DNA from: Tenacibaculum sp. 190130A14a
GTDB taxonomy: Bacteria; Bacteroidota; Bacteroidia; Flavobacteriales; Flavobacteriaceae
NCBI RefSeq assembly: GCF_964048965.1
Contig: NZ_OZ040189.1
Location: 62,001 to 126,000 of the forward strand
Direction: 5' to 3'
Length of the DNA: 64,000 bases
The notes below the pieces were generated by a model. It made no database searches, was not told the origin of the DNA, and worked only from the letters and a program-made list of their open reading frames with translations. This document shows, piece by piece, positions 1 to 64,000 of this stretch (positions within the stretch are counted from its first letter, which is position 1; each line of letters opens with the position of its first letter). Both the position numbers and the translations under genes were made by a program.

Positions 1-1
1 G

Positions 2-1000
2 TATCAGGGAAATATTATTGAACAAGGAACAAGTAAAGAGATCTTTTTAACTCCTCAAAAAGAATACACACAAGCACTTATTAAATCGAAACCTAACATT
101 TCAGAACGTTTAAAAAACTTACCAACAGTTACAAATTTTATTGAAAACACCGTTGATCATACTGTGTATACATCAGAAGAACGAAAAGCTTTTCATGAAA
201 AACTCTACAATCAACCTCCTTTATTAGAAGTGGTTGATCTTAAAAAGGAATTTGTTGCTGGTGGATTTTGGTTTCAAAAGCAAAAAGTAGTTAAAGCGGT
301 AGATACGGTTTCTTTTAAAATTTATGAAGGAGAAACTTTAGGTCTAGTAGGAGAGAGCGGATGTGGAAAAACAACTTTAAGTAGAACTATATTACAGCTT
401 GAAAAAGCAACTTCTGGTAGCATTTTTTATAAAAACAAAGACATTACTAAAGTGTCTAAAAAAGAACTAAAGCTATTAAGAAAAGAGATTCAAATTATAT
501 TTCAAGATCCTTTTTCTTCTTTAAACCCAAGAATTACTGTTGGTAACGCTATTTTAGAGCCGATGAAAGTTCACAATATCTTTAATTCAAATTCTGAAAG
601 AATTGAGTATGTGATGAATTTACTAGAAAAGGTAGGGCTTTCTAAAGAACATTTTTATCGTTATCCACACGAGTTTTCTGGAGGACAACGTCAAAGAATT
701 GGTATTGCACGTACTATTGCATTACAACCAAAACTAATTATTTGTGATGAATCTGTTTCTGCTCTTGATGTTTCTATACAAGCACAAGTTTTAAACTTAT
801 TAAACAGTTTAAAATCAGAATACAACTTTACTTATATTTTTATATCTCATGATTTATCCGTTGTAAAATACATGGCAGATCAACTTATTGTAATGAACCA
901 AGGAAAAATAGAAGAAATGGCAGACGCAGATGAAGTATATAACAATCCTAAAACCAGCTACACACAAACTTTAATCAATGCTATTCCGAAAGGAATTTAA
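2..1000 (+). CDS. Oligopeptide-type ABC transporter ATP-binding protein, 5' end outside window
   Basis: The reading frame is open from base 2, so the GTG at 164 is internal and the gene begins before the window. The first ~30 visible residues look like the C-terminal tail of one ABC domain (IIEQGTSKEIF, then YTQALI), followed by a linker and a complete second ABC domain. That domain has a Walker A (GESGCGKTT, about bases 350-376), FQDPFSSL Q-loop, FSGGQRQRIGIAR signature, CDES Walker B and SHD switch histidine. This two-ATPase-in-one layout is known for peptide/nickel (Dpp/Opp-like) importers and some microcin-type exporters. The substrate cannot be read from the sequence, and the permeases are not in the window. 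Confidence 0.88.
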   Translation, partial: YQGNIIEQGTSKEIFLTPQKEYTQALIKSKPNISERLKNLPTVTNFIENTVDHTVYTSEERKAFHEKLYNQPPLLEVVDLKKEFVAGGFWFQKQKVVKAVDTVSFKIYEGETLGLVGESGCGKTTLSRTILQLEKATSGSIFYKNKDITKVSKKELKLLRKEIQIIFQDPFSSLNPRITVGNAILEPMKVHNIFNSNSERIEYVMNLLEKVGLSKEHFYRYPHEFSGGQRQRIGIARTIALQPKLIICDESVSALDVSIQAQVLNLLNSLKSEYNFTYIFISHDLSVVKYMADQLIVMNQGKIEEMADADEVYNNPKTSYTQTLINAIPKGI

Positions 1001-1060
1001 CTTTTTTCTATACTACAATAAGTAGTATATTGCACTGTTAAAAAAACTGAAGAAAAGATT

Positions 1061-2077
1061 ATGAAGATTATTGTACCAATGGCAGGAATTGGGTCGCGTT
1101 TAAGACCACATACATTAACAACTCCGAAGCCATTAACGGTTATTGCAGGTAAATCAATCGTGCAGCGTTTAGTAGAAGATATAGCTTCTGTAGTAAAGCA
1201 ACCTATTGAAGAGATTGCATTCATTATTGGGCCTATTGCCAAGGGGTTTCCTACAAATACTAAGGATAAATTAATCAAGATAGCTGAAAGCTTAGGAGCG
1301 AAAGGATCTGTATATGTGCAAGAACAAGCTTTAGGAACAGCTCATGCTATTTACTGTGCTAAAGATTCTCTTTCTGGACCATGCGTTGTAGCTTATGCCG
1401 ATACATTATTCAAAGCTGATTTTACTTTAGACACCAATGCAGATGGCGCTATTTGGGTAAAACAAGTTGAGGATCCGAGTGCTTTTGGTGTTGTTAAATT
1501 AGATAATGGAATTATTACTGATTTCGTTGAAAAACCAAAAGATTTTGTTTCAGATTTAGCAATTATTGGTATTTATTATTTTAAAGATGGTGATAAAGTT
1601 AAAGATGAAATTCAATATTTAATTGACAACGATTTAAAAGAAAACGGAGAATATCAATTAACCAATGTTTTAGAGTCATTAAAACAACAAGGAGCTCAAT
1701 TTATTCCTGGTAAAGTAGATGCTTGGATGGATTGTGGTAAAAAAGATCCTACAGTTGACACAAATAAACAAGTACTAGGTTTTGAACAAACGGAAGGTAA
1801 CAACTTAGTCTCAGAAGATGTTGTTTTAGAAAACGCTGAAATTATTCAACCTTGTTATATTGGCAAGAATGTTGTTCTAAAAAACACTAAAATAGGACCT
1901 TATGTATCTATTGGAGAAAATAGTATTGTAGAAAACTCTACTATTGTTAATTCTTTAATTCAAACAAACGTACAGGTTTCTAATGCTAATTTAGACAATG
2001 CTATGATTGGTAATCATGCAAAATATAATGGTAATTATACATCAGTAAGTATAGGTGATTATACAGAACTTACATAA
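1061..2077 (+). CDS. Sugar-phosphate nucleotidyltransferase with left-handed beta-helix tail
   Basis: 338 residues. The N-terminal nucleotidyltransferase fold carries the GIGSRLRP nucleotide-binding loop (residues 9-16), PKPL (22-25), LGTAHAI (91-97), an AYAD metal-binding aspartate near 114 and VEKPK near 156. From about residue 250 hexapeptide-like repeats (IGKNVVLKNTKIGPYVSIGENS) form the left-handed beta-helix of GlmU/RmlA-long relatives. Family members transfer NMP to a sugar-1-phosphate; the exact sugar and nucleotide are not decided by the sequence. It heads a same-strand run with a TPR protein, a DUF4292 lipoprotein and an EnvC-like protein, a context that suggests envelope polymer synthesis. 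Confidence 0.87.
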   Translation: MKIIVPMAGIGSRLRPHTLTTPKPLTVIAGKSIVQRLVEDIASVVKQPIEEIAFIIGPIAKGFPTNTKDKLIKIAESLGAKGSVYVQEQALGTAHAIYCAKDSLSGPCVVAYADTLFKADFTLDTNADGAIWVKQVEDPSAFGVVKLDNGIITDFVEKPKDFVSDLAIIGIYYFKDGDKVKDEIQYLIDNDLKENGEYQLTNVLESLKQQGAQFIPGKVDAWMDCGKKDPTVDTNKQVLGFEQTEGNNLVSEDVVLENAEIIQPCYIGKNVVLKNTKIGPYVSIGENSIVENSTIVNSLIQTNVQVSNANLDNAMIGNHAKYNGNYTSVSIGDYTELT

Positions 2078-3050
2078 AGAAAGTTTAAAAAAACAATCGA
2101 AAAGAATAAAGACAATTTTGTCTTTGTTCTTTGTGTTTTGTTCAATAGTTATCTATGCTCAAGATAGCATTCAAATAAAATCTTCTGTTGGGGAAGAAAA
2201 GAATATAAAATTTCAACAGTTCTTCTTTAAAGCACTTTCTGAAAAAGCTAAAAAAGAACCTCAAAAAGCTATTGAAGCTTTGGATGAGTGCAACGTTTTA
2301 ATTCCAAACAACAAAGCTGTTTTGTTTGAGCTTTCAAAAAACTATTTTAGTTTAAACAGAACTTTTGAAGCTCTAGAGTATGCTAATTTAGCGCTACAGC
2401 AAGAAATTGATAATTTATGGATACTTGAACATATCGTAGCCATTCATAAAAGAATGAATTCTTTTCCTGAAGCTATTGAAATTCAAGAAAAAATTGCATC
2501 ACTTTTTCCAAAGAAAAAAAGAGCATTAGTCTATTTACACTTACAAAACAGAGATTTACCAAAGGCTAAACAAGTCTTAAACGAATTAGATGAAGCCAAA
2601 TTATTAAACGCCAGATTACGAAGAATTCAAGAAAAGCTTAATGATAACTCCGAAAGAGAAACTTCTACATCAAAAAGTAATACCTCAATTGCTGGTAATA
2701 CTTCAAATGTAAATTTGAAAACTCAATTTGCCAAAGAGAAAAGTTTCGCTATACTGCAAAGTTTGTTACTTCAGCTTTATAAAAATAACGATACTGATTT
2801 GTTATCTTTCAGTGAACAAGGACTTGCTCTTTTCCCTGCACAACCATTGGTATACCTAATGAACGGAAGAGCCTTAATAATCAACAACCAACACAAAAAA
2901 GCCATTAGTAGTCTACAGAATGGTATTGATTTTGTTATAGATAATCCAACAATGGAATCTGATTTTTATAAAGAGTTGATTAAAGCTTATAAAAAACTAG
3001 GAGACCAAAAGAATATAAATAAATTTCAAAAAAAGCTTAAAGCTTTATAA
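2055..3050 (+). CDS. Secreted tetratricopeptide-repeat protein
   Basis: 331 residues with an export signal (hydrophobic ILSLFFVFCSIVIYA, cleavage likely near AQ|D at about 35-37) and helical TPR-like repeats between about 50 and 175 and again in the last 100 residues. A low-complexity Ser/Thr/Asn linker (about 195-220) separates the blocks. No ATG precedes the signal peptide in this frame. The GTG at 2055 overlaps the preceding gene by 23 bases and is the only conventional start that keeps the signal, so translation may be coupled. The likely role is a periplasmic scaffold in the same operon as the DUF4292 and EnvC-like genes; no enzymatic motif is visible. Confidence 0.75.
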   Translation: MIIQNLHKESLKKQSKRIKTILSLFFVFCSIVIYAQDSIQIKSSVGEEKNIKFQQFFFKALSEKAKKEPQKAIEALDECNVLIPNNKAVLFELSKNYFSLNRTFEALEYANLALQQEIDNLWILEHIVAIHKRMNSFPEAIEIQEKIASLFPKKKRALVYLHLQNRDLPKAKQVLNELDEAKLLNARLRRIQEKLNDNSERETSTSKSNTSIAGNTSNVNLKTQFAKEKSFAILQSLLLQLYKNNDTDLLSFSEQGLALFPAQPLVYLMNGRALIINNQHKKAISSLQNGIDFVIDNPTMESDFYKELIKAYKKLGDQKNINKFQKKLKAL

Positions 3051-3067
3051 AAGTACCTTATAAATTG

Positions 3068-3838
3068 ATGAGAATATTTAAATTTCTTTTAGTAAGTATC
3101 TTATTATTTGCTTCTTGTAAATCTACCAAAACGATTACTTCTGATAATGTCGTTTTAGAAAATTTATCGGCTAGGAGAGTAGCAAAAAAGCATAAAAATG
3201 TGTCTTTTGATAAGAAAACAGTTGATGCTAGACTTAAGGTTAATTATAAAGACAATAAAGAAAACGTAGGTTTTTCAGTACATATGAAGCTGAAAAAAGA
3301 TGAAGTTATTTGGTTAAAAGGAACTAAGTTTATTACTGTTTTTAAAGCTAAAATTACCCCTCAGAAAGTACGTTTTTATTCTCCTTATAAGAAAAATTAC
3401 TTCGACGGTGATTTTTCTATGCTAAAAGAACTTTTAGGTGTTGATGTTACTTTTGAACAATTACAAAATATGTTGCTTGGTCAAGCAAGTTTAGATCTAA
3501 CTTCTCAAAAACAAGAAGTTGAAATAATCAATGCTTCTTACAGGTTATCACCTAAAAAGCAATCAACTTTATTTGATGTCTTTTTCGACATCAACCCAAC
3601 TCATTTTAAACTTAACCAGCAATCAGTAGTAAATTCAATAAAAGAACAACGTTTAGATATTAAATACCCTAGTTATAGCGTTAAGAATAAAGTAGTTTTT
3701 CCTAAAAAGGTGGTTATTCATGGGAAAAACAAACTAAAATTCACAAAGATTGATATTACTTACAGATCTGTAGAATTTAACAAAAATCTAAATTTCGATT
3801 TTAGAATACCTTCTGGATATAAAGAAATTAAACTATAA
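3068..3838 (+). CDS. DUF4292 family lipoprotein
   Basis: I chose the ATG at 3068 rather than the in-frame TTG just before it. The product begins with a short signal peptide ending in LLFASC, a lipobox with the lipidated cysteine at about residue 17. The rest resembles DUF4292, a Bacteroidota family of outer-membrane-associated lipoproteins with a LolA/LolB-like beta fold; GTKFITVFKAKITP and the NYFDGDFSMLKELLG segment fit it. In related genomes DUF4292 lies between a TPR protein and an M23/EnvC protein, as here. The stop codon overlaps the next start (TAATG). Function is unknown; a role in lipoprotein or envelope handling is inference. Confidence 0.82.
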   Translation: MRIFKFLLVSILLFASCKSTKTITSDNVVLENLSARRVAKKHKNVSFDKKTVDARLKVNYKDNKENVGFSVHMKLKKDEVIWLKGTKFITVFKAKITPQKVRFYSPYKKNYFDGDFSMLKELLGVDVTFEQLQNMLLGQASLDLTSQKQEVEIINASYRLSPKKQSTLFDVFFDINPTHFKLNQQSVVNSIKEQRLDIKYPSYSVKNKVVFPKKVVIHGKNKLKFTKIDITYRSVEFNKNLNFDFRIPSGYKEIKL

Positions 3839-5049
3839 TGACTAAAAAGTTTTTTTACATATCATTTTTGTCCTTTTTTTTAATTGGAGTGTCATCATAT
3901 GGTCAATCTCGAAAAGAGCTTGAAAATAGGCGTAAAAAGATTAAAAAAGAGATTAAACAAATGAACTCTCTTCTTTTCAACACCAAAAAGAAAAAAGACA
4001 ATGCTTTAGATGATTTAAAAGACTTAAATCAAAAAATTAGTGCTCGTGAACGCTTGATTGAAACTATTGATTTAGAAGCTCAAGAGTTAGCTACAGAGAT
4101 TAAGGGTAATGAGCGAGAAATTAAAAAGAATAACAAGGAGTTAAGCACGTTAAAAAAAGATTATTCAGACATGGTTGTGAAAACTTATAAAAGTAAGTCT
4201 CAACAAAGTAAAACCATGTTTTTACTCTCTTCTAAGAATTTTTATCAAGCATATAAGCGCTTAAAGTATATGCAACAATACAGTGATTTCAGAAAAAAGC
4301 AAGGTGAGGAAATCATGTTGAAGATTGCACTTATTGAAAAATTAAACGACTCTTTAGCTAAAAGAAAAAAAGCTAAGGAAAGCCTTTTAGCTGACGAAAA
4401 AGATCAAAAAGATGCCATAGAAAAAGACAAGAAAAGTCAAGAAAGTTTAGTTACCAAGATCAAAAAACAGGAACGTAAGTACAAAAGAAGCTTACAAAAT
4501 AAACTGAAAGAAGAAAAACGTATCACCGCCCGAATTGATAAACTTATTAGGGCAGCTATTGCTCGTGCAAACAAAAATAAAAAAGGAGCTAAGAAATCAT
4601 CCGGATTTGTATTAAATGCAGCTGAAAAGAAATTATTGGCCAACTTTGAACAAAACAAAGGAAACTTGCCTTGGCCTGTAAATGGTATTATAACTCGTAA
4701 ATTTGGTGTACAACCGCACCCTACATTTCCAGGAATAAAAATAAACAGCCCTGGTTTACATATCGTAACCAAATCAAAAGCAAATGCTCAAAGTATTTTT
4801 AATGGTAAAGTACTAACCATTCAAGCTAATAATGATGGAAAAAAATCTGTTTTAATACAACATGGTAACTACATTTCTGCTTATAATAATTTAGAATCTG
4901 TTTCTGTTAAAAAAGGAGATGTCGTAAAAACTGGAGATACTGTAGGAAAAGTGTTTACCGATAAAGTTTCAGGTAAAACTCGACTTGGATTTATTTTATA
5001 TAAAAATTTAACACGTTTAAATCCGCAACATTGGATTCGAAAAAATTAG
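3838..5049 (+). CDS. EnvC-like murein hydrolase activator (degenerate M23 domain)
   Basis: 403 residues: a signal peptide (cleavage after about SSYGQ), a long Lys/Glu-rich coiled coil from about 24 to 250, then a LytM/M23 domain from about 278 to the end. The zinc-binding positions of active M23 peptidases are not preserved: the usual HxGxD segment reads NSPGLHI and the final HxH segment reads LGFILYK. This matches EnvC-type proteins, which activate amidases rather than cut peptidoglycan themselves. Expected location is the periplasm at the division site. It overlaps the DUF4292 stop by one base, implying co-transcription. The cognate amidase is not in the window. Confidence 0.85.
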   Translation: MTKKFFYISFLSFFLIGVSSYGQSRKELENRRKKIKKEIKQMNSLLFNTKKKKDNALDDLKDLNQKISARERLIETIDLEAQELATEIKGNEREIKKNNKELSTLKKDYSDMVVKTYKSKSQQSKTMFLLSSKNFYQAYKRLKYMQQYSDFRKKQGEEIMLKIALIEKLNDSLAKRKKAKESLLADEKDQKDAIEKDKKSQESLVTKIKKQERKYKRSLQNKLKEEKRITARIDKLIRAAIARANKNKKGAKKSSGFVLNAAEKKLLANFEQNKGNLPWPVNGIITRKFGVQPHPTFPGIKINSPGLHIVTKSKANAQSIFNGKVLTIQANNDGKKSVLIQHGNYISAYNNLESVSVKKGDVVKTGDTVGKVFTDKVSGKTRLGFILYKNLTRLNPQHWIRKN

Positions 5050-5061
5050 TACCTTCCACAC

Positions 5062-6084
5062 ATGAAGAATGCAGCTAACTTTATTATTGTTGCCATAGCA
5101 GTAATAACTACTTTAGTGATTGGAAAAGGAATATTGATTCCTTTTGTTTTTGCTTTAATTTTTTGGTTTTTAACACGGGAAATACGTAAAAGTATCTACA
5201 AATTACCGTTCGCAAAAAGGTTTATTCCTCATTGGTTAAGCAATATTTTAGTATTTACGCTTATTATTTTAGGTTTCGGTTTTATTTCTGAAATTATAAG
5301 TAACAGTATCGCTGATTTATCTACTTCGTATTCTAAATACGAACCTAATGTAGATGCTATTATTAAGAAGTTAAATGCCTATTTTCATATCGATATTATC
5401 AAGTCGGTAAAATCAGTAGTTGGTAATTTTAATTACGGTACAGTTTTAGGCAATATCGCTAATGGAATAAGTGGAATACTAGGCGATACTTTTATGATTG
5501 TTATATACGCTTTATTTATCTTTTTAGAGGAAGCTAGTTTTAAAAGAAAACTCCGCAACGTTATTTTTAAAGAAAACTCACAAATTCAACCAATTTTAGT
5601 CAAAATTGAAAGCTCTATTTCTAGTTACTTACGTTTAAAAACTTATGTAAGCTTACTTACAGGTATTTTAAGTTACATTGTATTGGTATTGGTAGGGGTG
5701 GACAGTGCTCCTTTCTGGGCTTTTTTAATTTTCTTATTAAATTATATTCCAACTATTGGTTCTTTAATAGCTACTGTATTTCCAGCCATTTTTAGTTTGA
5801 TACAGTTTGGTGAGTTTACACCCTTTTTAATTGTACTAATTGCGGTAGGAGCAGTTCAAGTAGTTGTGGGTAATATTATAGAGCCTAAAGTGTTTGGAAA
5901 ATCCTTGAATTTAAGCCCTCTAGTTACCATATTATCTTTAGCAATTTGGGGTAAAATTTGGGGTATTACAGGTATGATTCTTTCCGTGCCTATTACGGTT
6001 ATTATGATTATCATATTTTCTCAATTTGAAAAAACAAAGACCATTGCCGTTTTTCTTTCTGAAAATGGTGAGTTAGAACAATAA
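5062..6084 (+). CDS. AI-2E family transporter (PerM/TqsA type)
   Basis: 340 residues with the family's usual layout: two or three N-terminal membrane segments (about 7-70), a periplasmic stretch, and a C-terminal helix bundle with the conserved loop PTIGSLIATVFP and IIEPKVFGKSLNLSPL. The PKxxGxxLxLxPL motif is diagnostic of AI-2E/PerM permeases. It starts 12 bases after the EnvC-like gene and is followed by a strong hairpin, so it closes the operon. The family name comes from E. coli TqsA, but substrates vary (ions, small molecules), so autoinducer export should not be assumed. Confidence 0.88.
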   Translation: MKNAANFIIVAIAVITTLVIGKGILIPFVFALIFWFLTREIRKSIYKLPFAKRFIPHWLSNILVFTLIILGFGFISEIISNSIADLSTSYSKYEPNVDAIIKKLNAYFHIDIIKSVKSVVGNFNYGTVLGNIANGISGILGDTFMIVIYALFIFLEEASFKRKLRNVIFKENSQIQPILVKIESSISSYLRLKTYVSLLTGILSYIVLVLVGVDSAPFWAFLIFLLNYIPTIGSLIATVFPAIFSLIQFGEFTPFLIVLIAVGAVQVVVGNIIEPKVFGKSLNLSPLVTILSLAIWGKIWGITGMILSVPITVIMIIIFSQFEKTKTIAVFLSENGELEQ

Positions 6085-6114
6085 AAAAAAAGGAAGCTTT
6101 TCAGCTTCCTTTTT
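6085..6114. terminator. Bidirectional rho-independent terminator
   Basis: Stem AGGAAGCT (6091-6098), loop TTTC, stem AGCTTCCT (6103-6110), flanked by A-tract on the left and T-tract on the right. It lies between two convergent genes and can serve both strands. The same hairpin core recurs at 57071-57090. Confidence 0.85.
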
Positions 6115-6136
6115 CGTTATATAAATACACATTTTT

Positions 6137-6649
6137 TTACTCTGTAAATAATGCTTTTAATTCTGTAGCATCCTTAGGTTCCATTTTACCTGCTAAAACT
6201 AAACTTAGTTGTTTTCTACGCAAAGCACCATCGTAACGTTTCTTTTCTAATTCCGTTTCTGGTTCTATTTGTGGAATTGGTACAGGCTTTCCTGTTTCAT
6301 CTACAGCTACAAAGGTATAAATACCTTCATTTACCTGTGTTCTTTCTCCAGATTGACGATCTTCTATCCAAACATCTACATATACTTCCATAGACGATTT
6401 AAATGCACGTGAAACCTTCGCTTCTACAGATACCACACTTCCTACGGGTACCGATTTAGAAAAGGCAACATGGTTAACTGAAGCTGTAACAACAATTCTA
6501 CGTGAATGACGACGTGCAGCAATACTACAAGCTCTATCCATACGAGCTAATAATTCACCTCCAAAAAGATTATCTAAATAGTTAGTTTCACCTGGTAAAA
6601 CTAAATCTGTAAGTATGGTTAATGACTCTTTAGGTGTCTTTGTACTCAT
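6137..6649 (-). CDS. Acyl-CoA thioesterase (hotdog fold)
   Basis: 170 residues from the ATG at 6649 (MSTKTPKESL). A longer frame to 6694 is unlikely because the -7 promoter element lies at 6665-6672. The hotdog segment NLFGGELLARMDRACSIAARRHSRR and the VTASVNHVAF strand match the YciA/ACOT family of hexameric acyl-CoA thioesterases, which cleave acyl-CoA to free acid and CoA in the cytoplasm. The charged C-terminal tail is common in this subfamily. It is probably monocistronic, between a shared terminator and the SPOR gene upstream. Confidence 0.86.
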   Translation of the reverse strand: MSTKTPKESLTILTDLVLPGETNYLDNLFGGELLARMDRACSIAARRHSRRIVVTASVNHVAFSKSVPVGSVVSVEAKVSRAFKSSMEVYVDVWIEDRQSGERTQVNEGIYTFVAVDETGKPVPIPQIEPETELEKKRYDGALRRKQLSLVLAGKMEPKDATELKALFTE

Positions 6650-6664
6650 TGTTAAATTTTGAGG

Positions 6665-6672
6665 CAAAGATA
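6665..6672 (-). promoter_or_regulatory. -7 promoter element for the thioesterase gene
   Basis: Minus-strand TATCTTTG matches the Bacteroidota -7 consensus TAnnTTTG and ends about 15 bases before the chosen ATG. No convincing -33 TTG was found. Confidence 0.55.
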
Positions 6673-6720
6673 CGCAAACCTTCAAAAAAGGCACTCATGA
6701 AATCTTCTTAAAAAAAGGGC

Positions 6721-7635
6721 TTATTTTTCAAGCAACCAAGCGTCTTTGCTTATTAAGTTTTTAATCTGCACTAATTCTGTTCTAGCCTCTTCTCTTGAAC
6801 TAAAACTAGCAAAAGCAACCTGTATTAAACCTAATCCATTTTTTCCAACAACATGTGCATCAAAACCAGCTTCTTTTAGTTGATTTACCTTGTTTGTTGC
6901 ATTTTCTTCTAATTGAAAAGCACCAGCAATAATATGGAAATTCTTCGTTTCCTCTTTCGAAACGTTTAAGTTGATAGTTGGCAACGGATTGTCTATTACA
7001 AAAGTTGCTGACTGAATCTTCTTATCAGCAGCTTTATTTTGCGCAGCAATTTCTTTTTGTTCTAGGTTGTTATTAATCATATTCCAACCTAAATATCCAA
7101 CTCCTAATACTACCGCAGCAGCAACTGCTCTCTTTGCAAACATAGGAATTACAATAGTTTTACGATCTTCTTCTTCAGTAGTAACAACTGTTGGTTCATT
7201 AGCAACAACCTCTTGCATTCTTCCAACTGCAGGTGAAGTAACCTCAGCCAAACCAAATGATTCCGTTAAGAAGTTACTTTGTTTATTAGGTTCAAAAGTA
7301 ATTTGATTTTCATCATTTAATGACAAAGTTCCTACAGCCGAAACTTCAACTGATCCTTCTTTTAAAGCTTCTTCCCACTTTGTTACTTCTTCCTGTATTT
7401 TTGACACTGCTTGCTGAAATGTTATTTTCTCGCTAGAAGCAACATAATTAGCTAACAAACCATCATTGTGCTTTAAATAAGTATTGAAAGTGATTTGCTT
7501 TTTAGGAGGTTGCATAGTATGCGTAAAGTTATTCACTTTTGCACCTATCTTATTGGTTACAAAACCTCCAAAATTAGGAACAATTACACAATCGTATCTG
7601 TATAATAAATCGTTGATATAGTTGGCTAATGTCAT
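6721..7635 (-). CDS. HU-CCDC81 and SPOR domain-containing membrane protein
   Basis: 304 residues. The N-terminal ~125 residues (YINDLLYRYDCVIVPNFGGFV, then KHNDGLLANYVA) match the two prokaryotic HU-CCDC81-like domains. A transmembrane helix follows at about 165-185 (AVAAAVVLGVGYLGW), and the last ~75 residues form a SPOR domain (FHIIAGAFQLEENA, then DAHVVGKNGLGLIQVAFASF). SPOR domains bind denuded septal peptidoglycan, while HU-like domains are found in nucleoid or cytoskeletal proteins. A link between division-site wall and a cytoplasmic partner is therefore a reasonable inference. It is divergent from dprA. Confidence 0.85.
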   Translation of the reverse strand: MTLANYINDLLYRYDCVIVPNFGGFVTNKIGAKVNNFTHTMQPPKKQITFNTYLKHNDGLLANYVASSEKITFQQAVSKIQEEVTKWEEALKEGSVEVSAVGTLSLNDENQITFEPNKQSNFLTESFGLAEVTSPAVGRMQEVVANEPTVVTTEEEDRKTIVIPMFAKRAVAAAVVLGVGYLGWNMINNNLEQKEIAAQNKAADKKIQSATFVIDNPLPTINLNVSKEETKNFHIIAGAFQLEENATNKVNQLKEAGFDAHVVGKNGLGLIQVAFASFSSREEARTELVQIKNLISKDAWLLEK

Positions 7636-7729
7636 AGTAACAAAAATAGAAAAATAAAGCTTGGTTTGGTAAAGTTATCAAGATTTTTATCAACAGTTTT
7701 TTGTATATTGATAATCAAAAAATTGCATC

Positions 7730-8827
7730 ATGGAAACAGAAAAATTATTGGCTGTTTTACGCTTACAAGCTACTTCTAAAGTAGGTGATATTATTGCTAA
7801 AAAGCTTATCAATACCATTGGAAGTGTTGAGCAAATCTTTAAAGAGAGCTCCAATACATTGTCCAAAATATCGGGTATTGGAAGCTTTACTATTCAAAAT
7901 TTGCTTGATAAAAATAACTTGAGAAGAGCAGAGAAAGAGCTAGCGTATATTTTACAAAACAATATCACCTATTCTTATTTTTTGGATGAAAATTATCCCG
8001 AAAAATTAAAACACTGTATTGATGCCCCCATCTTATTTTTTCAAGAAGGAAATATCAACTTCAACAATACCAAAACAATTTCTGTTGTGGGTACTAGAAA
8101 TATGACCATTTATGGTCGTGATTTCTGCAATCAACTTATTGAAGAATTGCAACCTTACAACCCAATTATTGTTAGTGGTTTTGCTTATGGTGTTGATATT
8201 TGTGCTCATAAATCAGCTGTTAAAAACAACCTGCAAACCTTAGCCGTTTTAGCACATGGTTTAGAAGACATTTATCCTAAGTCGCATAAAAAATATATTC
8301 ATGAAATTCATAAAAACAGCGGATTCATTACAGAGTTTTGGCATCAAGAAAAACCGCAACGTGAAAACTTTCTCAAACGAAATCGTATTGTGGCTGGACT
8401 TTCAAAAGCAACCATTATTATTGAATCTGCTAATAAAGGAGGCTCTCTAGTCACTGCTGATATTGCCAATTCTTACCATCGCGATGTCTTTGCTCTTCCT
8501 GGAAAAACAACGGATATTTATAGTCAAGGTTGTAATAATTTAATTAAAAATAATCAAGCTCATTTACTCTCTTCTGCACAAGATATTATTGCCATGCTTA
8601 ATTGGGATATCCCCAAGGTTTCCACTCCTAAACAAGTGGAATTATTTGTAAATCTAACAGATGTCGAACAAAAAATATATGATTACCTTCAAGCAAATAA
8701 TAAACAACACATAGACACCATAGCTTTATCATGTGAAATACCTATTTATCAACTTTCTTCTATCCTTTTACAAATGGAACTGAAAGGCATAATTAAACCT
8801 TTACCAGGTAAACTGTTTGAAACTTAG
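7730..8827 (+). CDS. dprA: DNA-processing protein DprA
   Basis: 365 residues. A helix-hairpin-helix region sits at about 1-60, followed by the Rossmann-like core with SVVGTRNMTIYG, VSGFAYGVDICAH, LAHGLEDIYPKSH, and GGSLVTADIA followed by FALPG, all typical DprA signatures. A C-terminal winged-helix-like segment follows (about 300-365). DprA loads RecA on incoming single-stranded DNA during natural transformation. The stop overlaps the stop of the convergent TonB-like gene by four bases. The upstream gap contains one TTATCAACA, the nonamer discussed under the origin candidate. Confidence 0.93.
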   Translation: METEKLLAVLRLQATSKVGDIIAKKLINTIGSVEQIFKESSNTLSKISGIGSFTIQNLLDKNNLRRAEKELAYILQNNITYSYFLDENYPEKLKHCIDAPILFFQEGNINFNNTKTISVVGTRNMTIYGRDFCNQLIEELQPYNPIIVSGFAYGVDICAHKSAVKNNLQTLAVLAHGLEDIYPKSHKKYIHEIHKNSGFITEFWHQEKPQRENFLKRNRIVAGLSKATIIIESANKGGSLVTADIANSYHRDVFALPGKTTDIYSQGCNNLIKNNQAHLLSSAQDIIAMLNWDIPKVSTPKQVELFVNLTDVEQKIYDYLQANNKQHIDTIALSCEIPIYQLSSILLQMELKGIIKPLPGKLFET

Positions 8828-9873
8828 TTTATTTTAAACGTTATTGGTAATGTGTACTTCACAGATACCTTTTTCCCATCTTTTATAGCTGGGATAAACT
8901 GCGGTAATTTTTGTACAATTTCAATCACATGCTTTTCTAATTTGGGGTGAGGTGCTCTTACCTTGATATCAGAAACAACTCCTTTTGCATCTATAATTAG
9001 CTGTGTGTAAATTTTATATTTCTGAGTTTTTAAACCAAGATTTTCTGTAAGTTCAATTTGAAACTTTTCTTTTACATGTCCTTTTATTTTCTTTTCAAAA
9101 CCTTGTTTCGCTTTTTCCTCAGAAAGGTTTTTATCTTCTTTAAATCGCACATAGTTATCTATCACATGAATAGAATATGGTGGACCTTCAACCAATTTAA
9201 CTTCTCCCTCTATAATAGCTCCCATAATTTCGGTTATTGAAAGACTATCATTTGGTTGTAGTGATAGAGGCTCTTCCAACTCTTCCTCTTCTGGTAATTC
9301 CTTTACTTTATCAATATCAAAAGGTTCTACTATTTCACCTTCAACCTCTCCAGTTGATTCAATTACAATTCCTGTGGTAGGTGTGGGTGGTGGTGGAATT
9401 TTACACTCTTTTTTAATCGAGTCTTCTTTAGAGATTGGTACAACAAACCCATCCAGCTCAAGACCTTTGATACTATCCAAATCAATAACGCTATCCTGTT
9501 TTACGATTATATCAATCAATTCAACCTTTTCTATTTTTTGTGTTTTTCCAGTATCTGTTTTACAACTAAACAACGTTGTTCCCATCACTAATAATAGGGT
9601 TAATAGAAAAAGTTTTTGAAAGGATAGAGGTTGTAAAAACGTATTTTCTGGTAACTGAATTACAATACTATCTAATTGCTTTCTATAAAAGTGTCCACAT
9701 ACTCTTTGTCCTCTATTTTCAATCAAATATTCTTGAATTTCTTGAGGAGATTTTTTGGTGAAATCGACCACCGTTTTTGCACAAGAGCTACAAAACTTTC
9801 CTTTTTCATTAGGTGTCATTTTTGACCAATCTTCGTGGCAAGGTTTTGGAATGCGTAGTAAATAGTTTTTCAT
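8824..9873 (-). CDS. TonB C-terminal-like membrane protein with N-terminal Cys cluster
   Basis: 349 residues. An N-terminal cytoplasmic segment carries a CHEDW...CSSCAK...C cysteine cluster (about residues 13-60) that could bind metal. One transmembrane helix (about 84-103, FLLTLLLVMGTTLFSC) and a long Asp/Glu/Pro-rich periplasmic linker follow. The C-terminal ~80 residues resemble a TonB-C fold (YKIYTQLIIDAKGVVSDIKV, then LPQFIPAIKDGKKVSVKYTLPITF). Proteins with this layout are common in Flavobacteriia. An energy-transducing role is inferred from the fold, but no ExbB/ExbD genes are nearby. Confidence 0.72.
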   Translation of the reverse strand: MKNYLLRIPKPCHEDWSKMTPNEKGKFCSSCAKTVVDFTKKSPQEIQEYLIENRGQRVCGHFYRKQLDSIVIQLPENTFLQPLSFQKLFLLTLLLVMGTTLFSCKTDTGKTQKIEKVELIDIIVKQDSVIDLDSIKGLELDGFVVPISKEDSIKKECKIPPPPTPTTGIVIESTGEVEGEIVEPFDIDKVKELPEEEELEEPLSLQPNDSLSITEIMGAIIEGEVKLVEGPPYSIHVIDNYVRFKEDKNLSEEKAKQGFEKKIKGHVKEKFQIELTENLGLKTQKYKIYTQLIIDAKGVVSDIKVRAPHPKLEKHVIEIVQKLPQFIPAIKDGKKVSVKYTLPITFKIN

Positions 9874-9949
9874 AGTTTATAGTTTCCTTAAAACCAACAA
9901 ATACTATTCCAAAGAATTCATTTACATTAGTAGCAATAAAACACATCAC

Positions 9950-11008
9950 ATGTCTTCAGAAGAAAAATTAATGTCACAAAAAAAGCCTGCTTTTCCAGTA
10001 ACTGAGCAGTTGCATGTTTATTTATCTGAACATAGTAGAAATATAAAAATCCCTGTGTTTTATGAAGATTTATTGCGTTTCCAAGGCTCTATTGTGGTAT
10101 ATGATAAAAATGATGAAGATACCTTATGGGTTCGTGTATACTATTCTGAATTTGAACGTGAAGAGATTGATTTAAGTCTCAAAAAAGTATATACTATTTT
10201 ACATTCTAATGGTAATGAAGACACCATTCCGTACTTAAATATTGATGCAGTTGATTACTGTACCTTTGGAAATTCTAAACCTTTTAGAATAAAGGTTCGA
10301 AATATTTTAAACGATAATTACACCTATTTCTACGTAAAAAAAACTGATGCTTCTCGTATTTATGGTTTAGAATTAGAGCATATGCTTTCTCCATACAACC
10401 TCAACTATTTGGTGTATAAAAACACTTTAATTGAAGAGCATATTGCTGGTATTCCTGGAGATGTTTTTATCAAAGAAATGTTGCCGAATTGTACAGAAAT
10501 GGAAAAGGCTCAAATAGCCAAAGAGTTTGTAAAATTTAATGAGCGCTGTATGATTCGTTTACTAGGAGACATGCGTTCGTATAACTATGTAATTGTTCCT
10601 ACGCACGATTTTGATCATGTAGTGTATAAAATCAGAGCAATTGATTTTGATCAGCAGTGTTTTGAAGGAAAGTTTAAAGTATATTATCCGCAGTTTTTTA
10701 AAGAAAACCTTCAAATGGTAGCTTTGGTAGGAGAGAAGCTTCAAGAAACTTCTATCAATCAATACAAAATAGAAGAGCGTTCTATTGTTGCCAAACGAAT
10801 TTTAAGTTCAGGTAAAAGAATAAATGAGCTCGTTTCGTGTATGAAAAATGATGCAATTTCTACACCTAAAAATATTGATATATTAAAACAGCAAATTTTC
10901 GATTTTACAAAAGATGTCCCTTTTAAACGAAGCGAAAATATGGGGGGAATACTAGAAAATGCACTTTCTTTTGTGAAGCGAAATTATGAGAACATGCGTG
11001 TTTCCTAA
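9950..11008 (+). CDS. Conserved hypothetical protein, possible kinase-like (APH/HipA-type) fold
   Basis: 352 residues from 9950; an ATG eight codons in is an alternative start. I do not recognise a named family. The C-terminal half has an arrangement resembling the Brenner catalytic segment of aminoglycoside-phosphotransferase-like kinases: LGDMRSYNYVI (D207 and N212, spaced like HGDxxxxN) followed by RAIDFDQQ (D232 and D234, like the metal-binding DxD). No clear ATP-binding lysine or glycine loop was found, so it could also be a pseudokinase. No signal peptide; cytoplasmic. The stop abuts the stop of the convergent lipoprotein gene with no spacing. Confidence 0.5.
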   Translation: MSSEEKLMSQKKPAFPVTEQLHVYLSEHSRNIKIPVFYEDLLRFQGSIVVYDKNDEDTLWVRVYYSEFEREEIDLSLKKVYTILHSNGNEDTIPYLNIDAVDYCTFGNSKPFRIKVRNILNDNYTYFYVKKTDASRIYGLELEHMLSPYNLNYLVYKNTLIEEHIAGIPGDVFIKEMLPNCTEMEKAQIAKEFVKFNERCMIRLLGDMRSYNYVIVPTHDFDHVVYKIRAIDFDQQCFEGKFKVYYPQFFKENLQMVALVGEKLQETSINQYKIEERSIVAKRILSSGKRINELVSCMKNDAISTPKNIDILKQQIFDFTKDVPFKRSENMGGILENALSFVKRNYENMRVS

Positions 11009-11725
11009 TTACTCTTTTAACTCACTCACAATAATATCACTCCCAGAATATTCATTATTTAATTCGTACCAATGTTTCATTCTAGGAATTTTTATTCCGT
11101 TTGATTCAAATTCTCCTTCAAAAACCAAGCGTTCTCCTTTGTTTGGGTTATCTGGAAAAAACATTTCAACACCCAACACTTTAAAGTCTTTTTGAGAGAA
11201 AAACACATACCAATTTTTAGAAAACAACGGTTCTTTTAAAACAATTTCAACCTTATAACTTTGGTGATTATTAAAGTCGACTTTACTAATCTCTTTTATC
11301 TCTTGAATGTTTTCTGGTAAAGACATTGGTAAACCTAGCATTACCTTATAAAATCGATGGTAACTTGCATTTCGTTTAGGTTCCAATCTGTATTTTTTTA
11401 TCAATAAAGAATCGGTAACTATTCCATTATCGAGTAGGGTAGTAGCTTGCCCATTTTTATCAACAATATGAGTAGAAATATGTGTGTCTCTGTTTCGTTG
11501 TAATTGAAAAGAACTCTCTTGATTGTTAAGATTGATAACCGAAAATCGTTTAGGGTTTCCAACACGTGGTTCTTGCATATGAACAGCAAGGTTAACAGAG
11601 TTCCATTGTTTCTTAGCATCGTGAAACTGAATACTTTTTTCAATGATTTCTTCAGCAGATAAAGGTTCTTTTTTAGGAGCACAACTCAACAAAAAAAGAC
11701 TACATAGTACAGCAATAATTCTCAT
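11009..11725 (-). CDS. DUF6503-like lipoprotein
   Basis: 238 residues. The signal peptide ends in the lipobox FLLSC (cysteine near residue 15), so the product is a lipoprotein. The body has the pattern IIEKSIQFHDAKKQWNSVNL near the start and a beta-rich remainder with HRFYKVMLGLPMSL. It resembles a flavobacterial family that I know as DUF6503. Function is unknown. It may share a transcript with nothing else, because both neighbours are convergent or separated by 70 bases. Confidence 0.65.
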   Translation of the reverse strand: MRIIAVLCSLFLLSCAPKKEPLSAEEIIEKSIQFHDAKKQWNSVNLAVHMQEPRVGNPKRFSVINLNNQESSFQLQRNRDTHISTHIVDKNGQATTLLDNGIVTDSLLIKKYRLEPKRNASYHRFYKVMLGLPMSLPENIQEIKEISKVDFNNHQSYKVEIVLKEPLFSKNWYVFFSQKDFKVLGVEMFFPDNPNKGERLVFEGEFESNGIKIPRMKHWYELNNEYSGSDIIVSELKE

Positions 11726-11795
11726 GATATTAGTTTGGTTTCTATAAAGTTCGTGAAAATTATACGTGTGTGTGTTATTAATATGCTGTTAAAAC

Positions 11796-12674
11796 TTATT
11801 TCTTCTTGCTACGAATACTCTCAATAACTACCGTAGTTAAAATCAAGCTACCTCCAAAAACAGTGTTCAACGTAGGTACTTCGTTTAAAAAGAAAAAGGC
11901 TAATATGATTCCGAAAATAGGTTGTACACTACTAATAATACTTGCTGTAGAAGCTGAAAAGAATTGTAAAGAATGTACCATTAAACTATGCCCAATCGCT
12001 GTTGTTAACAAAGCCAACATTAGTATATACGGAAATTGACTTTCGAACCCTGAAATGTCCATAAAAAACAACACTGGAAACAAACAAATGGAAATAATAA
12101 TGGTTTGGTATAACATTAGCATTACTCCGTTATATTGTGTTACATATTGCTTTAAAATTAGAATTCGAATGGAGTAACATAAGGCAGATAACAATCCAAA
12201 TAAAATCCCTTGAATGCTAGAACTTTCTAAACTAAACTCTGGAGATAGAATATACAATCCGATTAGTACTAAAATTCCTAGTACAATATGCATCGGATTA
12301 AACTTCACCTTTAAAAACAAGGGCTCTAAAAAAGCCAACATTACCGGAAATGTATAAAGCGACAGCATTCCAATGGCCACATTAGATAATTTTAATGCAT
12401 AAAAATAAGTTACCCAATGGGCTGCCATAAAAATACCTCCAATAATAAAAGGAAGGTAGTGCTTGAGCGATTTTATGCGTAAGTCTATTTTTCGATACTT
12501 ACAAAAAGCATATAAAAAAACTACTGCAAAAGCAGAACGAAACCAAATGATTACTTCAGACGGCATAGCAATATACCTACCCAATACTCCTGAAGTACTG
12601 ATAAAAAAAGTGGCTAAAACTAATTGAAATAGGTGATTAGAATGGTTCTGCTTCACAAAATTCGTTTTGTGCAA
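11796..12674 (-). CDS. EamA/DMT family permease
   Basis: 292 residues with about ten hydrophobic helices arranged as two EamA repeats of five. Typical features include IIWFRSAFAVVFLY in repeat 1, a SLYTFPVMLAFLEPLF segment, and SSVQPIFGIILAFFFLNE near the end of repeat 2. The family exports metabolites or takes up small solutes across the inner membrane; the substrate is not predictable. It diverges from the helicase gene with only about 40 bases between starts. Confidence 0.87.
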   Translation of the reverse strand: MHKTNFVKQNHSNHLFQLVLATFFISTSGVLGRYIAMPSEVIIWFRSAFAVVFLYAFCKYRKIDLRIKSLKHYLPFIIGGIFMAAHWVTYFYALKLSNVAIGMLSLYTFPVMLAFLEPLFLKVKFNPMHIVLGILVLIGLYILSPEFSLESSSIQGILFGLLSALCYSIRILILKQYVTQYNGVMLMLYQTIIISICLFPVLFFMDISGFESQFPYILMLALLTTAIGHSLMVHSLQFFSASTASIISSVQPIFGIILAFFFLNEVPTLNTVFGGSLILTTVVIESIRSKKK

Positions 12675-12716
12675 TGATAATTAAATTTTGTGTATGTTAG
12701 CATCTCTTTTAAAATT

Positions 12717-15440
12717 ATGATTGCTAATTACATCTCTTATTTTCACAAGTGCTATCAGGCCGATAATAAAGAAACTGGAGTCTTAAATTTCTTTTCTTCT
12801 AAATATGAGAATCAGTTTATTATAAAAACTGAAGAAGAATTAGTGAATAACAAGTATCCGCTACAATTTATTCCTACCAAACAGGCTAAGGATAAATTAC
12901 AAACTTTAGAGCTTTTTAAAAACGATAAAGAGCTTTGGTATGGGAGTCTTTTTTGTACAGGAAAACGCAGTAATTTTAGAAAGAAAACTACTTCTGTAGT
13001 GGCGCCTTTATTCATTTACAAAGCAGCTATTGAAAAAAAAGACGGAGACTATTTTGTAAGAATTAATCATGAATCAAGGCAATTGAATATTGCTTTTTGT
13101 AGAAGTTTGTTATTTAAAACATCTTTTGATGATTTTTTTACGGAGATAGAAATGCTTCTGGAGTACCAACCGTATATCACATTTGGATTTATTGGTCAGT
13201 TACAAAGAGTTGTTGAAAAGCACATTGTAAACTTGACTTTTGATACTGATTTTTTACTTTATCCTAAGCTGAAGAATCAAACCTATATAAAAAAACAACT
13301 TCAAAACACGAAAGATGTTGAGCAGTTTACAACCATTGCCAGTGCGGGTATTTTTGTGTCAAGTCGTGCTAATAACATCAATTCTGTAGTAAATGAATTG
13401 GAAGTTTTAAAGAATAACCCAGATTATTCTCAAGGTTTACAGGCTTTCTTTTCTTCGGAACTACAACAGTTTTCTTTTAAACTCAACGAGCCTATCAAAA
13501 TTCCGTTGCTATTAAATTCGGCACAAGAACGCATTGTACAAAATGCTTCTAATTACGATAAATCGGTCATTTTTGGGCCACCAGGAACTGGAAAAACCTA
13601 TACCATCAACGCCATTGCACAAGATTATGTAAGCAAAGGAAAAAGTGTACTGATTGTTACCAAAACAGCACAAGCTTTACAAGTAGTTTCTGATAAGTTA
13701 ATGAGTTCTAAAATTGGGGATTTCTCAGTAAAAGTAGGAGGGAACTACTACAAGAGAACTTTGTTAGCAAAGCTTAGAAGAATTATCAATGGTAATTATT
13801 ACAAGGAAAACCATAAAACAGAAGCTTACAAAGCCCGTCTTAAAAAAAACCAATTATATGATAAACTGGTTCAGTTAGAAAAGGATTTTACAGAAAAAAC
13901 AGAAAGAGATATCAGCCGCATGGAAAAGTACCTTTCGGAGAGTTTTGTTCAAAAAACCTTATCTAAAATAGATATTTTATTTATTCACTCTTTTGAACGA
14001 GATGAGTGGAATATTATACAACAGTATTTTGACACTTTAACCTTATTCGAAAAAAGTGCTAAAGATGATTTGTTTAAAAACCTCATCTCAACCATTATTT
14101 GGTATTCTAACAAAGAACTACAAAAATTAATAACACTTTCTAACATTATTCAAACAGATGAAAAGTCGTTGGTAAGTAAACAACTGCAAAGCCTTAATGC
14201 AAAACCACTAACCCATTTTCTACCTGTTTGGCTAGTGAAAATAGATGAAATTGCCACCAGTCTTCCTTTACAAAAGGAGTTGTTTGATATTGCGATAGTT
14301 GATGAAGCTACCCAATGTGATATTGCTTCTTGTTTACCTGTTTTTCAACGTGCTAAAAAAGTAGTAGTGGCGGGTGATACCAATCAATTACGACATATTA
14401 GTTTCTTGTCTAAAACGCAGATGTATCGTTTTCAACAACAAGAAGGAATCAACGATGCGGTACGGTTTGATTATCGAAAAAAGAGTTTATTAGATTTCAC
14501 TTTAGAGCATACGGCAAAAGGAAATCAAATTGTGTTATTAGACGAGCATTACCGATCGCTGCCAGATATTATTCGATTTAGCAATCATTCTTTTTACGGT
14601 GAGGCGCTTCGTATTATGACACAAACACCTTCAAATAAAGAAAAACAAGCAGTTTTTTTACATAAAACAAATGGAGTGCAAGATGATATTGGAGTGAATA
14701 AAAAAGAAGCTCGAAGGATTGTTCAACACATCCAGAAAATCGTAAAAGCAGAATTAGAAACTCATAAAAATTTGGCAACTAGTATTGGTGTATTGTCTCC
14801 TTTCAGACAGCAAACCAACTATTTAACCAAGTTAATCAAAGAAACTTTTGAACTAGCTACCATTAAAAAACACCAGATAAAATTGGGTACTCCTTATCAT
14901 TTTCAGGGAGAAGAGCGTGATGTAATGCTATTATCAATGGCTGTAAGCAGTCAATCTCATTTTGCTAGCTTAAACTACTTAAACAAAGAAGATGTGTTTA
15001 ATGTAGCCATCACCAGAGCGCGTAATGAACAGCATATTTTTTATTCAGTAGAACCTAAAGAACTTCCTGAAAAATCTCAATTACGACATTATTTGAGTTC
15101 TTTTGAACAGAAAGTGATTCCACAACCAGTTTCAAATGTTATAGATGATAGTTTTAGTAAAGAGATACAAGCCTTTTTAAAGCCATTTAACACTACTATT
15201 CATGTTGGATATGTCATTGCAGGGTTGAGCATAGATTTATTACTAGAAAAGGATCATAAATACCTCGGAATTGATTTAATCGGGTATCCTGGAAGTTATA
15301 CAACAGCTTTTGACATAGAACGCTATCGTATCTTACATCGTGTAGGTATTCAAATTGTTCCTATTTCGTATTTATCTTGGAAGTATAACAAAGAAGATGT
15401 GGTTAAGCTTCTTACAACAATGATGAAATCTTTAGCCTAG
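12717..15440 (+). CDS. Superfamily 1 (Upf1/DNA2-like) helicase with possible endonuclease-like tail
   Basis: 907 residues from the ATG at 12717; an upstream in-frame start at 12690 would add nine residues. Helicase motifs in order are: Walker A GPPGTGKT (about 287), motif II DEATQCD (about 528), GDTNQL (about 553), DEHYRSLPD (about 608), a QGEERDVM segment and FNVAITRARN (about 762). This order is that of SF1B Upf1-like enzymes. The last ~80 residues (SIDLLLEKDHKYLGIDLIG and the RYRILHRVGIQIVPISYLSW segment) resemble the Vsr/MTES_1575-type nuclease domains that follow such helicases, although the usual acidic-x-Lys motif is not intact. Substrate and role are unknown. Confidence 0.85.
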   Translation: MIANYISYFHKCYQADNKETGVLNFFSSKYENQFIIKTEEELVNNKYPLQFIPTKQAKDKLQTLELFKNDKELWYGSLFCTGKRSNFRKKTTSVVAPLFIYKAAIEKKDGDYFVRINHESRQLNIAFCRSLLFKTSFDDFFTEIEMLLEYQPYITFGFIGQLQRVVEKHIVNLTFDTDFLLYPKLKNQTYIKKQLQNTKDVEQFTTIASAGIFVSSRANNINSVVNELEVLKNNPDYSQGLQAFFSSELQQFSFKLNEPIKIPLLLNSAQERIVQNASNYDKSVIFGPPGTGKTYTINAIAQDYVSKGKSVLIVTKTAQALQVVSDKLMSSKIGDFSVKVGGNYYKRTLLAKLRRIINGNYYKENHKTEAYKARLKKNQLYDKLVQLEKDFTEKTERDISRMEKYLSESFVQKTLSKIDILFIHSFERDEWNIIQQYFDTLTLFEKSAKDDLFKNLISTIIWYSNKELQKLITLSNIIQTDEKSLVSKQLQSLNAKPLTHFLPVWLVKIDEIATSLPLQKELFDIAIVDEATQCDIASCLPVFQRAKKVVVAGDTNQLRHISFLSKTQMYRFQQQEGINDAVRFDYRKKSLLDFTLEHTAKGNQIVLLDEHYRSLPDIIRFSNHSFYGEALRIMTQTPSNKEKQAVFLHKTNGVQDDIGVNKKEARRIVQHIQKIVKAELETHKNLATSIGVLSPFRQQTNYLTKLIKETFELATIKKHQIKLGTPYHFQGEERDVMLLSMAVSSQSHFASLNYLNKEDVFNVAITRARNEQHIFYSVEPKELPEKSQLRHYLSSFEQKVIPQPVSNVIDDSFSKEIQAFLKPFNTTIHVGYVIAGLSIDLLLEKDHKYLGIDLIGYPGSYTTAFDIERYRILHRVGIQIVPISYLSWKYNKEDVVKLLTTMMKSLA

Positions 15441-15452
15441 AATAAGTGTAAA

Positions 15453-16100
15453 ATGTTTAGGAAATCTTTAAAATATCTGGTTGTAGTTTTAGTCAATTTC
15501 GTGATATTATGGCTCTTACTTTTAGTATGGTTAGACGACTTTGAATTTGAGTTTAATAAAAACACTTATTCTTTTGAAACCCTTAAACTAATTGGGTTAT
15601 CGGTTCTTTTTCTTTTGCTATTAAGAATGTTAGTTTTTCTTTTTCGTCATTTTAAAGTTAACTCAAATATTAAGAAAATATTCTTATCAAGTTGCTTCGT
15701 TGTTATTTTGAGTAGTTCTTTTTATATAGACTATAGCAAAAAAATTTACAACAATAGATTTATAGACAAAGAATTGCGTGCTCAAATTATTCAAAAAGTA
15801 AAACCTTATCAAGGAAATTGGTTTCATGGGAATATTGCCGAAAACTTAACCGAAAAAGAGTATCATGAAATAACTAAAGTTAAATGGTTTCCTAAAGTAC
15901 CTAAAAGTGCTCATAATATTAGTTATGAATACGGATATGAAGATTTTTTACCAGATTATTCTTTTTCTTTAAGTTATGATTTACCTATAAGCACAAAAGT
16001 AGATACCATGCATTTTGAACTAGATACCTTTTCCAAAAGAAAGACTTTTAAGATTGTTAACAACAAAAAAAGAGTAAGCTATTTTGAAAGCCTATGGTAG
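15453..16100 (+). CDS. Hypothetical membrane protein
   Basis: 215 residues. Three hydrophobic segments are visible in the first half (about 9-28, 46-64 and 75-92). The C-terminal ~115 residues are soluble, with several Tyr, Trp and Pro residues (KVKWFPKVPKSAHNISYEYGY). I recognise no family. It starts 12 bases after the helicase stop, so the two are probably co-transcribed. The location suggests an inner-membrane protein with a periplasmic or cytoplasmic tail. Confidence 0.6.
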   Translation: MFRKSLKYLVVVLVNFVILWLLLLVWLDDFEFEFNKNTYSFETLKLIGLSVLFLLLLRMLVFLFRHFKVNSNIKKIFLSSCFVVILSSSFYIDYSKKIYNNRFIDKELRAQIIQKVKPYQGNWFHGNIAENLTEKEYHEITKVKWFPKVPKSAHNISYEYGYEDFLPDYSFSLSYDLPISTKVDTMHFELDTFSKRKTFKIVNNKKRVSYFESLW

Positions 16101-16103
16101 GTA

Positions 16104-16646
16104 TTACGAACGTTCTATCATTTTCTTTCCTATAATTACAAAAACCATATAGCTTATCGCAGGAATTCCAATCCATAGTAGTTCACTATAAATCACACGT
16201 AATCCCCATTCACTAAAAAAGCGACTTGCTCCTATTGGAGATACTTGAATCGGACGCCATGGAAAGAAGTATCGGGTATTATCAAATGGAGCTAATAATG
16301 CAACGCCCATTCCGCCATTGGTTAGGGCATCTAATAAGGCATGTGAAATAGTACATAAACTAAAAAACAGGATATACAATAAACCTTTTTTGCTAAAAAG
16401 AACCCTACTATAAAACAACAAGGTTATGAGTATTCCAAAAAGCACACTAAAAACAATGGAATGCGAAAATCCACGATGTCCCCAGAAGCTTTCATAAGGG
16501 ATTCCGTATTGAAACCCCAGTACATCTGCATCGGGTATGATAGCACAAACAATCCCTAGAATCCAGAACTTTTTGTCTTGAATTGTCTTTGAAAAACTAG
16601 TTCCGATTGCTACTGCGGTAAGTGCATGTCCGAAGATTGATGCCAT
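16104..16646 (-). CDS. YdjM-like membrane-bound metal-dependent hydrolase
   Basis: 180 residues with four or five membrane helices and conserved polar residues embedded near them: GHALTA (His 7), IPDADVLGF, GHRGFSHSI and ISHALLDALTNGG. These match the YdjM/LexA-regulated inner-membrane family, predicted metal-dependent hydrolases with phospholipase-C-like metal ligands. The substrate is not known. It is convergent with the hypothetical membrane protein, with three bases between the stops. Confidence 0.82.
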   Translation of the reverse strand: MASIFGHALTAVAIGTSFSKTIQDKKFWILGIVCAIIPDADVLGFQYGIPYESFWGHRGFSHSIVFSVLFGILITLLFYSRVLFSKKGLLYILFFSLCTISHALLDALTNGGMGVALLAPFDNTRYFFPWRPIQVSPIGASRFFSEWGLRVIYSELLWIGIPAISYMVFVIIGKKMIERS

Positions 16647-16718
16647 GTAATGTTAGGGTTTTAAGTAATTGCAATATAAAACAAAAGGTTAGTATAAGGA
16701 GTTAATATTCTTATTAGC

Positions 16719-16915
16719 AATTCAAAACTAAAAACTGATAATCAAATATGTCAGTTCGAGTGGTTTTTCTGAATAATAATGAAGAAAAAATGTATGGAGA
16801 ACAACGCTTTTAACATACTTCTCGATACTAAATTATATTCCGCTAATGCTACATCTAATTTCACTCGAAGTGACAACTAGAGAGTCTCATAACTAATAAT
16901 TCAAAACTAAAAACT
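16719..16915. repeat. Repeat element with inverted ends, flanked by direct repeats
   Basis: GTCAGTTCGAGTG (16750-16762) is matched in inverted orientation by CACTCGAAGTGAC (16862-16874), 12 of 13 positions. The pair is enclosed by two exact copies of an 18-base direct repeat (16719-16736 and 16898-16915). No protein is encoded between them. Similar CACTCGAA-type ends occur in interspersed short repeats of flavobacterial genomes, so this looks like a small non-autonomous repeat between genes; that identification is inference. Confidence 0.5.
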
Positions 16916-16931
16916 ACTAATTAGTAAGCTG

Positions 16932-19900
16932 TTATATCTTCTGTAACGTACTCAACGCTTTTCCTATAGAATCTATTTTAATAAAAGTAATTAATAAGCG
17001 TAAACCACTTTTGGTTTCCTTTTCTTTCATCACACAGCTCTTTGGATTCTTTTGTACATACTGTAACATTCTTGTAAATGCTTCTGTTTGATAAAAATCA
17101 CTTTGCTGATTAGAAACAAAATACCCAATCATACGCTTCTTCTTTAGGATGATTTTTTCCAATCCTAACGACTTTGCTAACCACTTAATACGAACACTAT
17201 CGAATAAATCTACTACCTGTGTTGGAAACTCTCCAAAACGATCGGTAATATCACTTTCATACGCTAATAATTCTTCTTCTGTGGTTAAAGTAGACAACTT
17301 GTTATACAAGATTAAACGTTCACTTACAGAGTTTACATAATCATCTGGGAATAGAATCTCAAAATCGGTATCAATTTGAACCTCTTTTACATATTCTTTT
17401 GGTTTACCATTATCTTCTGAAACATATAGGTCTTTAAACTCGTTTTCTTTCAGCTCTTCAATAGCTTCTTGTAAGATTTTCTGATAGGCATCAAACCCGA
17501 TATCATTGATAAATCCACTTTGTTCGCCTCCTAATAAATCACCAGCACCACGAATTTCAAGATCTTTCATGGCAATATTTAATCCACTTCCTAAATCAGA
17601 AAACATTTCCAACGCCTGAATACGTTTACGTGCATCGTCGGTCATATGATGATACGGTGGTGTGATGAAATAACAAAATGCTTTTTTGTTCGAACGTCCT
17701 ACACGTCCGCGCATTTGATGCAAATCTGATAATCCGAAGTTATTAGCATTATTGATAAAAATGGTGTTTGCATTTGGTACATCTAATCCACTTTCAATAA
17801 TAGTCGTAGAAATCAGTACATCAAACTCATTGTTCATAAAAGCTAGCATCAATTCTTCTAACTTTTTTCCTTCCATTTGCCCATGACCAATACCAATCTT
17901 TGCATCTGGCACTAGTCGTTGTACTAAACCAGCAACTTCCTTGATGTTTTCAATTCGATTATGAATAAAAAACACTTGTCCTCCACGTGAAATCTCATAC
18001 GAAATGGCATCACGAATAGTTTCTTCAGAAAAACGAATTACATTGGTTTCAATGGGATGACGGTTAGGTGGTGGTGTTTTAATTACCGATAAATCACGTG
18101 CCGCCATTAAGCTAAACTGTAAGGTACGTGGAATAGGTGTTGCCGTTAGTGTTAAGGTATCTACGTTTTCCTTAATGGTCTTCAACTTATCTTTCGCTGC
18201 TACTCCGAACTTTTGTTCTTCATCAATCACCAACAAACCTAAGTCTTTAAATTTGATGTTTTTATTGGTTAACTGATGTGTTCCTATCACAATATCTACA
18301 CCTCCATCAGCTACCCCTTCTAAAACTCCTTTACGCTGTTTTGCGGTCCTAAAACGGTTTAGGTAGTCAATTGTAACCGGAAAGTCTTTTAATCGCTTAG
18401 AAAAGGTTTTAAAGTGCTGAAACGCTAAAACTGTGGTTGGTACTAAGATGGCAACCTGCTTTCCGTTGTCTACTGCTTTAAATGCAGCACGAATGGCAAC
18501 TTCTGTTTTACCAAATCCTACATCACCACAAACCAAACGATCCATCGGTTGCTCTTTTTCCATATCAGTTTTTACATCTAGTGTAGCTGTAAACTGATCT
18601 GGAGTATCTTCATACAAGAAACTTGCTTCCAACTCGTGTTGCATATGTGTATCTGGTCCGAAGGCATAGCCTTTTTCTAGTTTACGTTTTGCATACAGTT
18701 GAATTAGGTTAAAGGCTATTTCCTTAACACGTTTCTTGGTTTTCTGTTTTACTTTCTTCCAAGCATTCGATCCAAGTTTGTAAATCTTCGGTGGTTTTCC
18801 GTCTTTTCCGTTAAACTTAGAAATTTTATGCAAGGAGTGTATGCTTACATACAAAATATCACGGTCGCCATAGACTAACTTAATAGCTTCTTGTTTGTTT
18901 CCTTCTACATCAATTTTTTGCAGTCCTCCAAACTTTCCAATTCCGTGGTCTATGTGTGTTACATAATCGCCCACTTCTAATTTTGTGAGTTCTTGAAGGG
19001 TAATGGATTGCTTTTTAGCATATCCGTTTTTCAATCGGAATTTATGGTAGCGTTCAAAAATTTGATGATCGGTATAACACACAATTTTGTTATCTAAATC
19101 AACAAAACCTTGGTATAATGGAAATACAATAGTTTCATAGGAAACCTCTTGTTCGTTATCGTCAAAAATATCCTTAAAACGCTGTGCTTGTTTATCATTG
19201 GCACAAAAGATATAGTTGGTAAATCCTTTTGCTGAAAACTCATTGAAATTCTGAATTAACAGGTCGAACTTTTTATTGAAGGAAGGTTGCGGGTGGGTAT
19301 CAAAAGCTATTTCATTTGCGTCTCCTGTTTGTCCTCTTCCTAAACTTGTCCTGGTAAAACTTTCTAGGTCTTTTCGAATCAATGCTCCATTACAAAACAG
19401 CTCTTCCGGTTTTGCATGGTTGATTTCTTTAGATAATTCTTCAAAAGACAACTCTGCTTTGCGATAAAACTTGTCTAGTTTATCAGACAATAGCTCTAAA
19501 TTCTGATAAAAAACTACGGTCTTTGAAGAGATGTATTTTAAAAAGCTTTCTCTACTTTCTTGCAATGCCTTGTTTTCTACATTCGGCATAATGCTTACTT
19601 TCTTCAGCTTGTCTGTAGATAATTGGGTTTCTACATCAAAGGTACGGATGCTGTCTACCTCATCTCCAAAAAACTCAATACGATAAGGTTCATCATTTGA
19701 AAATGAAAACACATCAATGATTCCTCCACGTACCGAAAACTCTCCAGGTTCAGTCACAAAATCGACACGATTGAAGTTGTATTCAAACAATACTTCATTC
19801 ACAAAATCGAGCGATAATTGCTCTCCCATAGACACTTTTAAAGTATTCTTTTCGAGTTCCTTTTTAGTAACTACTTTTTCAAATAGGGCAGTAGGGTAGG

Positions 19901-20267
19901 TAACAATAATCGCAGGTTTTTTACGAGAGTTGATACGGTTTAATACTTCCGAACGTAAGAGCACGTTGGCATTGTCGGTTTCTTCTATTTGATATGGACG
20001 GCGATACGACCCTGGATAAAAGAGTACATTTTTATCACCTAACAACTGCTCTAAATCGTTTAAATAATAGGCTGCTTCTTCCTTATCATTACAGATAAAT
20101 AAATAAGGTTTATCGGCTTGTTTAAAAGTTTCGGAAATAACAAAAGACAACGAAGAACCGACCAAATTCGATATTTGAAAATGGTTTTGTTCTTGTTGAA
20201 GCGCACTAACAATCTTGCTTACTTTAGCAGACTGTTGGTAGTAATTTACAATAGTTTGCTTGCTCAA
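16932..20267 (-). CDS. mfd: Transcription-repair coupling factor Mfd
   Basis: 1111 residues. The UvrB-like N-terminal region is followed by the RNA-polymerase-interacting CarD-like domain (LEVGDYVTHIDHGIGKFGGL), then the translocase motor with CGDVGFGKTEVAIRAAFKAV (Walker A), VIDEEQKFG (motif II), TLTATPIPRTL (motif III), IIESGLDVPNANT, QMRGRVGRS (motif VI), and the C-terminal TRCF domain. Mfd displaces stalled RNA polymerase and recruits UvrA to lesions. The start is a TTG (20265-20267, TTG AGC AAG CAA) because no ATG occurs upstream in frame and a -7 element sits at 20285-20292. Confidence 0.96.
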   Translation of the reverse strand: MSKQTIVNYYQQSAKVSKIVSALQQEQNHFQISNLVGSSLSFVISETFKQADKPYLFICNDKEEAAYYLNDLEQLLGDKNVLFYPGSYRRPYQIEETDNANVLLRSEVLNRINSRKKPAIIVTYPTALFEKVVTKKELEKNTLKVSMGEQLSLDFVNEVLFEYNFNRVDFVTEPGEFSVRGGIIDVFSFSNDEPYRIEFFGDEVDSIRTFDVETQLSTDKLKKVSIMPNVENKALQESRESFLKYISSKTVVFYQNLELLSDKLDKFYRKAELSFEELSKEINHAKPEELFCNGALIRKDLESFTRTSLGRGQTGDANEIAFDTHPQPSFNKKFDLLIQNFNEFSAKGFTNYIFCANDKQAQRFKDIFDDNEQEVSYETIVFPLYQGFVDLDNKIVCYTDHQIFERYHKFRLKNGYAKKQSITLQELTKLEVGDYVTHIDHGIGKFGGLQKIDVEGNKQEAIKLVYGDRDILYVSIHSLHKISKFNGKDGKPPKIYKLGSNAWKKVKQKTKKRVKEIAFNLIQLYAKRKLEKGYAFGPDTHMQHELEASFLYEDTPDQFTATLDVKTDMEKEQPMDRLVCGDVGFGKTEVAIRAAFKAVDNGKQVAILVPTTVLAFQHFKTFSKRLKDFPVTIDYLNRFRTAKQRKGVLEGVADGGVDIVIGTHQLTNKNIKFKDLGLLVIDEEQKFGVAAKDKLKTIKENVDTLTLTATPIPRTLQFSLMAARDLSVIKTPPPNRHPIETNVIRFSEETIRDAISYEISRGGQVFFIHNRIENIKEVAGLVQRLVPDAKIGIGHGQMEGKKLEELMLAFMNNEFDVLISTTIIESGLDVPNANTIFINNANNFGLSDLHQMRGRVGRSNKKAFCYFITPPYHHMTDDARKRIQALEMFSDLGSGLNIAMKDLEIRGAGDLLGGEQSGFINDIGFDAYQKILQEAIEELKENEFKDLYVSEDNGKPKEYVKEVQIDTDFEILFPDDYVNSVSERLILYNKLSTLTTEEELLAYESDITDRFGEFPTQVVDLFDSVRIKWLAKSLGLEKIILKKKRMIGYFVSNQQSDFYQTEAFTRMLQYVQKNPKSCVMKEKETKSGLRLLITFIKIDSIGKALSTLQKI

Positions 20268-20284
20268 CGTACTAAAAATTTGAG

Positions 20285-20292
20285 CAAAGATA
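20285..20292 (-). promoter_or_regulatory. -7 promoter element for mfd
   Basis: Minus-strand TATCTTTG (TAnnTTTG) ends 17 bases before the TTG start, giving a short leader. A decayed copy of this promoter and leader lies upstream at 20404-20463. Confidence 0.6.
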
Positions 20293-20384
20293 CGGGGTTA
20301 TTTTTTCTTGTTGGTTTTGATTGAGATAAATTGATACTAAAATTCTATTTCATTAATCAATACGGTATACATCTTGGTTAATTT

Positions 20385-20463
20385 GCAAACTATTGTAGTG
20401 TACTACAATAGTTTGCTCACTTAACAATTATAAAAATCTGAGATAAAATATGGGGTGGTTTTA
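20385..20463. repeat. Palindrome plus degenerate copy of the mfd leader
   Basis: Bases 20404-20463 align with 20247-20306 (mfd codons 1-7, leader and promoter) with roughly four of five positions identical and one gap; the first 14 bases are exact. In front of it, a perfect 14-bp inverted repeat (20385-20398 and 20403-20416, arm GCAAACTATTGTAG, loop TGTA) re-uses the same sequence. The copy has lost the -7 element (GATAAAAT in place of GCAAAGAT). It reads as a partial duplication followed by decay. Confidence 0.6.
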
Positions 20464-21226
20464 AATAGAAATAGTAATTCCAGTCATAGTTTATACTTAT
20501 CTAGTAATTCAACTAATGTTTACGCTTCCATTTAACAAGTATTAAACTTGAATCATTAATAAATATCTCGATGCACACATAGTTATGCATAAATTATGAA
20601 ACTCACTTACGGCTATCCGTAACTCATTGATTTTTATCTCAAAAAAGGTTTTTACTGATTAATTTTAGTATAGTTCTAATTCAGTAACCTACGTAATTTG
20701 TTTTTAGTAATATTTAAAAATTATGATTCGTTTGAGTGATATTAAAGAGCAGTTTTCCCATTTAAACTTTATATGTTAAACTCTCAACCGTAAAAAACAA
20801 TGAAATAAAAATTTCTTGATTTTATCAAAATGACTTTTTTATTTTTTACTCTTATTTTTTAAATGGACGTTTTAAGAATTTTGGAAACAACTTGATGCGA
20901 AAAAATTCGCATTATGACAGAAAAATGTTAGAATTTCAAATTTTGTTCGTAAGATTGATGAAAACTTATTTTAATTACTTTTTTAGATAATTTAAAACTA
21001 AAATCAACGAATCTATCTATCCTTTTTTTAAAATTGCTAAAAACACCCTTAAAAAAAGCCTGTTTTATCATGATTTTCTATAATTACAAAAGAGTTTATA
21101 AGAAAAACTAATATTGATTTTTTTAACAGATTTGCTTATTTTTCTAAAAAAGTTTTTCGTGACTTTTTGTTCAACCATGCTTCTAATAAAGTACAAGATA
21201 TTTTAATTATTAAAACATAAAAAACC
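20464..21226. other. Long AT-rich non-coding gap
   Basis: No ORF of convincing length, tRNA or rRNA was found. The stretch holds a small hairpin TTACGG-CTAT-CCGTAA (20607-20622), a loose ATGCA/TGCAT inverted pair near 20573-20589, and many homopolymeric A and T runs that thicken toward the TerB gene. An 18-codon ORF near 20724 is too short to credit. It could contain a small RNA or the TerB-like gene's regulatory region, but I see nothing decisive. Confidence 0.4.
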
Positions 21227-21661
21227 ATGTCAATTTCAGATTTATATTCAAGTGGAAAACACAAACAGGAAATTGGTCATTTTGCAAGCATTGTTAAAAT
21301 TGCAAAAACCGACCAAATTATTACAGAAGGAGAACAACGGCTTTTAAATCTTGCTGCTAAAAAATTACATATCAGTGATCATGAATATGAAGAAATTTTA
21401 AAGTCTCCTGAAAAATTTCCAGTAAATGCACCTGTAAGTTATGATGAACGTATTGAACGATTATATCGTTTAACCAAAATGATTTTTGCGGATGATTCTG
21501 TAGATAAAAATGAAGTTACTTTAATGCGAAAAATTGCTGTTGCTTTACAATTTCCTTTAGATAATGTAGAGAAAGTGTGCGATGAAGCTATCCATTTGGT
21601 AATGAATGATAATGATTTAGAGGATTTTACTACTGCAATAAAAAAAGTGAATGCTGTGTAA
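21227..21661 (+). CDS. TerB-like protein
   Basis: 144 residues, all helical, with the TerB pattern of acidic metal-binding loops: IAKTDQIITEGEQRLL (about 27-42) and MIFADDSVDKNEVTLMRKIA (about 85-104). TerB-like domains occur in tellurite-resistance and stress proteins and as stand-alone cytoplasmic proteins; the conserved acidic residues are thought to bind a divalent metal. No other ter genes are nearby, so tellurite resistance should not be inferred. It is preceded by the long AT-rich gap. Confidence 0.75.
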   Translation: MSISDLYSSGKHKQEIGHFASIVKIAKTDQIITEGEQRLLNLAAKKLHISDHEYEEILKSPEKFPVNAPVSYDERIERLYRLTKMIFADDSVDKNEVTLMRKIAVALQFPLDNVEKVCDEAIHLVMNDNDLEDFTTAIKKVNAV

Positions 21662-21672
21662 ATAAAACATAC

Positions 21673-21680
21673 TAAATTTG
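21673..21680 (+). promoter_or_regulatory. -7 promoter element for the outer-membrane barrel gene
   Basis: TAAATTTG matches TAnnTTTG and lies 35 bases before the ATG at 21716, which argues for that start rather than the upstream in-frame codon at 21689. Confidence 0.5.
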
Positions 21681-21715
21681 CGCTAAACTTGTTATACTAT
21701 TATAAAACTATTACG

Positions 21716-22309
21716 ATGATAAAAAAAGTTTTCTTTTTCGCCCTTATTTTTTCAATTACAACAAGTGCTATTGCCCAAAATTTAAATGACTCATGGCAAA
21801 TTGGAGCCGGGATAGCAATTACAAGATTTAGTACAGATGACGCTAATTTTATTGGTGATCAACATATTTTTCAAGCTCCACGTTTAAACATGACAATGCC
21901 AGTTGGTGAGCGTTTTTCTATAGACGGAGCAATTTCTTTTAACACTTTTGAACCTGGCTTTATTAAGAATTCTGTAAAGTATTTTTCTATGGATGGATCG
22001 GTTCGTTATAATTTTGATCCGTTATTTGAAAACTTTGCTCCTTATGTATTTGCTGGTGGTAGTATTGTAGATTCTGAACTTAAAATGACTCCTACACTGA
22101 ACATTGGTGCTGGAGGTATTTACTGGATCAATCAAGCTATTGGAATTAACCCTCAATTGTACTATAAACATTCATTTGAAGCTTACAGTAGTATGAGATC
22201 TCATATTCAAGGTACATTAGGCGTTGTTTTTAGACTTAATTGGGATAATATTTTTATTGGTGGTAACCATGCCGCAAGATCTTCTAAAGGTAGAATGCAC
22301 TGTTTTTAA
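21716..22309 (+). CDS. Outer-membrane beta-barrel protein
   Basis: 197 residues from ATG 21716. A signal peptide (MIKKVFFFALIFSITTSAIA|QN) is followed by alternating amphipathic strands with many aromatic and glycine residues (SWQIGAGIAITRFS, RLNMTMPVGERFSIDGAISF, PYVFAGGSIVD, TLGVVFRL). This is the pattern of small eight-stranded OmpA/OmpW-like barrels. The last ~20 residues are basic and lack the usual terminal aromatic residue. The ligand or role is unknown. It ends at a shared bidirectional terminator opposite gltX. Confidence 0.72.
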   Translation: MIKKVFFFALIFSITTSAIAQNLNDSWQIGAGIAITRFSTDDANFIGDQHIFQAPRLNMTMPVGERFSIDGAISFNTFEPGFIKNSVKYFSMDGSVRYNFDPLFENFAPYVFAGGSIVDSELKMTPTLNIGAGGIYWINQAIGINPQLYYKHSFEAYSSMRSHIQGTLGVVFRLNWDNIFIGGNHAARSSKGRMHCF

Positions 22310-22326
22310 ACAGTTAACTATAAAAC

Positions 22327-22356
22327 AAAAAAAGCGGCAATTGAGCCGCTTTTTTT
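22327..22356. terminator. Bidirectional terminator between the barrel gene and gltX
   Basis: A12-mer stem ending in AAGCGGC pairs with GCCGCTT after a six-base AATTGA loop, with A and T tracts on the two sides. It sits between two convergent stop codons. Confidence 0.88.
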
Positions 22357-22357
22357 G

Positions 22358-23875
22358 TTATGATAATGTTGTTATTGCATTGTTTATTCGATTTATCGTG
22401 GCTTGTTTGCCAATCATAGCCATAATATCAAATAGGTGAGGGCCTTTTAAAGCTCCTACAAGACTTAAACGAAGTGGTTGCATTACTTTACCAAATCCTA
22501 TTTCTTTTGCTGTAATCCACTCTTTTACCTTAGTTTCAGTATTTTCTGAACTAAAATCTTCAATACCTTCAATTACAGTTACTAATTCTTTCATTAAATC
22601 TGGTGTTCCTTCTTTCCATTGCTTTTTACTAGCTTTTGGATCGTATTCAGAAGGATTTACAAAGAAAAAGTTAGATAGGTCCCAAAAATCAGCTACAAAC
22701 GTTGCTCTTTCTTTTACTAAACCTACTACTTTTTCTACATATGTACTGTCAGTTTCAATAGTATGATCAGCTAATATAGCTAAGTATAAATCTGCCAATT
22801 CCTTGTCAGATTTCTTCTGTAAATATTGTTGATTAAACCATTGTGTTTTTTCAGGACTAAACTTAGCTCCAGATTTACTAACTCTTTGTAAATCAAAACT
22901 TTGTATCAATTCTTCTAAACTAAATAGCTCTTGCTCTGTACCTGGATTCCAACCTAATAAAGACAACATATTTACAAATGCCTCGGCAAAATACCCGTCT
23001 TCTTTATATCCACGTGAAACATCTCCTGAAGTTTCGTTAGTATATTCTAAAGGAAATACCGGAAATCCTAATTTATCTCCATCACGCTTACTCAATTTCC
23101 CTTTTCCTACTGGCTTTAAGATTAATGGTAAATGCGCAAATTTAGGTGCTGTCCAATCAAACGCTCTGTATAACAACACGTGTAATGCCAATGACGGTAA
23201 CCATTCCTCTCCACGAATTACGTGAGAAATTTCCATTAAATGATCATCTACAATGTTCGCTAAATGATAGGTTGGCATACCATCTGACTTAAATAAAACC
23301 TTATCATCCAATAAGTTAGTGTCAATTTTTATTTCTCCACGAATTTCATCTTGTAATACCAAAACTTCATCTTTTGGAGATTTAAAACGTACTACAAATT
23401 TCTCACCTGCAGCGATTTTCGCTGTCACTTCTTCAGAAGATAAGGATAATGAGTTTTGTAATTTCTCGCGATTATGCCAATTATAAATAAACGTCTTTCC
23501 TTTTTCTTCATGGTCATTTCTATGTGCAGTTAACTCCTCTGCTGTATCAAATGCATAATACGCCCATCCTTTAGCTATTAATTCATCGGCATATTTTTTA
23601 TATAATTCTTTTCGTTCTGACTGACGATAAGGACCAAACTTTTCATTTCTTCCTGGACCTTCATCAAAAGGTATTTGACACCAATCTAACGAATCAATAA
23701 TATACTGTTCTGCATTGGCTACGTAACGTGTTTGATCAGTATCTTCAATACGTAATACAAAAGTTCCGTTATGTTTTTTAGCAAATAAATAATTAAACAA
23801 GGCAGTTCTAACACCACCCATGTGTAAAGGTCCTGTTGGACTAGGAGCAAAGCGTACTCTTACGTTTTCAGTCAT
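22358..23875 (-). CDS. gltX: Glutamate--tRNA ligase
   Basis: 505 residues, a normal length for bacterial GluRS. The class I signature appears as FAPSPTGPLHMGGVRTAL (HIGH variant HMGG, residues 18-21) and GKLSKRDGD (KMSKS variant, about 260). The C-terminal anticodon-binding region is intact. It charges tRNA-Glu in the cytoplasm and may supply the only Glu-tRNA synthetase. A -7 element lies just upstream at 23899-23906, and the stop is next to a shared terminator. Confidence 0.96.
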   Translation of the reverse strand: MTENVRVRFAPSPTGPLHMGGVRTALFNYLFAKKHNGTFVLRIEDTDQTRYVANAEQYIIDSLDWCQIPFDEGPGRNEKFGPYRQSERKELYKKYADELIAKGWAYYAFDTAEELTAHRNDHEEKGKTFIYNWHNREKLQNSLSLSSEEVTAKIAAGEKFVVRFKSPKDEVLVLQDEIRGEIKIDTNLLDDKVLFKSDGMPTYHLANIVDDHLMEISHVIRGEEWLPSLALHVLLYRAFDWTAPKFAHLPLILKPVGKGKLSKRDGDKLGFPVFPLEYTNETSGDVSRGYKEDGYFAEAFVNMLSLLGWNPGTEQELFSLEELIQSFDLQRVSKSGAKFSPEKTQWFNQQYLQKKSDKELADLYLAILADHTIETDSTYVEKVVGLVKERATFVADFWDLSNFFFVNPSEYDPKASKKQWKEGTPDLMKELVTVIEGIEDFSSENTETKVKEWITAKEIGFGKVMQPLRLSLVGALKGPHLFDIMAMIGKQATINRINNAITTLS

Positions 23876-23898
23876 TTTTAAAATTCAATTTGAAAGCG

Positions 23899-23906
23899 CA
23901 AAGATA
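23899..23906 (-). promoter_or_regulatory. -7 promoter element for gltX
   Basis: Minus-strand TATCTTTG, 23 bases before the ATG. A minus-strand TTG about 16 bases further upstream could be a weak -33 element. Confidence 0.58.
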
Positions 23907-24120
23907 CTTATCATTTTTTCAATTGTAAAGTGGTTTTTATGTAGAAAAGTAGGATGTTAAATCAAAAAGATTCTAATTTAAGAAACGACTATTTATTAAT
24001 TCTTTTCCTATTGGTAAAAACGTCTTCGATGGTTTTCTTTTGTACAATAAACCTACATTTGGTAGGTCTAATAAAGTATTAAACCAACTACGGCTACAAC
24101 TATTCTTAAATTTATTCCAT

Positions 24121-24146
24121 AAAAAAAGCGAGTTTAACTCGCTTTA
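24121..24146 (-). terminator. Terminator of the double-glycine peptide gene
   Basis: Stem AAAGCGAGT (24125-24133), loop TTA, stem ACTCGCTTT (24137-24145). Read on the minus strand it is followed by a T7 run and starts seven bases after the peptide's stop codon, as expected for a dedicated short transcript. Confidence 0.8.
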
Positions 24147-24151
24147 AAATT

Positions 24152-24304
24152 TTACATGTATTGGCAATAACCATTTAGGCAGAAAGAGTCCCAAGGAGGA
24201 CAATCCTTTGCAGTAAAGCATCTAATATGCCATCCGCCACCATTAATGTTCTTTTGCTCATCCTTGTTTAGAGTAGATCCTAAACTTGAAATGTTTTTTA
24301 ACAT
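24152..24304 (-). CDS. Double-glycine-leader, four-cysteine peptide (bacteriocin/RiPP-like precursor)
   Basis: A 50-codon gene read directly from the minus strand, ATG at 24302-24304 and TAA at 24152-24154. Residues 1-23 form a leader with hydrophobic positions (LKNISSLG) and a charged stretch KDEQKNINGG, the classical double-glycine processing site (22-23). The predicted 27-residue core begins GWHIRCF and has cysteines at 29, 35, 42 and 47 plus two Trp and three Pro/Gly turns, suiting two disulfides or thioether rings. Leaders of this kind are cut by peptidase-domain (C39) ABC exporters and are known from Bacteroidota as bacteriocin-type or GG-C natural-product precursors. No exporter or modifying enzyme is in the window, so it is an orphan here. 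A terminator follows directly. Confidence 0.75.
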   Translation of the reverse strand: MLKNISSLGSTLNKDEQKNINGGGWHIRCFTAKDCPPWDSFCLNGYCQYM

Positions 24305-24380
24305 GATATAAAAATTTTAAGATTAGTTAGTGATTGCAATATATACCATACTTAAAATTTCCTTTTAAAAAACACCGTAA

Positions 24381-24407
24381 AAAAAGTAAGGATTTCCCTT
24401 ACTTTTT
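24381..24407 (-). terminator. Terminator of the outer-membrane protein gene at 24406-25233
   Basis: Perfect 11-bp stem AAAAAGTAAGG / CCTTACTTTTT with loop ATTTC, overlapping the stop codon region. On the minus strand the stem ends in a T run. Confidence 0.78.
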
Positions 24408-25233
24408 AGAATTTATGGTATAAACCAAAGCTAATAGCTGGTTTTTTTGGAACATTTCTTCCAGAAAAAGCCCCTCCAAATCCAAGGTTTGCACCAAATT
24501 TATCGTTAAATTCTCCGATTAACTTTAAACCAAAAGCAGCATAACTTTGATCATTTACATACAATCCTGTTGCAATATTTTGTATTGGTTGTATTAAATC
24601 CCCATTTTTTAATGACATTACTCCGTCTAAAAACCCAGCAATCCATAACCAATCGATAGCTTTATATCCTACTTCACCACCTAGTTTATAGTTGCTACTA
24701 TAATCGTTTGTTCTAATATCAAATCCTGTAAATGCCTGTACATACCAATTATCAAAACCTCTTCCTGCAATAACCAAAGGTGTAAAACTCCAAGCATCAT
24801 AACCAGAACGTAAACCTGAAGCAGCTTCATAACTACTGGTATTTGCTTCTACCGTTAATTGCCCTGATAACAACCATTTCTTGTTAATAAAGTTGTGCTT
24901 TATTCCTAATTGAATGTTTCCAAGGGTTGTTTTAGACTCTTCTGTAATTATTGGTGTTGTAGCTACAGCATCTCCTGTTTGAATAAGTTTTAAAGGAATA
25001 TTTCCAATTAAAGTAGTTTTATCAGATAATCCATATTCTGCATACAATTGTAAGGTATTGTCTGTAATTTCTCTTTGCGTAGCATAATCAGGATTTCCGT
25101 ATAACTGATCGTAATTAGAAATTGTTGTAAAAGATAATTGAACATATCCCTCTCCTTTTTTCTTAGTCCAAGGACTTTGAGCTAATACAGAAAACGATAC
25201 AAATAGTGCGGTAAAAATGAATAGTTTTTTCAT
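24406..25233 (-). CDS. Outer-membrane beta-barrel protein, MetA/phenol-pathway-like transporter fold
   Basis: 275 residues with a signal peptide (MKKLFIFTALFVSFSVLAQ) followed by SPWTKKKGEGYVQLSFTTIS, a start I associate with a family of 12-stranded transporter-like barrels named after phenol-degradation proteins. Strand pairs such as LQLYAEYGLSDKTTLIGNIPL, NIQLGIKHNFINKKWLLSGQL and PAISFGLYHKF with a C-terminal Phe (a barrel-insertion signal) support the outer-membrane assignment. The transported compound is unknown. It is expressed from its own terminated unit upstream of the GG-peptide gene. Confidence 0.7.
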   Translation of the reverse strand: MKKLFIFTALFVSFSVLAQSPWTKKKGEGYVQLSFTTISNYDQLYGNPDYATQREITDNTLQLYAEYGLSDKTTLIGNIPLKLIQTGDAVATTPIITEESKTTLGNIQLGIKHNFINKKWLLSGQLTVEANTSSYEAASGLRSGYDAWSFTPLVIAGRGFDNWYVQAFTGFDIRTNDYSSNYKLGGEVGYKAIDWLWIAGFLDGVMSLKNGDLIQPIQNIATGLYVNDQSYAAFGLKLIGEFNDKFGANLGFGGAFSGRNVPKKPAISFGLYHKF

Positions 25234-25364
25234 GCCTTTTATATTTAAGTTTAAAAAATCACCTAATTAGTAGTACAACTAAGGTAATACTTACACAATT
25301 CTTTAACAAGAAACTTAGATAAAAAGCTGTAATTTTATAGTTATTAACAAAAAAAGGCTCATTT

Positions 25365-25565
25365 TTGAATAAACGAGAAAGATTTCGAATAAAAATGCTC
25401 AAATATAAAAGAAGACTACGAATTCGTGGTCTTATGGAGCGAGATGGAAATTTATTTGCATTTAGATCTCATGGCAGCCCTTGTAGTTGTTTTATTTGCA
25501 AATCTGATAGATATAGCCGAAAAATAAAGCATAAGCAAACACAAGATATTAATACACTTCAATAA
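25365..25565 (+). CDS. Small basic protein with CxCxxC motif
   Basis: 66 residues from a TTG at 25365, or 56 from the ATG at 25395. The product is strongly basic (MLKYKRRLRIRGLM) and has a PCSCFICKSDRYSRK segment, a CxCxxC cluster that could hold zinc. I associate similar short basic CxCxxC proteins with flavobacteria, where they have no assigned role. It lies six bases before the DUF4175 gene. The basic, cysteine-containing character suggests nucleic-acid or ribosome contact, which is inference. Confidence 0.55.
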   Translation: MNKRERFRIKMLKYKRRLRIRGLMERDGNLFAFRSHGSPCSCFICKSDRYSRKIKHKQTQDINTLQ

Positions 25566-25571
25566 TACTGT

Positions 25572-28500
25572 ATGACTTTTTTAAACAAAATAGAATATAA
25601 ATTACAACAATTCAGTAAAAAGTTTTATTTAAACGAGTTGATAAAAGGAAGCATTTTATTTGTTTCTTTAGGATTACTTTACTTTTTCTTTACCGTATTT
25701 ATTGAACATTTCTTATGGTTGCAACCTACCTATAGAACACTTCTTTTTTGGATTTTTATTGCTGTAGAGCTTGTATTATTAGTTCGCTTTATATGTTTTC
25801 CTATTTTTAAATTGCTGGGTTTAAAAAACGGTATTTCTCAAGAAGAAGCCTCTAGAATTATTGGAAATCACTTTCCTGAAGTAAAAGACAAACTATTAAA
25901 TATTCTTCAACTAAAACAAGACAGTAATCAATCTGATTTATTAATCGCAAGTATTGAGCAAAAGTCAACCGAATTACAACCGATTCCATTTTCAAAAGCA
26001 ATCAATTTTTCAGCAAACAAAAAGTATTTAAAATATGCGCTGATTCCTGTTTTAATTTGGCTAGTTTCTTTAGTTACCGGTTTTAACAAAAACATTAACC
26101 AAAGTTTTGATCGAATTGTAAATCACCAAACAGCTTATGCTCCTCCTGCACCTTTTTCATTTTTTCTTACTTCAAACGATTTAAATGTGATTCAAGGTGA
26201 TCCTTTAACTGTATATATAGAAGCTAAAGGAGAAGTACTTCCGAACGCAGTTAAAATAAACTTTAATAATCAAGAGTATTTTATGCAAAACGAAGGGGTA
26301 GGGTTATACTCGTATACTTTTAACAATATTCAAGAGGAAATAACCTTTCATGCATCTTCGAATAATGTTCGTTCTACAACGCATACTATAAACATTATAA
26401 AAGCTCCTTCTATACAAAACATAAGCATGGAGTTAATTTACCCACGTTATACAGGTAAGAAAAATGAGCGCTTAGAAAATTCAGGAAATACAATTGTTCC
26501 ACAAGGAACATTCATAAAATGGAACGTTAAAACGATTGAAACTGATACAGTTAATTTCATTAACAATGAAAAAACTGAAATTTTTACACAAAACGAACGC
26601 AATGATTTTTCGTACGAGAAAAAAATTCTTAATCCGCTACAATATCAAATAGCCACTTCTAATTCATTTTTAAAAAACTACGATAATTTACAGTTTAGTG
26701 TTGATGTTATAAAAGATGAGTATCCGCAAATTATCGTTAACTCAAATATTGATAGCATTAGTAGAGGAGAGGCTCAATTTGCTGGAAAGATTTCAGACGA
26801 CTATGGATTTAAAAAATTAGAATTAGTGTACTATGACGTAACTCAACCTCAACTCCTAAACACACACACTATTTCCATTGGAAAAGAAAGTATTCAAACC
26901 TTCTTCTATTCTTTTCCAGATAACTTGAATTTAGTTGAAGGAATCAATTACGAACTATTCTTCCAGGTTTTTGATAATGATGCCGTAAATGGAAGCAAAA
27001 AAACAGTAAGCAAGAAGTTTTCTTACAGACAGAAGACCAACGAAGAAATAGAACAAGAGTTATTAAATGAACAAAAAGATTATATAGATAACCTTGAGAA
27101 CTCACTTCAAAACCAGCAAAAAAATAAAAAGGCACTCGAGAAGGTTCAATTTGATATTCAGAATAAAAAGAATATGAATTGGAACGATCAAAAGAAGATT
27201 CAAAACTTATTAAAAAGACAAGAGCAGTATCAAAAAATGATGCAGCGTCAAACTGATAAATTACAGGAAAACCTAGAAGAAAAACCTTCTCAAAATGAAA
27301 AACTTCAAGAGAAAAAGGAAGATTTAAAGAAACGTATTGAAGAGTTAAAACAACTAGAAAAACAACAGAAAACTTTAGATGAATTAAAAAAGCTTGCAGA
27401 AAAATTAAACAAAGACGATTTACTAAAAAAAGCGAAAGAACTAGCTTCTCAAAACAAACAACAAGAACGAAGTTTAGAACGAATTTTAGAACTAACTAAA
27501 CGTTTTTATGTTGAGCAAAAAACAATGCAAATAGCAGATAAATTAAATGAGTTAGCTAAAAAACAAGAAGAGCTTGCCAATAAAGAAAGTTCGTCAGAAG
27601 AACAAAAAGAAATACAAAAGGAGTTTGAACAAGCTAAAAAAGAACTTGACGATTTAAAGAAGGAAAATGAAAAATTAAAACAGCCAATGGACATTCCTTC
27701 TATGGAAGAAATGAAAAAGGAAGCTGAAAATGAACTTAACAAGGCACAAGAAAATTTAGACAATAAAAAACAGTCAGACGCAAAAAAGAACCAGAAAAAG
27801 GCGGCTGAAAAAATGCAGGAAATGAGTCAGAAGATGCAAAACTCAATGCAATCAATGAGTGCCGAAATGGAAGAAGAAACCATGGAAGGAATGCGTCAAG
27901 TATTAGAGAATTTAATCACCTTTTCTTTTGACCAAGAATCGCTAATGAATGTATTTTCTAGTACAAGTTCATCTCATCCAAATTTTGGAAAAAATTTACA
28001 AAAACAGCATCAGTTAAAAGCATATTTTGAACACATTGATGATAGTTTATTTGTTCTTTCAATGAAGAACCCAAGAATAAGTTCTAAGATTCAAAATCAT
28101 TTAGCAGATGCGCATTACAACTTAGATCAATCTTTAGAGAACTTTGCTGATAATAATTTTAGAAATGGTCTTTCTAATCAACAATATGTAATGACTGCTG
28201 CAAACAACTTAGCAGATATGTTAAGTAACACCTTAGACGCTATGCAAAACCCTAAACCAGGAAGCGGAAAAGGAAATGGAAAAGGAAAGTCTTTTAGTTT
28301 ACCAGATATTATTCAGAAGCAAGAATCTCTAATGGAAAAAATGAATCAAGGTATGCAAAAGAAGAACCAAGGTCAACCAAAAGATGGAGAAGGAGGTAAG
28401 CAAAAAGGAGAAGGAAAACAACAAAACGGCAAGGATGGACAAGGTGATGATTTAGATGGCGAATTGTATGAGATATATAAAGAGCAATCTGAATTAAGAC

Positions 28501-28871
28501 AACAGTTAGAAAATGCTATAAAAGAAGGAAGAGATGGAAACGGAAAAGCGAAAAATGCATTAAAACAAATGGAGCAATTGGAAAATGAAATCTTAGAAAA
28601 AGGTTTTACCCAAGAGACTATTAATAGAATGCAAAGATTAAACTATGAATTATTAAAGTTGGATAAAGCTACATTTGAACAAAACAGAGATAAAAAACGT
28701 AAATCTCGTACCAATTTTAATAATTACAAGAATTCCAATGCTAAACAGCTACAATTTAAGAAGTTGTTTTACAACCAAACAGAGATTTTAAATAGACAAT
28801 CACTACCTTTGCGCCAAAATTACAAAAAGAAGGTGCAGGAGTATTTTAACTCGCCTCAAAAACAGGAATAA
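25572..28871 (+). CDS. DUF4175 family membrane protein
   Basis: 1099 residues. Two N-terminal membrane helices (about 25-45 and 55-75) and a third near 155-170 precede a beta-rich extracytoplasmic region. A very long Lys/Glu/Gln-rich coiled coil follows (about 490-760), then a helical C-terminal part with a Gly/Lys-rich linker (GSGKGNGKGKSFSLP near 895). This layout fits DUF4175, a Bacteroidota family without assigned function. The coiled coil and membrane anchors suggest a structural envelope protein. It follows a six-base gap after the small CxCxxC gene and precedes a secreted protein gene by 34 bases. Confidence 0.85.
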   Translation: MTFLNKIEYKLQQFSKKFYLNELIKGSILFVSLGLLYFFFTVFIEHFLWLQPTYRTLLFWIFIAVELVLLVRFICFPIFKLLGLKNGISQEEASRIIGNHFPEVKDKLLNILQLKQDSNQSDLLIASIEQKSTELQPIPFSKAINFSANKKYLKYALIPVLIWLVSLVTGFNKNINQSFDRIVNHQTAYAPPAPFSFFLTSNDLNVIQGDPLTVYIEAKGEVLPNAVKINFNNQEYFMQNEGVGLYSYTFNNIQEEITFHASSNNVRSTTHTINIIKAPSIQNISMELIYPRYTGKKNERLENSGNTIVPQGTFIKWNVKTIETDTVNFINNEKTEIFTQNERNDFSYEKKILNPLQYQIATSNSFLKNYDNLQFSVDVIKDEYPQIIVNSNIDSISRGEAQFAGKISDDYGFKKLELVYYDVTQPQLLNTHTISIGKESIQTFFYSFPDNLNLVEGINYELFFQVFDNDAVNGSKKTVSKKFSYRQKTNEEIEQELLNEQKDYIDNLENSLQNQQKNKKALEKVQFDIQNKKNMNWNDQKKIQNLLKRQEQYQKMMQRQTDKLQENLEEKPSQNEKLQEKKEDLKKRIEELKQLEKQQKTLDELKKLAEKLNKDDLLKKAKELASQNKQQERSLERILELTKRFYVEQKTMQIADKLNELAKKQEELANKESSSEEQKEIQKEFEQAKKELDDLKKENEKLKQPMDIPSMEEMKKEAENELNKAQENLDNKKQSDAKKNQKKAAEKMQEMSQKMQNSMQSMSAEMEEETMEGMRQVLENLITFSFDQESLMNVFSSTSSSHPNFGKNLQKQHQLKAYFEHIDDSLFVLSMKNPRISSKIQNHLADAHYNLDQSLENFADNNFRNGLSNQQYVMTAANNLADMLSNTLDAMQNPKPGSGKGNGKGKSFSLPDIIQKQESLMEKMNQGMQKKNQGQPKDGEGGKQKGEGKQQNGKDGQGDDLDGELYEIYKEQSELRQQLENAIKEGRDGNGKAKNALKQMEQLENEILEKGFTQETINRMQRLNYELLKLDKATFEQNRDKKRKSRTNFNNYKNSNAKQLQFKKLFYNQTEILNRQSLPLRQNYKKKVQEYFNSPQKQE

Positions 28872-28905
28872 CTTAATTCTAACATATTTTATTTAATAAT
28901 CGCTA

Positions 28906-30315
28906 ATGAATACTTTTTTAAAATTTTCATTTGTATTGCTATTTGTATCTATAAGTTATGCAAATAATACAATTACAAGTCTAATTAAATTACCTAAACA
29001 CTTTAAAGTTGACCATACTTTTTCAGGTGATTTATCTAACACTACCTCTTTCCATCTTATTTTTTCAAAGAATAAAAAGAATAAACTACATACAATTCAC
29101 CCTTATATTTTTGATGGAAATGATATTACAACCCTAGAGGCTATAACAAATGAATTTGCTTATAATATTGTTTCATTTCATAAAGAAGATACGGTCCTCT
29201 CGTTACTTTTAAGTTTTACAAAAGATAAAAAAGAGTTTATTAAAAGAATCGATATTGATTTATCTAGTAATTCAATCAAAGAAAATGAAGCTATAAACCA
29301 TGAAGATTTTAGCACATCAATAAGAAAGAAAAACAGTTCTATTTTAGTTTATAAGAATAAAAAAGAATTTAAACTTATAGCATTTAAAGGAACCGATAAA
29401 GTAAAGACACTAACTTACACTTATGACAAAAACTTTGATAAGTATAGAGATTTTTTTGATTCACATATAGAAGCCGTTAAAACTGATGAATTCGTTGCCA
29501 ACGGATCTGTAGCTAAATTACGTGCTTATCTAGATGACTCAAAACTTATTTTCACCAAAGAAAATACAATACATGGGTATACTGAATATCTTTCAATCCC
29601 ACTTAATAAAGAAGAATTGATTCCTTCAAATATTACATCTTTTAAAAACAGAAACTCAGAAGGAGCATATAAAAAAATCACATCATTTTATCACAACAAC
29701 AAGCTGTATCAATTTGCAAACAATAAAAAAACAGGAAGTATAAAAATACATTCTTTAGACAATGGAAATTCATCTACGATAAACATAGATCAATCACTAT
29801 TAAAAAGCTTGGTAAAAACAAATCATTTTAATGGCTTTGAAGCTTTCTTAAAAGCAGCTGGAAAGAACAAACATAACACAACGATTACTGTAAATAAAAC
29901 AAAAGATGATAACGTTAAGGTACGTGTAGATTATGTAGATATTGAATACTCTTATCATTACAATTGGTGGTGGCATCATCATATGATGCATATGAATATG
30001 ATGCACCAACAAATACAATTTAGTGCTCCAGCAGGTTTTGGTCCCACTCAACCGAATGACATTCATTTTAATAATTATGAGGCCGTAAAAGAAAAAAAGT
30101 ATTTCGAGTTTGTAATTGATAACGAAAATAAACTTGTAAATAATACGTTATCTGAAACGACTTATAAAGAAGTAGACAAGAAACATTTTATTGATAAATT
30201 AGAAGAGATTAGTGATTTCAAACATGAATCTAGTTGTTTCCTTAAAGCTAGTTTTAGGTTTATTGTATATTCAAGAAACTTAAAAGGTTTTATTATTCAA
30301 ACTAACAATATTTAA
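28906..30315 (+). CDS. Secreted protein with Trp/His/Met-rich patch
   Basis: 469 residues. A short signal peptide (MNTFLKFSFVLLFVSISYA) indicates export. Most of the chain is charged and beta-rich, without a family I recognise. A striking segment at residues 350-369 has three Trp (354-356), three His (357-359), then HMNMM and HQQ, giving five His and four or five Met in twenty positions. Such clusters often bind copper or another soft metal, but no known motif is present. The stop is three bases before ybeY, and the gene probably shares a transcript with DUF4175 upstream. Confidence 0.6.
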   Translation: MNTFLKFSFVLLFVSISYANNTITSLIKLPKHFKVDHTFSGDLSNTTSFHLIFSKNKKNKLHTIHPYIFDGNDITTLEAITNEFAYNIVSFHKEDTVLSLLLSFTKDKKEFIKRIDIDLSSNSIKENEAINHEDFSTSIRKKNSSILVYKNKKEFKLIAFKGTDKVKTLTYTYDKNFDKYRDFFDSHIEAVKTDEFVANGSVAKLRAYLDDSKLIFTKENTIHGYTEYLSIPLNKEELIPSNITSFKNRNSEGAYKKITSFYHNNKLYQFANNKKTGSIKIHSLDNGNSSTINIDQSLLKSLVKTNHFNGFEAFLKAAGKNKHNTTITVNKTKDDNVKVRVDYVDIEYSYHYNWWWHHHMMHMNMMHQQIQFSAPAGFGPTQPNDIHFNNYEAVKEKKYFEFVIDNENKLVNNTLSETTYKEVDKKHFIDKLEEISDFKHESSCFLKASFRFIVYSRNLKGFIIQTNNI

Positions 30316-30318
30316 GTT

Positions 30319-30732
30319 ATGATTACCTTTAACTACGAGAACGATTTTAAATTAGAAAATGAAGCAAAAACTTCTGAGTGGATACAAAACTGTATCGAAA
30401 AAGAGGGGTTTGAATTAGGAGAGCTTACCTATATTTTTTGTAACGATGATTACTTACACAAAATAAATGTTGAGTTTTTAAACCACGATACTTTAACCGA
30501 CATCATTAGTTTTGATTATACCATGGGAAGTTTAGTAGGAGGAGATATTTTTATTTCCACAGAAAGAGTTGCCGATAATGCTAATGATTTTGACACTACC
30601 TTTGCAGATGAATTACATCGTGTAATAATTCACGGCGTGTTACATTACATGAAGTACAAGGATAAAACAAACGAAGAAAAAGAAATTATGCGTTCTAAAG
30701 AGAATGCTTGTTTAGAAATATTAAACCAATAA
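30319..30732 (+). CDS. ybeY: Endoribonuclease YbeY
   Basis: 137 residues, slightly shorter than E. coli YbeY. The metal-binding segment reads HRVIIHGVLHYMKYKDKT: the first two histidines of HGxLHxxGxDH are kept, while the third position is Asp, a change I recall as usual in Flavobacteriia. YbeY takes part in 16S rRNA maturation and ribosome quality control. It lies between a secreted protein gene and mnmG; the parS-like palindrome at 30741 sits in the gap before mnmG. Confidence 0.9.
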   Translation: MITFNYENDFKLENEAKTSEWIQNCIEKEGFELGELTYIFCNDDYLHKINVEFLNHDTLTDIISFDYTMGSLVGGDIFISTERVADNANDFDTTFADELHRVIIHGVLHYMKYKDKTNEEKEIMRSKENACLEILNQ

Positions 30733-30740
30733 AACCTTAA

Positions 30741-30756
30741 AGTTCCACGTGGAACT
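30741..30756. promoter_or_regulatory. parS-like centromere site 1
   Basis: AGTTCCACGTGGAACT is a perfect 16-bp palindrome. It differs from the ParB-site consensus TGTTnCACGTGnAACA only at the two outermost positions. It lies in the 36-bp gap between ybeY and mnmG. ParB binds such sites to spread and load SMC near the origin. Confidence 0.72.
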
Positions 30757-30768
30757 GAAACAAAAAAA

Positions 30769-32646
30769 ATGAGTTTATATAATACAGTTTATGATGTTAT
30801 TGTAGTAGGAGGAGGGCATGCTGGAAGTGAAGCAGCAGCAGCTAGTGCCAATATGGGTGCACACACATTACTTATTACAATGAACTTACAAAACATTGCC
30901 CAAATGAGTTGTAACCCTGCAATGGGTGGAATAGCTAAAGGGCAAATAGTTCGAGAAATTGATGCATTAGGAGGTTATAGCGCCATAGTTACAGACAAGA
31001 CAGCTATACAATTTAAAATGCTAAACAAATCAAAAGGACCCGCTATGTGGAGTCCAAGGGCACAATCAGATCGTATGCAATTTGCAGAGTGCTGGAGAAC
31101 CATGTTAGAACAAACCGATAATTTAGACTTCTATCAAGATTCAGTAAACGGATTAATCTTCGATGGGGATAAAATTACAGGTGTTAAAACCGCATTAGGT
31201 TTAGAAATAAAAGCTAAAACAGTTATTGTAACTGCAGGTACTTTTTTAAATGGATTAATTCATATTGGTGAAAAAACTTTTGGAGGTGGTAGAGCAGGAG
31301 AGGGTGCTTCAACTGGAATTACAGAAGATCTAGTTGCTAAAGGTTTTGAAGCAGGAAGAATGAAAACTGGAACACCACCACGTGTAGATGGACGCTCTTT
31401 AGATTATTCTAAAATGACTGAACAACCAGGAGATGATAATCCTGAAAAATTCTCCTACTTACCTATTACAAAAAGTTTAACCAAACAACGTTCTTGTTAC
31501 TTAACATATACAAATCCTGAAGTACATGATTTACTTAAAGAAGGTTTTGATCGTTCACCAATGTTTAATGGTAGAATCAAATCTACAGGACCACGATATT
31601 GCCCTTCTGTTGAAGATAAAATAAATCGTTTTGCAGAAAAGGAACGTCATCAAGTATTTGTTGAACCAGAAGGATGGAATACTGTTGAAATTTACGTAAA
31701 CGGGTTCTCTACTTCTTTACCTGAAGATATTCAAGACAAAGCGATTCGATCTATACCAGGATTTGAAAAAGTAAAATTCTTCAGATATGGATATGCAATT
31801 GAATACGATTATTTTCCACCAACACAATTGAAACATAACCTAGAAACTAAATTAATTGAAAATTTATTTTTTGCAGGTCAAATAAACGGAACTACAGGAT
31901 ATGAAGAAGCCGCAGCACAAGGATTAATGGCCGGAGTAAATGCAGCTCTTAAAACTCAAAATAAAGATCCTTTTATTTTAAAAAGAAGTGAAGCTTATAT
32001 AGGAGTTTTAATAGATGATTTAATCACAAAAGGTACAGAAGAACCATATAGAATGTTTACATCACGAGCTGAATACAGAACATTGTTAAGACAAGATAAT
32101 GCAGATATCCGTTTAACAGAAAAATCATATAAAATAGGTTTAGCTAAGCAAAATCGTTTAGATAGAGTTCTTCAAAAGAAAAACAAAACAAATTCTCTAA
32201 TCAAATTCATTGAAGAGTTAAGCATCAAAAAAGAAGAAGTTAATCCTATTTTAGAAAGAAAAAACTCTGCATCTATTAATCAATCAATGAAGCTGGTAAA
32301 GATCGCTTCTCGCCCTCAAATAGAATTATCAGATTTACTTTCTATTGAAAAACTAAATTCTTTTATCACGGAAAACGAAATTGATTCTGAAATTATAGAA
32401 CAAGTAGAAATACATTTAAAGTACTCTGGATATATTGAAAAAGAGAAAGCAAATGCAGATAAATTAAATAGATTAGAAAGTGTACCTATACCTTCTAATT
32501 TTGATTACACCAAAGTAAAATCATTATCATTTGAAGCAAGAGAAAAACTAAGTAAAATACAACCAACAAGTATTTCTCAAGCAAGCAGAATTAGTGGTGT
32601 ATCTCCAAGCGACATTTCCGTATTACTCGTTTATATGGGTAGGTAA
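30769..32646 (+). CDS. mnmG: tRNA uridine 5-carboxymethylaminomethyl modification enzyme MnmG
   Basis: 625 residues, the usual length. The N-terminal FAD site is DVIVVGGGHAGSEAAAA (about 8-25), followed by AQMSCNPAMGG and KGPAMWSPRAQSDR, and the C-terminal MnmE-binding helices (about 550-625). With MnmE it modifies the wobble uridine of certain tRNAs using 5,10-methylene-THF. In many bacteria mnmG (gidA) lies near the replication origin, and here it is flanked by parS-like sites. MnmE is not in the window. Confidence 0.96.
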   Translation: MSLYNTVYDVIVVGGGHAGSEAAAASANMGAHTLLITMNLQNIAQMSCNPAMGGIAKGQIVREIDALGGYSAIVTDKTAIQFKMLNKSKGPAMWSPRAQSDRMQFAECWRTMLEQTDNLDFYQDSVNGLIFDGDKITGVKTALGLEIKAKTVIVTAGTFLNGLIHIGEKTFGGGRAGEGASTGITEDLVAKGFEAGRMKTGTPPRVDGRSLDYSKMTEQPGDDNPEKFSYLPITKSLTKQRSCYLTYTNPEVHDLLKEGFDRSPMFNGRIKSTGPRYCPSVEDKINRFAEKERHQVFVEPEGWNTVEIYVNGFSTSLPEDIQDKAIRSIPGFEKVKFFRYGYAIEYDYFPPTQLKHNLETKLIENLFFAGQINGTTGYEEAAAQGLMAGVNAALKTQNKDPFILKRSEAYIGVLIDDLITKGTEEPYRMFTSRAEYRTLLRQDNADIRLTEKSYKIGLAKQNRLDRVLQKKNKTNSLIKFIEELSIKKEEVNPILERKNSASINQSMKLVKIASRPQIELSDLLSIEKLNSFITENEIDSEIIEQVEIHLKYSGYIEKEKANADKLNRLESVPIPSNFDYTKVKSLSFEAREKLSKIQPTSISQASRISGVSPSDISVLLVYMGR

Positions 32647-32668
32647 TAAAAAGCAATTTTTGCAAAAA

Positions 32669-32704
32669 AATAAAAACGTTCCATGTGGAACGTTTTTATT
32701 TTTT
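32669..32704 (+). terminator. mnmG terminator overlapping parS-like site 2
   Basis: A perfect 15-bp stem (32669-32683 and 32686-32700, loop TG) followed by T-rich DNA lies 22 bases after the mnmG stop. Its core contains the parS-like palindrome, so one sequence may serve termination and ParB binding. Confidence 0.7.
32677..32692. promoter_or_regulatory. parS-like centromere site 2
   Basis: CGTTCCATGTGGAACG keeps the GTTCCA-TGGAAC arms of parS but has T in place of C at the centre and C/G at the ends. It is embedded in the mnmG terminator hairpin. Confidence 0.55.
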
Positions 32705-32732
32705 ACGTAATATTGTATCGTAATAGAATTAT

Positions 32733-33623
32733 ATGTTCCATGTGGAACATTTAAAAAATCAACTCAACTTGAACAACCCAAAAGAGCTCTACAAAGATTT
32801 AGAACCTTTGTTGAACTGTATTGATTATACCGTTAGTAAAGAAAGCTACGAAGTGATGTATAATCAAACTTATGATTTATTAGTCACTTCCCCAGTACCC
32901 TCTAACCTTGATAAATATTATCAAAGCGAATTATATATATCGCATACTGATAGTAAGAAAACTCTATTTGACAAAATATATCAACTCGTCAAAAATTATT
33001 CTCTAAAAAAGAAATTGAAACTAATCAATTCTTTTAATACACAAGAAAAAGATATATTAGATATTGGTGCTGGAACAGGTGATTTTCTCAAAACATGTGT
33101 CAACGATAATTGGAATATTACCGGTGTAGAACCTTCAAAAAAAGCAAGAACCATTGCACTTGAAAAAGATATCAACTTAGAGGAAAAACTAACAGATATA
33201 GAAAATAAAAAATTCGATGTAATAACTCTATGGCATGTATTAGAACATGTACCTAATTTATTTGAATACATTGAAGTTTTAAAAGAACTACTTAAACCAA
33301 ATGGCAAATTAATTATCGCTGTACCTAATTACAAAAGTTACGATGCAATTTACTACAAAGAACATTGGGCCGCATTTGATGTTCCAAGACATCTTTGGCA
33401 TTTTTCTAAAAAGAGTATTCAAAAAATATTTTCACAGTACGGATTTCAACTTGAAAATATTCTACCAATGAAATTTGATTCTTACTATGTTTCTCTATTA
33501 AGCGAAAAATATAAAACAGGAAAATCAAACCCTATTAAAGCCTTTTATCTTGGTTTTAAATCAAACTTAAAAGCCAAAAAGACCAAAGAGTACTCTTCAC
33601 ACATTTACATACTTAAAAAATAG
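32733..33623 (+). CDS. Class I SAM-dependent methyltransferase
   Basis: 296 residues. The SAM-binding motif I is ILDIGAGTGDFL (about 109-120), with VITLWHVLEHVPN near 168-180 as motif IV, typical of Methyltransf_11/23 enzymes. The C-terminal part includes a NYKSYDAIYYKEHWAAFD segment seen in sugar or lipid-type methyltransferases; the substrate is not known. The N-terminus MFHVEH is encoded by the third parS-like site (32733-32750), so the real translation start may be this ATG or a later one. Homologous genes beginning with this hexapeptide are known for the same reason. Confidence 0.85.
   Translation: MFHVEHLKNQLNLNNPKELYKDLEPLLNCIDYTVSKESYEVMYNQTYDLLVTSPVPSNLDKYYQSELYISHTDSKKTLFDKIYQLVKNYSLKKKLKLINSFNTQEKDILDIGAGTGDFLKTCVNDNWNITGVEPSKKARTIALEKDINLEEKLTDIENKKFDVITLWHVLEHVPNLFEYIEVLKELLKPNGKLIIAVPNYKSYDAIYYKEHWAAFDVPRHLWHFSKKSIQKIFSQYGFQLENILPMKFDSYYVSLLSEKYKTGKSNPIKAFYLGFKSNLKAKKTKEYSSHIYILKK
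32734..32749. promoter_or_regulatory. parS-like centromere site 3, coding for MFHVEH
   Basis: TGTTCCATGTGGAACA differs from TGTTCCACGTGGAACA by one central base. It overlaps the start of the methyltransferase gene, where its translation gives the N-terminus MFHVEH. Confidence 0.68.
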
Positions 33624-33695
33624 GTGAATATTGATTTTAAAAGCTCTTAATAGATTTTTAAGTATTTAAATATCTATATACCTTACATAAAAAAT

Positions 33696-33729
33696 AAAAC
33701 CTCTTAAATCGCTTATTTAAGAGGTTTTT
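33696..33729. terminator. Bidirectional terminator between methyltransferase and DoxX-like genes
   Basis: A 14-bp stem AAAACCTCTTAAAT / ATTTAAGAGGTTTT with loop CGCTT, between two convergent genes. Confidence 0.85.
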
Positions 33730-33769
33730 ATATAGTTGTAATTTATTGTTTTATACTTAACAATAAGTT

Positions 33770-34168
33770 TTACTTATTTAATAAAAATACTGTAAAAATT
33801 GAAATTACAAAGTAAACAGCTAAGGTCATTGCACCAGCATAATCTTTAGCCAAACGTTGTCCTACTAATAAAAAAATTAAAGTCACTGCAGAAAGCTCAG
33901 CTCCAATTAAAGCCATCTCATGATTACCTGTGGTAGCCAAATGAAAAATTCCAACAAACATTAAAGCACCAGCTAATAATTCTAAAACTAAAATAACAGC
34001 CAATAATAACGGTACCATATTTTTTAAAGGTGAGTTTTTAAAATGGTCTTTTATAAAAGATAAGTTTCCATTCCAATCTGTTACCTTATCTATACCTGAT
34101 TGTAAAAAAGTAACTATTAAAAATAATAAGGCTAAAATTTCAGTAATGTTTTTTTGTATAAGTTCCAT
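33770..34168 (-). CDS. DoxX-like small membrane protein
   Basis: 132 residues from the ATG at 34168, with four hydrophobic helices (about 9-28, 51-72, 85-105 and 112-130). The TFLQSGIDKVTDWNGN loop followed by FIKDHFKNSPL and MVPLLLAVILVLELLAGALM suit the DoxX/DoxD-like four-helix membrane family. These are often linked to respiration or redox detoxification, without a fixed reaction. The -7 element at 34184-34191 rules against the longer frame starting at 34186. Confidence 0.72.
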   Translation of the reverse strand: MELIQKNITEILALLFLIVTFLQSGIDKVTDWNGNLSFIKDHFKNSPLKNMVPLLLAVILVLELLAGALMFVGIFHLATTGNHEMALIGAELSAVTLIFLLVGQRLAKDYAGAMTLAVYFVISIFTVFLLNK

Positions 34169-34183
34169 ATAATCGATTTTTAG

Positions 34184-34191
34184 CAAATATA
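34184..34191 (-). promoter_or_regulatory. -7 promoter element for the DoxX-like gene
   Basis: Minus-strand TATATTTG, 15 bases before the ATG at 34168. Confidence 0.52.
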
Positions 34192-34294
34192 AGTTATCTC
34201 CTTCTTAGTTGTAACATTTTCTAAAAATTGCGTCTTATACGATATATAAGCTATATATTTAAAGAAAAATTACTAACTATTAAAAATTAACACC

Positions 34295-35224
34295 ATGCCT
34301 ATTTATTTGTATCCCTTTATTTTCTTCGGAATAATAATCTTACTATCCTCTTTCTTTATTGTAAAACAACAAACCGCGGCTATCATAGAGAGATTTGGTA
34401 AATTTCACAGCATAAGACACTCAGGATTACATTTAAAAATTCCATTAGTAGATCGAATTGCAGGAAAACTAAGTTTAAAAATTCAACAATTAGATGTAAT
34501 TGTTGAAACAAAAACTTTAGATGACGTTTTTGTTAAATTAAAAGTTTCTGTTCAGTACAAAGTTATCAGAGATAAGGTATATGAAGCCTTTTATAAGCTT
34601 GATTATCCGCACGACCAGATTACTTCATATGTATTTGACGTTGTGCGTGCAGAAGTACCTAAAATGCGTTTAGATGATGTATTTGTAAAGAAAGATGACA
34701 TTGCAATTGCAGTAAAATCAGAATTAAATGACGCAATGATGGAGTATGGTTATGATATTATAAAAACATTAGTTACTGATATTGATCCTGATTCTCAAGT
34801 AAAAGAAGCTATGAACCGTATTAATGCAGCAGAGCGTGAAAAGGTTGCCGCACAGTATGAAGGTGATGCACAACGTATTTTAATCGTAGAAAAAGCAAAA
34901 GCAGAAGCAGAAAGTAAACGTTTACAAGGACAAGGTATTGCTGACCAAAGACGTGAAATTGCTCGCGGATTAGAAGAATCTGTTGAAGTATTGAATAAAG
35001 TTGGTATTAACTCTCAAGAAGCTTCTGCTTTAATTGTGGTAACTCAACACTATGATACTTTACAATCTATAGGTTCTGATACAAATAGTAATTTAATATT
35101 ACTACCTAATTCTCCTCAAGCTGGTAGTCAAATGTTAAACGATATGGTTGCAAGTTTTGCCGCAAGTAATCAAATAGGTGAAGCCATGAAAGAAGCAAAA
35201 GCCAAAAAGAAAAATAACGAATAA
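34295..35224 (+). CDS. SPFH/Band 7 membrane protein (stomatin/prohibitin-like)
   Basis: 309 residues: an N-terminal membrane helix (about 3-24), then an SPFH domain (about 25-200) with VKQQTAAIIERFGKFHSIRHSGLHLKIP, typical of slipins and HflK/C-like proteins, and a coiled-coil-forming Ala/Glu-rich tail (EKAKAEAESKRL). SPFH proteins form ring oligomers that organise membrane microdomains or regulate FtsH-type proteases. No NfeD or FtsH gene is adjacent. It is followed by a strong terminator. Confidence 0.88.
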   Translation: MPIYLYPFIFFGIIILLSSFFIVKQQTAAIIERFGKFHSIRHSGLHLKIPLVDRIAGKLSLKIQQLDVIVETKTLDDVFVKLKVSVQYKVIRDKVYEAFYKLDYPHDQITSYVFDVVRAEVPKMRLDDVFVKKDDIAIAVKSELNDAMMEYGYDIIKTLVTDIDPDSQVKEAMNRINAAEREKVAAQYEGDAQRILIVEKAKAEAESKRLQGQGIADQRREIARGLEESVEVLNKVGINSQEASALIVVTQHYDTLQSIGSDTNSNLILLPNSPQAGSQMLNDMVASFAASNQIGEAMKEAKAKKKNNE

Positions 35225-35245
35225 CAATAATTTATATACCTTTTT

Positions 35246-35278
35246 AAAAACCTGATTTTTCTATTTCAGGTTTTTTTT
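35246..35278 (+). terminator. Terminator after the SPFH gene
   Basis: Stem AAAAACCTGA / TCAGGTTTTT with a ten-base loop and an eight-T tail, starting 21 bases after the stop codon. Confidence 0.85.
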
Positions 35279-35298
35279 ATTAAATTAATTACCAAAAT

Positions 35299-35616
35299 AT
35301 GATAATAACAACCACAAACACCATTGAAAACAAACCTGCACAACAATATCTAGGAATTGTTACAGGTGAAACAATTATTGGAGCCAATTTTATTAAAGAT
35401 TTTTTCGCAGGTATTAGAGACATTGTAGGAGGTAGATCTGCATCCTATGAAAAAGTACTAAGACAAGCTAAAGAAAGTGCCTTAAAAGAAATGCAAGACA
35501 GAGCAGAACAACTTGGAGCTGATGCAATTGTTGGGGTTGATTTGGATTATGAAACTGTTGGACCAAATGGTGGAATGCTTATGGTTACGGCATCAGGTAC
35601 GGCCATTAAATTTTAA
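35299..35616 (+). CDS. YbjQ/UPF0145 family protein
   Basis: 105 residues, a typical length. The family motifs [41 protein letters not shown] and [19 protein letters not shown] are all present. These small proteins form pentamers and are annotated as putative heavy-metal-binding, but their function is not established. It lies 14 bases before the LytTR regulator and after the SPFH terminator, so it may be co-transcribed with the regulator. Confidence 0.88.
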
Positions 35617-35629
35617 TACCTCATAAAAT

Positions 35630-36508
35630 GTGATAAATAACATACTAAAATGGTTGAATAAACCCTATTACTCACCAATTTATAGCACTTATAACTTAAT
35701 TGTAAGTGTTGTATTTGGTTTAATAGTATCCTTATTTCTCATTGTATTTCAACCTTTTAGAATACACCTTCTAGGAGAAAATTTAGTTCTCTTTTGTTTT
35801 GGATTTGGTTGCATTTCTACAATATCTATTATTTTAATATTGTATTTCCTACCAAAACTATGTAAAGCTTTTTTTAATCCCGAAACTAGAACGGTTTTTA
35901 AACAATTTATTCTATTAAATGTTACGGTAATAACCATTGGTACTATTTCATATCCATACAACATTTATATTCGACAAAGTATTGGACAAGAGCAAATAGC
36001 TGGATACCTTCAAATACTGTCTTACTCATATGCTATTGGATTTTTCCCTATTTTATTTTGGCTCTATTTTGATGAAATAGAACTACGTAAAAAAAGAAAA
36101 AAAACTACAAAATATATTAATGAGCACAATCATTTTAGTACTAACATAATACATGAAGAATCCCTATTTTCTTTTACTTCATTACAATCTAATAATCAAA
36201 TAACACTAGATATTAATAAACTTATATATATAAGTTCTGAAGGAAACTATGCTAGTTATTTTATTGATGAACCAACTGGTGTGAAAGAAATTTTATTTAG
36301 AACTACTCTATCTAAAATAGAACAAGATTTGAAAGCTTATAAAAATATCATACGTTGTCACAAATCATACATCATAAACACAAGGTATATTAGTGAATAT
36401 TCTGGCAATGCAAGAGGCTATTTAATAAAAACAACCAAAACAGATTTTAATATTCCTATATCTCGAAGGTTTTCTAAAAACGATTTAAAAGATTTCTTAA
36501 GTTACTAA
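35630..36508 (+). CDS. LytTR-domain transcriptional regulator with membrane helices
   Basis: 292 residues from a GTG at 35630; the ATG at 35628 is in another frame. Four hydrophobic helices (about 20-42, 52-72, 90-110 and 123-145) precede a soluble C-terminal LytTR DNA-binding domain (about 185-292) with IYISSEGNYASYF, LFRTTLSKIEQDL and IIRCHKSYIINTRYI. This membrane-anchored LytTR type lacks a receiver domain and probably senses directly at the membrane. Its targets are not evident. Confidence 0.82.
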   Translation: MINNILKWLNKPYYSPIYSTYNLIVSVVFGLIVSLFLIVFQPFRIHLLGENLVLFCFGFGCISTISIILILYFLPKLCKAFFNPETRTVFKQFILLNVTVITIGTISYPYNIYIRQSIGQEQIAGYLQILSYSYAIGFFPILFWLYFDEIELRKKRKKTTKYINEHNHFSTNIIHEESLFSFTSLQSNNQITLDINKLIYISSEGNYASYFIDEPTGVKEILFRTTLSKIEQDLKAYKNIIRCHKSYIINTRYISEYSGNARGYLIKTTKTDFNIPISRRFSKNDLKDFLSY

Positions 36509-36648
36509 ACTTCCCATTCATCACTTTTAAACCAAATTAAATTCCTATTCATAACAAAATCAATTATTTAATTAAATTTATTATTAGTTTAGTTCCAATG
36601 AAAAAATAATGGATTTCGGGGGACTTTCATTATCTCTTTAAAAAGACA
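36509..36648. other. Short gap with a 10-codon ORF
   Basis: Between the LytTR gene and a terminator, bases 36609-36641 spell a ten-codon plus-strand ORF (MDFGGLSLSL) with a GGGGG run unusual for this genome, and a TAGTTTAG one mismatch from the -7 consensus lies 16 bases before it. Chance is a sufficient explanation. Confidence 0.2.
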
Positions 36649-36682
36649 AAAGCTCAAATCTAAATATTTAGATTTGAGCTTT
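36649..36682. terminator. Perfect 16-bp hairpin terminator between the LytTR gene and tatA
   Basis: Left arm 36649-36664, loop TA, right arm 36667-36682, flanked by A-rich and T-rich DNA. It serves convergent transcripts from both sides. Confidence 0.82.
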
Positions 36683-36706
36683 CTATTTCTTGAATAAGTA
36701 CAATAC

Positions 36707-36895
36707 TTATTTTTTCTCTTCTATTTTATCGTCTCCTTCAGTTTTACTAGCATCTTTAAATTCTTTAATACCAGAACCTAAACCTCTCATTAATTCAGGA
36801 ATCTTACGTCCTCCAAATAGTAATAAAACTACTACTAATATGATGATAATTTGATATCCTCCAGGTATTCCTAAAAATATAGTATTTGAAATCAT
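36707..36895 (-). CDS. tatA: Sec-independent protein translocase subunit TatA
   Basis: 62 residues: one N-terminal transmembrane helix (about 15-31), the [21 protein letters not shown] amphipathic helix and an acidic-basic tail. The FGxxKxPEL hinge is the TatA/TatE signature. TatA oligomers form the pore for folded, twin-arginine-signal proteins. TatBC are not in the window, so this is a stand-alone copy. A -7 element at 36916-36923 drives it. Confidence 0.93.
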
Positions 36896-36915
36896 TTTCT
36901 TGAGTTTTAACGCTG

Positions 36916-36923
36916 CAAAGATA
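36916..36923 (-). promoter_or_regulatory. -7 promoter element for tatA
   Basis: Minus-strand TATCTTTG (TAnnTTTG), 20 bases before the ATG. Confidence 0.57.
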
Positions 36924-36928
36924 CAAAA

Positions 36929-37606
36929 TTAACTTCTGTGTTCAATAACTCCGCCAATTACTTTTTTATCTTTTAAAACCTCTGGATTTCCTTTATAGAA
37001 AATACTTCCGCCAAAGGAAACTTTAGCATCTAAAGTTTCTCCAGATTGTATTTCTACTTTTGCACCCGATCCTGCTTTTACCACACATACATTTGAGATC
37101 ATCATGTTATAACCATGATAAGTTCCTCCAAGATTAGCATCTACCGTTTGGTTCTTTGCTTTTCCAGAAAGCTTTATAACACCTCCTGAAGACGTTTTTA
37201 CTTTTAAATGCTTAGTATTTACCACAAGATTGATAAAAGCTCCTTCCTGAGCTTTAATTTCAATTTTAAGTTGATCAAAACCTTTTCCAGTAATTATAGC
37301 TCCCTCATTACCATCAATAATTTTTAATTCTTTTTTGATGTACAATTTCGCTTTTACTTTACCTTCAGCCATAGTTTCAGGAAACCTCAAAGAAATTTTT
37401 AAAGTAGTATCATTCTGTTTAATCTTTACCTTTTCAGCTTTTTCTCCAGTAATTACAATTTTCTGTTCTTCAGATTGAATGATCTCTAACTCAATACCAT
37501 TATATACCTTAAGCTCAGAAAATTCTCCTAATTCTTTTGTTATTGTTGTTTGAGCACTAACCAAAGATGTTAGTAGAAACAAACTTATATAGATTATTTT
37601 CTTCAT
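36929..37606 (-). CDS. Head GIN domain (DUF2807-like) secreted protein
   Basis: 225 residues with a signal peptide (MKKIIYISLFLLTSLVSA|QT). The rest is a repetitive beta-solenoid with ELGEFSELKVYNGIELEIIQSEE at the start and evenly spaced turns (GSGAKVEIQSGETLDAKVSFGGSIFYKGNP), typical of GIN-domain adhesin-like proteins common in Bacteroidota. Function is unknown; surface or periplasmic location is likely. It lies between tatA and rnr. Confidence 0.83.
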   Translation of the reverse strand: MKKIIYISLFLLTSLVSAQTTITKELGEFSELKVYNGIELEIIQSEEQKIVITGEKAEKVKIKQNDTTLKISLRFPETMAEGKVKAKLYIKKELKIIDGNEGAIITGKGFDQLKIEIKAQEGAFINLVVNTKHLKVKTSSGGVIKLSGKAKNQTVDANLGGTYHGYNMMISNVCVVKAGSGAKVEIQSGETLDAKVSFGGSIFYKGNPEVLKDKKVIGGVIEHRS

Positions 37607-37686
37607 AATTCACATATTTAAATAGTACCATAAGTACTACTACTATAAAGACTATTTTATCTTTTTATTGTTGCAGTTATCAAATA

Positions 37687-39882
37687 TTAATGAGAAATTA
37701 ATTCAAAATCTAAATGCTTACGTTCTAAATCAGTATGCTTAACCTTAACTACGACTTCATCACCTAATTGAATAATATTCTTATTAGCTTGTCCAACTGC
37801 CGCATATTGTTTCTCATCAAAAATATAGTAATCATCCTTTAAATCTTTGATACGAACCATTCCTTCACATTTATTAGATTTAATCTCTACATAAATTCCC
37901 CATTCAGTAACACCAGAAACAACTCCTTCAAAATCAATATCTTTATGATCTTGCATATACTTAATTTGCATATACTTAATAGAATCACGTTCTGCCTTAG
38001 ATGCTAATTCTTCCATTTTAGAAGAATGTTTGCAACGTTCTTCATAAATTTCTGCTTTTGGTGAATTTCCTCCATCTAAATAATGTTGTAGTAATCGATG
38101 TGTCATTACATCTGGATAACGTCTGATGGGAGATGTAAAGTGTGAATAATAATCAAAAGCCAATCCGTAATGTCCAATATTCTGCGTAGTATATTCTGCC
38201 TTACTCATTGATCGAATAGCCAACGTTTCTACCATATTAGCCTCTGCCTTTCCATGAACATCAGTTAAAAGCTTGTTTAAACTATCAGATGTTTTCTCAC
38301 GTGTTTCAGTATTAATCTTATAACCAAACTTACTCACAATATTTTGTAATGATTGTAATTTTTCAATATCTGGTTCATCATGCACACGATATACAAAAGT
38401 TTTATTTGTAGCCTTTCCAGCCTTAAAACCAATAAATTCAGCTACTTTTCTATTAGCTAATAGCATAAATTCTTCAATCAATTTGTTAGCATCTTTGGCT
38501 TCTTTAAAAAAGACTCCTATTGGATTTGCCTCTTCATCTAAATTGAATTTTACTTCCACCTTATCAAAAGAAATAGCACCTGCTTTCATACGTCGCTTAC
38601 GTAACTTCTTTGCTAGTTCATCCAATTTCAAAATAGCTTCTACTATATTTTCATCAACCACATATTCTTGATCAATTAAAGAAACTTCTTTAGGTACTAT
38701 ATTGTTCTTATTTTCAATAATTGCTTGTGCTTCTTCATAAGCAAAACGTTTATCTGAATAAGTTACAGTTCTACCAAACCATTGATCAATTATTTGCGCT
38801 TTTTCATTCATTTCAAATACAGCAGAAAAGGTTAATTTTTCTTCTTCTGGTCTTAATGAACAAACTCCATTACTCAACATTTCTGGCAACATAGGAACTA
38901 CTCTATCTACTAAATAAACCGAAGTTGCCCTATCATAAGCCTCCTCATCCAATTTAGTTTTAGGTTGCACATAATGCGAAACATCCGCAATATGAATTCC
39001 TATTTCATAGTTACCGTTTTCTAATTTTGTAAAAGATAACGCATCATCAAAATCCTTTGCGTCTTTTGGATCTATCGTAAATGTTAGATCTCCACGCATA
39101 TCGCGTCTTTTACGAACTTCTTCTGGAGTAATTTCTATTGGTAAATGAGAAGCTTCTTCTTCAATTTCTTTAGGAAACTCATAAGGTAAGCCATACTCTA
39201 ACAAAATTGAATGGATCTCTGTATTATGTTCTCCTGGTTTCCCTAATACCTGTACAATTTTACCAAAAGGATTTTTAGAATTATCAGGCCAATCAGTCAG
39301 TTTAGCTAAGACTTTATCACCGTGTTGCGCATCACCAAGTTTACTTTTTGCAATAAAAATATCAGCATACATTTTTTGGTTATCTGGTAATACAAAACCA
39401 AAGTTCTTACTCATTTGTAGTGTTCCAACAAATTCATTTTTAGCTCTGTTTAAAACTTCTACTACATCTGCTTCTAATTTCTTACTCTTTCTTTTTGTAT
39501 AAACATATGCTTTTACAGTATCATTATGTAATCCTCTATTCAAATTAACTGAAGGAACAAAAATATCATGTTCGAAATCGTCGCTCATAAAATATGCATT
39601 CCCATTTGAAGTTACATCCAATGTACCAATATGGTAATTTCTTTCTTCATTAATTTGAAACTTTCCTCTATCTATCTCTACTATTTTTTTAGAAGCTGTA
39701 AGTTCTACTAGTTTTTGAAGTATTTGGGTTTTTCCATCAGTATCAGAAATTCCCATTTTCGACGCAATTTGTTTGTAGTTGTAAGATTTTTCAGAATTTT
39801 CGTTTAAAATCTTGAAAATGTTTCTAGTTAAATCTTTAATTATTTTTCCTTTTTTCTTGTAAATTTTCTTCTTTCTTGTCAT
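37687..39882 (-). CDS. rnr: Ribonuclease R
   Basis: 731 residues from the ATG at 39882 (MTRKKKIYKKKGKI); the longer frame to 39921 has no support. The order is an N-terminal helix-turn-helix region (about 15-65), two cold-shock domains, the RNB catalytic domain with DLTFTIDPKDAKDFDDAL (catalytic aspartates) and HYVQPKTKLDEEAYDRATSVYL, and a C-terminal S1 domain (GVVSGVTEWGIYVEI). It is a 3'-5' exoribonuclease for structured RNA, tmRNA-linked decay and rRNA quality control. The product contains no obvious truncation. Confidence 0.94.
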   Translation of the reverse strand: MTRKKKIYKKKGKIIKDLTRNIFKILNENSEKSYNYKQIASKMGISDTDGKTQILQKLVELTASKKIVEIDRGKFQINEERNYHIGTLDVTSNGNAYFMSDDFEHDIFVPSVNLNRGLHNDTVKAYVYTKRKSKKLEADVVEVLNRAKNEFVGTLQMSKNFGFVLPDNQKMYADIFIAKSKLGDAQHGDKVLAKLTDWPDNSKNPFGKIVQVLGKPGEHNTEIHSILLEYGLPYEFPKEIEEEASHLPIEITPEEVRKRRDMRGDLTFTIDPKDAKDFDDALSFTKLENGNYEIGIHIADVSHYVQPKTKLDEEAYDRATSVYLVDRVVPMLPEMLSNGVCSLRPEEEKLTFSAVFEMNEKAQIIDQWFGRTVTYSDKRFAYEEAQAIIENKNNIVPKEVSLIDQEYVVDENIVEAILKLDELAKKLRKRRMKAGAISFDKVEVKFNLDEEANPIGVFFKEAKDANKLIEEFMLLANRKVAEFIGFKAGKATNKTFVYRVHDEPDIEKLQSLQNIVSKFGYKINTETREKTSDSLNKLLTDVHGKAEANMVETLAIRSMSKAEYTTQNIGHYGLAFDYYSHFTSPIRRYPDVMTHRLLQHYLDGGNSPKAEIYEERCKHSSKMEELASKAERDSIKYMQIKYMQDHKDIDFEGVVSGVTEWGIYVEIKSNKCEGMVRIKDLKDDYYIFDEKQYAAVGQANKNIIQLGDEVVVKVKHTDLERKHLDFELISH

Positions 39883-40003
39883 TAAATCTTTCGTCTTAAA
39901 TATTTGGTTAGCAAAGTACAAATAAAATCATTCACTTATCTATTAAATAACTGTTATAAATTCTATTTTGTACATTGGCAAACTTTATATCATTATTTCA
40001 CTT

Positions 40004-40915
40004 ATGAACAATTCTTGGTTTGTTATTGTAAATCCAAATGCTGGCAATGGAAATTTTAAAAAATTATGGGCACAAATTCAACAAGAATTAACCCATAATA
40101 AAATTTCTTTTGAGTTTGAATTTACAACTCACCACAAACATGAAATCGAACTTGTTCATAAAGCCATATCAAATGGTTTTTCTAAAATTATTTCTTGTGG
40201 TGGTGATGGTACTTTGCATCATATTGTAAATGGTGTAATGCGTCAAACAATTATCAACAATGATGCCGTTACTATTGGTGTTATTCCTCTCGGAACAGGA
40301 AATGATTGGATTAAAACATATCATATTCCAAAAAATACATCAAAAGCAATTCAAATAATCAAAAACCAAAACTCTGTATATCAAGATATTGGGTATTTAA
40401 AACTTGAAAATACTTCTTCATATTTTAACAATGTTGCTGGAATAGGATATGATGGTTATGTTGTTAATAAACTAAATAAACTCAAACGCTTTGGACCCAT
40501 AGCGTACTTATTAAGTGGACTTTCTGGTTTACTTTTTTACAAACGAACACCTTTTAGGCTTGTTGTTAACAATTCAACTGTAACGGATACTTGTTTAATG
40601 ACACTTTTCGGAATTTGTAAATACTCTGGAGGAGGAATGCAACTTACTAAGTACAAAAAAAGTAATGATGGTTTATTAGATATTACTTTTGCTAAAAACC
40701 TGAATATCTTAGATTTAGTTTATAATTTAAACAAACTCTATAACGGCAAAATTACTTCACATAATAAAGTAACAACCTATGTAACAGATAAAATTACTGT
40801 TACACCAACAAAACATACAGATCTTCCTTTTATTCAAGCCGATGGTGAACTAATTGGTACTGGAGCAGTTGAAGTTAGTATTATACCAAATGCAATACAG
40901 TTTATTATTCCTTAA
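40004..40915 (+). CDS. Diacylglycerol kinase-like lipid kinase
   Basis: 303 residues from the ATG at 40004 (MNNSWFVIVNPNAGNG); the TTG at 39968 is an unlikely start. Catalytic motifs of the YegS/DgkB family are present: VNPNAGNG (about 7-14), SCGGDGTLHHIVNG (about 65-78) and GVIPLGTGNDW (about 96-106), with a lid domain (about 130-290). It phosphorylates a lipid such as diacylglycerol at the inner leaflet; the exact substrate is not determined. It diverges from rnr with about 120 bases between starts. Confidence 0.9.
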   Translation: MNNSWFVIVNPNAGNGNFKKLWAQIQQELTHNKISFEFEFTTHHKHEIELVHKAISNGFSKIISCGGDGTLHHIVNGVMRQTIINNDAVTIGVIPLGTGNDWIKTYHIPKNTSKAIQIIKNQNSVYQDIGYLKLENTSSYFNNVAGIGYDGYVVNKLNKLKRFGPIAYLLSGLSGLLFYKRTPFRLVVNNSTVTDTCLMTLFGICKYSGGGMQLTKYKKSNDGLLDITFAKNLNILDLVYNLNKLYNGKITSHNKVTTYVTDKITVTPTKHTDLPFIQADGELIGTGAVEVSIIPNAIQFIIP

Positions 40916-40996
40916 CTCGTAAAAGTTAAAAAAAACTTAAGAAAATTGTAACGTTTGTTAAAATTATTCGTCTTTATTAATAGAAAGGCGTTATAA

Positions 40997-41176
40997 ATGA
41001 AAAACTTACGTAAAATAATAGCTTTATTTTTATTCATATTTATAGCAGGTATTGCAGTTACCGCTATAAGTATTAACGCTACTTTGAACAAAAAGAACCC
41101 TACGGAGGCAGAAACAGTGAAGGTAAAAGATACCGTACACTTAGTTAAAAGCCTAAAGAAGACCAAATCGGCTTAA
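40997..41176 (+). CDS. Small single-pass membrane protein
   Basis: A 59-residue ORF that I read from the plus strand. It begins MKNLRKIIALFLFIFIAG, has one helix (about 7-27), then a lysine- and threonine-rich tail (KKNPTEAETVKVKD). A purine-rich AGAAAGG lies about nine bases before the ATG. The overlapping antisense frame is not favoured because it lacks a signal or helix pattern typical of coding DNA. I do not recognise it. It sits directly beside the long AT-rich gap described as an origin candidate. Confidence 0.6.
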   Translation: MKNLRKIIALFLFIFIAGIAVTAISINATLNKKNPTEAETVKVKDTVHLVKSLKKTKSA

Positions 41177-41824
41177 TCTTAACATTCATACTTTTTAATT
41201 TTACCTAACCTTCTCTCTTAAGATCTATTCTATATTTTCTTTTCACTGTACTATATTTTTCATTACGATTAGTAGCGTTACTTTTTTTAAAATTTAAACG
41301 TTATTAACATATTATATAATTAATAAAAAAGATTTTAAAAATTTAAAAAAGAATATAGTTGTTATTATAGCTTGTGAATATGTAGAGTAAAAAGTAGAAG
41401 TAATATTTGGTTTTATCAGTTATTAAAAAATAATAACAAGTTATCAGTGTAATAAAATCTTAAAAATCAACTAGAAAATGTAGTTATTAACAAAAGTTAT
41501 AAACATTGTTCAACAGTTTTTATTGAATAGTTAATTTCATTTTTACTGTAAATAAATTGTAAATTTTATGTTGATAAATGTTCATTAAAATCTCAAAAAA
41601 AAAGTTGCATAATTAAAATGAGTTCTTGTATTGTAAATTTTATGTAAATAATCAAATCTTTTTTTGAAAACATACAATTAGTTCTTAACAATTTATTTAT
41701 ATTATGTAACCCCTTAAGCTACAGTAGGTTATTAAGAATGCTGAAAAAAGCATTGTTAATTACTGTTGATAACCGTTAATAACTGTATTTTTGTGGTTCA
41801 CAACTAAATTAAAATCAACAAATT
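41177..41824. other. AT-rich gap with DnaA-box-like nonamers, candidate oriC
   Basis: No ORF was found across ~650 bases. The nonamer TTATYAACA, one base from the DnaA-box consensus TTATnCACA, occurs four times: TTATTAACA at 41301-41309 and 41484-41492, and its reverse form TGTTGATAA at 41569-41577 and 41764-41772. The rest is extremely AT-rich, with a hairpin AATGCT/AGCATT (41737-41754). Hand counts of G and C in genes on the two sides suggest a change of strand skew across it. No dnaA gene is in the window, which does not exclude an origin in this phylum. The -7 element of rpiB (41786-41793) is at the right edge. Confidence 0.4.
41786..41793 (+). promoter_or_regulatory. -7 promoter element for rpiB
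   Basis: TATTTTTG (TAnnTTTG), 31 bases before the ATG at 41825. Confidence 0.5.
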
Positions 41825-42259
41825 ATGACAATTGCTATTGGTAATGACCATGCAGGTACCGAATATAAATTTGAAATTGTTCAACTTTTAGAAGAAATGG
41901 GCCATAAAGTAATCAATTTTGGAACAAATACTAATGATAGTATGGATTATCCAGATACGATTCATCCAACTGCTGAAGCTGTTGAAACTGGACAGGCAGA
42001 AATGGGAATTATTTTATGTGGTAGTGGAAATGGTGCTCAAATGACTGCTAACAAGCATCAAGGTGTTAGAGCAGCCTTATGTTGGAATAACGAATTGGTT
42101 GAATTAACACGTCAACATAATAATGCTAATATATTAACGATTCCAGCTCGTTTTGTGTCTTTACAGCAAGCTTTAGGTTTTGTGAAGTTATTTTTAACTA
42201 CTGAATTTGAAGGAGGAAGACATGCTAATAGAGTTAATAAAATAGCATGTGATTGTTAA
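41825..42259 (+). CDS. rpiB: Ribose 5-phosphate isomerase B
   Basis: 144 residues. The NDHAGTEYKFEIVQLLEEMGH start, the IILCGSGNGAQMTANK segment with the active-site Cys/Gly region, and LTRQHNNANILTIPARF match RpiB/LacAB-type isomerases. It interconverts ribose-5-phosphate and ribulose-5-phosphate in the pentose phosphate pathway. The ElaA-like GNAT gene starts one base after its stop, so they form an operon ended by a hairpin. Confidence 0.9.
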   Translation: MTIAIGNDHAGTEYKFEIVQLLEEMGHKVINFGTNTNDSMDYPDTIHPTAEAVETGQAEMGIILCGSGNGAQMTANKHQGVRAALCWNNELVELTRQHNNANILTIPARFVSLQQALGFVKLFLTTEFEGGRHANRVNKIACDC

Positions 42260-42260
42260 T

Positions 42261-42707
42261 ATGAATATAAAAATAAAAACATTTCAAGAATTAACAACTT
42301 CAGAACTATATGATTTACTTCAATTGCGTTCTGAAGTTTTTGTTCTAGAGCAAGACTGTGCATATCAAGACGTAGATGGTAAAGATAAAGACGCATTGCA
42401 TGTTATTGGGTTAAAGGAAGATAAAACGGTGGCTTATACACGTATTTTTGATGGTGGGTATTATTTTGATACACCTAGTATTGGTAGGGTAGTAGTAAAA
42501 AAAGAAGAACGTAAGTATGGTTATGGACATGATATTATTAAAGCTTCAATTAAAACTATTGAGGAAGTTTTTAATAATTCTAAGATAACGATATCAGCAC
42601 AAACTTATTTAAAAAAATTTTATGAATCTCATGGATTTGAGAAGATAGGTGAGGAGTACTTAGAAGATGGAATTCCACATATAAAAATGATAAAAAATAA
42701 AGGCTGA
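42261..42707 (+). CDS. GNAT acetyltransferase, ElaA family
   Basis: 148 residues from the ATG at 42261, placed two bases after the rpiB stop. The ElaA signature LRSEVFVLEQDCAYQDVDGKDKDALH (first ~50 residues) is present, with the acetyl-CoA-binding strand IGRVVVKKEERKYGYGHDI. ElaA proteins are small N-acetyltransferases with unknown acceptors. It ends inside a bidirectional terminator shared with the giant LRR protein gene. Confidence 0.88.
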   Translation: MNIKIKTFQELTTSELYDLLQLRSEVFVLEQDCAYQDVDGKDKDALHVIGLKEDKTVAYTRIFDGGYYFDTPSIGRVVVKKEERKYGYGHDIIKASIKTIEEVFNNSKITISAQTYLKKFYESHGFEKIGEEYLEDGIPHIKMIKNKG

Positions 42708-42731
42708 GAACATTCTCAGCCTTTATTTTTT
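42696..42731. terminator. Bidirectional terminator between the ElaA-like and LRR protein genes
   Basis: A 15-bp stem AATAAAGGCTGAGAA / TTCTCAGCCTTTATT, loop CA, overlapping the upstream stop codon and followed by a seven-T run. Confidence 0.86.
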
Positions 42732-42738
42732 TAGGAGC

Positions 42739-45700
42739 TTATTTTCTTACCAAAGCAAAAGAACCAATTTTTACTTTTCCATTTTTATAAACTACTTGGT
42801 ACCAGTAAGTATTACTGGCCAATTGTTCTCCATTGTAATAGCCATTCCATCCTGAATCATTCGGATTTATTTTACCTATTTTTTTACCAAATCTATTGTA
42901 AATTAAAACTTCGCTAATACCATTTCCTTTAACAATCCAAGTATCATTTTTTCCATCATTATTCGGAGTAAAATATGGTGGTATGTGTATATCATCATCA
43001 AATTTTTGGATGGTTATGGTAAAACTACTTTGATTACTACAATTTGTATTTGAATCTATACTATAAATAAATAATGTTTGCGAAGTGTTAATAACGTGTC
43101 CAGGATTAAGTTTGGTCCCCATTCCATTTGACTCGGTATAATAGTTTCCATTGGTTATAACAGGTAAAATATAAGAATCATATAAACTGATATCGTTTAG
43201 TGTATCAATAATTGGTTTGTTGTTAATAGTAATATTGAAAGAAGACTCATTAGAACAAGTAGTATTTATAGGATCTACATTGTAAATAAATATAGTTTGT
43301 GAGGTGTTAATAACGTGCCCAGGGTTAAGTTTAGTTCCCATTCCATTTGCTTGTGTATAGTAGTTACCATTGGTTAAGTTAGGGAGTGTAAAGTTCTCAC
43401 AAGCTTTTACATCACTGATACTATCTACATTAGGTTTGTTAGTAATAGTAATATCGAAAGAAGACTCATTAGAACATGTTGTATTTATAGGATCTACATT
43501 GTAAATAAATATAGTTTGTGAGGTGTTAATAACGTGTCCAGGGTTAAGTTTAGTTCCCATTCCATTTGCTTGCGTATAGTAGTTACCATTGGTTAAGTTA
43601 GGGAGTGTAAAGTTCTCACAAGCTTTTACATCACTGACAATATCTACATTAGGTTTGTTAGTAATAGTAATATCGAAAGAAGACTCATTAGAACAAGTAG
43701 TATTTATAGGATCTACATTGTAAATAAATATAGTTTGTGAGGTGTTAATAACGTGTCCAGGGTTAAGTTTAGTTCCCATTCCATTTGCTTGCGTATAGTA
43801 GTTACCATTGGTTAAGTTAGGGAGTGTAAAGTTCTCACAAGCTTTTACATCACTGACAATATCTACATTAGGTTTGTTAGTAATAGTAATATCGAAAGAA
43901 GACTCATTAGAACAAGTAGTATTTATAGGATCTACATTGTAAATAAATATAGTTTGTGAGGTGTTAATAACGTGTCCAGGGTTAAGTTTAGTTCCCATTC
44001 CATTTGCTTGCGTATAGTAGTTACCATTGGTTAAGTTAGGGAGTGTAAAGTTCTCACAAGCTTTTACATCACTGATACTATCTACATTAGGTTTGTTAGT
44101 AATAGTAATATCGAAAGAAGACTCATTAGAACATGTTGTATTTATAGGATTTACGTTGTAAATAAATATAGTTTGTGAGGTGTTAATAACGTGTCCAGGG
44201 TTAAGTTTAGTTCCCATTCCATTTGCTTGCGTATAGTAGTTACCATTGGTTAAGTTAGGGAGTGTAAAGTTCTCACAAGCTTTTACATCACTGATACTAT
44301 CTACATTAGGTTTGTTAGTAATAGTAATATCGAAAGAAGACTCATTAGAACATGTTGTATTTATAGGATCTACGTTGTAAATAAATATAGTTTGCGAAGT
44401 GTTAATAATGTGTCCGGGATTAAGTTTAGTTCCCATTCCATTTGCTTGCGTATAGTAGTTACCATTGGTTAAGTTAGGGAGTGTAAAGTTCTCACAAGCT
44501 TTTACATCACTGACAATATCTACATTAGGTTTGTTAGTAATAGTAATATCGAAAGAAGACTCATTAGAACATGTTGTATTTATAGGATCTACATTGTAAA
44601 TAAATATAGTTTGCGAAGTGTTAATAATGTGTCCGGGATTAAGTTTAGTTCCCATTCCATTTGCTTGCGTATAGTAGTTCCCATTGGTTAAGTTAGGGAG
44701 TGTAAAGTTCTCACAAGCTTTTACATCACTGATACTATCTACATTAGGTTTGTTAGTAATAGTAATATTGAAAGAGGATTCATTAGAACAAGTAGTATTT
44801 ATAGGATCTACGTTGTAAATAAATATAGTTTGCGAAGTGTTAATAATGTGTCCGGGATTAAGTTTAGTTCCCATTCCATTTGCTTGCGTATAGTAGTTCC
44901 CATTGGTTAAGTTAGGGAGTGTAAAGTTCTCACAGGCTTTTACATCACTGACAATATCTACATTAGGTTTGTTAGTAATAGTAATATCGAAAGAAGACTC
45001 ATTAGAACATGTTGTATTTATAGGATCTACATTGTAAATAAATATAGTTTGCGAAGTGTTAATAATGTGTCCGGGATTAAGTTTAGTTCCCATTCCATTT
45101 GCTTGCGTATAATAGTTCCCATTGGTTAAGTTAGGTAATGTAAAATTTTCACAGGCTTTTATATCACTAAGTGTTTCAACAGAAATTGAACAAGTTAACA
45201 CATTACATGCGGCTTCATCTTTTACAAAAACACTTTTAGCATCTTTTGTGATTGCATTTAATGGATCATTATTATAGTAGTCTACATCATCAACATATAC
45301 ACAAATTAGATTAGGTGTATCATGAATTTGTAAAAATGAGGCTGGGTGTGAAATTAAGTTAGATTGTCCTCTTAAATCTAACTCAGAGAGTAAAGTAGAA
45401 TTAACATGTAAACCATCTAATATATTATTTTTAGGAAGTAATAAACTTGTTAAAGGGTTATTAGAACAATGGAGGTCAAATAATTTAATGTTAGCATTTA
45501 AGTCAAGAGAATTTAAATTATTGTTACTACAATATAGAAAAGTTAAATCTAGATTTTGAGAAAGATCTAAATTTGTTATTTCATTTTTATCGCAGTGAAT
45601 TTCTGTTACTTTAGTATTATTACTTAAATCAAGTAATTCTATTTTGTTGTTAGAAATATTTAATCGTTCTAAACTTATAAAATCTTGAATTCCGGTTAAA

Positions 45701-46686
45701 TCAGAAATGTTTAAGTTGTCAACTTTTAAATTAGTAACTGGACTTATATTATCTGTAGGAACATAATTATCTAATGCACCAGTATCATACCCTAAATCGA
45801 TTAAAGCTTGTTCAAAATTATCATCAGGTACATATGTTAATTTTTGAAAATTACCACAAGTTTCACTAAAAATTGAACTATCATATACTTTTGTCCAGTT
45901 AGCTTTACTGTATGCAACATCATCTACTCTTATACAGTGGATGAAAGCAGATTTAACTGCCGAAAAATCGATTATTTTAGTGTTATTATTATTGTTAAGA
46001 TTAATACTCATTGCATCGTTACTATCAAAGGATACCATTTCCAATCCAGTACATTTTGATAAATCTAAATCGATATATGATGTTGCTTCTGATTTAAATA
46101 ACTTAAGCTTTTTGTTGTTGTACAATTTTAAATCTGTAAAATGCATTTGTATAAAATGGATCTCTTCAATTTGAGAATTAGAAGATAAATCTAACTCTGT
46201 AAACAGTGTACCACCATTTATAAAAAGTTTTTTAAGATTAATGTTATTTGATAAATCAAGTTCTTTCAAAAGAGATATCATTCTTAATTCTAAGATTTTT
46301 AACTCTATATTCTTAGATAGATTAATATGATGCAAAAAGTTAGCATCTACATATAATTCTTCTAGCTTTGTGTTTTCAGATAAATCTAAAGTGGTGGTAA
46401 AATAGTTAGAGAAATAATCTAGTGTTAGTTTTTTTAAAGATTTAAACCCACCAATTCCTGTTAAATCTTTAATATCATTTGGAAAAGTTGGTAAAGAAGA
46501 TTGTCCAGGTAATATTAATTCAGTTACATTTTCAATATTTTTTGTAGGAATATAATCGTCTAAAGGACCAGAATCATAGCCTAAATCAATTAAAACTTGT
46601 TCAAAATTATCGTCAGGTACATAGGTGTTTTGTGCATATGAGAATAAACAAAAAGTACAAAGTAGTAGGGTAAAAATTTTTTTCAT
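42739..46686 (-). CDS. Giant LRR protein with nine near-identical repeats and a T9SS type B sorting domain
   Basis: 1315 residues. A signal peptide (MKKIFTLLLCTFCLFSYA) precedes two similar leucine-rich-repeat modules that both start TYVPDDNFEQ.LIDLGYD (about 19-285 and 286-500). Ten 73-residue units follow from about 504 (nine nearly identical, the tenth diverged, to about 1228), each with a KACENFTLPNLTNGNYYTQA start and a SNESSFDITITN end. The last ~87 residues carry YFTPNNDGKNDTW and VLIYNRFGKKI, the type B C-terminal domain that directs export by the type IX system and cell-surface attachment. It is probably an adhesin or gliding-related surface protein. A -7 element lies at 46707-46714. 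Confidence 0.92.
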   Translation of the reverse strand: MKKIFTLLLCTFCLFSYAQNTYVPDDNFEQVLIDLGYDSGPLDDYIPTKNIENVTELILPGQSSLPTFPNDIKDLTGIGGFKSLKKLTLDYFSNYFTTTLDLSENTKLEELYVDANFLHHINLSKNIELKILELRMISLLKELDLSNNINLKKLFINGGTLFTELDLSSNSQIEEIHFIQMHFTDLKLYNNKKLKLFKSEATSYIDLDLSKCTGLEMVSFDSNDAMSINLNNNNNTKIIDFSAVKSAFIHCIRVDDVAYSKANWTKVYDSSIFSETCGNFQKLTYVPDDNFEQALIDLGYDTGALDNYVPTDNISPVTNLKVDNLNISDLTGIQDFISLERLNISNNKIELLDLSNNTKVTEIHCDKNEITNLDLSQNLDLTFLYCSNNNLNSLDLNANIKLFDLHCSNNPLTSLLLPKNNILDGLHVNSTLLSELDLRGQSNLISHPASFLQIHDTPNLICVYVDDVDYYNNDPLNAITKDAKSVFVKDEAACNVLTCSISVETLSDIKACENFTLPNLTNGNYYTQANGMGTKLNPGHIINTSQTIFIYNVDPINTTCSNESSFDITITNKPNVDIVSDVKACENFTLPNLTNGNYYTQANGMGTKLNPGHIINTSQTIFIYNVDPINTTCSNESSFNITITNKPNVDSISDVKACENFTLPNLTNGNYYTQANGMGTKLNPGHIINTSQTIFIYNVDPINTTCSNESSFDITITNKPNVDIVSDVKACENFTLPNLTNGNYYTQANGMGTKLNPGHIINTSQTIFIYNVDPINTTCSNESSFDITITNKPNVDSISDVKACENFTLPNLTNGNYYTQANGMGTKLNPGHVINTSQTIFIYNVNPINTTCSNESSFDITITNKPNVDSISDVKACENFTLPNLTNGNYYTQANGMGTKLNPGHVINTSQTIFIYNVDPINTTCSNESSFDITITNKPNVDIVSDVKACENFTLPNLTNGNYYTQANGMGTKLNPGHVINTSQTIFIYNVDPINTTCSNESSFDITITNKPNVDIVSDVKACENFTLPNLTNGNYYTQANGMGTKLNPGHVINTSQTIFIYNVDPINTTCSNESSFDITITNKPNVDSISDVKACENFTLPNLTNGNYYTQANGMGTKLNPGHVINTSQTIFIYNVDPINTTCSNESSFNITINNKPIIDTLNDISLYDSYILPVITNGNYYTESNGMGTKLNPGHVINTSQTLFIYSIDSNTNCSNQSSFTITIQKFDDDIHIPPYFTPNNDGKNDTWIVKGNGISEVLIYNRFGKKIGKINPNDSGWNGYYNGEQLASNTYWYQVVYKNGKVKIGSFALVRK
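43010..45175 (-). repeat. Tandem array of 219-bp repeats inside the T9SS protein gene
   Basis: Ten 73-codon units in tandem within the gene. Nine are nearly identical at the DNA level, with variants mainly at DIVSDV versus DSISDV, HIINTS versus HVINTS and one NVNP. The tenth (promoter-distal) unit is clearly diverged. Such homogeneity points to recent copy-number change by recombination, and read-based assemblies may miscount it. Confidence 0.93.
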
Positions 46687-46706
46687 TTAGCTTTTTTTCA
46701 AAGCCG

Positions 46707-46714
46707 CAAAAATA
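46707..46714 (-). promoter_or_regulatory. -7 promoter element for the giant LRR protein gene
   Basis: Minus-strand TATTTTTG (TAnnTTTG), 20 bases before the ATG. Confidence 0.5.
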
Positions 46715-46720
46715 CTTAAA

Positions 46721-47296
46721 TTAAAGTAATTTACTTACTTCTATGACTTCACCAGATTGTAGGTCATTTAAAAGTATGTTTCCTATTCGAATTCTAACTA
46801 ATCGCAATGTAGGAAAACCAACAGCAGAAGTCATTTTTCGAACCTGTCTAAATTTGCCTTCTGTTAATGTAATAGAAACCCATGAAGTAGGTCCGTGTCT
46901 ATCATCACGAATTTTTTTTGAACGTTCTTCAAAATTGGGAGTATCTATTAATGTAACTTTACATGGTTTGGTAATGTATTTTTTACCATGTATACCGATT
47001 TCCACACCTTGCGATAACTTTTCAATTTCAAAAGAAGAAATAGCTCCATTAACTTGAACATAATATTCTTTTTCAACTTTCCCTCTTGTAGTTATAAAAT
47101 CACTTACTTTTCCATCGGTTGTTAATAATAATAATCCTTCAGATTTTACATCTAATCTACCAATAGCCATCGTACCATTTGGAAAATTAAAATCTAAATC
47201 ACCGAGCAACTTCTTTTTCCTTTTAGTTTGATTATTTATGAATTGAGAAAGATATCCGTAAGGTTTATGAATAATAAAGTGGCGGTGCTTTTGCAT
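46721..47296 (-). CDS. RNA pseudouridine synthase, RluE/RsuA family
   Basis: 191 residues. The HFIIHKPYGYLSQF start, catalytic GRLDVKSEGLLLLTTDG (the Asp is catalytic), LTEGKFRQVRKMTSAVG and LVRIRIGNI are RsuA/RluE-type motifs. No N-terminal S4 domain is present, as in RluE. RluE makes pseudouridine 2457 in 23S rRNA of E. coli; the exact site here is inferred. A -7 element is at 47316-47323. Confidence 0.9.
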   Translation of the reverse strand: MQKHRHFIIHKPYGYLSQFINNQTKRKKKLLGDLDFNFPNGTMAIGRLDVKSEGLLLLTTDGKVSDFITTRGKVEKEYYVQVNGAISSFEIEKLSQGVEIGIHGKKYITKPCKVTLIDTPNFEERSKKIRDDRHGPTSWVSITLTEGKFRQVRKMTSAVGFPTLRLVRIRIGNILLNDLQSGEVIEVSKLL

Positions 47297-47315
47297 TAGT
47301 AAAAAATAAGGAAAA

Positions 47316-47323
47316 CAAAATTA
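47316..47323 (-). promoter_or_regulatory. -7 promoter element for the pseudouridine synthase gene
   Basis: Minus-strand TAATTTTG, 19 bases before the ATG. The recA transcript departs in the other direction from the same gap. Confidence 0.5.
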
Positions 47324-47411
47324 CAAATATTGAGTTGTAAAAAGCTAGTAAATTACCGCGAGTTTTTCATACCTTAGCAACTCTTATTTTAAAAAATAAC
47401 TAGAACGATTT

Positions 47412-48419
47412 ATGGCAGCAGATAAAGAAAAAGAAGCGAAACTAAAAGCGCTTCAGCTAACACTAGATAAGTTAGACAAAACCTATGGAAAAGGAACTGT
47501 AATGAAATTGGGGGATACCCAAGTAGATGATGTAGATGCCATTTCTTCAGGATCTTTAGGATTAGATTTAGCTTTAGGAGTTGGAGGATATCCTAGAGGT
47601 AGAATTATAGAAATTTATGGACCAGAATCTTCAGGTAAAACTACTCTAACTATTCATGCAATTGCTGAAGCTCAAAAGGCAGGTGGGATAGCTGCATTTA
47701 TTGATGCAGAACATGCATTTGATCGTTTTTATGCAGAAAGTTTAGGGGTAGATGTTGACAATTTAATTATATCTCAACCAGATCATGGTGAACAAGCTCT
47801 AGAAATTGCAGATAATTTAATCCGTTCTGGAGCAATTGATATTGTAGTTATCGATTCTGTTGCTGCTTTAACACCAAAATCTGAAATTGAAGGGGAAATG
47901 GGAGACTCAAAAATGGGACTTCATGCTCGTTTAATGTCACAAGCTTTACGTAAGTTAACAGGTACAATAAGTAAAACAAATTGTACTGTAATATTCATTA
48001 ACCAATTACGTGAAAAAATTGGTGTAATGTTTGGTAATCCAGAGACTACTACAGGAGGTAACGCATTAAAATTTTATGCTTCTGTTCGTTTAGATATCCG
48101 TAGAAGAACGCAAATTAAAGATGGAGATAGAGTTATCGGTAACAGTACAAAAGTTAAGATTGTAAAGAATAAAGTAGCACCTCCATTCCAAACTACAGAA
48201 TTTGATATTATGTATGGAGCAGGAATTTCGAAAGTAGGAGAGGTTCTTGATATTGGTGTAGAATACGGTATTATAAAGAAAAGTGGATCTTGGTTTAGTT
48301 ACGGAGATACTAAATTAGGACAGGGTAGAGATGCTGTAAAAGGCTTAATCAAAGATAACCCTGAACTAATGGAAGAATTAGAAAACAAAATAAAAGATGC
48401 TATTGAAAATCAAGAATAA
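47412..48419 (+). CDS. recA: Recombinase A
   Basis: 335 residues, the normal length. Walker [10 protein letters not shown] (about 72-80), Walker [12 protein letters not shown] (about 150-160), the [29 protein letters not shown] loop 2 region and a conserved C-terminal acidic tail are all present. It catalyses strand exchange and LexA/UmuD-type co-proteolysis. No SOS box could be identified. A TACCTTAG at 47370-47377 is one mismatch from the -7 consensus and may be its promoter. A terminator follows. Confidence 0.97.
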
Positions 48420-48455
48420 GTAATTTTAAATTAAAAGTTAAACTATTACTATTTC

Positions 48456-48490
48456 AAAAGGCTGTTGATTTTTTCAACAGCTTTTTTTTA
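48456..48490 (+). terminator. recA terminator
   Basis: Stem GCTGTTGA / TCAACAGC with loop TTTTT, preceded by AAAAG and followed by an eight-T run, beginning about 40 bases after the stop. Confidence 0.85.
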
Positions 48491-48544
48491 TGTACTTTAA
48501 AAAAGTTGTCAATTTAAGACAAAAGCGAACTAACTTCTTCATTT

Positions 48545-48552
48545 TACATTTG
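48545..48552 (+). promoter_or_regulatory. -7 element immediately before the AraC-type regulator gene
   Basis: TACATTTG ends four bases before the ATG at 48557. If used, the transcript would be leaderless. Confidence 0.42.
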
Positions 48553-48556
48553 TGGT

Positions 48557-49414
48557 ATGGAAACAAAAGATTTTTATAAAAACCGGTTGCAACAAGTAGT
48601 TTCCTATATAAGAACAGCATACAATGAGAAAATTTCAATAGAAAATTTAGAAGAGCTCTCTAATTTTTCATACAGAAATTTACAGCGTATTTTCAAAGCA
48701 TACTATAATGAAACAATAGGTGCTTATGTTACAAGAGTTAAAATAGAAAGTAGTGCAAAACTATTGTTATTTACAAATGATGAAATTAAAGAAATAGCCG
48801 AAAAAGTAGGTTATTCAGATGTTCAATCTTACAGTAAATCATTTAAAAAACATTTTGGGATTACACCTGCTATCTATAGAACCAAAAAAGAAGAACTGTT
48901 TAAAACACATTCAAAAGAAAACACAATCATGCCTTTTTTTGAAGACAGAATAACTGTTTTAGAAACTAAAAAAGTAGTATATAAAACATTTAGAGGAGAT
49001 TATTACAGTACTAAAATTGATGAAGTTTGGAACCAATTAGTAAATGAGGTTAGTAAAGAAAAAATAGATGTAGATAGCCTTGAATCATTTGGAATTATAT
49101 GGGATGAACCTATTATTTCTGAAAATATAATTTATAATTATGATGCTTGTTTGATAATAGATGATACACTAAGAATTCCTGACGGAAAATTTAAAATTAA
49201 AACAATTCCAAGTCAAAAATATGCAGTTTTTACTCATATAGGAGCGTATCATTCTATAAGTACAACTTATGATAAAATTTTTAGTAACTGGTTATTTTCA
49301 ACAAATAGAGAAATATCTGAAGCTCCTTTTTTAGAGTTTTATATAAAACACGAAACTCATACTGAGAACCCTGAAGAATACGAAACAGAAATTTATGTAC
49401 CTTTAAAAGGTTGA
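48557..49414 (+). CDS. AraC-type regulator with GyrI-like effector domain
   Basis: 285 residues. An N-terminal AraC/XylS DNA-binding domain (about 8-112: SIENLEELSNFSYRNLQRIFKAY, EIKEIAEKVGYSDVQSYSKSFKKHFG) is fused to a GyrI-like small-molecule-binding domain (about 125-285: ITVLETKKVVYKTFRGDYY, QKYAVFTHIGAYHSI). This arrangement is like Rob/SoxS-type or BmrR-like multidrug sensors. It lies just before an exported amidohydrolase (20 bases away), so it may control it. Confidence 0.86.
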   Translation: METKDFYKNRLQQVVSYIRTAYNEKISIENLEELSNFSYRNLQRIFKAYYNETIGAYVTRVKIESSAKLLLFTNDEIKEIAEKVGYSDVQSYSKSFKKHFGITPAIYRTKKEELFKTHSKENTIMPFFEDRITVLETKKVVYKTFRGDYYSTKIDEVWNQLVNEVSKEKIDVDSLESFGIIWDEPIISENIIYNYDACLIIDDTLRIPDGKFKIKTIPSQKYAVFTHIGAYHSISTTYDKIFSNWLFSTNREISEAPFLEFYIKHETHTENPEEYETEIYVPLKG

Positions 49415-49434
49415 TTATTAAAATCGACACTAAA

Positions 49435-51126
49435 ATGAAAAAAATGAAATTAGTCGTTATTTTTTTAACTATTATTTTATCTACTAAATCATGTACTAAA
49501 AAAGAAGAAATTGGAATACATACACAGTTAAATAGTACTCAAAAAATGTATTACAATGGAAAAATTTATACCGTCAATGATAAACAGCCTTGGGCAGAAG
49601 CAATGATAATAGATAAAAATGAAATAATTTTTGTTGGATCAAACGCTGAGGCAGAAAATAAATTAGAAAAAGGAGGAGAAAAGATAAATTTACTAGGGAA
49701 ATTAGTTCTTCCTGGTTTTCATGATGTTCATATGCACCCTATGGAAGTCGGATCAACCACAACTTCTTTTGAACTTAATGAAGAAGAAGTAAATCCAGAA
49801 AATTATATTTCAACTATTAAAAAAGCTGCAAGAGAAAATCCAGATGTAGCTTGGTTAATCGGTTTTGGTCATTCTATTGAAACATTGTTTCAAGCAAAGA
49901 GAAACCCATTAAAAATAATAGATGAGGCAGTATCAGATCGTCCTGTGATTATTATGGAGCAAACCTCTCATTCTATGTGGATAAATTCAAAAGGATTAGA
50001 ATTGGCAGGTATTACAGCAACCACTAAAAATCCTCAAGGAGGAATTATTATGAAAGAAAAAGGGGAGCTGTTAGGTATTCTAATAGATAATGCTGGAGAT
50101 GTAGTTTTTCAACAAGCTGTTACTGCTTTAAATGATGCTAATGGTGAATATGATGGTATGGTACAATTTGTATTGCCAGAGTTGGCAAAACATGGTATTA
50201 CGTCGGTTTCAGATGCAAGGACGTATTGGAAAAGAAATCAACATAAAACTTGGGGAAATTTAGCAGCAGATAATAAATTAACAGCACGTTTTAATTTAGG
50301 TCTTTGGGCATATCCTGCGGCAAATGATATAGAACAAATAGCAGCTTTAAAAAAGATGTTTTCAAACGATAAAAATAGTTTATTGAAAATCAATCAAATC
50401 AAGTTGTATTCAGATGGTATTACTCATAATACAACAGCAGCATTACATTCTAACTATAAAGAGGATTATTTTGGTTTAGCTACTAACAACGGATTAAATT
50501 ATTTTTCTGAAGCTAGAATTGCTACTTATATTAAAGAATTAGAAAACGTTGGTTTTGATTTTCACATACATGCTATTGGTAATAGAGGAGTTACAGAAGC
50601 ATTAAATGCCATTGAGCAAAGTGGAACATCTAACGGAAGACATCGATTAACTCATGTGGAAATGGTAGATATTGGCGATTTGAAGAGATTTAAACAACTA
50701 AATGTAACAGCAGATGCTCAAGTTGCAGGAACATTTACACAACCTCATCATTGGCATGAAAATGATTATTTAGTAGGAAGCACTTTAGCAAATAATTTGA
50801 TACCTATAAAATCTTTAAAAGAGGTTGGTGCTAGAGTAACGTTGAGTAGTGATTGGAACGTGAGTTCATTGAATCCCTTTATTGGAATTCAGAATGCCGT
50901 TACAAGAGCTCCTCAAAATATTTCTTTATCTGAAGCAATTAAATCGTATACTATCAATGGAGCATATGTTATGAGACAAGAAGATAAAGTAGGATCTTTA
51001 GAGGTAGGAAAACTAGCGGATTTTGTGGTAGTAGATAAAAATATTTTTGAAATTCCTTCCAATCAAATAAAAACAGCTAAAATTGTAAAAACCGTTTTTA
51101 ACGGAAAAGAAATATATAAAAAGTAA
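49435..51126 (+). CDS. Exported amidohydrolase, YtcJ-like (lipoprotein)
   Basis: 563 residues from the ATG at 49435; an earlier in-frame start at 49411 is less likely. The signal peptide ends in LSTKSC, a lipobox. The amidohydrolase-3 core has MYYNGKIYTVNDKQPWAEAM, LPGFHDVHMHP (metal-binding HxH), a MEQTSHSMWINSKGL segment, a FDFHIHAIGNRGV second metal-binding region, THVEMVD and SSDWNVSSLNPF (final Asp). Family members hydrolyse amide or related bonds in small compounds; the substrate is unknown. It follows the AraC-type gene by 20 bases. Confidence 0.86.
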   Translation: MKKMKLVVIFLTIILSTKSCTKKEEIGIHTQLNSTQKMYYNGKIYTVNDKQPWAEAMIIDKNEIIFVGSNAEAENKLEKGGEKINLLGKLVLPGFHDVHMHPMEVGSTTTSFELNEEEVNPENYISTIKKAARENPDVAWLIGFGHSIETLFQAKRNPLKIIDEAVSDRPVIIMEQTSHSMWINSKGLELAGITATTKNPQGGIIMKEKGELLGILIDNAGDVVFQQAVTALNDANGEYDGMVQFVLPELAKHGITSVSDARTYWKRNQHKTWGNLAADNKLTARFNLGLWAYPAANDIEQIAALKKMFSNDKNSLLKINQIKLYSDGITHNTTAALHSNYKEDYFGLATNNGLNYFSEARIATYIKELENVGFDFHIHAIGNRGVTEALNAIEQSGTSNGRHRLTHVEMVDIGDLKRFKQLNVTADAQVAGTFTQPHHWHENDYLVGSTLANNLIPIKSLKEVGARVTLSSDWNVSSLNPFIGIQNAVTRAPQNISLSEAIKSYTINGAYVMRQEDKVGSLEVGKLADFVVVDKNIFEIPSNQIKTAKIVKTVFNGKEIYKK

Positions 51127-51128
51127 CC

Positions 51129-51668
51129 TTGATAACAATTACAGAACATATACAACTAAAAGAGATTTCGGATAAAGATTCGGAGTCTCTTTTTAGCTTA
51201 ATGAAAGAGGTATATACGGCTGCATATAGTCATTTTTGGAAAGATTCTGGTACTTGGTATTTGAATACGCAATATTCAAGAGAAAACTTAATAAAAGAGC
51301 TAAAAGAGAATAATACAGCCTATTATTTTGTAGTATTCAAAAATGAAATTGTAGGGAATTTTAGAGTTTTATGGAACCAAGAGTTAAATGGATTTGAAGG
51401 AAAAAAGTGTGTAAAGCTTCACAGAATATATTTACATGCAAAAACTCAAGGAAATGGAATAGGAAAGACTTTATTAAACTGGTTGGAAAACCAAGCAATA
51501 AAAAAACAATATGAATTGATTTGGTTAGATGCTATGAATGAAAAACCTCAAGCGTTTGAATTTTATAAAAAACGAGGCTACCAATACAATTCACATTGCT
51601 TTTTAGATTTTGAATTATTGTATGATGAGCTCAGAAAAATGAGTCAATTATACAAAATACTTTCTTAA
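51129..51668 (+). CDS. GNAT family N-acetyltransferase
   Basis: 179 residues from a TTG at 51129, three bases after the amidohydrolase stop; no upstream ATG fits. The acetyl-CoA-binding motif is [24 protein letters not shown] (about 95-118), followed by [23 protein letters not shown], both GNAT hallmarks. The acceptor is unknown. Its stop overlaps the stop of the convergent dut gene by three or four bases. Confidence 0.85.
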
Positions 51669-52096
51669 ACCCCAGTACTACCAAATCCACCTGCACCGCG
51701 TTCGGTTTCATCTAAAACCTGTACTTCTTGCCAAAGCACACGTTCGTGTTTAGCAATTACTAATTGTGCAATGCGTTCTCCATCATTTATGGTAAAATCT
51801 TCGTTAGAAAGATTTACTAAAATCACACCAATTTCTCCTCTGTAATCAGCATCTACAGTACCTGGAGCGTTCAGTACAGTAATACCTTTTTTTGCTGCAA
51901 GTCCACTACGCGGACGAACTTGAGCTTCATACCCAACAGGAAGAGCTATAAACAATCCAGTTTTTACAATTGCACGTTCTAAAGGTTTTAACACAATTGC
52001 TTCATCAATATTAGCACGTAAATCCATTCCAGCTGATCCCTCAGTTTCATAAGCTGGTATTTGGTGTTTTGATTTATTTATTATTTGTACGTTCAT
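51665..52096 (-). CDS. dut: dUTP diphosphatase
   Basis: 143 residues from the ATG at 52096 ([12 protein letters not shown]). The upstream ATG at 52111 is too close to the -7 element at 52116-52123. All five dUTPase motifs are present: [43 protein letters not shown] and the C-terminal RGAGGFGST. It hydrolyses dUTP to dUMP and limits uracil incorporation. The enzyme forms a trimer. Confidence 0.93.
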
Positions 52097-52115
52097 AGTC
52101 GGAAAATTCATTTTT

Positions 52116-52123
52116 CAAATATA
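52116..52123 (-). promoter_or_regulatory. -7 promoter element for dut
   Basis: Minus-strand TATATTTG, 19 bases before the ATG at 52096, supporting that start. Confidence 0.55.
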
Positions 52124-52157
52124 ATAACCTTAAGTTTTAAACCGAGTTTAGTTTTCT

Positions 52158-52165
52158 TAATTTTG
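52158..52165 (+). promoter_or_regulatory. -7 promoter element for gpsA
   Basis: TAATTTTG (TAnnTTTG), 19 bases before the ATG at 52185. It lies back to back with the dut promoter. Confidence 0.55.
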
Positions 52166-52184
52166 TATTACAAACATTTCTACT

Positions 52185-53180
52185 ATGAATAAACAACCAA
52201 AAATAGCGGTACTAGGTGGCGGAAGTTGGGCAACTGCTATTGTTAAAATGTTATCTGAAAATTTAGAGACTATAGGATGGTATATGCGAAGTGTATATGC
52301 TATTGAACATATAAAGCGTAATAAACATAACCCGAGTTATTTAAGTTCTGCGGAGTTGCATCCTGAACAATTAGATTTGTCGGATGATATGAATTATATT
52401 GTTGATAAGTACGATGTACTCATCTTTGCAATTCCTTCAGCATTTTTAAAAACAGAACTAGAAAAGTTGTCTTTACCCTTAGAAAAGAAGATTGTTTTTT
52501 CAGCCATAAAAGGTATTGTTCCTGAAAGCGGATTAATTGTTGGAGAACATTTTCATGATATTCACAATGTACCTTTTGAAAATATTGGGGTAATTACAGG
52601 ACCATGTCATGCTGAAGAAGTAGCTATGGAACGTTTATCTTATTTAACAATTGCATGTCAAGATGAACAAAAAGCAAAAGATTTAAGTAAATATATAGCA
52701 GGAAGGTATATTAAAACTAAAATATCAGATGATATTATTGGTACAGAATATGCTGCCATGTTAAAAAATATTTATGCTATTGCTGCGGGAATTGCTCATG
52801 GATTAGGATATGGAGATAATTTCCAATCTGTTTTAATGAGTAATGCCATTAGAGAGATGAAACGTTTTATTAAGAAAGTACATAAAATGAAACGTAATAT
52901 TAATAACTCAGCTTACCTTGGAGACTTACTAGTTACTGGATATTCTGTTTTTAGTAGAAATAGAATGTTTGGTAATATGATTGGTAAAGGATACACCGTA
53001 AAATCGGCAATGTTTGAAATGAGTATGGTAGCAGAAGGATATTATGCCACAAAAAGTGCTTATAATTTGAACAAAAAAAATGGAGCTAAAACTCCTATAA
53101 TTGATGCAGTATATAATGTACTGTACGATAAAAAAGAAGCGAAAGATGAGTTTTTTAAGTTAACAAATAGATTAGATTAG
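52185..53180 (+). CDS. gpsA: Glycerol-3-phosphate dehydrogenase [NAD(P)+]
   Basis: 331 residues. The N-terminal NAD(P) fold AVLGGGSWATAIVKML (about 8-23), the catalytic-region segment TGPCHAEEVAMERLSY, EYAAMLKNIYAIAAGIAHGLGYGDN (active-site Lys) and a C-terminal helical domain ending near 331 are present. It makes sn-glycerol-3-phosphate from DHAP for phospholipid synthesis. A catabolic counterpart, glpD, is 5 kb downstream. Confidence 0.92.
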   Translation: MNKQPKIAVLGGGSWATAIVKMLSENLETIGWYMRSVYAIEHIKRNKHNPSYLSSAELHPEQLDLSDDMNYIVDKYDVLIFAIPSAFLKTELEKLSLPLEKKIVFSAIKGIVPESGLIVGEHFHDIHNVPFENIGVITGPCHAEEVAMERLSYLTIACQDEQKAKDLSKYIAGRYIKTKISDDIIGTEYAAMLKNIYAIAAGIAHGLGYGDNFQSVLMSNAIREMKRFIKKVHKMKRNINNSAYLGDLLVTGYSVFSRNRMFGNMIGKGYTVKSAMFEMSMVAEGYYATKSAYNLNKKNGAKTPIIDAVYNVLYDKKEAKDEFFKLTNRLD

Positions 53181-53406
53181 TTGTTTGCATTTGTACAAAT
53201 AATCCTTCTTATAAAAGGAAACCTCACCAATCGCTCCTTACTAGTTAGTGTTGTGTAGGTCTTGTAAAAAATTACAATAGCAACAAATTTAACCTAAAAT
53301 TCTCATTTACAAAGTTTTTTATAAAAGAATAGTATTTTTTGAATAAAAGTATATTTTTACATAGATTTATTTTTATTTATAACATAGAGTTTAAAATTAA
53401 ACATTA

Positions 53407-54066
53407 ATGAAAACTATTCAAGAAGCAGTTGAGATTACAATTCGTAAAACTCCCTTTATAGAGGAGGCGTTGCATGAGAAATTGATTAATGTATCTTCAT
53501 TGGCGAGATTAATATTGCCAGAGGTTTCACAACTTTTAAAGAAAGAAGTAAAAGTAGGAGCTGTAATGATGGCAATTAATCGTCTATCTCCTGTAAATGA
53601 ATTAAGAGTGCGTAAGAATATAAAACGTTTAGCTCTTAATTTAGGAGATGTAATTGTTCGGTCGGATTTATGTGATTATACATTTAGAAATACCCCATCT
53701 TTATTAAAAGAAATCGCAAAACTTCTAAGTAAATCAGCCGATAGTAATGATTATTTTTTAACCGTTTCTCAAGGTATTTTTGAAACTAATATTGTAATTA
53801 GTAAAAATTTACAACCCTTTATTGAAGATATATTTAAGAAGGAAACTTTAATAAATAATGTAAATGATTTAGCTTCTATTACCATAAAACTTCCTAAAGA
53901 AAACTTAGAACAATCAGGGGTTTATTACTTTATTTTAAAACAATTTGCTTGGGCAAATATTGCCGTTCAAGAAGTTATTTCTACAACACATGAAATGACC
54001 ATTGTTGTAAAAGAAAGAGATGTAAATGAAACCTTTGCCATATTAATGGATTTAAAACTGAACTAA
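53407..54066 (+). CDS. ACT-domain protein, aspartate-kinase-like regulatory module
   Basis: 219 residues without kinase motifs. An N-terminal helical part with TPFIEEALHEKLINVSSLARLILPEV, a segment I associate with short Bacteroidota and archaeal ACT-like proteins, is followed by two ACT-like beta-alpha repeats (YFLTVSQGIFETNIVIS, then SGVYYFILKQFAWANIAVQEVIST). ACT domains bind amino acids and control enzymes. No enzyme domain is attached and the ligand is unknown. It is followed by an MFS permease 17 bases on, suggesting a shared transcript. The 226-base gap before it contains only a 12-bp palindrome ATTTGTACAAAT. Confidence 0.62.
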   Translation: MKTIQEAVEITIRKTPFIEEALHEKLINVSSLARLILPEVSQLLKKEVKVGAVMMAINRLSPVNELRVRKNIKRLALNLGDVIVRSDLCDYTFRNTPSLLKEIAKLLSKSADSNDYFLTVSQGIFETNIVISKNLQPFIEDIFKKETLINNVNDLASITIKLPKENLEQSGVYYFILKQFAWANIAVQEVISTTHEMTIVVKERDVNETFAILMDLKLN

Positions 54067-54083
54067 CTTATTAAACTATTTAC

Positions 54084-55352
54084 ATGGAAAAAAAAGATCC
54101 GTATGCTTCTTTACGAATAAAGGAGTTTAATATTTTTCTTTTGGTTCGTTTTTTATTGGTTTTTGCTTGGTCTATGCAGTTTGTGATTATAGAGTGGGAG
54201 ATATATGCAATGACAAATAGCAAATTAAGTTTAGGTATTATTGGCGCCTGTGAATTTGTTCCAGCCTTTTCAATGGCCTTGTTTGCAGGACATATTGTTG
54301 ATCAAAAAGAAAAAAGAAATCTTTTGGCTTTGTGTATTGCTTTATTCTCGTTGATTAGTTTTGGATTGTACTTTTTAACAACTCCAGAATTTGTTGAAGG
54401 TTGGAGTTCTAATACCGTACTGTACTCTATCTATGCATTAGTATTTTTTGGAGGTTTTTTACGCTCGTTTTTTGGTCCAACTATATTTTCATTAATAGCG
54501 CTTATCGTTCCTAAAAAACTATATCCAAATGCAGCTACTTGGAGTAGTAGCACTTGGCAAGTAGCTACTGTTTTAGGTCCGGCTTTTGCTGGATTTACAA
54601 TTGCTTTTTACGGAGTGCCATTTTCTTTGAATATTGTTTTTTCACTAGTCGTAACTTCTCTATTATTTGTTTTCTTGATAAAGAAAAAGCCAATAATGAA
54701 TCATAAAAAAGGAGAACCAATAGGAAAAAGTTTAAAAGAAGGAATTTCCTTTGTATTCAAAACCAAAGCAATTTTGGGAGCTCTTACTCTTGATATGATT
54801 TCGGTACTGTTTGGAGGAGCAATTGCCTTATTACCCGTTTTTGCTCAAGATATATTGGAAGTAGGAGCGGAAGGTTTTGGTGTATTAAGAGCAGCACCAG
54901 CTGTAGGAGCCTTTTTAACTATGTTAATAACAGCTTATATACCTATCAGTAAAAATGCAGGAATAAAGCTTTTAGCGGCCATTTTTGGATTTGGAATATG
55001 TATTATAGTCTTTGGTTTATCTACTATATTTTGGGTATCTCTGGTTGCTTTATTCTTTAGCGGAGTAACGGATGGTGTTTCTATGGTAATACGACAAACA
55101 ATTTTACAGTTAAAAACGCCTGATCATATGAGAGGTAGAGTTGCTTCAGTGAATTCTATGTTTGTAGGATCTTCTAATGAATTAGGAGCTCTAGAAAGTG
55201 GAGTTACGGCCAAATTGATGGGAACTGTTACTGCAGTAGTTTTTGGAGGAACGATGACTTTAATTACGGTTGCGTCTACTGCGATATTAAATCCAACGCT
55301 ACGAAAACTTGATCTAACTAAGGATATGGAAGAGCACGAAAAGCTTGAATAA
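54084..55352 (+). CDS. MFS permease
   Basis: 422 residues with about twelve membrane helices. The loop between helices 2 and 3 reads AGHIVDQKEKRN, a variant of MFS motif A (G-x3-D-R/K). Domain edges such as GSSNELGALESGV and SSTWQVATVLGPAFAGF resemble the enterobactin-exporter-like/MFS_3 group. Likely substrates include siderophores or drugs, but no neighbouring biosynthetic genes support a choice. It is followed by a hairpin terminator. Confidence 0.87.
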   Translation: MEKKDPYASLRIKEFNIFLLVRFLLVFAWSMQFVIIEWEIYAMTNSKLSLGIIGACEFVPAFSMALFAGHIVDQKEKRNLLALCIALFSLISFGLYFLTTPEFVEGWSSNTVLYSIYALVFFGGFLRSFFGPTIFSLIALIVPKKLYPNAATWSSSTWQVATVLGPAFAGFTIAFYGVPFSLNIVFSLVVTSLLFVFLIKKKPIMNHKKGEPIGKSLKEGISFVFKTKAILGALTLDMISVLFGGAIALLPVFAQDILEVGAEGFGVLRAAPAVGAFLTMLITAYIPISKNAGIKLLAAIFGFGICIIVFGLSTIFWVSLVALFFSGVTDGVSMVIRQTILQLKTPDHMRGRVASVNSMFVGSSNELGALESGVTAKLMGTVTAVVFGGTMTLITVASTAILNPTLRKLDLTKDMEEHEKLE

Positions 55353-55366
55353 AATTTAAATTATAT

Positions 55367-55398
55367 AAAAAAGGAAGCTCATGAGCCTCCTTTTTTTT
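55367..55398 (+). terminator. Terminator after the MFS gene
   Basis: Near-perfect hairpin AAAAAAGGAAGCTC / GAGCCTCCTTTTTT, with one mismatch near the middle, followed by a T run. Confidence 0.82.
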
Positions 55399-55469
55399 GT
55401 TTAATAATAATGAATACAATATAGTTGTTTAAACAAATTAGATTTTTTGAGAAAAAAGACTAAAAAGGG

Positions 55470-55477
55470 TATTTTTG
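55470..55477 (+). promoter_or_regulatory. -7 element immediately before the DUF11 protein gene
   Basis: TATTTTTG ends five bases before the ATG at 55483, implying a leaderless or near-leaderless transcript and ruling out the earlier in-frame start at 55447. Confidence 0.42.
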
Positions 55478-55482
55478 TTATA

Positions 55483-57054
55483 ATGAAGAAAGTCCCTCTA
55501 TTAATTTTATTGATTTATGTAAATGTTTTTGCTCAAACAGGTCCTGGAGGAGTTGGAACGAATGATGGTAGCTCAGACTTAATTATGTGGTACCGAACAG
55601 ACAATGGAGTTAATAACTCTGGAACAAACGTTACAGGTTGGACCAATTCTGCAGGATATACAGCGCATGACATGTCTCAAAATGGAAATGCTCCTCAATT
55701 AATTACTGGTTCATTAAATGGTTATGATGAAATTCAGTTTAATAGGACAGGGATATTACGAACAGGCTTAAACCTAACCACCAGTAACTTTGTTACAAAT
55801 CAAGCATCTTCATTTATATATGCAAAAGCAAATTCGATAACTTCTTCATGGCCATATTCTACATTACCACATCAACGTCAACGATTTTCATGTCATATTC
55901 CATGGTCTGATAGTACAGTTTATTTTGATATAGGACAATGCTGTACTACCAATGCAAGAATTCAAGTAGGAGGGTTATCTAATTTAACCAATTATTCTTT
56001 ATGGTCTTATGACGCGAACCCTTCTACAGGGAAGCAACTCTATAGAAATGGAACTCTATTGCAGAATAGAGCAAATACCAGAGTATATACTAGTCATGCC
56101 TCACACAGATTTGGGTTAGGAGATAATTTCAATGGCAATATGACAGAGGTAATTATTTTTAGATCGAAAGTGAATACTGCTCAAAGAATTATAATTGATA
56201 ATTATTTAACCGCAAAGTATAATCAGTCTTTAGCATCTATTGATTTTTATGACGAAGATACTTCAGGAGGAAATTTTGATCATAAAGTTGCAGGAATAGG
56301 TCAGGCATCCGATGGATCTAACCACACCAATTCTCAAGGAACAGGAATAATTAGTATTAACTCTCCTTCAAATTTAAGTAATAATGAATATCTTTTTTGG
56401 GGTGAAGATTTGATAAATGCGAACTATGATTTTTCTGCAGTAGGTGCGCCAAGTAAAAGATATCGTTTAGATACGAAGTGGAGAGTTAGTGAAACGGGTG
56501 ATGTAGGTACTGTTAATTTTTCAGTAAATGCATCAGATATAGATTTAACAGGTGCACCAACAGGAATTCTTAAGTTGGTAAGAAGTACAGTTTCTAACTT
56601 CAGTACAGTTTCAGAAGAGTATGACTTAACACTTGCTGGAGGTGTATATTCTGCAACAATTTCTTTTAATGATAATGATTATTTCACACTTGAAGTTGTG
56701 CCAACATCTGACTTACATCTGACTAAAACGGTAAATTCAGCAATTCCGAAAGTAGGAGAAGGAATAGTTTTTACATTAACAATTATGAATGATGGTCCAC
56801 AAGAAGCAACAAATGTTGTGGTAAGAGACCTATTGCCTTCAGCATTAACTTATGATATCGGAAACTCAGTAATTAGTACAGGAACTTACGATTCAGTAAG
56901 TGGAGATTGGAGCATACCAAGTATTCCGAATGGAGCATCAAGAAGTATTCAAATAGCAGCAACAATTAATAGTGCAGGAATTATTACAAATACTGCTGAA
57001 GTAATAAGTTTAGATCAAGAGGACCCTGATGCTACATCGAATAATCAAAACTAA
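55483..57054 (+). CDS. Secreted DUF11-containing protein lacking a sorting domain
   Basis: 523 residues from the ATG at 55483. A signal peptide (MKKVPLLILLIYVNVFA|QT) is followed by a lectin-like beta-sandwich region (LIMWYRTDNGVNNSGTNVTGW, FNGNMTEVIIFRSK, residues about 25-235) and a second beta domain. One DUF11 repeat (DLHLTKTVNSAIPKVGEGIVFTL, about 410-515) ends the protein. Homologous proteins usually continue with more DUF11 repeats and a C-terminal type IX domain; here the gene stops after DPDATSNNQN and a terminator follows within ten bases. It is probably a shortened surface protein, or one using another export route. Confidence 0.75.
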   Translation: MKKVPLLILLIYVNVFAQTGPGGVGTNDGSSDLIMWYRTDNGVNNSGTNVTGWTNSAGYTAHDMSQNGNAPQLITGSLNGYDEIQFNRTGILRTGLNLTTSNFVTNQASSFIYAKANSITSSWPYSTLPHQRQRFSCHIPWSDSTVYFDIGQCCTTNARIQVGGLSNLTNYSLWSYDANPSTGKQLYRNGTLLQNRANTRVYTSHASHRFGLGDNFNGNMTEVIIFRSKVNTAQRIIIDNYLTAKYNQSLASIDFYDEDTSGGNFDHKVAGIGQASDGSNHTNSQGTGIISINSPSNLSNNEYLFWGEDLINANYDFSAVGAPSKRYRLDTKWRVSETGDVGTVNFSVNASDIDLTGAPTGILKLVRSTVSNFSTVSEEYDLTLAGGVYSATISFNDNDYFTLEVVPTSDLHLTKTVNSAIPKVGEGIVFTLTIMNDGPQEATNVVVRDLLPSALTYDIGNSVISTGTYDSVSGDWSIPSIPNGASRSIQIAATINSAGIITNTAEVISLDQEDPDATSNNQN

Positions 57055-57063
57055 AAAAGACAT

Positions 57064-57095
57064 AAAAAAAAGGAAGCTGAAAAGCTTCCTTTTTT
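57064..57095. terminator. Bidirectional terminator after the DUF11 gene
   Basis: Stem AGGAAGCT (57071-57078), loop GAAA, stem AGCTTCCT (57083-57090), with A and T tracts. The stem is the same as in the terminator at 6091-6110. Confidence 0.86.
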
Positions 57096-57115
57096 ATTTG
57101 ATATTATTTTTAAAA

Positions 57116-57619
57116 CTACGACATATCGTAATAAGTAATTTTTGTTATAGTATTTGAAGCGTCAAAATCGATATTAATAAATAAATCGCAGTCTTCACAA
57201 GGAGAGTATAAGATACTCTTAGCACCATTTCTAGCTGTACTAACCTTAACCTCACCTAATTTACTGATATTATCTCCAACAGCAACAGTAACACCTTTTA
57301 TGGCAAAAGTATTTTTATTGGTACTTATTTCAAAAGACTCTATATATGCCTTTTTCTTGTTTAATGTTGAAAAATCAAGTTTAAAACCGTCATATCTAAA
57401 TTGATAATAACTATTATTAACCGTTACATTGTAAGATGCAGGAGCTCCAAAAAAAGCTTCAACTTTATCTTTTTTTCCGTAGGTCTTTTTTAAATCAGAA
57501 AGTGTGGTACTATTTATTTTAATATTGTCAATATCTGATGCAGATACAACGTTTACTGTTTGACCTTTTGCAACCAAACACACAAATGTGAATACCAGTA
57601 CTAATAATTTTTGTTTCAT
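57116..57619 (-). CDS. Secreted hypothetical protein
   Basis: 167 residues from the ATG at 57619 (MKQKLLVLVFTFVCLVAKG), whose N-terminus is a signal peptide; the earlier ATG at 57634 gives a poorer signal. The mature part (VNVVSASDIDNIKINSTTLSDLKKTYG, then a FFGAPASYNVTVNN segment) is beta-rich with a CEDC pair near the C-terminus (about residue 145). I recognise no family. A -7 element at 57678-57685 would give a 58-base leader. It may be periplasmic or secreted. Confidence 0.55.
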   Translation of the reverse strand: MKQKLLVLVFTFVCLVAKGQTVNVVSASDIDNIKINSTTLSDLKKTYGKKDKVEAFFGAPASYNVTVNNSYYQFRYDGFKLDFSTLNKKKAYIESFEISTNKNTFAIKGVTVAVGDNISKLGEVKVSTARNGAKSILYSPCEDCDLFINIDFDASNTITKITYYDMS

Positions 57620-57677
57620 AATTGGGGAAAACATTTAATGGTTAACGAACTATTATTAGGGATAGTTTTTGGAAGTG

Positions 57678-57685
57678 CAAATATA
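57678..57685 (-). promoter_or_regulatory. -7 promoter element for the hypothetical gene at 57116-57619
   Basis: Minus-strand TATATTTG, 58 bases before the chosen ATG, a longer spacing than elsewhere in the window. Confidence 0.4.
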
Positions 57686-57720
57686 TAATTCTTTTTTTAG
57701 CTGAAAATCATAATTTATTG

Positions 57721-59370
57721 TTAAGCAAAATTAATAGCAATAGCTATTTTATCATTTAATTTTTGCAATTGGTTTTGAGTAGTGGTATCATCCCAATTAA
57801 AATAGTTTTTAAACTCCGTTAAAGTAAAGTTTTTAAATAGATCAACACTTGGTTTATCAAAGAATAAGCGACCAGTTCTACGCATAAAAAAGTCGGTAGG
57901 GGTGCAGGTCATTTCGTGCTGGATTGTAAACCAAATTTCAGCTTTTAACAAACGTTGATCAATATTTTCAATTGTAGTAAACTCATCAAATTTATCAAGA
58001 ATTACGTCCGTTTGTTTTCCATAGTTATGCACAAGATAATTGGCATCTTGTTTAGTCAAACCATCAACTTTAATTCGTTTAGCAACTTGTTTTGTATACA
58101 GTTTTACTGATTTGTAATTTTGAAAAGGACCACCAGTTAATATTATATCTTCTGTTTGTATTGGTTCAAATTCGGTTTCAAAACGCCTTTTCATTTTTTT
58201 AGCTATAATATCAACAATTCGTTCAGCCATTTTTCTATAGCCAGTTAACTTACCACCGGCAATAGAAATCAGTTTGGTGTCAGAAACAAAAATTTCATCT
58301 TTACGAGACAACTCAGAGGCAGATTTACCTTCTTCATGAATTAAAGGTCTTAAACCTGCCCAAGAAGACTCAATATCTTCGAGAGTAAGGTGAATCTCAG
58401 GAAACATATTGTTTACCGCTTCTATTAAATACAAAGCATCTACAATACTGGTCTCAACCTTATCTTTGTTTTCTTGATAATTAGTATCGGTAGTACCAAA
58501 ATAAGTAACTTTTCCTCTCGGAATAGCAAACATCATTCTACCATCTGGAATATCAAAATATACAGATTGTTTTACTGGTAATTTTTCATGAGGAACAACT
58601 AAATGTACTCCTTTAGTTAAGTGTAAACGTTTGCCTATTTTAGAATTATTTATTTGACGTAATTCATCTACCCATGGTCCTGCAGCATTTACAACGTATT
58701 TAGCCTTTATGTCAAACTGCTTACCGTTAAATGTATCTGTAACAGAAGCTCCTACTACACGTTTATCTTCATAAATAAATTCAGTAGCTTCTGTATAGTT
58801 AATAATTTGTGCATCATATTGACTAGCCGTTTTTAAAATTTCAATGGTTAAACGTGCATCATCAGTACGATATTCGGCATAAAACCCTGCTCCATTTAAT
58901 ATACTTTCTGGTAATAGCGGTTCTTTTTCTAAAGCCTCTTGTTTATCTAGCATTTTGCGTTTGTCATCACCTTCTACAGATGCTAATACATCGTATACTT
59001 TTAAACCAATTGAAGTTAACCAAGAACCATAAGTTCCTCCTTCAATAAGTGGTAAAATCATTTTTTCAGGGATCACTAAATGAGGAGCTAGTTTATGAAC
59101 AATAGCTCTTTCTGTACCTACTTCTTTTACTAACCAAAAATCAAACTGTTTCAAGTATCGTAAACCTCCATGAATAAGTTTTGTAGATTTACTAGAAGTA
59201 CCAGATGCGAAGTCATTTTTTTCAATTAGAGCTACTTTCATACCTCTTGAGGCAGCATCAAGGGCAATACCAGCACCTGTAATTCCTCCTCCAATGATTA
59301 AAACATCAAATTCAGTATTTTGTAATTCTTGTTGAATATTTGTTCGATTAAAAAATGAAAAGTTGTTCAT
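57721..59370 (-). CDS. glpD: Aerobic glycerol-3-phosphate dehydrogenase
   Basis: 549 residues from the ATG at 59370; the upstream ATG at 59400 would precede the -7 element at 59389-59396. The FAD site DVLIIGGGITGAGIALDAASRG (about 20-42), FASGTSSKSTKLIHGGLRYL, RTDDARLTIEILKTA and PWVDELRQI segments and the C-terminal DAO-C domain (about 410-520) define GlpD. It oxidises G3P to DHAP at the membrane and feeds quinone. With gpsA it gives both directions of G3P metabolism; no glpK or glpF is nearby. Confidence 0.93.
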   Translation of the reverse strand: MNNFSFFNRTNIQQELQNTEFDVLIIGGGITGAGIALDAASRGMKVALIEKNDFASGTSSKSTKLIHGGLRYLKQFDFWLVKEVGTERAIVHKLAPHLVIPEKMILPLIEGGTYGSWLTSIGLKVYDVLASVEGDDKRKMLDKQEALEKEPLLPESILNGAGFYAEYRTDDARLTIEILKTASQYDAQIINYTEATEFIYEDKRVVGASVTDTFNGKQFDIKAKYVVNAAGPWVDELRQINNSKIGKRLHLTKGVHLVVPHEKLPVKQSVYFDIPDGRMMFAIPRGKVTYFGTTDTNYQENKDKVETSIVDALYLIEAVNNMFPEIHLTLEDIESSWAGLRPLIHEEGKSASELSRKDEIFVSDTKLISIAGGKLTGYRKMAERIVDIIAKKMKRRFETEFEPIQTEDIILTGGPFQNYKSVKLYTKQVAKRIKVDGLTKQDANYLVHNYGKQTDVILDKFDEFTTIENIDQRLLKAEIWFTIQHEMTCTPTDFFMRRTGRLFFDKPSVDLFKNFTLTEFKNYFNWDDTTTQNQLQKLNDKIAIAINFA

Positions 59371-59388
59371 AGAAGTCTTTTTACCAAA

Positions 59389-59396
59389 CAAAAATA
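59389..59396 (-). promoter_or_regulatory. -7 promoter element for glpD
   Basis: Minus-strand TATTTTTG (TAnnTTTG), 18 bases before the ATG at 59370. Confidence 0.52.
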
Positions 59397-59422
59397 ACAA
59401 TAAAAAAGAGTTGATTTTAAAG

Positions 59423-59456
59423 AAAAAAGAGCCGAAAAATTAATTCGACTCTTTTT
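59423..59456 (-). terminator. Terminator of the tandem YHS operon
   Basis: Imperfect stem GAGCCGAA / TTCGACTC with a seven-base loop, with A and T tracts outside. On the minus strand it follows the second YHS gene's stop by about 20 bases. Confidence 0.65.
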
Positions 59457-59477
59457 CCCCGCAATAAAACAAATCGT

Positions 59478-59915
59478 TTATTGATTTATTTTAGGCCAGT
59501 TTATATCTGCTTGTTTTTGTAAATCTTCGGCACCTTCTTTTAACCAAAGGTCTAATGTGTTGGTTCCCCATGCATTATAAAACAAATACAACTTATTGTC
59601 TCTTATTTCGAAAGTCTTAGGATTTATAGCAACTTTTTCACCAGTTTTACCAATTGCATATGCACAGTACCCACCATATTGTGGAATATAACTTGTTGGG
59701 CTTTTTTTGAATTTTTCTAAATTTTTCCTTGAAGAAAACCTAAACTTAACGCCATCATAGATTGTAGAAAAATCTTTCTTTCCTTTTTTGGCTTCATTAT
59801 CAAAATAAGACACAACGTCGTAACCATTAGCAATGGCTCCTTTTTTAACATTGTATTGTTGTGAAAATGCTATTGTAGAGAACAACAACATTAAAAAAGT
59901 AACAATTTTCTTCAT
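59478..59915 (-). CDS. Secreted YHS domain protein (second copy)
   Basis: 145 residues with a signal peptide (MKKIVTFLMLLFSTIAFS|QQ) and a YHS-like domain: GYDVVSYFDNEAKKGKKDF, KFRFSSRKNLEKFKKSPTSYIPQYGGYCAYAIG and KLYLFYNAWG. YHS domains occur in metal-handling proteins and in copper ATPases. Related periplasmic YHS proteins sit beside copper or heavy-metal genes, but none is seen here. It follows a paralogue by 11 bases and is about half identical to it by eye; the two are likely a tandem duplication. Confidence 0.83.
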   Translation of the reverse strand: MKKIVTFLMLLFSTIAFSQQYNVKKGAIANGYDVVSYFDNEAKKGKKDFSTIYDGVKFRFSSRKNLEKFKKSPTSYIPQYGGYCAYAIGKTGEKVAINPKTFEIRDNKLYLFYNAWGTNTLDLWLKEGAEDLQKQADINWPKINQ

Positions 59916-59926
59916 ATACTTTCGAG

Positions 59927-60379
59927 TTATTTTTTAAGCTTTAAAGTTTCCCAGTTTTTATCACCTTTATGTTGTCTTTTTTTAACATCTCCTTCTTGCC
60001 AATCACTTAATTTACTACCAATCCAAGAGCTATAAAAAAGATATAATTTTCCATCTCTTATTTCAAAAACTTCTGGATCTATGTACATTTTCTTATTCTT
60101 TTCAGCAATTGCATAAGCACAATACCCACCATATTGTGGAATGTATTTAGCAGGGTCTTCATTAAAAGCGTTTAAATTCTCTTCTGAAGAAAATTTAAAT
60201 TTAGCCCCATCATAGGTAGTTTGGAACTTCTTTTTCCCTTCTAAAGGAGCGTCATTATTAAAATAGGATACCAAATCATAACCTTCAGCAACATAACCTT
60301 TTTTGGTATTATAATCTGTGTGTTGAGCAAAGATTAGCGATGAGGTAAAAAACAATAAAAAAGTGAAAATGTTCTTCAT
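59927..60379 (-). CDS. Secreted YHS domain protein (first copy)
   Basis: 150 residues. Signal peptide MKNIFTFLLFFTSSLIFA|QH, then KKGYVAEGYDLVSYFNNDAPLEGKKKF and DPAKYIPQYGGYCAYAIAEKNKK, with KLYLFYSSWIG near the end. It leads the pair and has the -7 element at 60417-60424. The conserved PQYGGYCAYA core, with a single Cys, is shared with the second copy. A soft-metal role is inference. Confidence 0.83.
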   Translation of the reverse strand: MKNIFTFLLFFTSSLIFAQHTDYNTKKGYVAEGYDLVSYFNNDAPLEGKKKFQTTYDGAKFKFSSEENLNAFNEDPAKYIPQYGGYCAYAIAEKNKKMYIDPEVFEIRDGKLYLFYSSWIGSKLSDWQEGDVKKRQHKGDKNWETLKLKK

Positions 60380-60416
60380 AAGTAAATAGTTTCCAATGTT
60401 GTCGCTTCTTAAAAGG

Positions 60417-60424
60417 CAAACTTA
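60417..60424 (-). promoter_or_regulatory. -7 promoter element for the YHS pair
   Basis: Minus-strand TAAGTTTG, 37 bases before the first YHS ATG. Confidence 0.48.
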
Positions 60425-60465
60425 CAAATACTAAAAAAATGTTCAATTTTATAGAAATGAAAACT

Positions 60466-61644
60466 TTAGTACTGTTGCAATAAAGACCAGGGTTTTTGGA
60501 TTTTACCATTTCTCACAGGAAGAATCTCTCCAAACTGTAAAAAAACAGCTTCGCTTTGATGTGGTCTTAAAAAAATAAAATCATCCACTCCTAATACTGA
60601 GTTTTTATGAAGATTAACTAAGGTTTGATTGGTGGAAGCACCAAATAGATTATTTTGTTTAATTCCTTTGGGATAGTAATAATCAGCTTTCCAAAAACCG
60701 CCATATATAAAGGCTGATTTTTTGTTTAATAGAAACTTCACTTTTTCTAAACCTGGAATACGTGTATTTATATAAGATTTTAAAATAGGGGTTGCAATAA
60801 AGCTAGCAGGGAAATAGTCTTTTAATGTTGGAATATCAAAGTTAGATGGTTTTACAAAACAAGAACCAATAGCAATATCATTAATTGGAGATGATTGAAC
60901 CTTGTGTAAGTCGAAAGTTGGACTACCAGCACCGTTAAAAGTTAGTTCTTTCTCCCATAAAATTGGAAACTCATTTGATAATAAATTTTTACAGTCTTTA
61001 TAAAAACTGTTTGCTAATTGAAATGCTTTTTTTTGCGATCTTATTATTCTTGGTAGTTTAACTACATGTGGATCATATCCCATAAAACCTGAAAAACTTA
61101 TATAATCCAAGTTTTTTTCAATTAAGAGGAATGCTTTTTTTAATTCTTTTAGTGAAGAAAAACCTCCTCGATGCAATCCAACATTTAGTTCAATATTTAA
61201 ACGAAGTTTTTTACCAAGCTTTTTAGCTAATGAAATGTATTCATTAATACGTTTTTCAGTATCTACTAGCCATTGAATTTGAATGTATGGATTAAAACCG
61301 TTTGTTAACTTAGGTAAGTTTTGATAAAAATAATCAGCTGTTTTAATAGGCATTGGTTTTCCTAATAAAACATCATTTTTAGAAGATAAATGAGTCGCTA
61401 AATTGGTTAAGAAAGGTTGATGAAAAACCATCAAATTGGTAGTCTTTGTGTTTTTTAGAAGATAGTTTACGAGTTCCAAAGAAGGAAGAGATTTGACAAC
61501 AATTCGAAGACTTGATGATTCTTTTAAGTTGTTTATTGTATGCGCAATATTCTTATCTAAAATATCTAAATCTACCAATAAACAAGGAATAGCTCTCTGA
61601 TAGTTCTTTAACTCTTTATTTAAGCTGTTAAAATAAGTTTTCAT
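60466..61644 (-). CDS. PLP-dependent alanine-racemase-fold enzyme (DSD1/D-threonine-aldolase-like)
   Basis: 392 residues. The N-terminal TIM-barrel has AIPCLLVDLDILDKNIAHTI and the PLP-lysine segment RIVVKSLPSLELV (Lys at about 51), NIELNVGLHRGGFSS and ELTFNGAGSPTFDLHK. The C-terminal part (SCFVKPSNFDIPTLKDYFP) carries residues that in this family bind the metal or substrate. It belongs to the DSD1/D-serine-dehydratase or D-threonine-aldolase group; its amino-acid substrate is not known. It is encoded 10 bases after an FAD-dependent lactone-oxidase-like gene. Confidence 0.8.
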   Translation of the reverse strand: MKTYFNSLNKELKNYQRAIPCLLVDLDILDKNIAHTINNLKESSSLRIVVKSLPSLELVNYLLKNTKTTNLMVFHQPFLTNLATHLSSKNDVLLGKPMPIKTADYFYQNLPKLTNGFNPYIQIQWLVDTEKRINEYISLAKKLGKKLRLNIELNVGLHRGGFSSLKELKKAFLLIEKNLDYISFSGFMGYDPHVVKLPRIIRSQKKAFQLANSFYKDCKNLLSNEFPILWEKELTFNGAGSPTFDLHKVQSSPINDIAIGSCFVKPSNFDIPTLKDYFPASFIATPILKSYINTRIPGLEKVKFLLNKKSAFIYGGFWKADYYYPKGIKQNNLFGASTNQTLVNLHKNSVLGVDDFIFLRPHQSEAVFLQFGEILPVRNGKIQKPWSLLQQY

Positions 61645-61654
61645 TTTAAAAATA

Positions 61655-62941
61655 TTAAAGACCCAATAAAGTTTTAAGGTACGTATTTACAAAGATATTT
61701 TCCGGATCATGCTCTTTTCTAAGTAACATAAAAGTATCAAACTTAGGATACATGACATGAATATCATCAGCAGAAACAGTGTTCATTTTTCCCCAATGTG
61801 GTCTACCATTATAAGCCCTAAAAACCTCTTCAAGAGCCTTAAAATAAGCTGTACTATCTTTTTTATTATAGACATGACAAGCAATATATGCCGAATCTCT
61901 GCCATAGGCTGGACTCATGTAAATATCATCTCCTTTCACCCATCTGTTTTCTATTGGAAAGTGAATGTTGAATTTTTTAGAGTTGACTATTTTTTTGACA
62001 TCTTTAAAAACATCTTTATATGTTTCGGCAGGAATATTGTATTCCATTTCATGAAATTTAACCAAACGTTGCGTAGCGTAAACTTTATGACTATGATATA
62101 CTTTTTTTACATTGGTAATGCTTGCAGCAGTAATATTGGCAACAGTTTTGTTTTGAGAAGGGAATAATTTAGCGTACTCACAAAAAACCTTAAAAACATA
62201 ATTTTCTAAAACATATTCTGTCCAGTAATTAAAAAAATTCACTTTATCAGGTTCAGAGTCTTCTACAATATTTGAGGTCTTTGTCCAAGCAGTGTTTGTA
62301 TAAGGAATCCAATAGAATTCAAAGTTCCTGTTTTCTGCATTTCTTTGATCTAAAGTAGCTAATACTTGATCTAAGTTTTCTTTTTTGTTTTGAAGCTTTA
62401 ATTTATACGTAGGAACGCATTGAAGTGTAACTTCTGTAATTATACCAAAAGCTCCTAAAGAAACTTGAGCTGCTTTAAATAACGCTACATTTTTTGTTGG
62501 AGAACAAGTGATAACTTCACCTTTACCATTAATAAGTTTTAAACCTATAACCTGATTACTTATTGATTTTAATTGAACGCCGGTACCATGTGTTCCTGTA
62601 CTAATTGCACCTGCTATAGATTGTACATTAATGTCTCCTAAATTTTCCATAGCCAGACCTTCCTCGAACAACAATTCTCCCAATAACGATAGTTTTGTCC
62701 CTGCTTTTACAGTAGCAATATTTTTTTCTTTATCAATATGAATTTTACCTTGATACTTATCTAAACTGATCAAAACATGCTCTGTACTACAAAGAGCGGT
62801 AAAAGAATGTCCGGAACCAATAACTCTGATTTTTTTATGATTGTTTACAGCTTGTAAAACGAGTTGTTGAATTTCTTTTTCCGTTGAAGGCATTGCTACT
62901 TTTGAAGGATTCCACAAGATATTTTCGGCCCAGTTTTTCAT
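61655..62941 (-). CDS. FAD-dependent sugar-lactone oxidase (D-arabinono-1,4-lactone oxidase family)
   Basis: 428 residues, close to the family's length. An FAD-binding type 4 domain has KIRVIGSGHSFTALCSTEHVL, VQSIAGAISTGTHGTGVQL and GKGEVITCS; the C-terminal ALO domain ends with RPHWGKMNTVSADDIHVMYP and FVNTYLKTLLGL. The His in GSGHS is the expected covalent-flavin position. Family members oxidise sugar lactones or sugar alcohols with oxygen. Spacing to the upstream TetR gene is six bases and to the downstream PLP enzyme ten, so the three form an operon. Confidence 0.86.
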   Translation of the reverse strand: MKNWAENILWNPSKVAMPSTEKEIQQLVLQAVNNHKKIRVIGSGHSFTALCSTEHVLISLDKYQGKIHIDKEKNIATVKAGTKLSLLGELLFEEGLAMENLGDINVQSIAGAISTGTHGTGVQLKSISNQVIGLKLINGKGEVITCSPTKNVALFKAAQVSLGAFGIITEVTLQCVPTYKLKLQNKKENLDQVLATLDQRNAENRNFEFYWIPYTNTAWTKTSNIVEDSEPDKVNFFNYWTEYVLENYVFKVFCEYAKLFPSQNKTVANITAASITNVKKVYHSHKVYATQRLVKFHEMEYNIPAETYKDVFKDVKKIVNSKKFNIHFPIENRWVKGDDIYMSPAYGRDSAYIACHVYNKKDSTAYFKALEEVFRAYNGRPHWGKMNTVSADDIHVMYPKFDTFMLLRKEHDPENIFVNTYLKTLLGL

Positions 62942-62947
62942 GATAAG

Positions 62948-63559
62948 TTAATTTTGTTTTGTTAGTAAATGCAAATAAGGTAGCACTACCTCATCATATT
63001 TTTGAAGTAAAAACTGCTTACCGTTGTTTTCCAAGGTAGAATGATGAATGGCTATTCCTTCAATAATGGCAAGTAGTTGTTGAGAAATTACAGATATAGA
63101 AAGATGATTTGTAATTTCGTTTTGCTCAATTGCTTTTTCTATAATGTCATAAATTTCTTGATTAAGCTTTAAAAGAGTATGACTAACATGTTCTCTAATT
63201 TTAGGATCTTCTTCACTTTCCAATTGAAATTGAAAATATCTTCTAATGGGAAAAGTATTCTGTTCATCTGAAGACTCAATAAAGTCAATAAGATCAACAA
63301 AAAACAAGAACCTATTTTTAACACGATCGAATAAGTTTAAGTGTTTATCCTCAACAATAAAATTGTCATATAACTTGAAAAAGAATTCATCTAATGTTGC
63401 TAGATAAATTTCATATTTACTCTTAAAGTGATGGTAAATAGCTCCTTTAGAGAGTGTTGAAGCATTTATAATATCAGCTAAACTTGTCTTTTTATATCCC
63501 TTGTGCAAGAATAGTTTAAAAGCAGCGTATACAATTTTTTCTCTACCGTTTTTTGCCAT
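62948..63559 (-). CDS. TetR/AcrR family transcriptional regulator
   Basis: 203 residues. The N-terminal helix-turn-helix reads AAFKLFLHKGYKKTSLADIINASTLSKGAIYHHFKSKYEIY (about 12-52), and the C-terminal part is the helical ligand-binding domain. It is first in an operon with a lactone-oxidase-type and a PLP enzyme and probably represses that operon itself. A -7 element is at 63579-63586. Its ligand is unknown. Confidence 0.87.
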   Translation of the reverse strand: MAKNGREKIVYAAFKLFLHKGYKKTSLADIINASTLSKGAIYHHFKSKYEIYLATLDEFFFKLYDNFIVEDKHLNLFDRVKNRFLFFVDLIDFIESSDEQNTFPIRRYFQFQLESEEDPKIREHVSHTLLKLNQEIYDIIEKAIEQNEITNHLSISVISQQLLAIIEGIAIHHSTLENNGKQFLLQKYDEVVLPYLHLLTKQN

Positions 63560-63578
63560 TATAAAGAGATGGTTTTCT

Positions 63579-63586
63579 CAAATATA
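63579..63586 (-). promoter_or_regulatory. -7 promoter element for the TetR-led operon
   Basis: Minus-strand TATATTTG, 19 bases before the ATG. A TetR operator would be expected here, but no clear palindrome was seen. Confidence 0.52.
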
Positions 63587-63620
63587 ATAAAAAAAACAAA
63601 AACAGACCATTTGGTTTGTT

Positions 63621-64000
63621 TTACAAAACCATTAAGTTACAACCTCTTATATCTGAATTATCAAACCTACCAATAATTTCAAAACTACTATTTGAATGCA
63701 CTTTACCGAGATCTTGAGTAGCAATAAAAGAACAGGAGTTGTAGTTGGCTAAATCAATAACGTTTATACCTCCAGATGTTCCATTAGATTTTATGGTTAA
63801 AGGGTCTTCTGTATCTCGAGTTAATATGCGCATCCAAGGAGGGCAGTTAAATATACCATTTCCTTTAGAGTATCCCTGACTTAATAACTCTGTCATACCA
63901 TATTCTGAATGAATTTGCTGTACACCAAACCCTTGACATAATAACGAATGAAGCTCTTCACGAATTAATTCTTTCCTTCTTCCTTTCATTCCTCCAGTTT
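63621..64000 (-). CDS. LuxE/PaaK-type acyltransferase, 5' end outside window
   Basis: Open to the right edge; about 126 codons are visible. The frame continues before the internal ATG as TGGMKGRRKEL, so that ATG is not the start. Motifs FGVQQIHSEYGMTELLSQGYS, CPPWMRILTRD and INVIDLANYNSCSFIATQDLG match the C-terminal half of the LuxE acyl-protein synthetase/phenylacetate-CoA-ligase-like family, which adenylate or transfer acyl groups. The N-terminal part and the partner genes lie beyond the window. Confidence 0.8.
   Translation of the reverse strand, partial: TGGMKGRRKELIREELHSLLCQGFGVQQIHSEYGMTELLSQGYSKGNGIFNCPPWMRILTRDTEDPLTIKSNGTSGGINVIDLANYNSCSFIATQDLGKVHSNSSFEIIGRFDNSDIRGCNLMVL

Follow-up and report, generated by a model that had tools for sequence, protein, structure and literature searches.

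A four-cysteine double-glycine-leader peptide gene beside gltX in Tenacibaculum: a probable member of a large shared-leader repertoire with a candidate common operator

The window analysed here is a stretch of 64,000 nucleotides (contig positions 62001-126000) of a Tenacibaculum genome of 3.94 Mb. Its minus strand carries, at 24152..24304, a precursor gene of 50 codons and a TAA, for which relatives were found by similarity search. The translated product consists of a 23-residue double-glycine leader (MLKNISSLGSTLNKDEQKNINGG; 24236..24304, minus strand), which leader alignment places in a dispersed M[LI] subclass, and a 27-residue core (GWHIRCFTAKDCPPWDSFCLNGYCQYM; 24155..24235, minus strand). 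Translation agrees with the first-pass annotation as to the 50-residue minus-strand ORF, the leader ending in KNINGG, the 27-residue core, the cysteines at 29, 35, 42 and 47 and the tryptophans at 25 and 38; the C-terminus had also been called Tyr-rich, a generous wording for two tyrosines in the last five residues. The leader fits the conserved pattern L-x3-L-x4-Q-x2-I-x-GG ahead of the core, and the conserved cysteines, spaced C-x5-C-x6-C-x4-C, are predicted to form two disulfides. As had been claimed, the gene is closely followed by its own intrinsic terminator hairpin (24125..24145, minus strand, by folding), which starts at the seventh base after the TAA; the 56-nt stretch that includes it folds at -11.6 kcal/mol (z = -3.0), and 0 of 200 shuffles folded as low.

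Downstream lies a gltX-like gene for a glutamate--tRNA ligase (22358..23875, name inferred from sequence), which marks the conserved locus of the peptide, and upstream a gene for a 275-aa protein (24406..25233, from the ORF listing), also part of the conserved locus. Both neighbours are considered to stand outside the system, and all three genes share the minus strand. No further ORF of at least 60 aa lies between the window gene and its neighbours, which speaks against a classical bacteriocin-immunity pair at this place. A motif scan places an exact match to a 27-bp motif, TANGGNNNNNCCTTACTTNNNTTANGG, at 24375..24401 (minus strand), where it forms a candidate operator; since it closely follows the upstream gene's stop codon, it may also end that gene's transcript. 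Between the motif and the ATG, alignment of upstream regions suggests a candidate -7 promoter element, TATATTGC (24336..24343, minus strand), a weak match to TAnnTTTG, a consensus of Bacteroidota. A sigma-70 scan gave chance-level matches only.

Searches of Rfam and of plasmid records gave no match, and among the curated families of Pfam and NCBIfam none scores at its cut-off with the peptide. A search of 5.8 billion proteins returned three relatives (E 6e-21 to 3e-18, 73-80% identical), two of them named Tenacibaculum hypothetical proteins. As a single query against 59 genomes, its own included, the peptide matches 10, all of them among the 36 of the genus and none among the 23 outside it. 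The same gltX neighbourhood holds family peptides in six other genomes, four of which keep the CPPWDSFC core, and in some relatives several different peptides occur there (six tblastn matches in L054). The expectation of conserved copies in related strains is borne out by these four genomes, although in one of them, G027 (L018:1498-1650), the ATG and the conserved peptide are in different frames, so that this copy may be dead. Comparison of five gltX-locus cores gave pN of 0.04-0.16 and pS of 0.38-1.09, which over 27 codons are rough values, as are those of the corresponding leaders over 23 codons (pN 0.05-0.25, pS 0.14-0.58). Within the roughness of 27 codons, the core appears to be under purifying selection. 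The shortness of the ORF, just 50 codons, and the lack of a Pfam or NCBIfam family at cut-off might suggest a chance ORF between two genes, but the conserved locus, the purifying selection, the terminator, a profile E value of 2e-22 and the upstream motif leave that reading with virtually no probability. Judged by its sequence, the ORF is a real though unannotated gene, and the proposal of a double-glycine-leader peptide with four cysteines was confirmed, with relatives both in databases and in related genomes.

The window gene belongs to a set that the first-pass annotation had missed. Used as a query at E<=1e-3, the peptide hits 14 places in the genome that encodes it, one of them being its own gene, and a profile of 24 relatives finds 35 matches to the leader family there. 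Among the 34 that were located, 26 lie at export clusters and have leaders starting with MK, and eight, the window gene being one of them, are dispersed single genes with leaders starting with ML or MI (Fisher p 6e-8 for the split). The fetched DNA yielded 475 distinct precursors with 470 distinct cores, in a collection selected by the leader pattern at loci that had been picked on account of peptides, C39, VKOR or the motif. Among 397 leaders that are 23 residues long, the most frequent residue at L8, G9, L12, Q17 and G22 is found in 375-397, and 394 have I or V at position 20. The cores display 264 cysteine spacings, the 5-6-4 spacing of the window peptide occurring in nine precursors. The cysteine number is even in 452 of the 475 (two cysteines in 10, four in 202, six in 212, eight in 27 and ten in one; five in 20 and seven in three), and no precursor has 0, 1 or 3. 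Other small ORFs with at least two cysteines have an even number in 443 of 582 cases, a control inflated by the two-cysteine class and by missed true peptides, so that the argument rests on the absence of three-cysteine cores (0 of 475 precursors vs 98 of 1755 in the control).

As claimed, no exporter, judged by C39 domains, lies within the window, and exporters on which the peptide could depend occur elsewhere in the genome. All eight C39 matches at E<=0.01 are located at 3.14-3.17 and 3.70 Mb and none in contig 62001-126000; the one closest to the window gene is at a distance of about 0.3 Mb on a circular contig, and of more than 3 Mb otherwise. Four of them are strong (E 1e-30 to 3e-39) and fall in frames of PCAT length; the PCAT inspected by eye keeps DCG (Asp-Cys-Gly) and a His motif. 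The other four are weak and N-terminal in frames of 533-541 aa, which are also the four VKOR matches of the genome. The scanned C39-like-VKOR-thioredoxin fusion scores 48.6 bits for VKOR and 32.3 bits for Thioredoxin_4, and in a PDB search the profile of six such fusions picks up the VKORC1/thioredoxin protein 4nv6 as well as DsbA-like proteins. The alignment of these six has no invariant cysteine before residue 195, so that the C39-like domain of the fusion is without a conserved catalytic cysteine. In the export clusters, PCAT, HlyD (HlyD_3) and VKOR-fusion genes alternate with arrays of MK-type peptides. The fourth PCAT sits in a separate radical-SAM cluster with a 74-aa double-glycine precursor that has another leader (L045:14713-18698, contig 3.163-3.167 Mb).

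Cluster PCATs and flanking ORFs of L044, L045 and L052 start with identical residues, which suggests that they were duplicated recently or have undergone gene conversion. Next to the first VKOR/PCAT cluster, two TPR-CHAT (caspase-like) proteins are encoded in tandem (L044:1370-7443).

Of 97 genomes from the genus, 28 are matched by the peptide profile and 28 have VKOR above its cut-off, with both in 26, neither in 67 and four discordant cases (Fisher p 5e-19): peptides without VKOR in G012 (67% complete) and G017, and VKOR without peptides in G070 and G087. Co-occurrence with C39 at E<=1e-3 is looser than with VKOR (both in 27 genomes, peptides only in one, C39 only in 17 and neither in 52). 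By gltX identity, carriers are interleaved with non-carriers, the 30 closest genomes, own genome included, comprising 20 carriers and 10 non-carriers; the Fisher p values are not corrected for the relatedness of genomes. A scan of named genomes for the fusion protein gave 79 loci among the best 80 of 91, in Tenacibaculum and other Bacteroidota including Aquimarina, Lacinutrix, Bizionia, Polaribacter, Dokdonia and Psychroserpens, and 56 of these 79 have at least one leader-pattern peptide in the fetched DNA.

The TANGGNNNNNCCTTACTTNNNTTANGG motif emerged from the upstream regions of the dispersed genes and had likewise escaped the first-pass annotation, whose reading is supported in part, for the peptide with its relatives and for the exporters; the motif is common to dispersed peptide genes and export/oxidation genes. 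The genome has 12 matches at up to two mismatches and none to the reversed control. Seven of these are exact, and downstream of them lie five dispersed peptides (that of the window and four more), a VKOR fusion and a 58-aa AHGG ORF; one of the two one-mismatch sites precedes a sixth dispersed peptide and the other none recognised, and none of the three two-mismatch sites precedes a recognised peptide or fusion gene. The motif is absent at two of the eight dispersed peptides and at three of the four VKOR fusions. In the genus, 114 sites at up to one mismatch occur in 17 of 97 genomes, 16 of the 17 being peptide carriers, against three sites in two genomes for the reversed control. The one peptide-negative genome with a site (G011, C49) has a homologue of a 227-aa regulator, described below, about 4 kb away. 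The fetched DNA holds 112 distinct sites, palindromic ones being counted on both strands, and a peptide or VKOR fusion lies downstream of 69: 53 precede a leader-pattern peptide, five more a leader-like peptide (two with NGKG replacing NGG) and 11 a VKOR fusion, two of these with a TTG start; 43 precede neither. For all but one of the 53, the peptide ATG is 58-71 nt away; the distance is close to 60 nt at many dispersed genes and 70 nt in the window. Between motif and ATG, a TAnnTTTG-like element, weak in the window, is common at -29 to -22. We considered the motif as a mere terminator of the upstream gene, a reading against which this narrow spacing speaks; some of the 43 unexplained sites may nevertheless be terminators or repeats.

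In two genomes the motif is unusually frequent (27 sites in G104 and 21 in G112), with many sites not followed by a peptide gene, and there it may in addition be a spreading repeat or have a role at other genes. A site at 3609874 was considered as serving a radical-SAM precursor and was set aside, its strand showing that it faces the 58-aa AHGG ORF. Divergent from the motif site facing that ORF, a 93-aa precursor-like ORF ending in NGVCGAGC stands ahead of a gene that has a radical-SAM-like CxxxCxxC motif (L227:1679-2936).

As for the protein that would act on the motif, two LytTR response regulators flank export clusters. Among the VKOR loci from the best 80 of 91, however, 15 bear the motif, and of these just one has LytTR close to VKOR but 14 have a 227-aa NarL/MctR-like gene there, for which reason LytTR was rejected as first choice. 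This 227-aa gene adjoins motif and VKOR, and its product resembles known families at scores under their cut-offs (receiver, 17.3 bits vs 30.2; MctR-type response regulator, 42.7 bits vs 300). At the 79 VKOR loci from the best 80 of 91, motif and 227-aa gene occur together at 14, neither at 59, the motif only at one and the gene only at one, four being not assessable. Counted by eye over the genus, the gene is present in 14 of the 17 genomes that have the motif and in 15 of the 80 that lack it. Given these 15 motif-free genomes and a second, more distant copy class of the gene, the link between regulator and motif is not exclusive.

We favour, at a probability of about 0.6, the reading that the window gene encodes a secreted two-disulfide, knottin-like peptide of antagonism, exported and oxidised in trans and one of a large shared-leader repertoire. 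What can be read from the DNA, namely the gene, its leader, the conservation of the core, the exporter and oxidase genes, a motif at near-fixed spacing and the co-occurrence across genomes, could be joined as follows. The NarL-like regulator encoded beside an export cluster would activate many dispersed peptide genes and a VKOR-fusion gene through the 27-bp motif. The leader would then be bound by the C39-type PCAT and by the C39-like domain, devoid of the catalytic cysteine, of the VKOR-thioredoxin fusion. As expected for its family, PCAT would cut after Gly22-Gly23 and export the core with HlyD, and the VKOR-thioredoxin part would oxidise its four cysteines beyond the inner membrane. Finally, the folded 27-residue core would act outside the cell on competitors or nearby eukaryotes. 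The first-pass annotation had left the choice between disulfides and thioethers: the fusion in the export clusters argues for the former, and, together with a genome in which no LanC-like gene was matched, leaves the latter unsupported.

An 82-aa membrane ORF (FIPLAEL, L050:6491-6739) lies downstream of another dispersed peptide (L050:7067-7216) and has look-alikes in the DNA of G028, G003, G002 and G112 (E 1e-9 to 1e-3, several covering just 22-41 residues), which makes an immunity or accessory protein possible for some family members. The cores could instead be protein-directed inhibitors, such as protease or channel blockers, aimed at eukaryotic hosts, grazers or algae rather than at bacteria. 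Squash trypsin inhibitors, omega-atracotoxin, NCR peptides and Dickkopf are among the look-alikes in sequence and fold, no immunity gene was seen among ORFs of at least 60 aa next to the window peptide, and several carriers are named after animal hosts. The look-alike matches are all weak, though, with unrelated proteins among them; small cysteine-rich peptides converge easily; the window core can form no more than two disulfides, where a true cystine knot has three; and the recurring membrane ORF beside some dispersed peptides, which would fit bacteriocin immunity, lowers the odds further, so that we regard this reading as rather unlikely. A wider proposal, which we entertain only tentatively, is that of a venom-like system acting mainly against eukaryotes, in which precursors sharing one leader would be handed, within a single export-oxidation machine, by a C39 domain without its catalytic cysteine to VKOR-thioredoxin, and each genome would deploy tens of hypervariable disulfide-rich cores, many of them scattered under one operator, with the window peptide as a conserved member.

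A role as a pheromone, whose core would be sensed by histidine kinases encoded beside the clusters and would inform kin of density or export capacity, might be suggested by the TPR/histidine-kinase or histidine-kinase genes and LytTR response regulators beside two clusters and by the one core kept across species at the gltX locus. About 35 members, and 264 cysteine spacings over 475 precursors, are nonetheless far more than the receptors seen, and the scarcity of LytTR near VKOR (1 of the 15 motif-bearing loci among the best 80 of 91) points the same way; we consider signalling improbable. Modification in trans by a lanthipeptide or radical-SAM enzyme is still harder to sustain. The genome does hold, besides the radical-SAM cluster with PCAT and a 74-aa precursor, a second radical-SAM locus, and the parts consulted of a survey of Flavobacteriaceae describe RiPP cluster families in Tenacibaculum, including a class I lanthipeptide family specific to the genus (PMC10734526). 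The radical-SAM-linked precursors carry other leaders, however, and the clusters that share the leader of the window peptide carry VKOR-thioredoxin, PCAT and HlyD, with mostly even cysteine counts. A LanC-like gene was not found in the genome at E<=1e-3, by a search positive in one of 14 control genomes; the search with Lant_dehydr_N, silent in the genome and in all 14 controls alike, is uninformative. We consider an enzyme-modified product very unlikely.

Should the secreted, disulfide-bonded peptide of antagonism be the right reading, a Gram-negative bacterium would use a single leader and a single machine for tens of different disulfide-stabilised mini-proteins, and any gene in the genome could join by carrying leader and operator. 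It would then be testable how a PCAT copes with cores of such diversity, whether precursors reach disulfide formation by way of the C39 domain that lacks its catalytic cysteine, and which targets the cores have. The combination of leader, even cysteine number and motif also provides a search rule for unannotated secreted peptides, a class easily missed by gene callers.

The core spacing had been said to match no named class, which remains true at every curated cut-off but overlooks a weak resemblance, in the profile of relatives, to knottins and nodule cysteine-rich peptides. What is shared with plant NCR peptides, knottins and squash inhibitors (Pfam Nodulin_late, EB) is a pattern of the C-x5-C...C-x4-C type and a predicted C-terminal beta hairpin, whereas the window peptide is bacterial, has a double-glycine leader and is predicted to form two disulfides. 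Such matches stay below the curated cut-offs (17.1 bits vs a gathering cut-off of 30.4 for Nodulin_late), so that convergence is likely. An inhibitor cystine knot has six cysteines and three threaded disulfides, and the window core only four cysteines. The best Foldseek match of a model of a six-cysteine paralogue is a spider-toxin knottin (E 1.2), with non-knottins among the rest, and the paralogue's profile finds only Dumpy and Dickkopf in the PDB (E 0.44-0.45). On the leader side, the last 12 residues align with NCBIfam NF047798 (leader_Chryseo, bacteriocin-like protein), a double-glycine-type leader of Bacteroidota, at 13.7 bits vs a cut-off of 23.5 and with the core not covered.

Class II microcins such as microcin V are double-glycine-leader peptides of Gram-negative bacteria that are exported by PCAT and HlyD and have cognate immunity genes; leader and PCAT/HlyD are of the same kind here, but no immunity gene was seen among ORFs of 60 aa or more beside the window gene. 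Conotoxin-type repertoires likewise join a conserved leader to hypervariable disulfide-rich cores, in another kingdom and with another export route and ancestry, so that they offer an analogy only. The parts consulted of the Flavobacteriaceae survey report no repertoire of cysteine-rich double-glycine peptides in Tenacibaculum (PMC10734526), and a literature search, most subscription papers aside, yielded neither such a repertoire nor a C39-VKOR-thioredoxin fusion among the matches listed. In the portions of their description considered here, the closest known system is that of the bacteroidetocins (PMC6671954), Bacteroidota peptides with a double-glycine leader of 15 aa and a core of 42 aa with four cysteines and likely disulfides, one peptide being encoded in a four-gene region with a double-glycine-peptidase ABC exporter and a thiol oxidoreductase. 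Leader type, four cysteines, PCAT and a dedicated thiol oxidoreductase (VKOR and Thioredoxin_4 in the clusters) are shared with these. The window peptide differs in its 23/27-aa layout and in being encoded by a dispersed gene, away from PCAT and thiol-oxidoreductase genes, within about 35 leader-family members, with a VKOR-thioredoxin oxidase that has a C39-like domain and with a shared upstream motif. Set against that portion of the bacteroidetocin literature, the parts are known in kind, and what is new is the hypervariable dispersed repertoire, the C39-like-VKOR fusion and the motif that they share.
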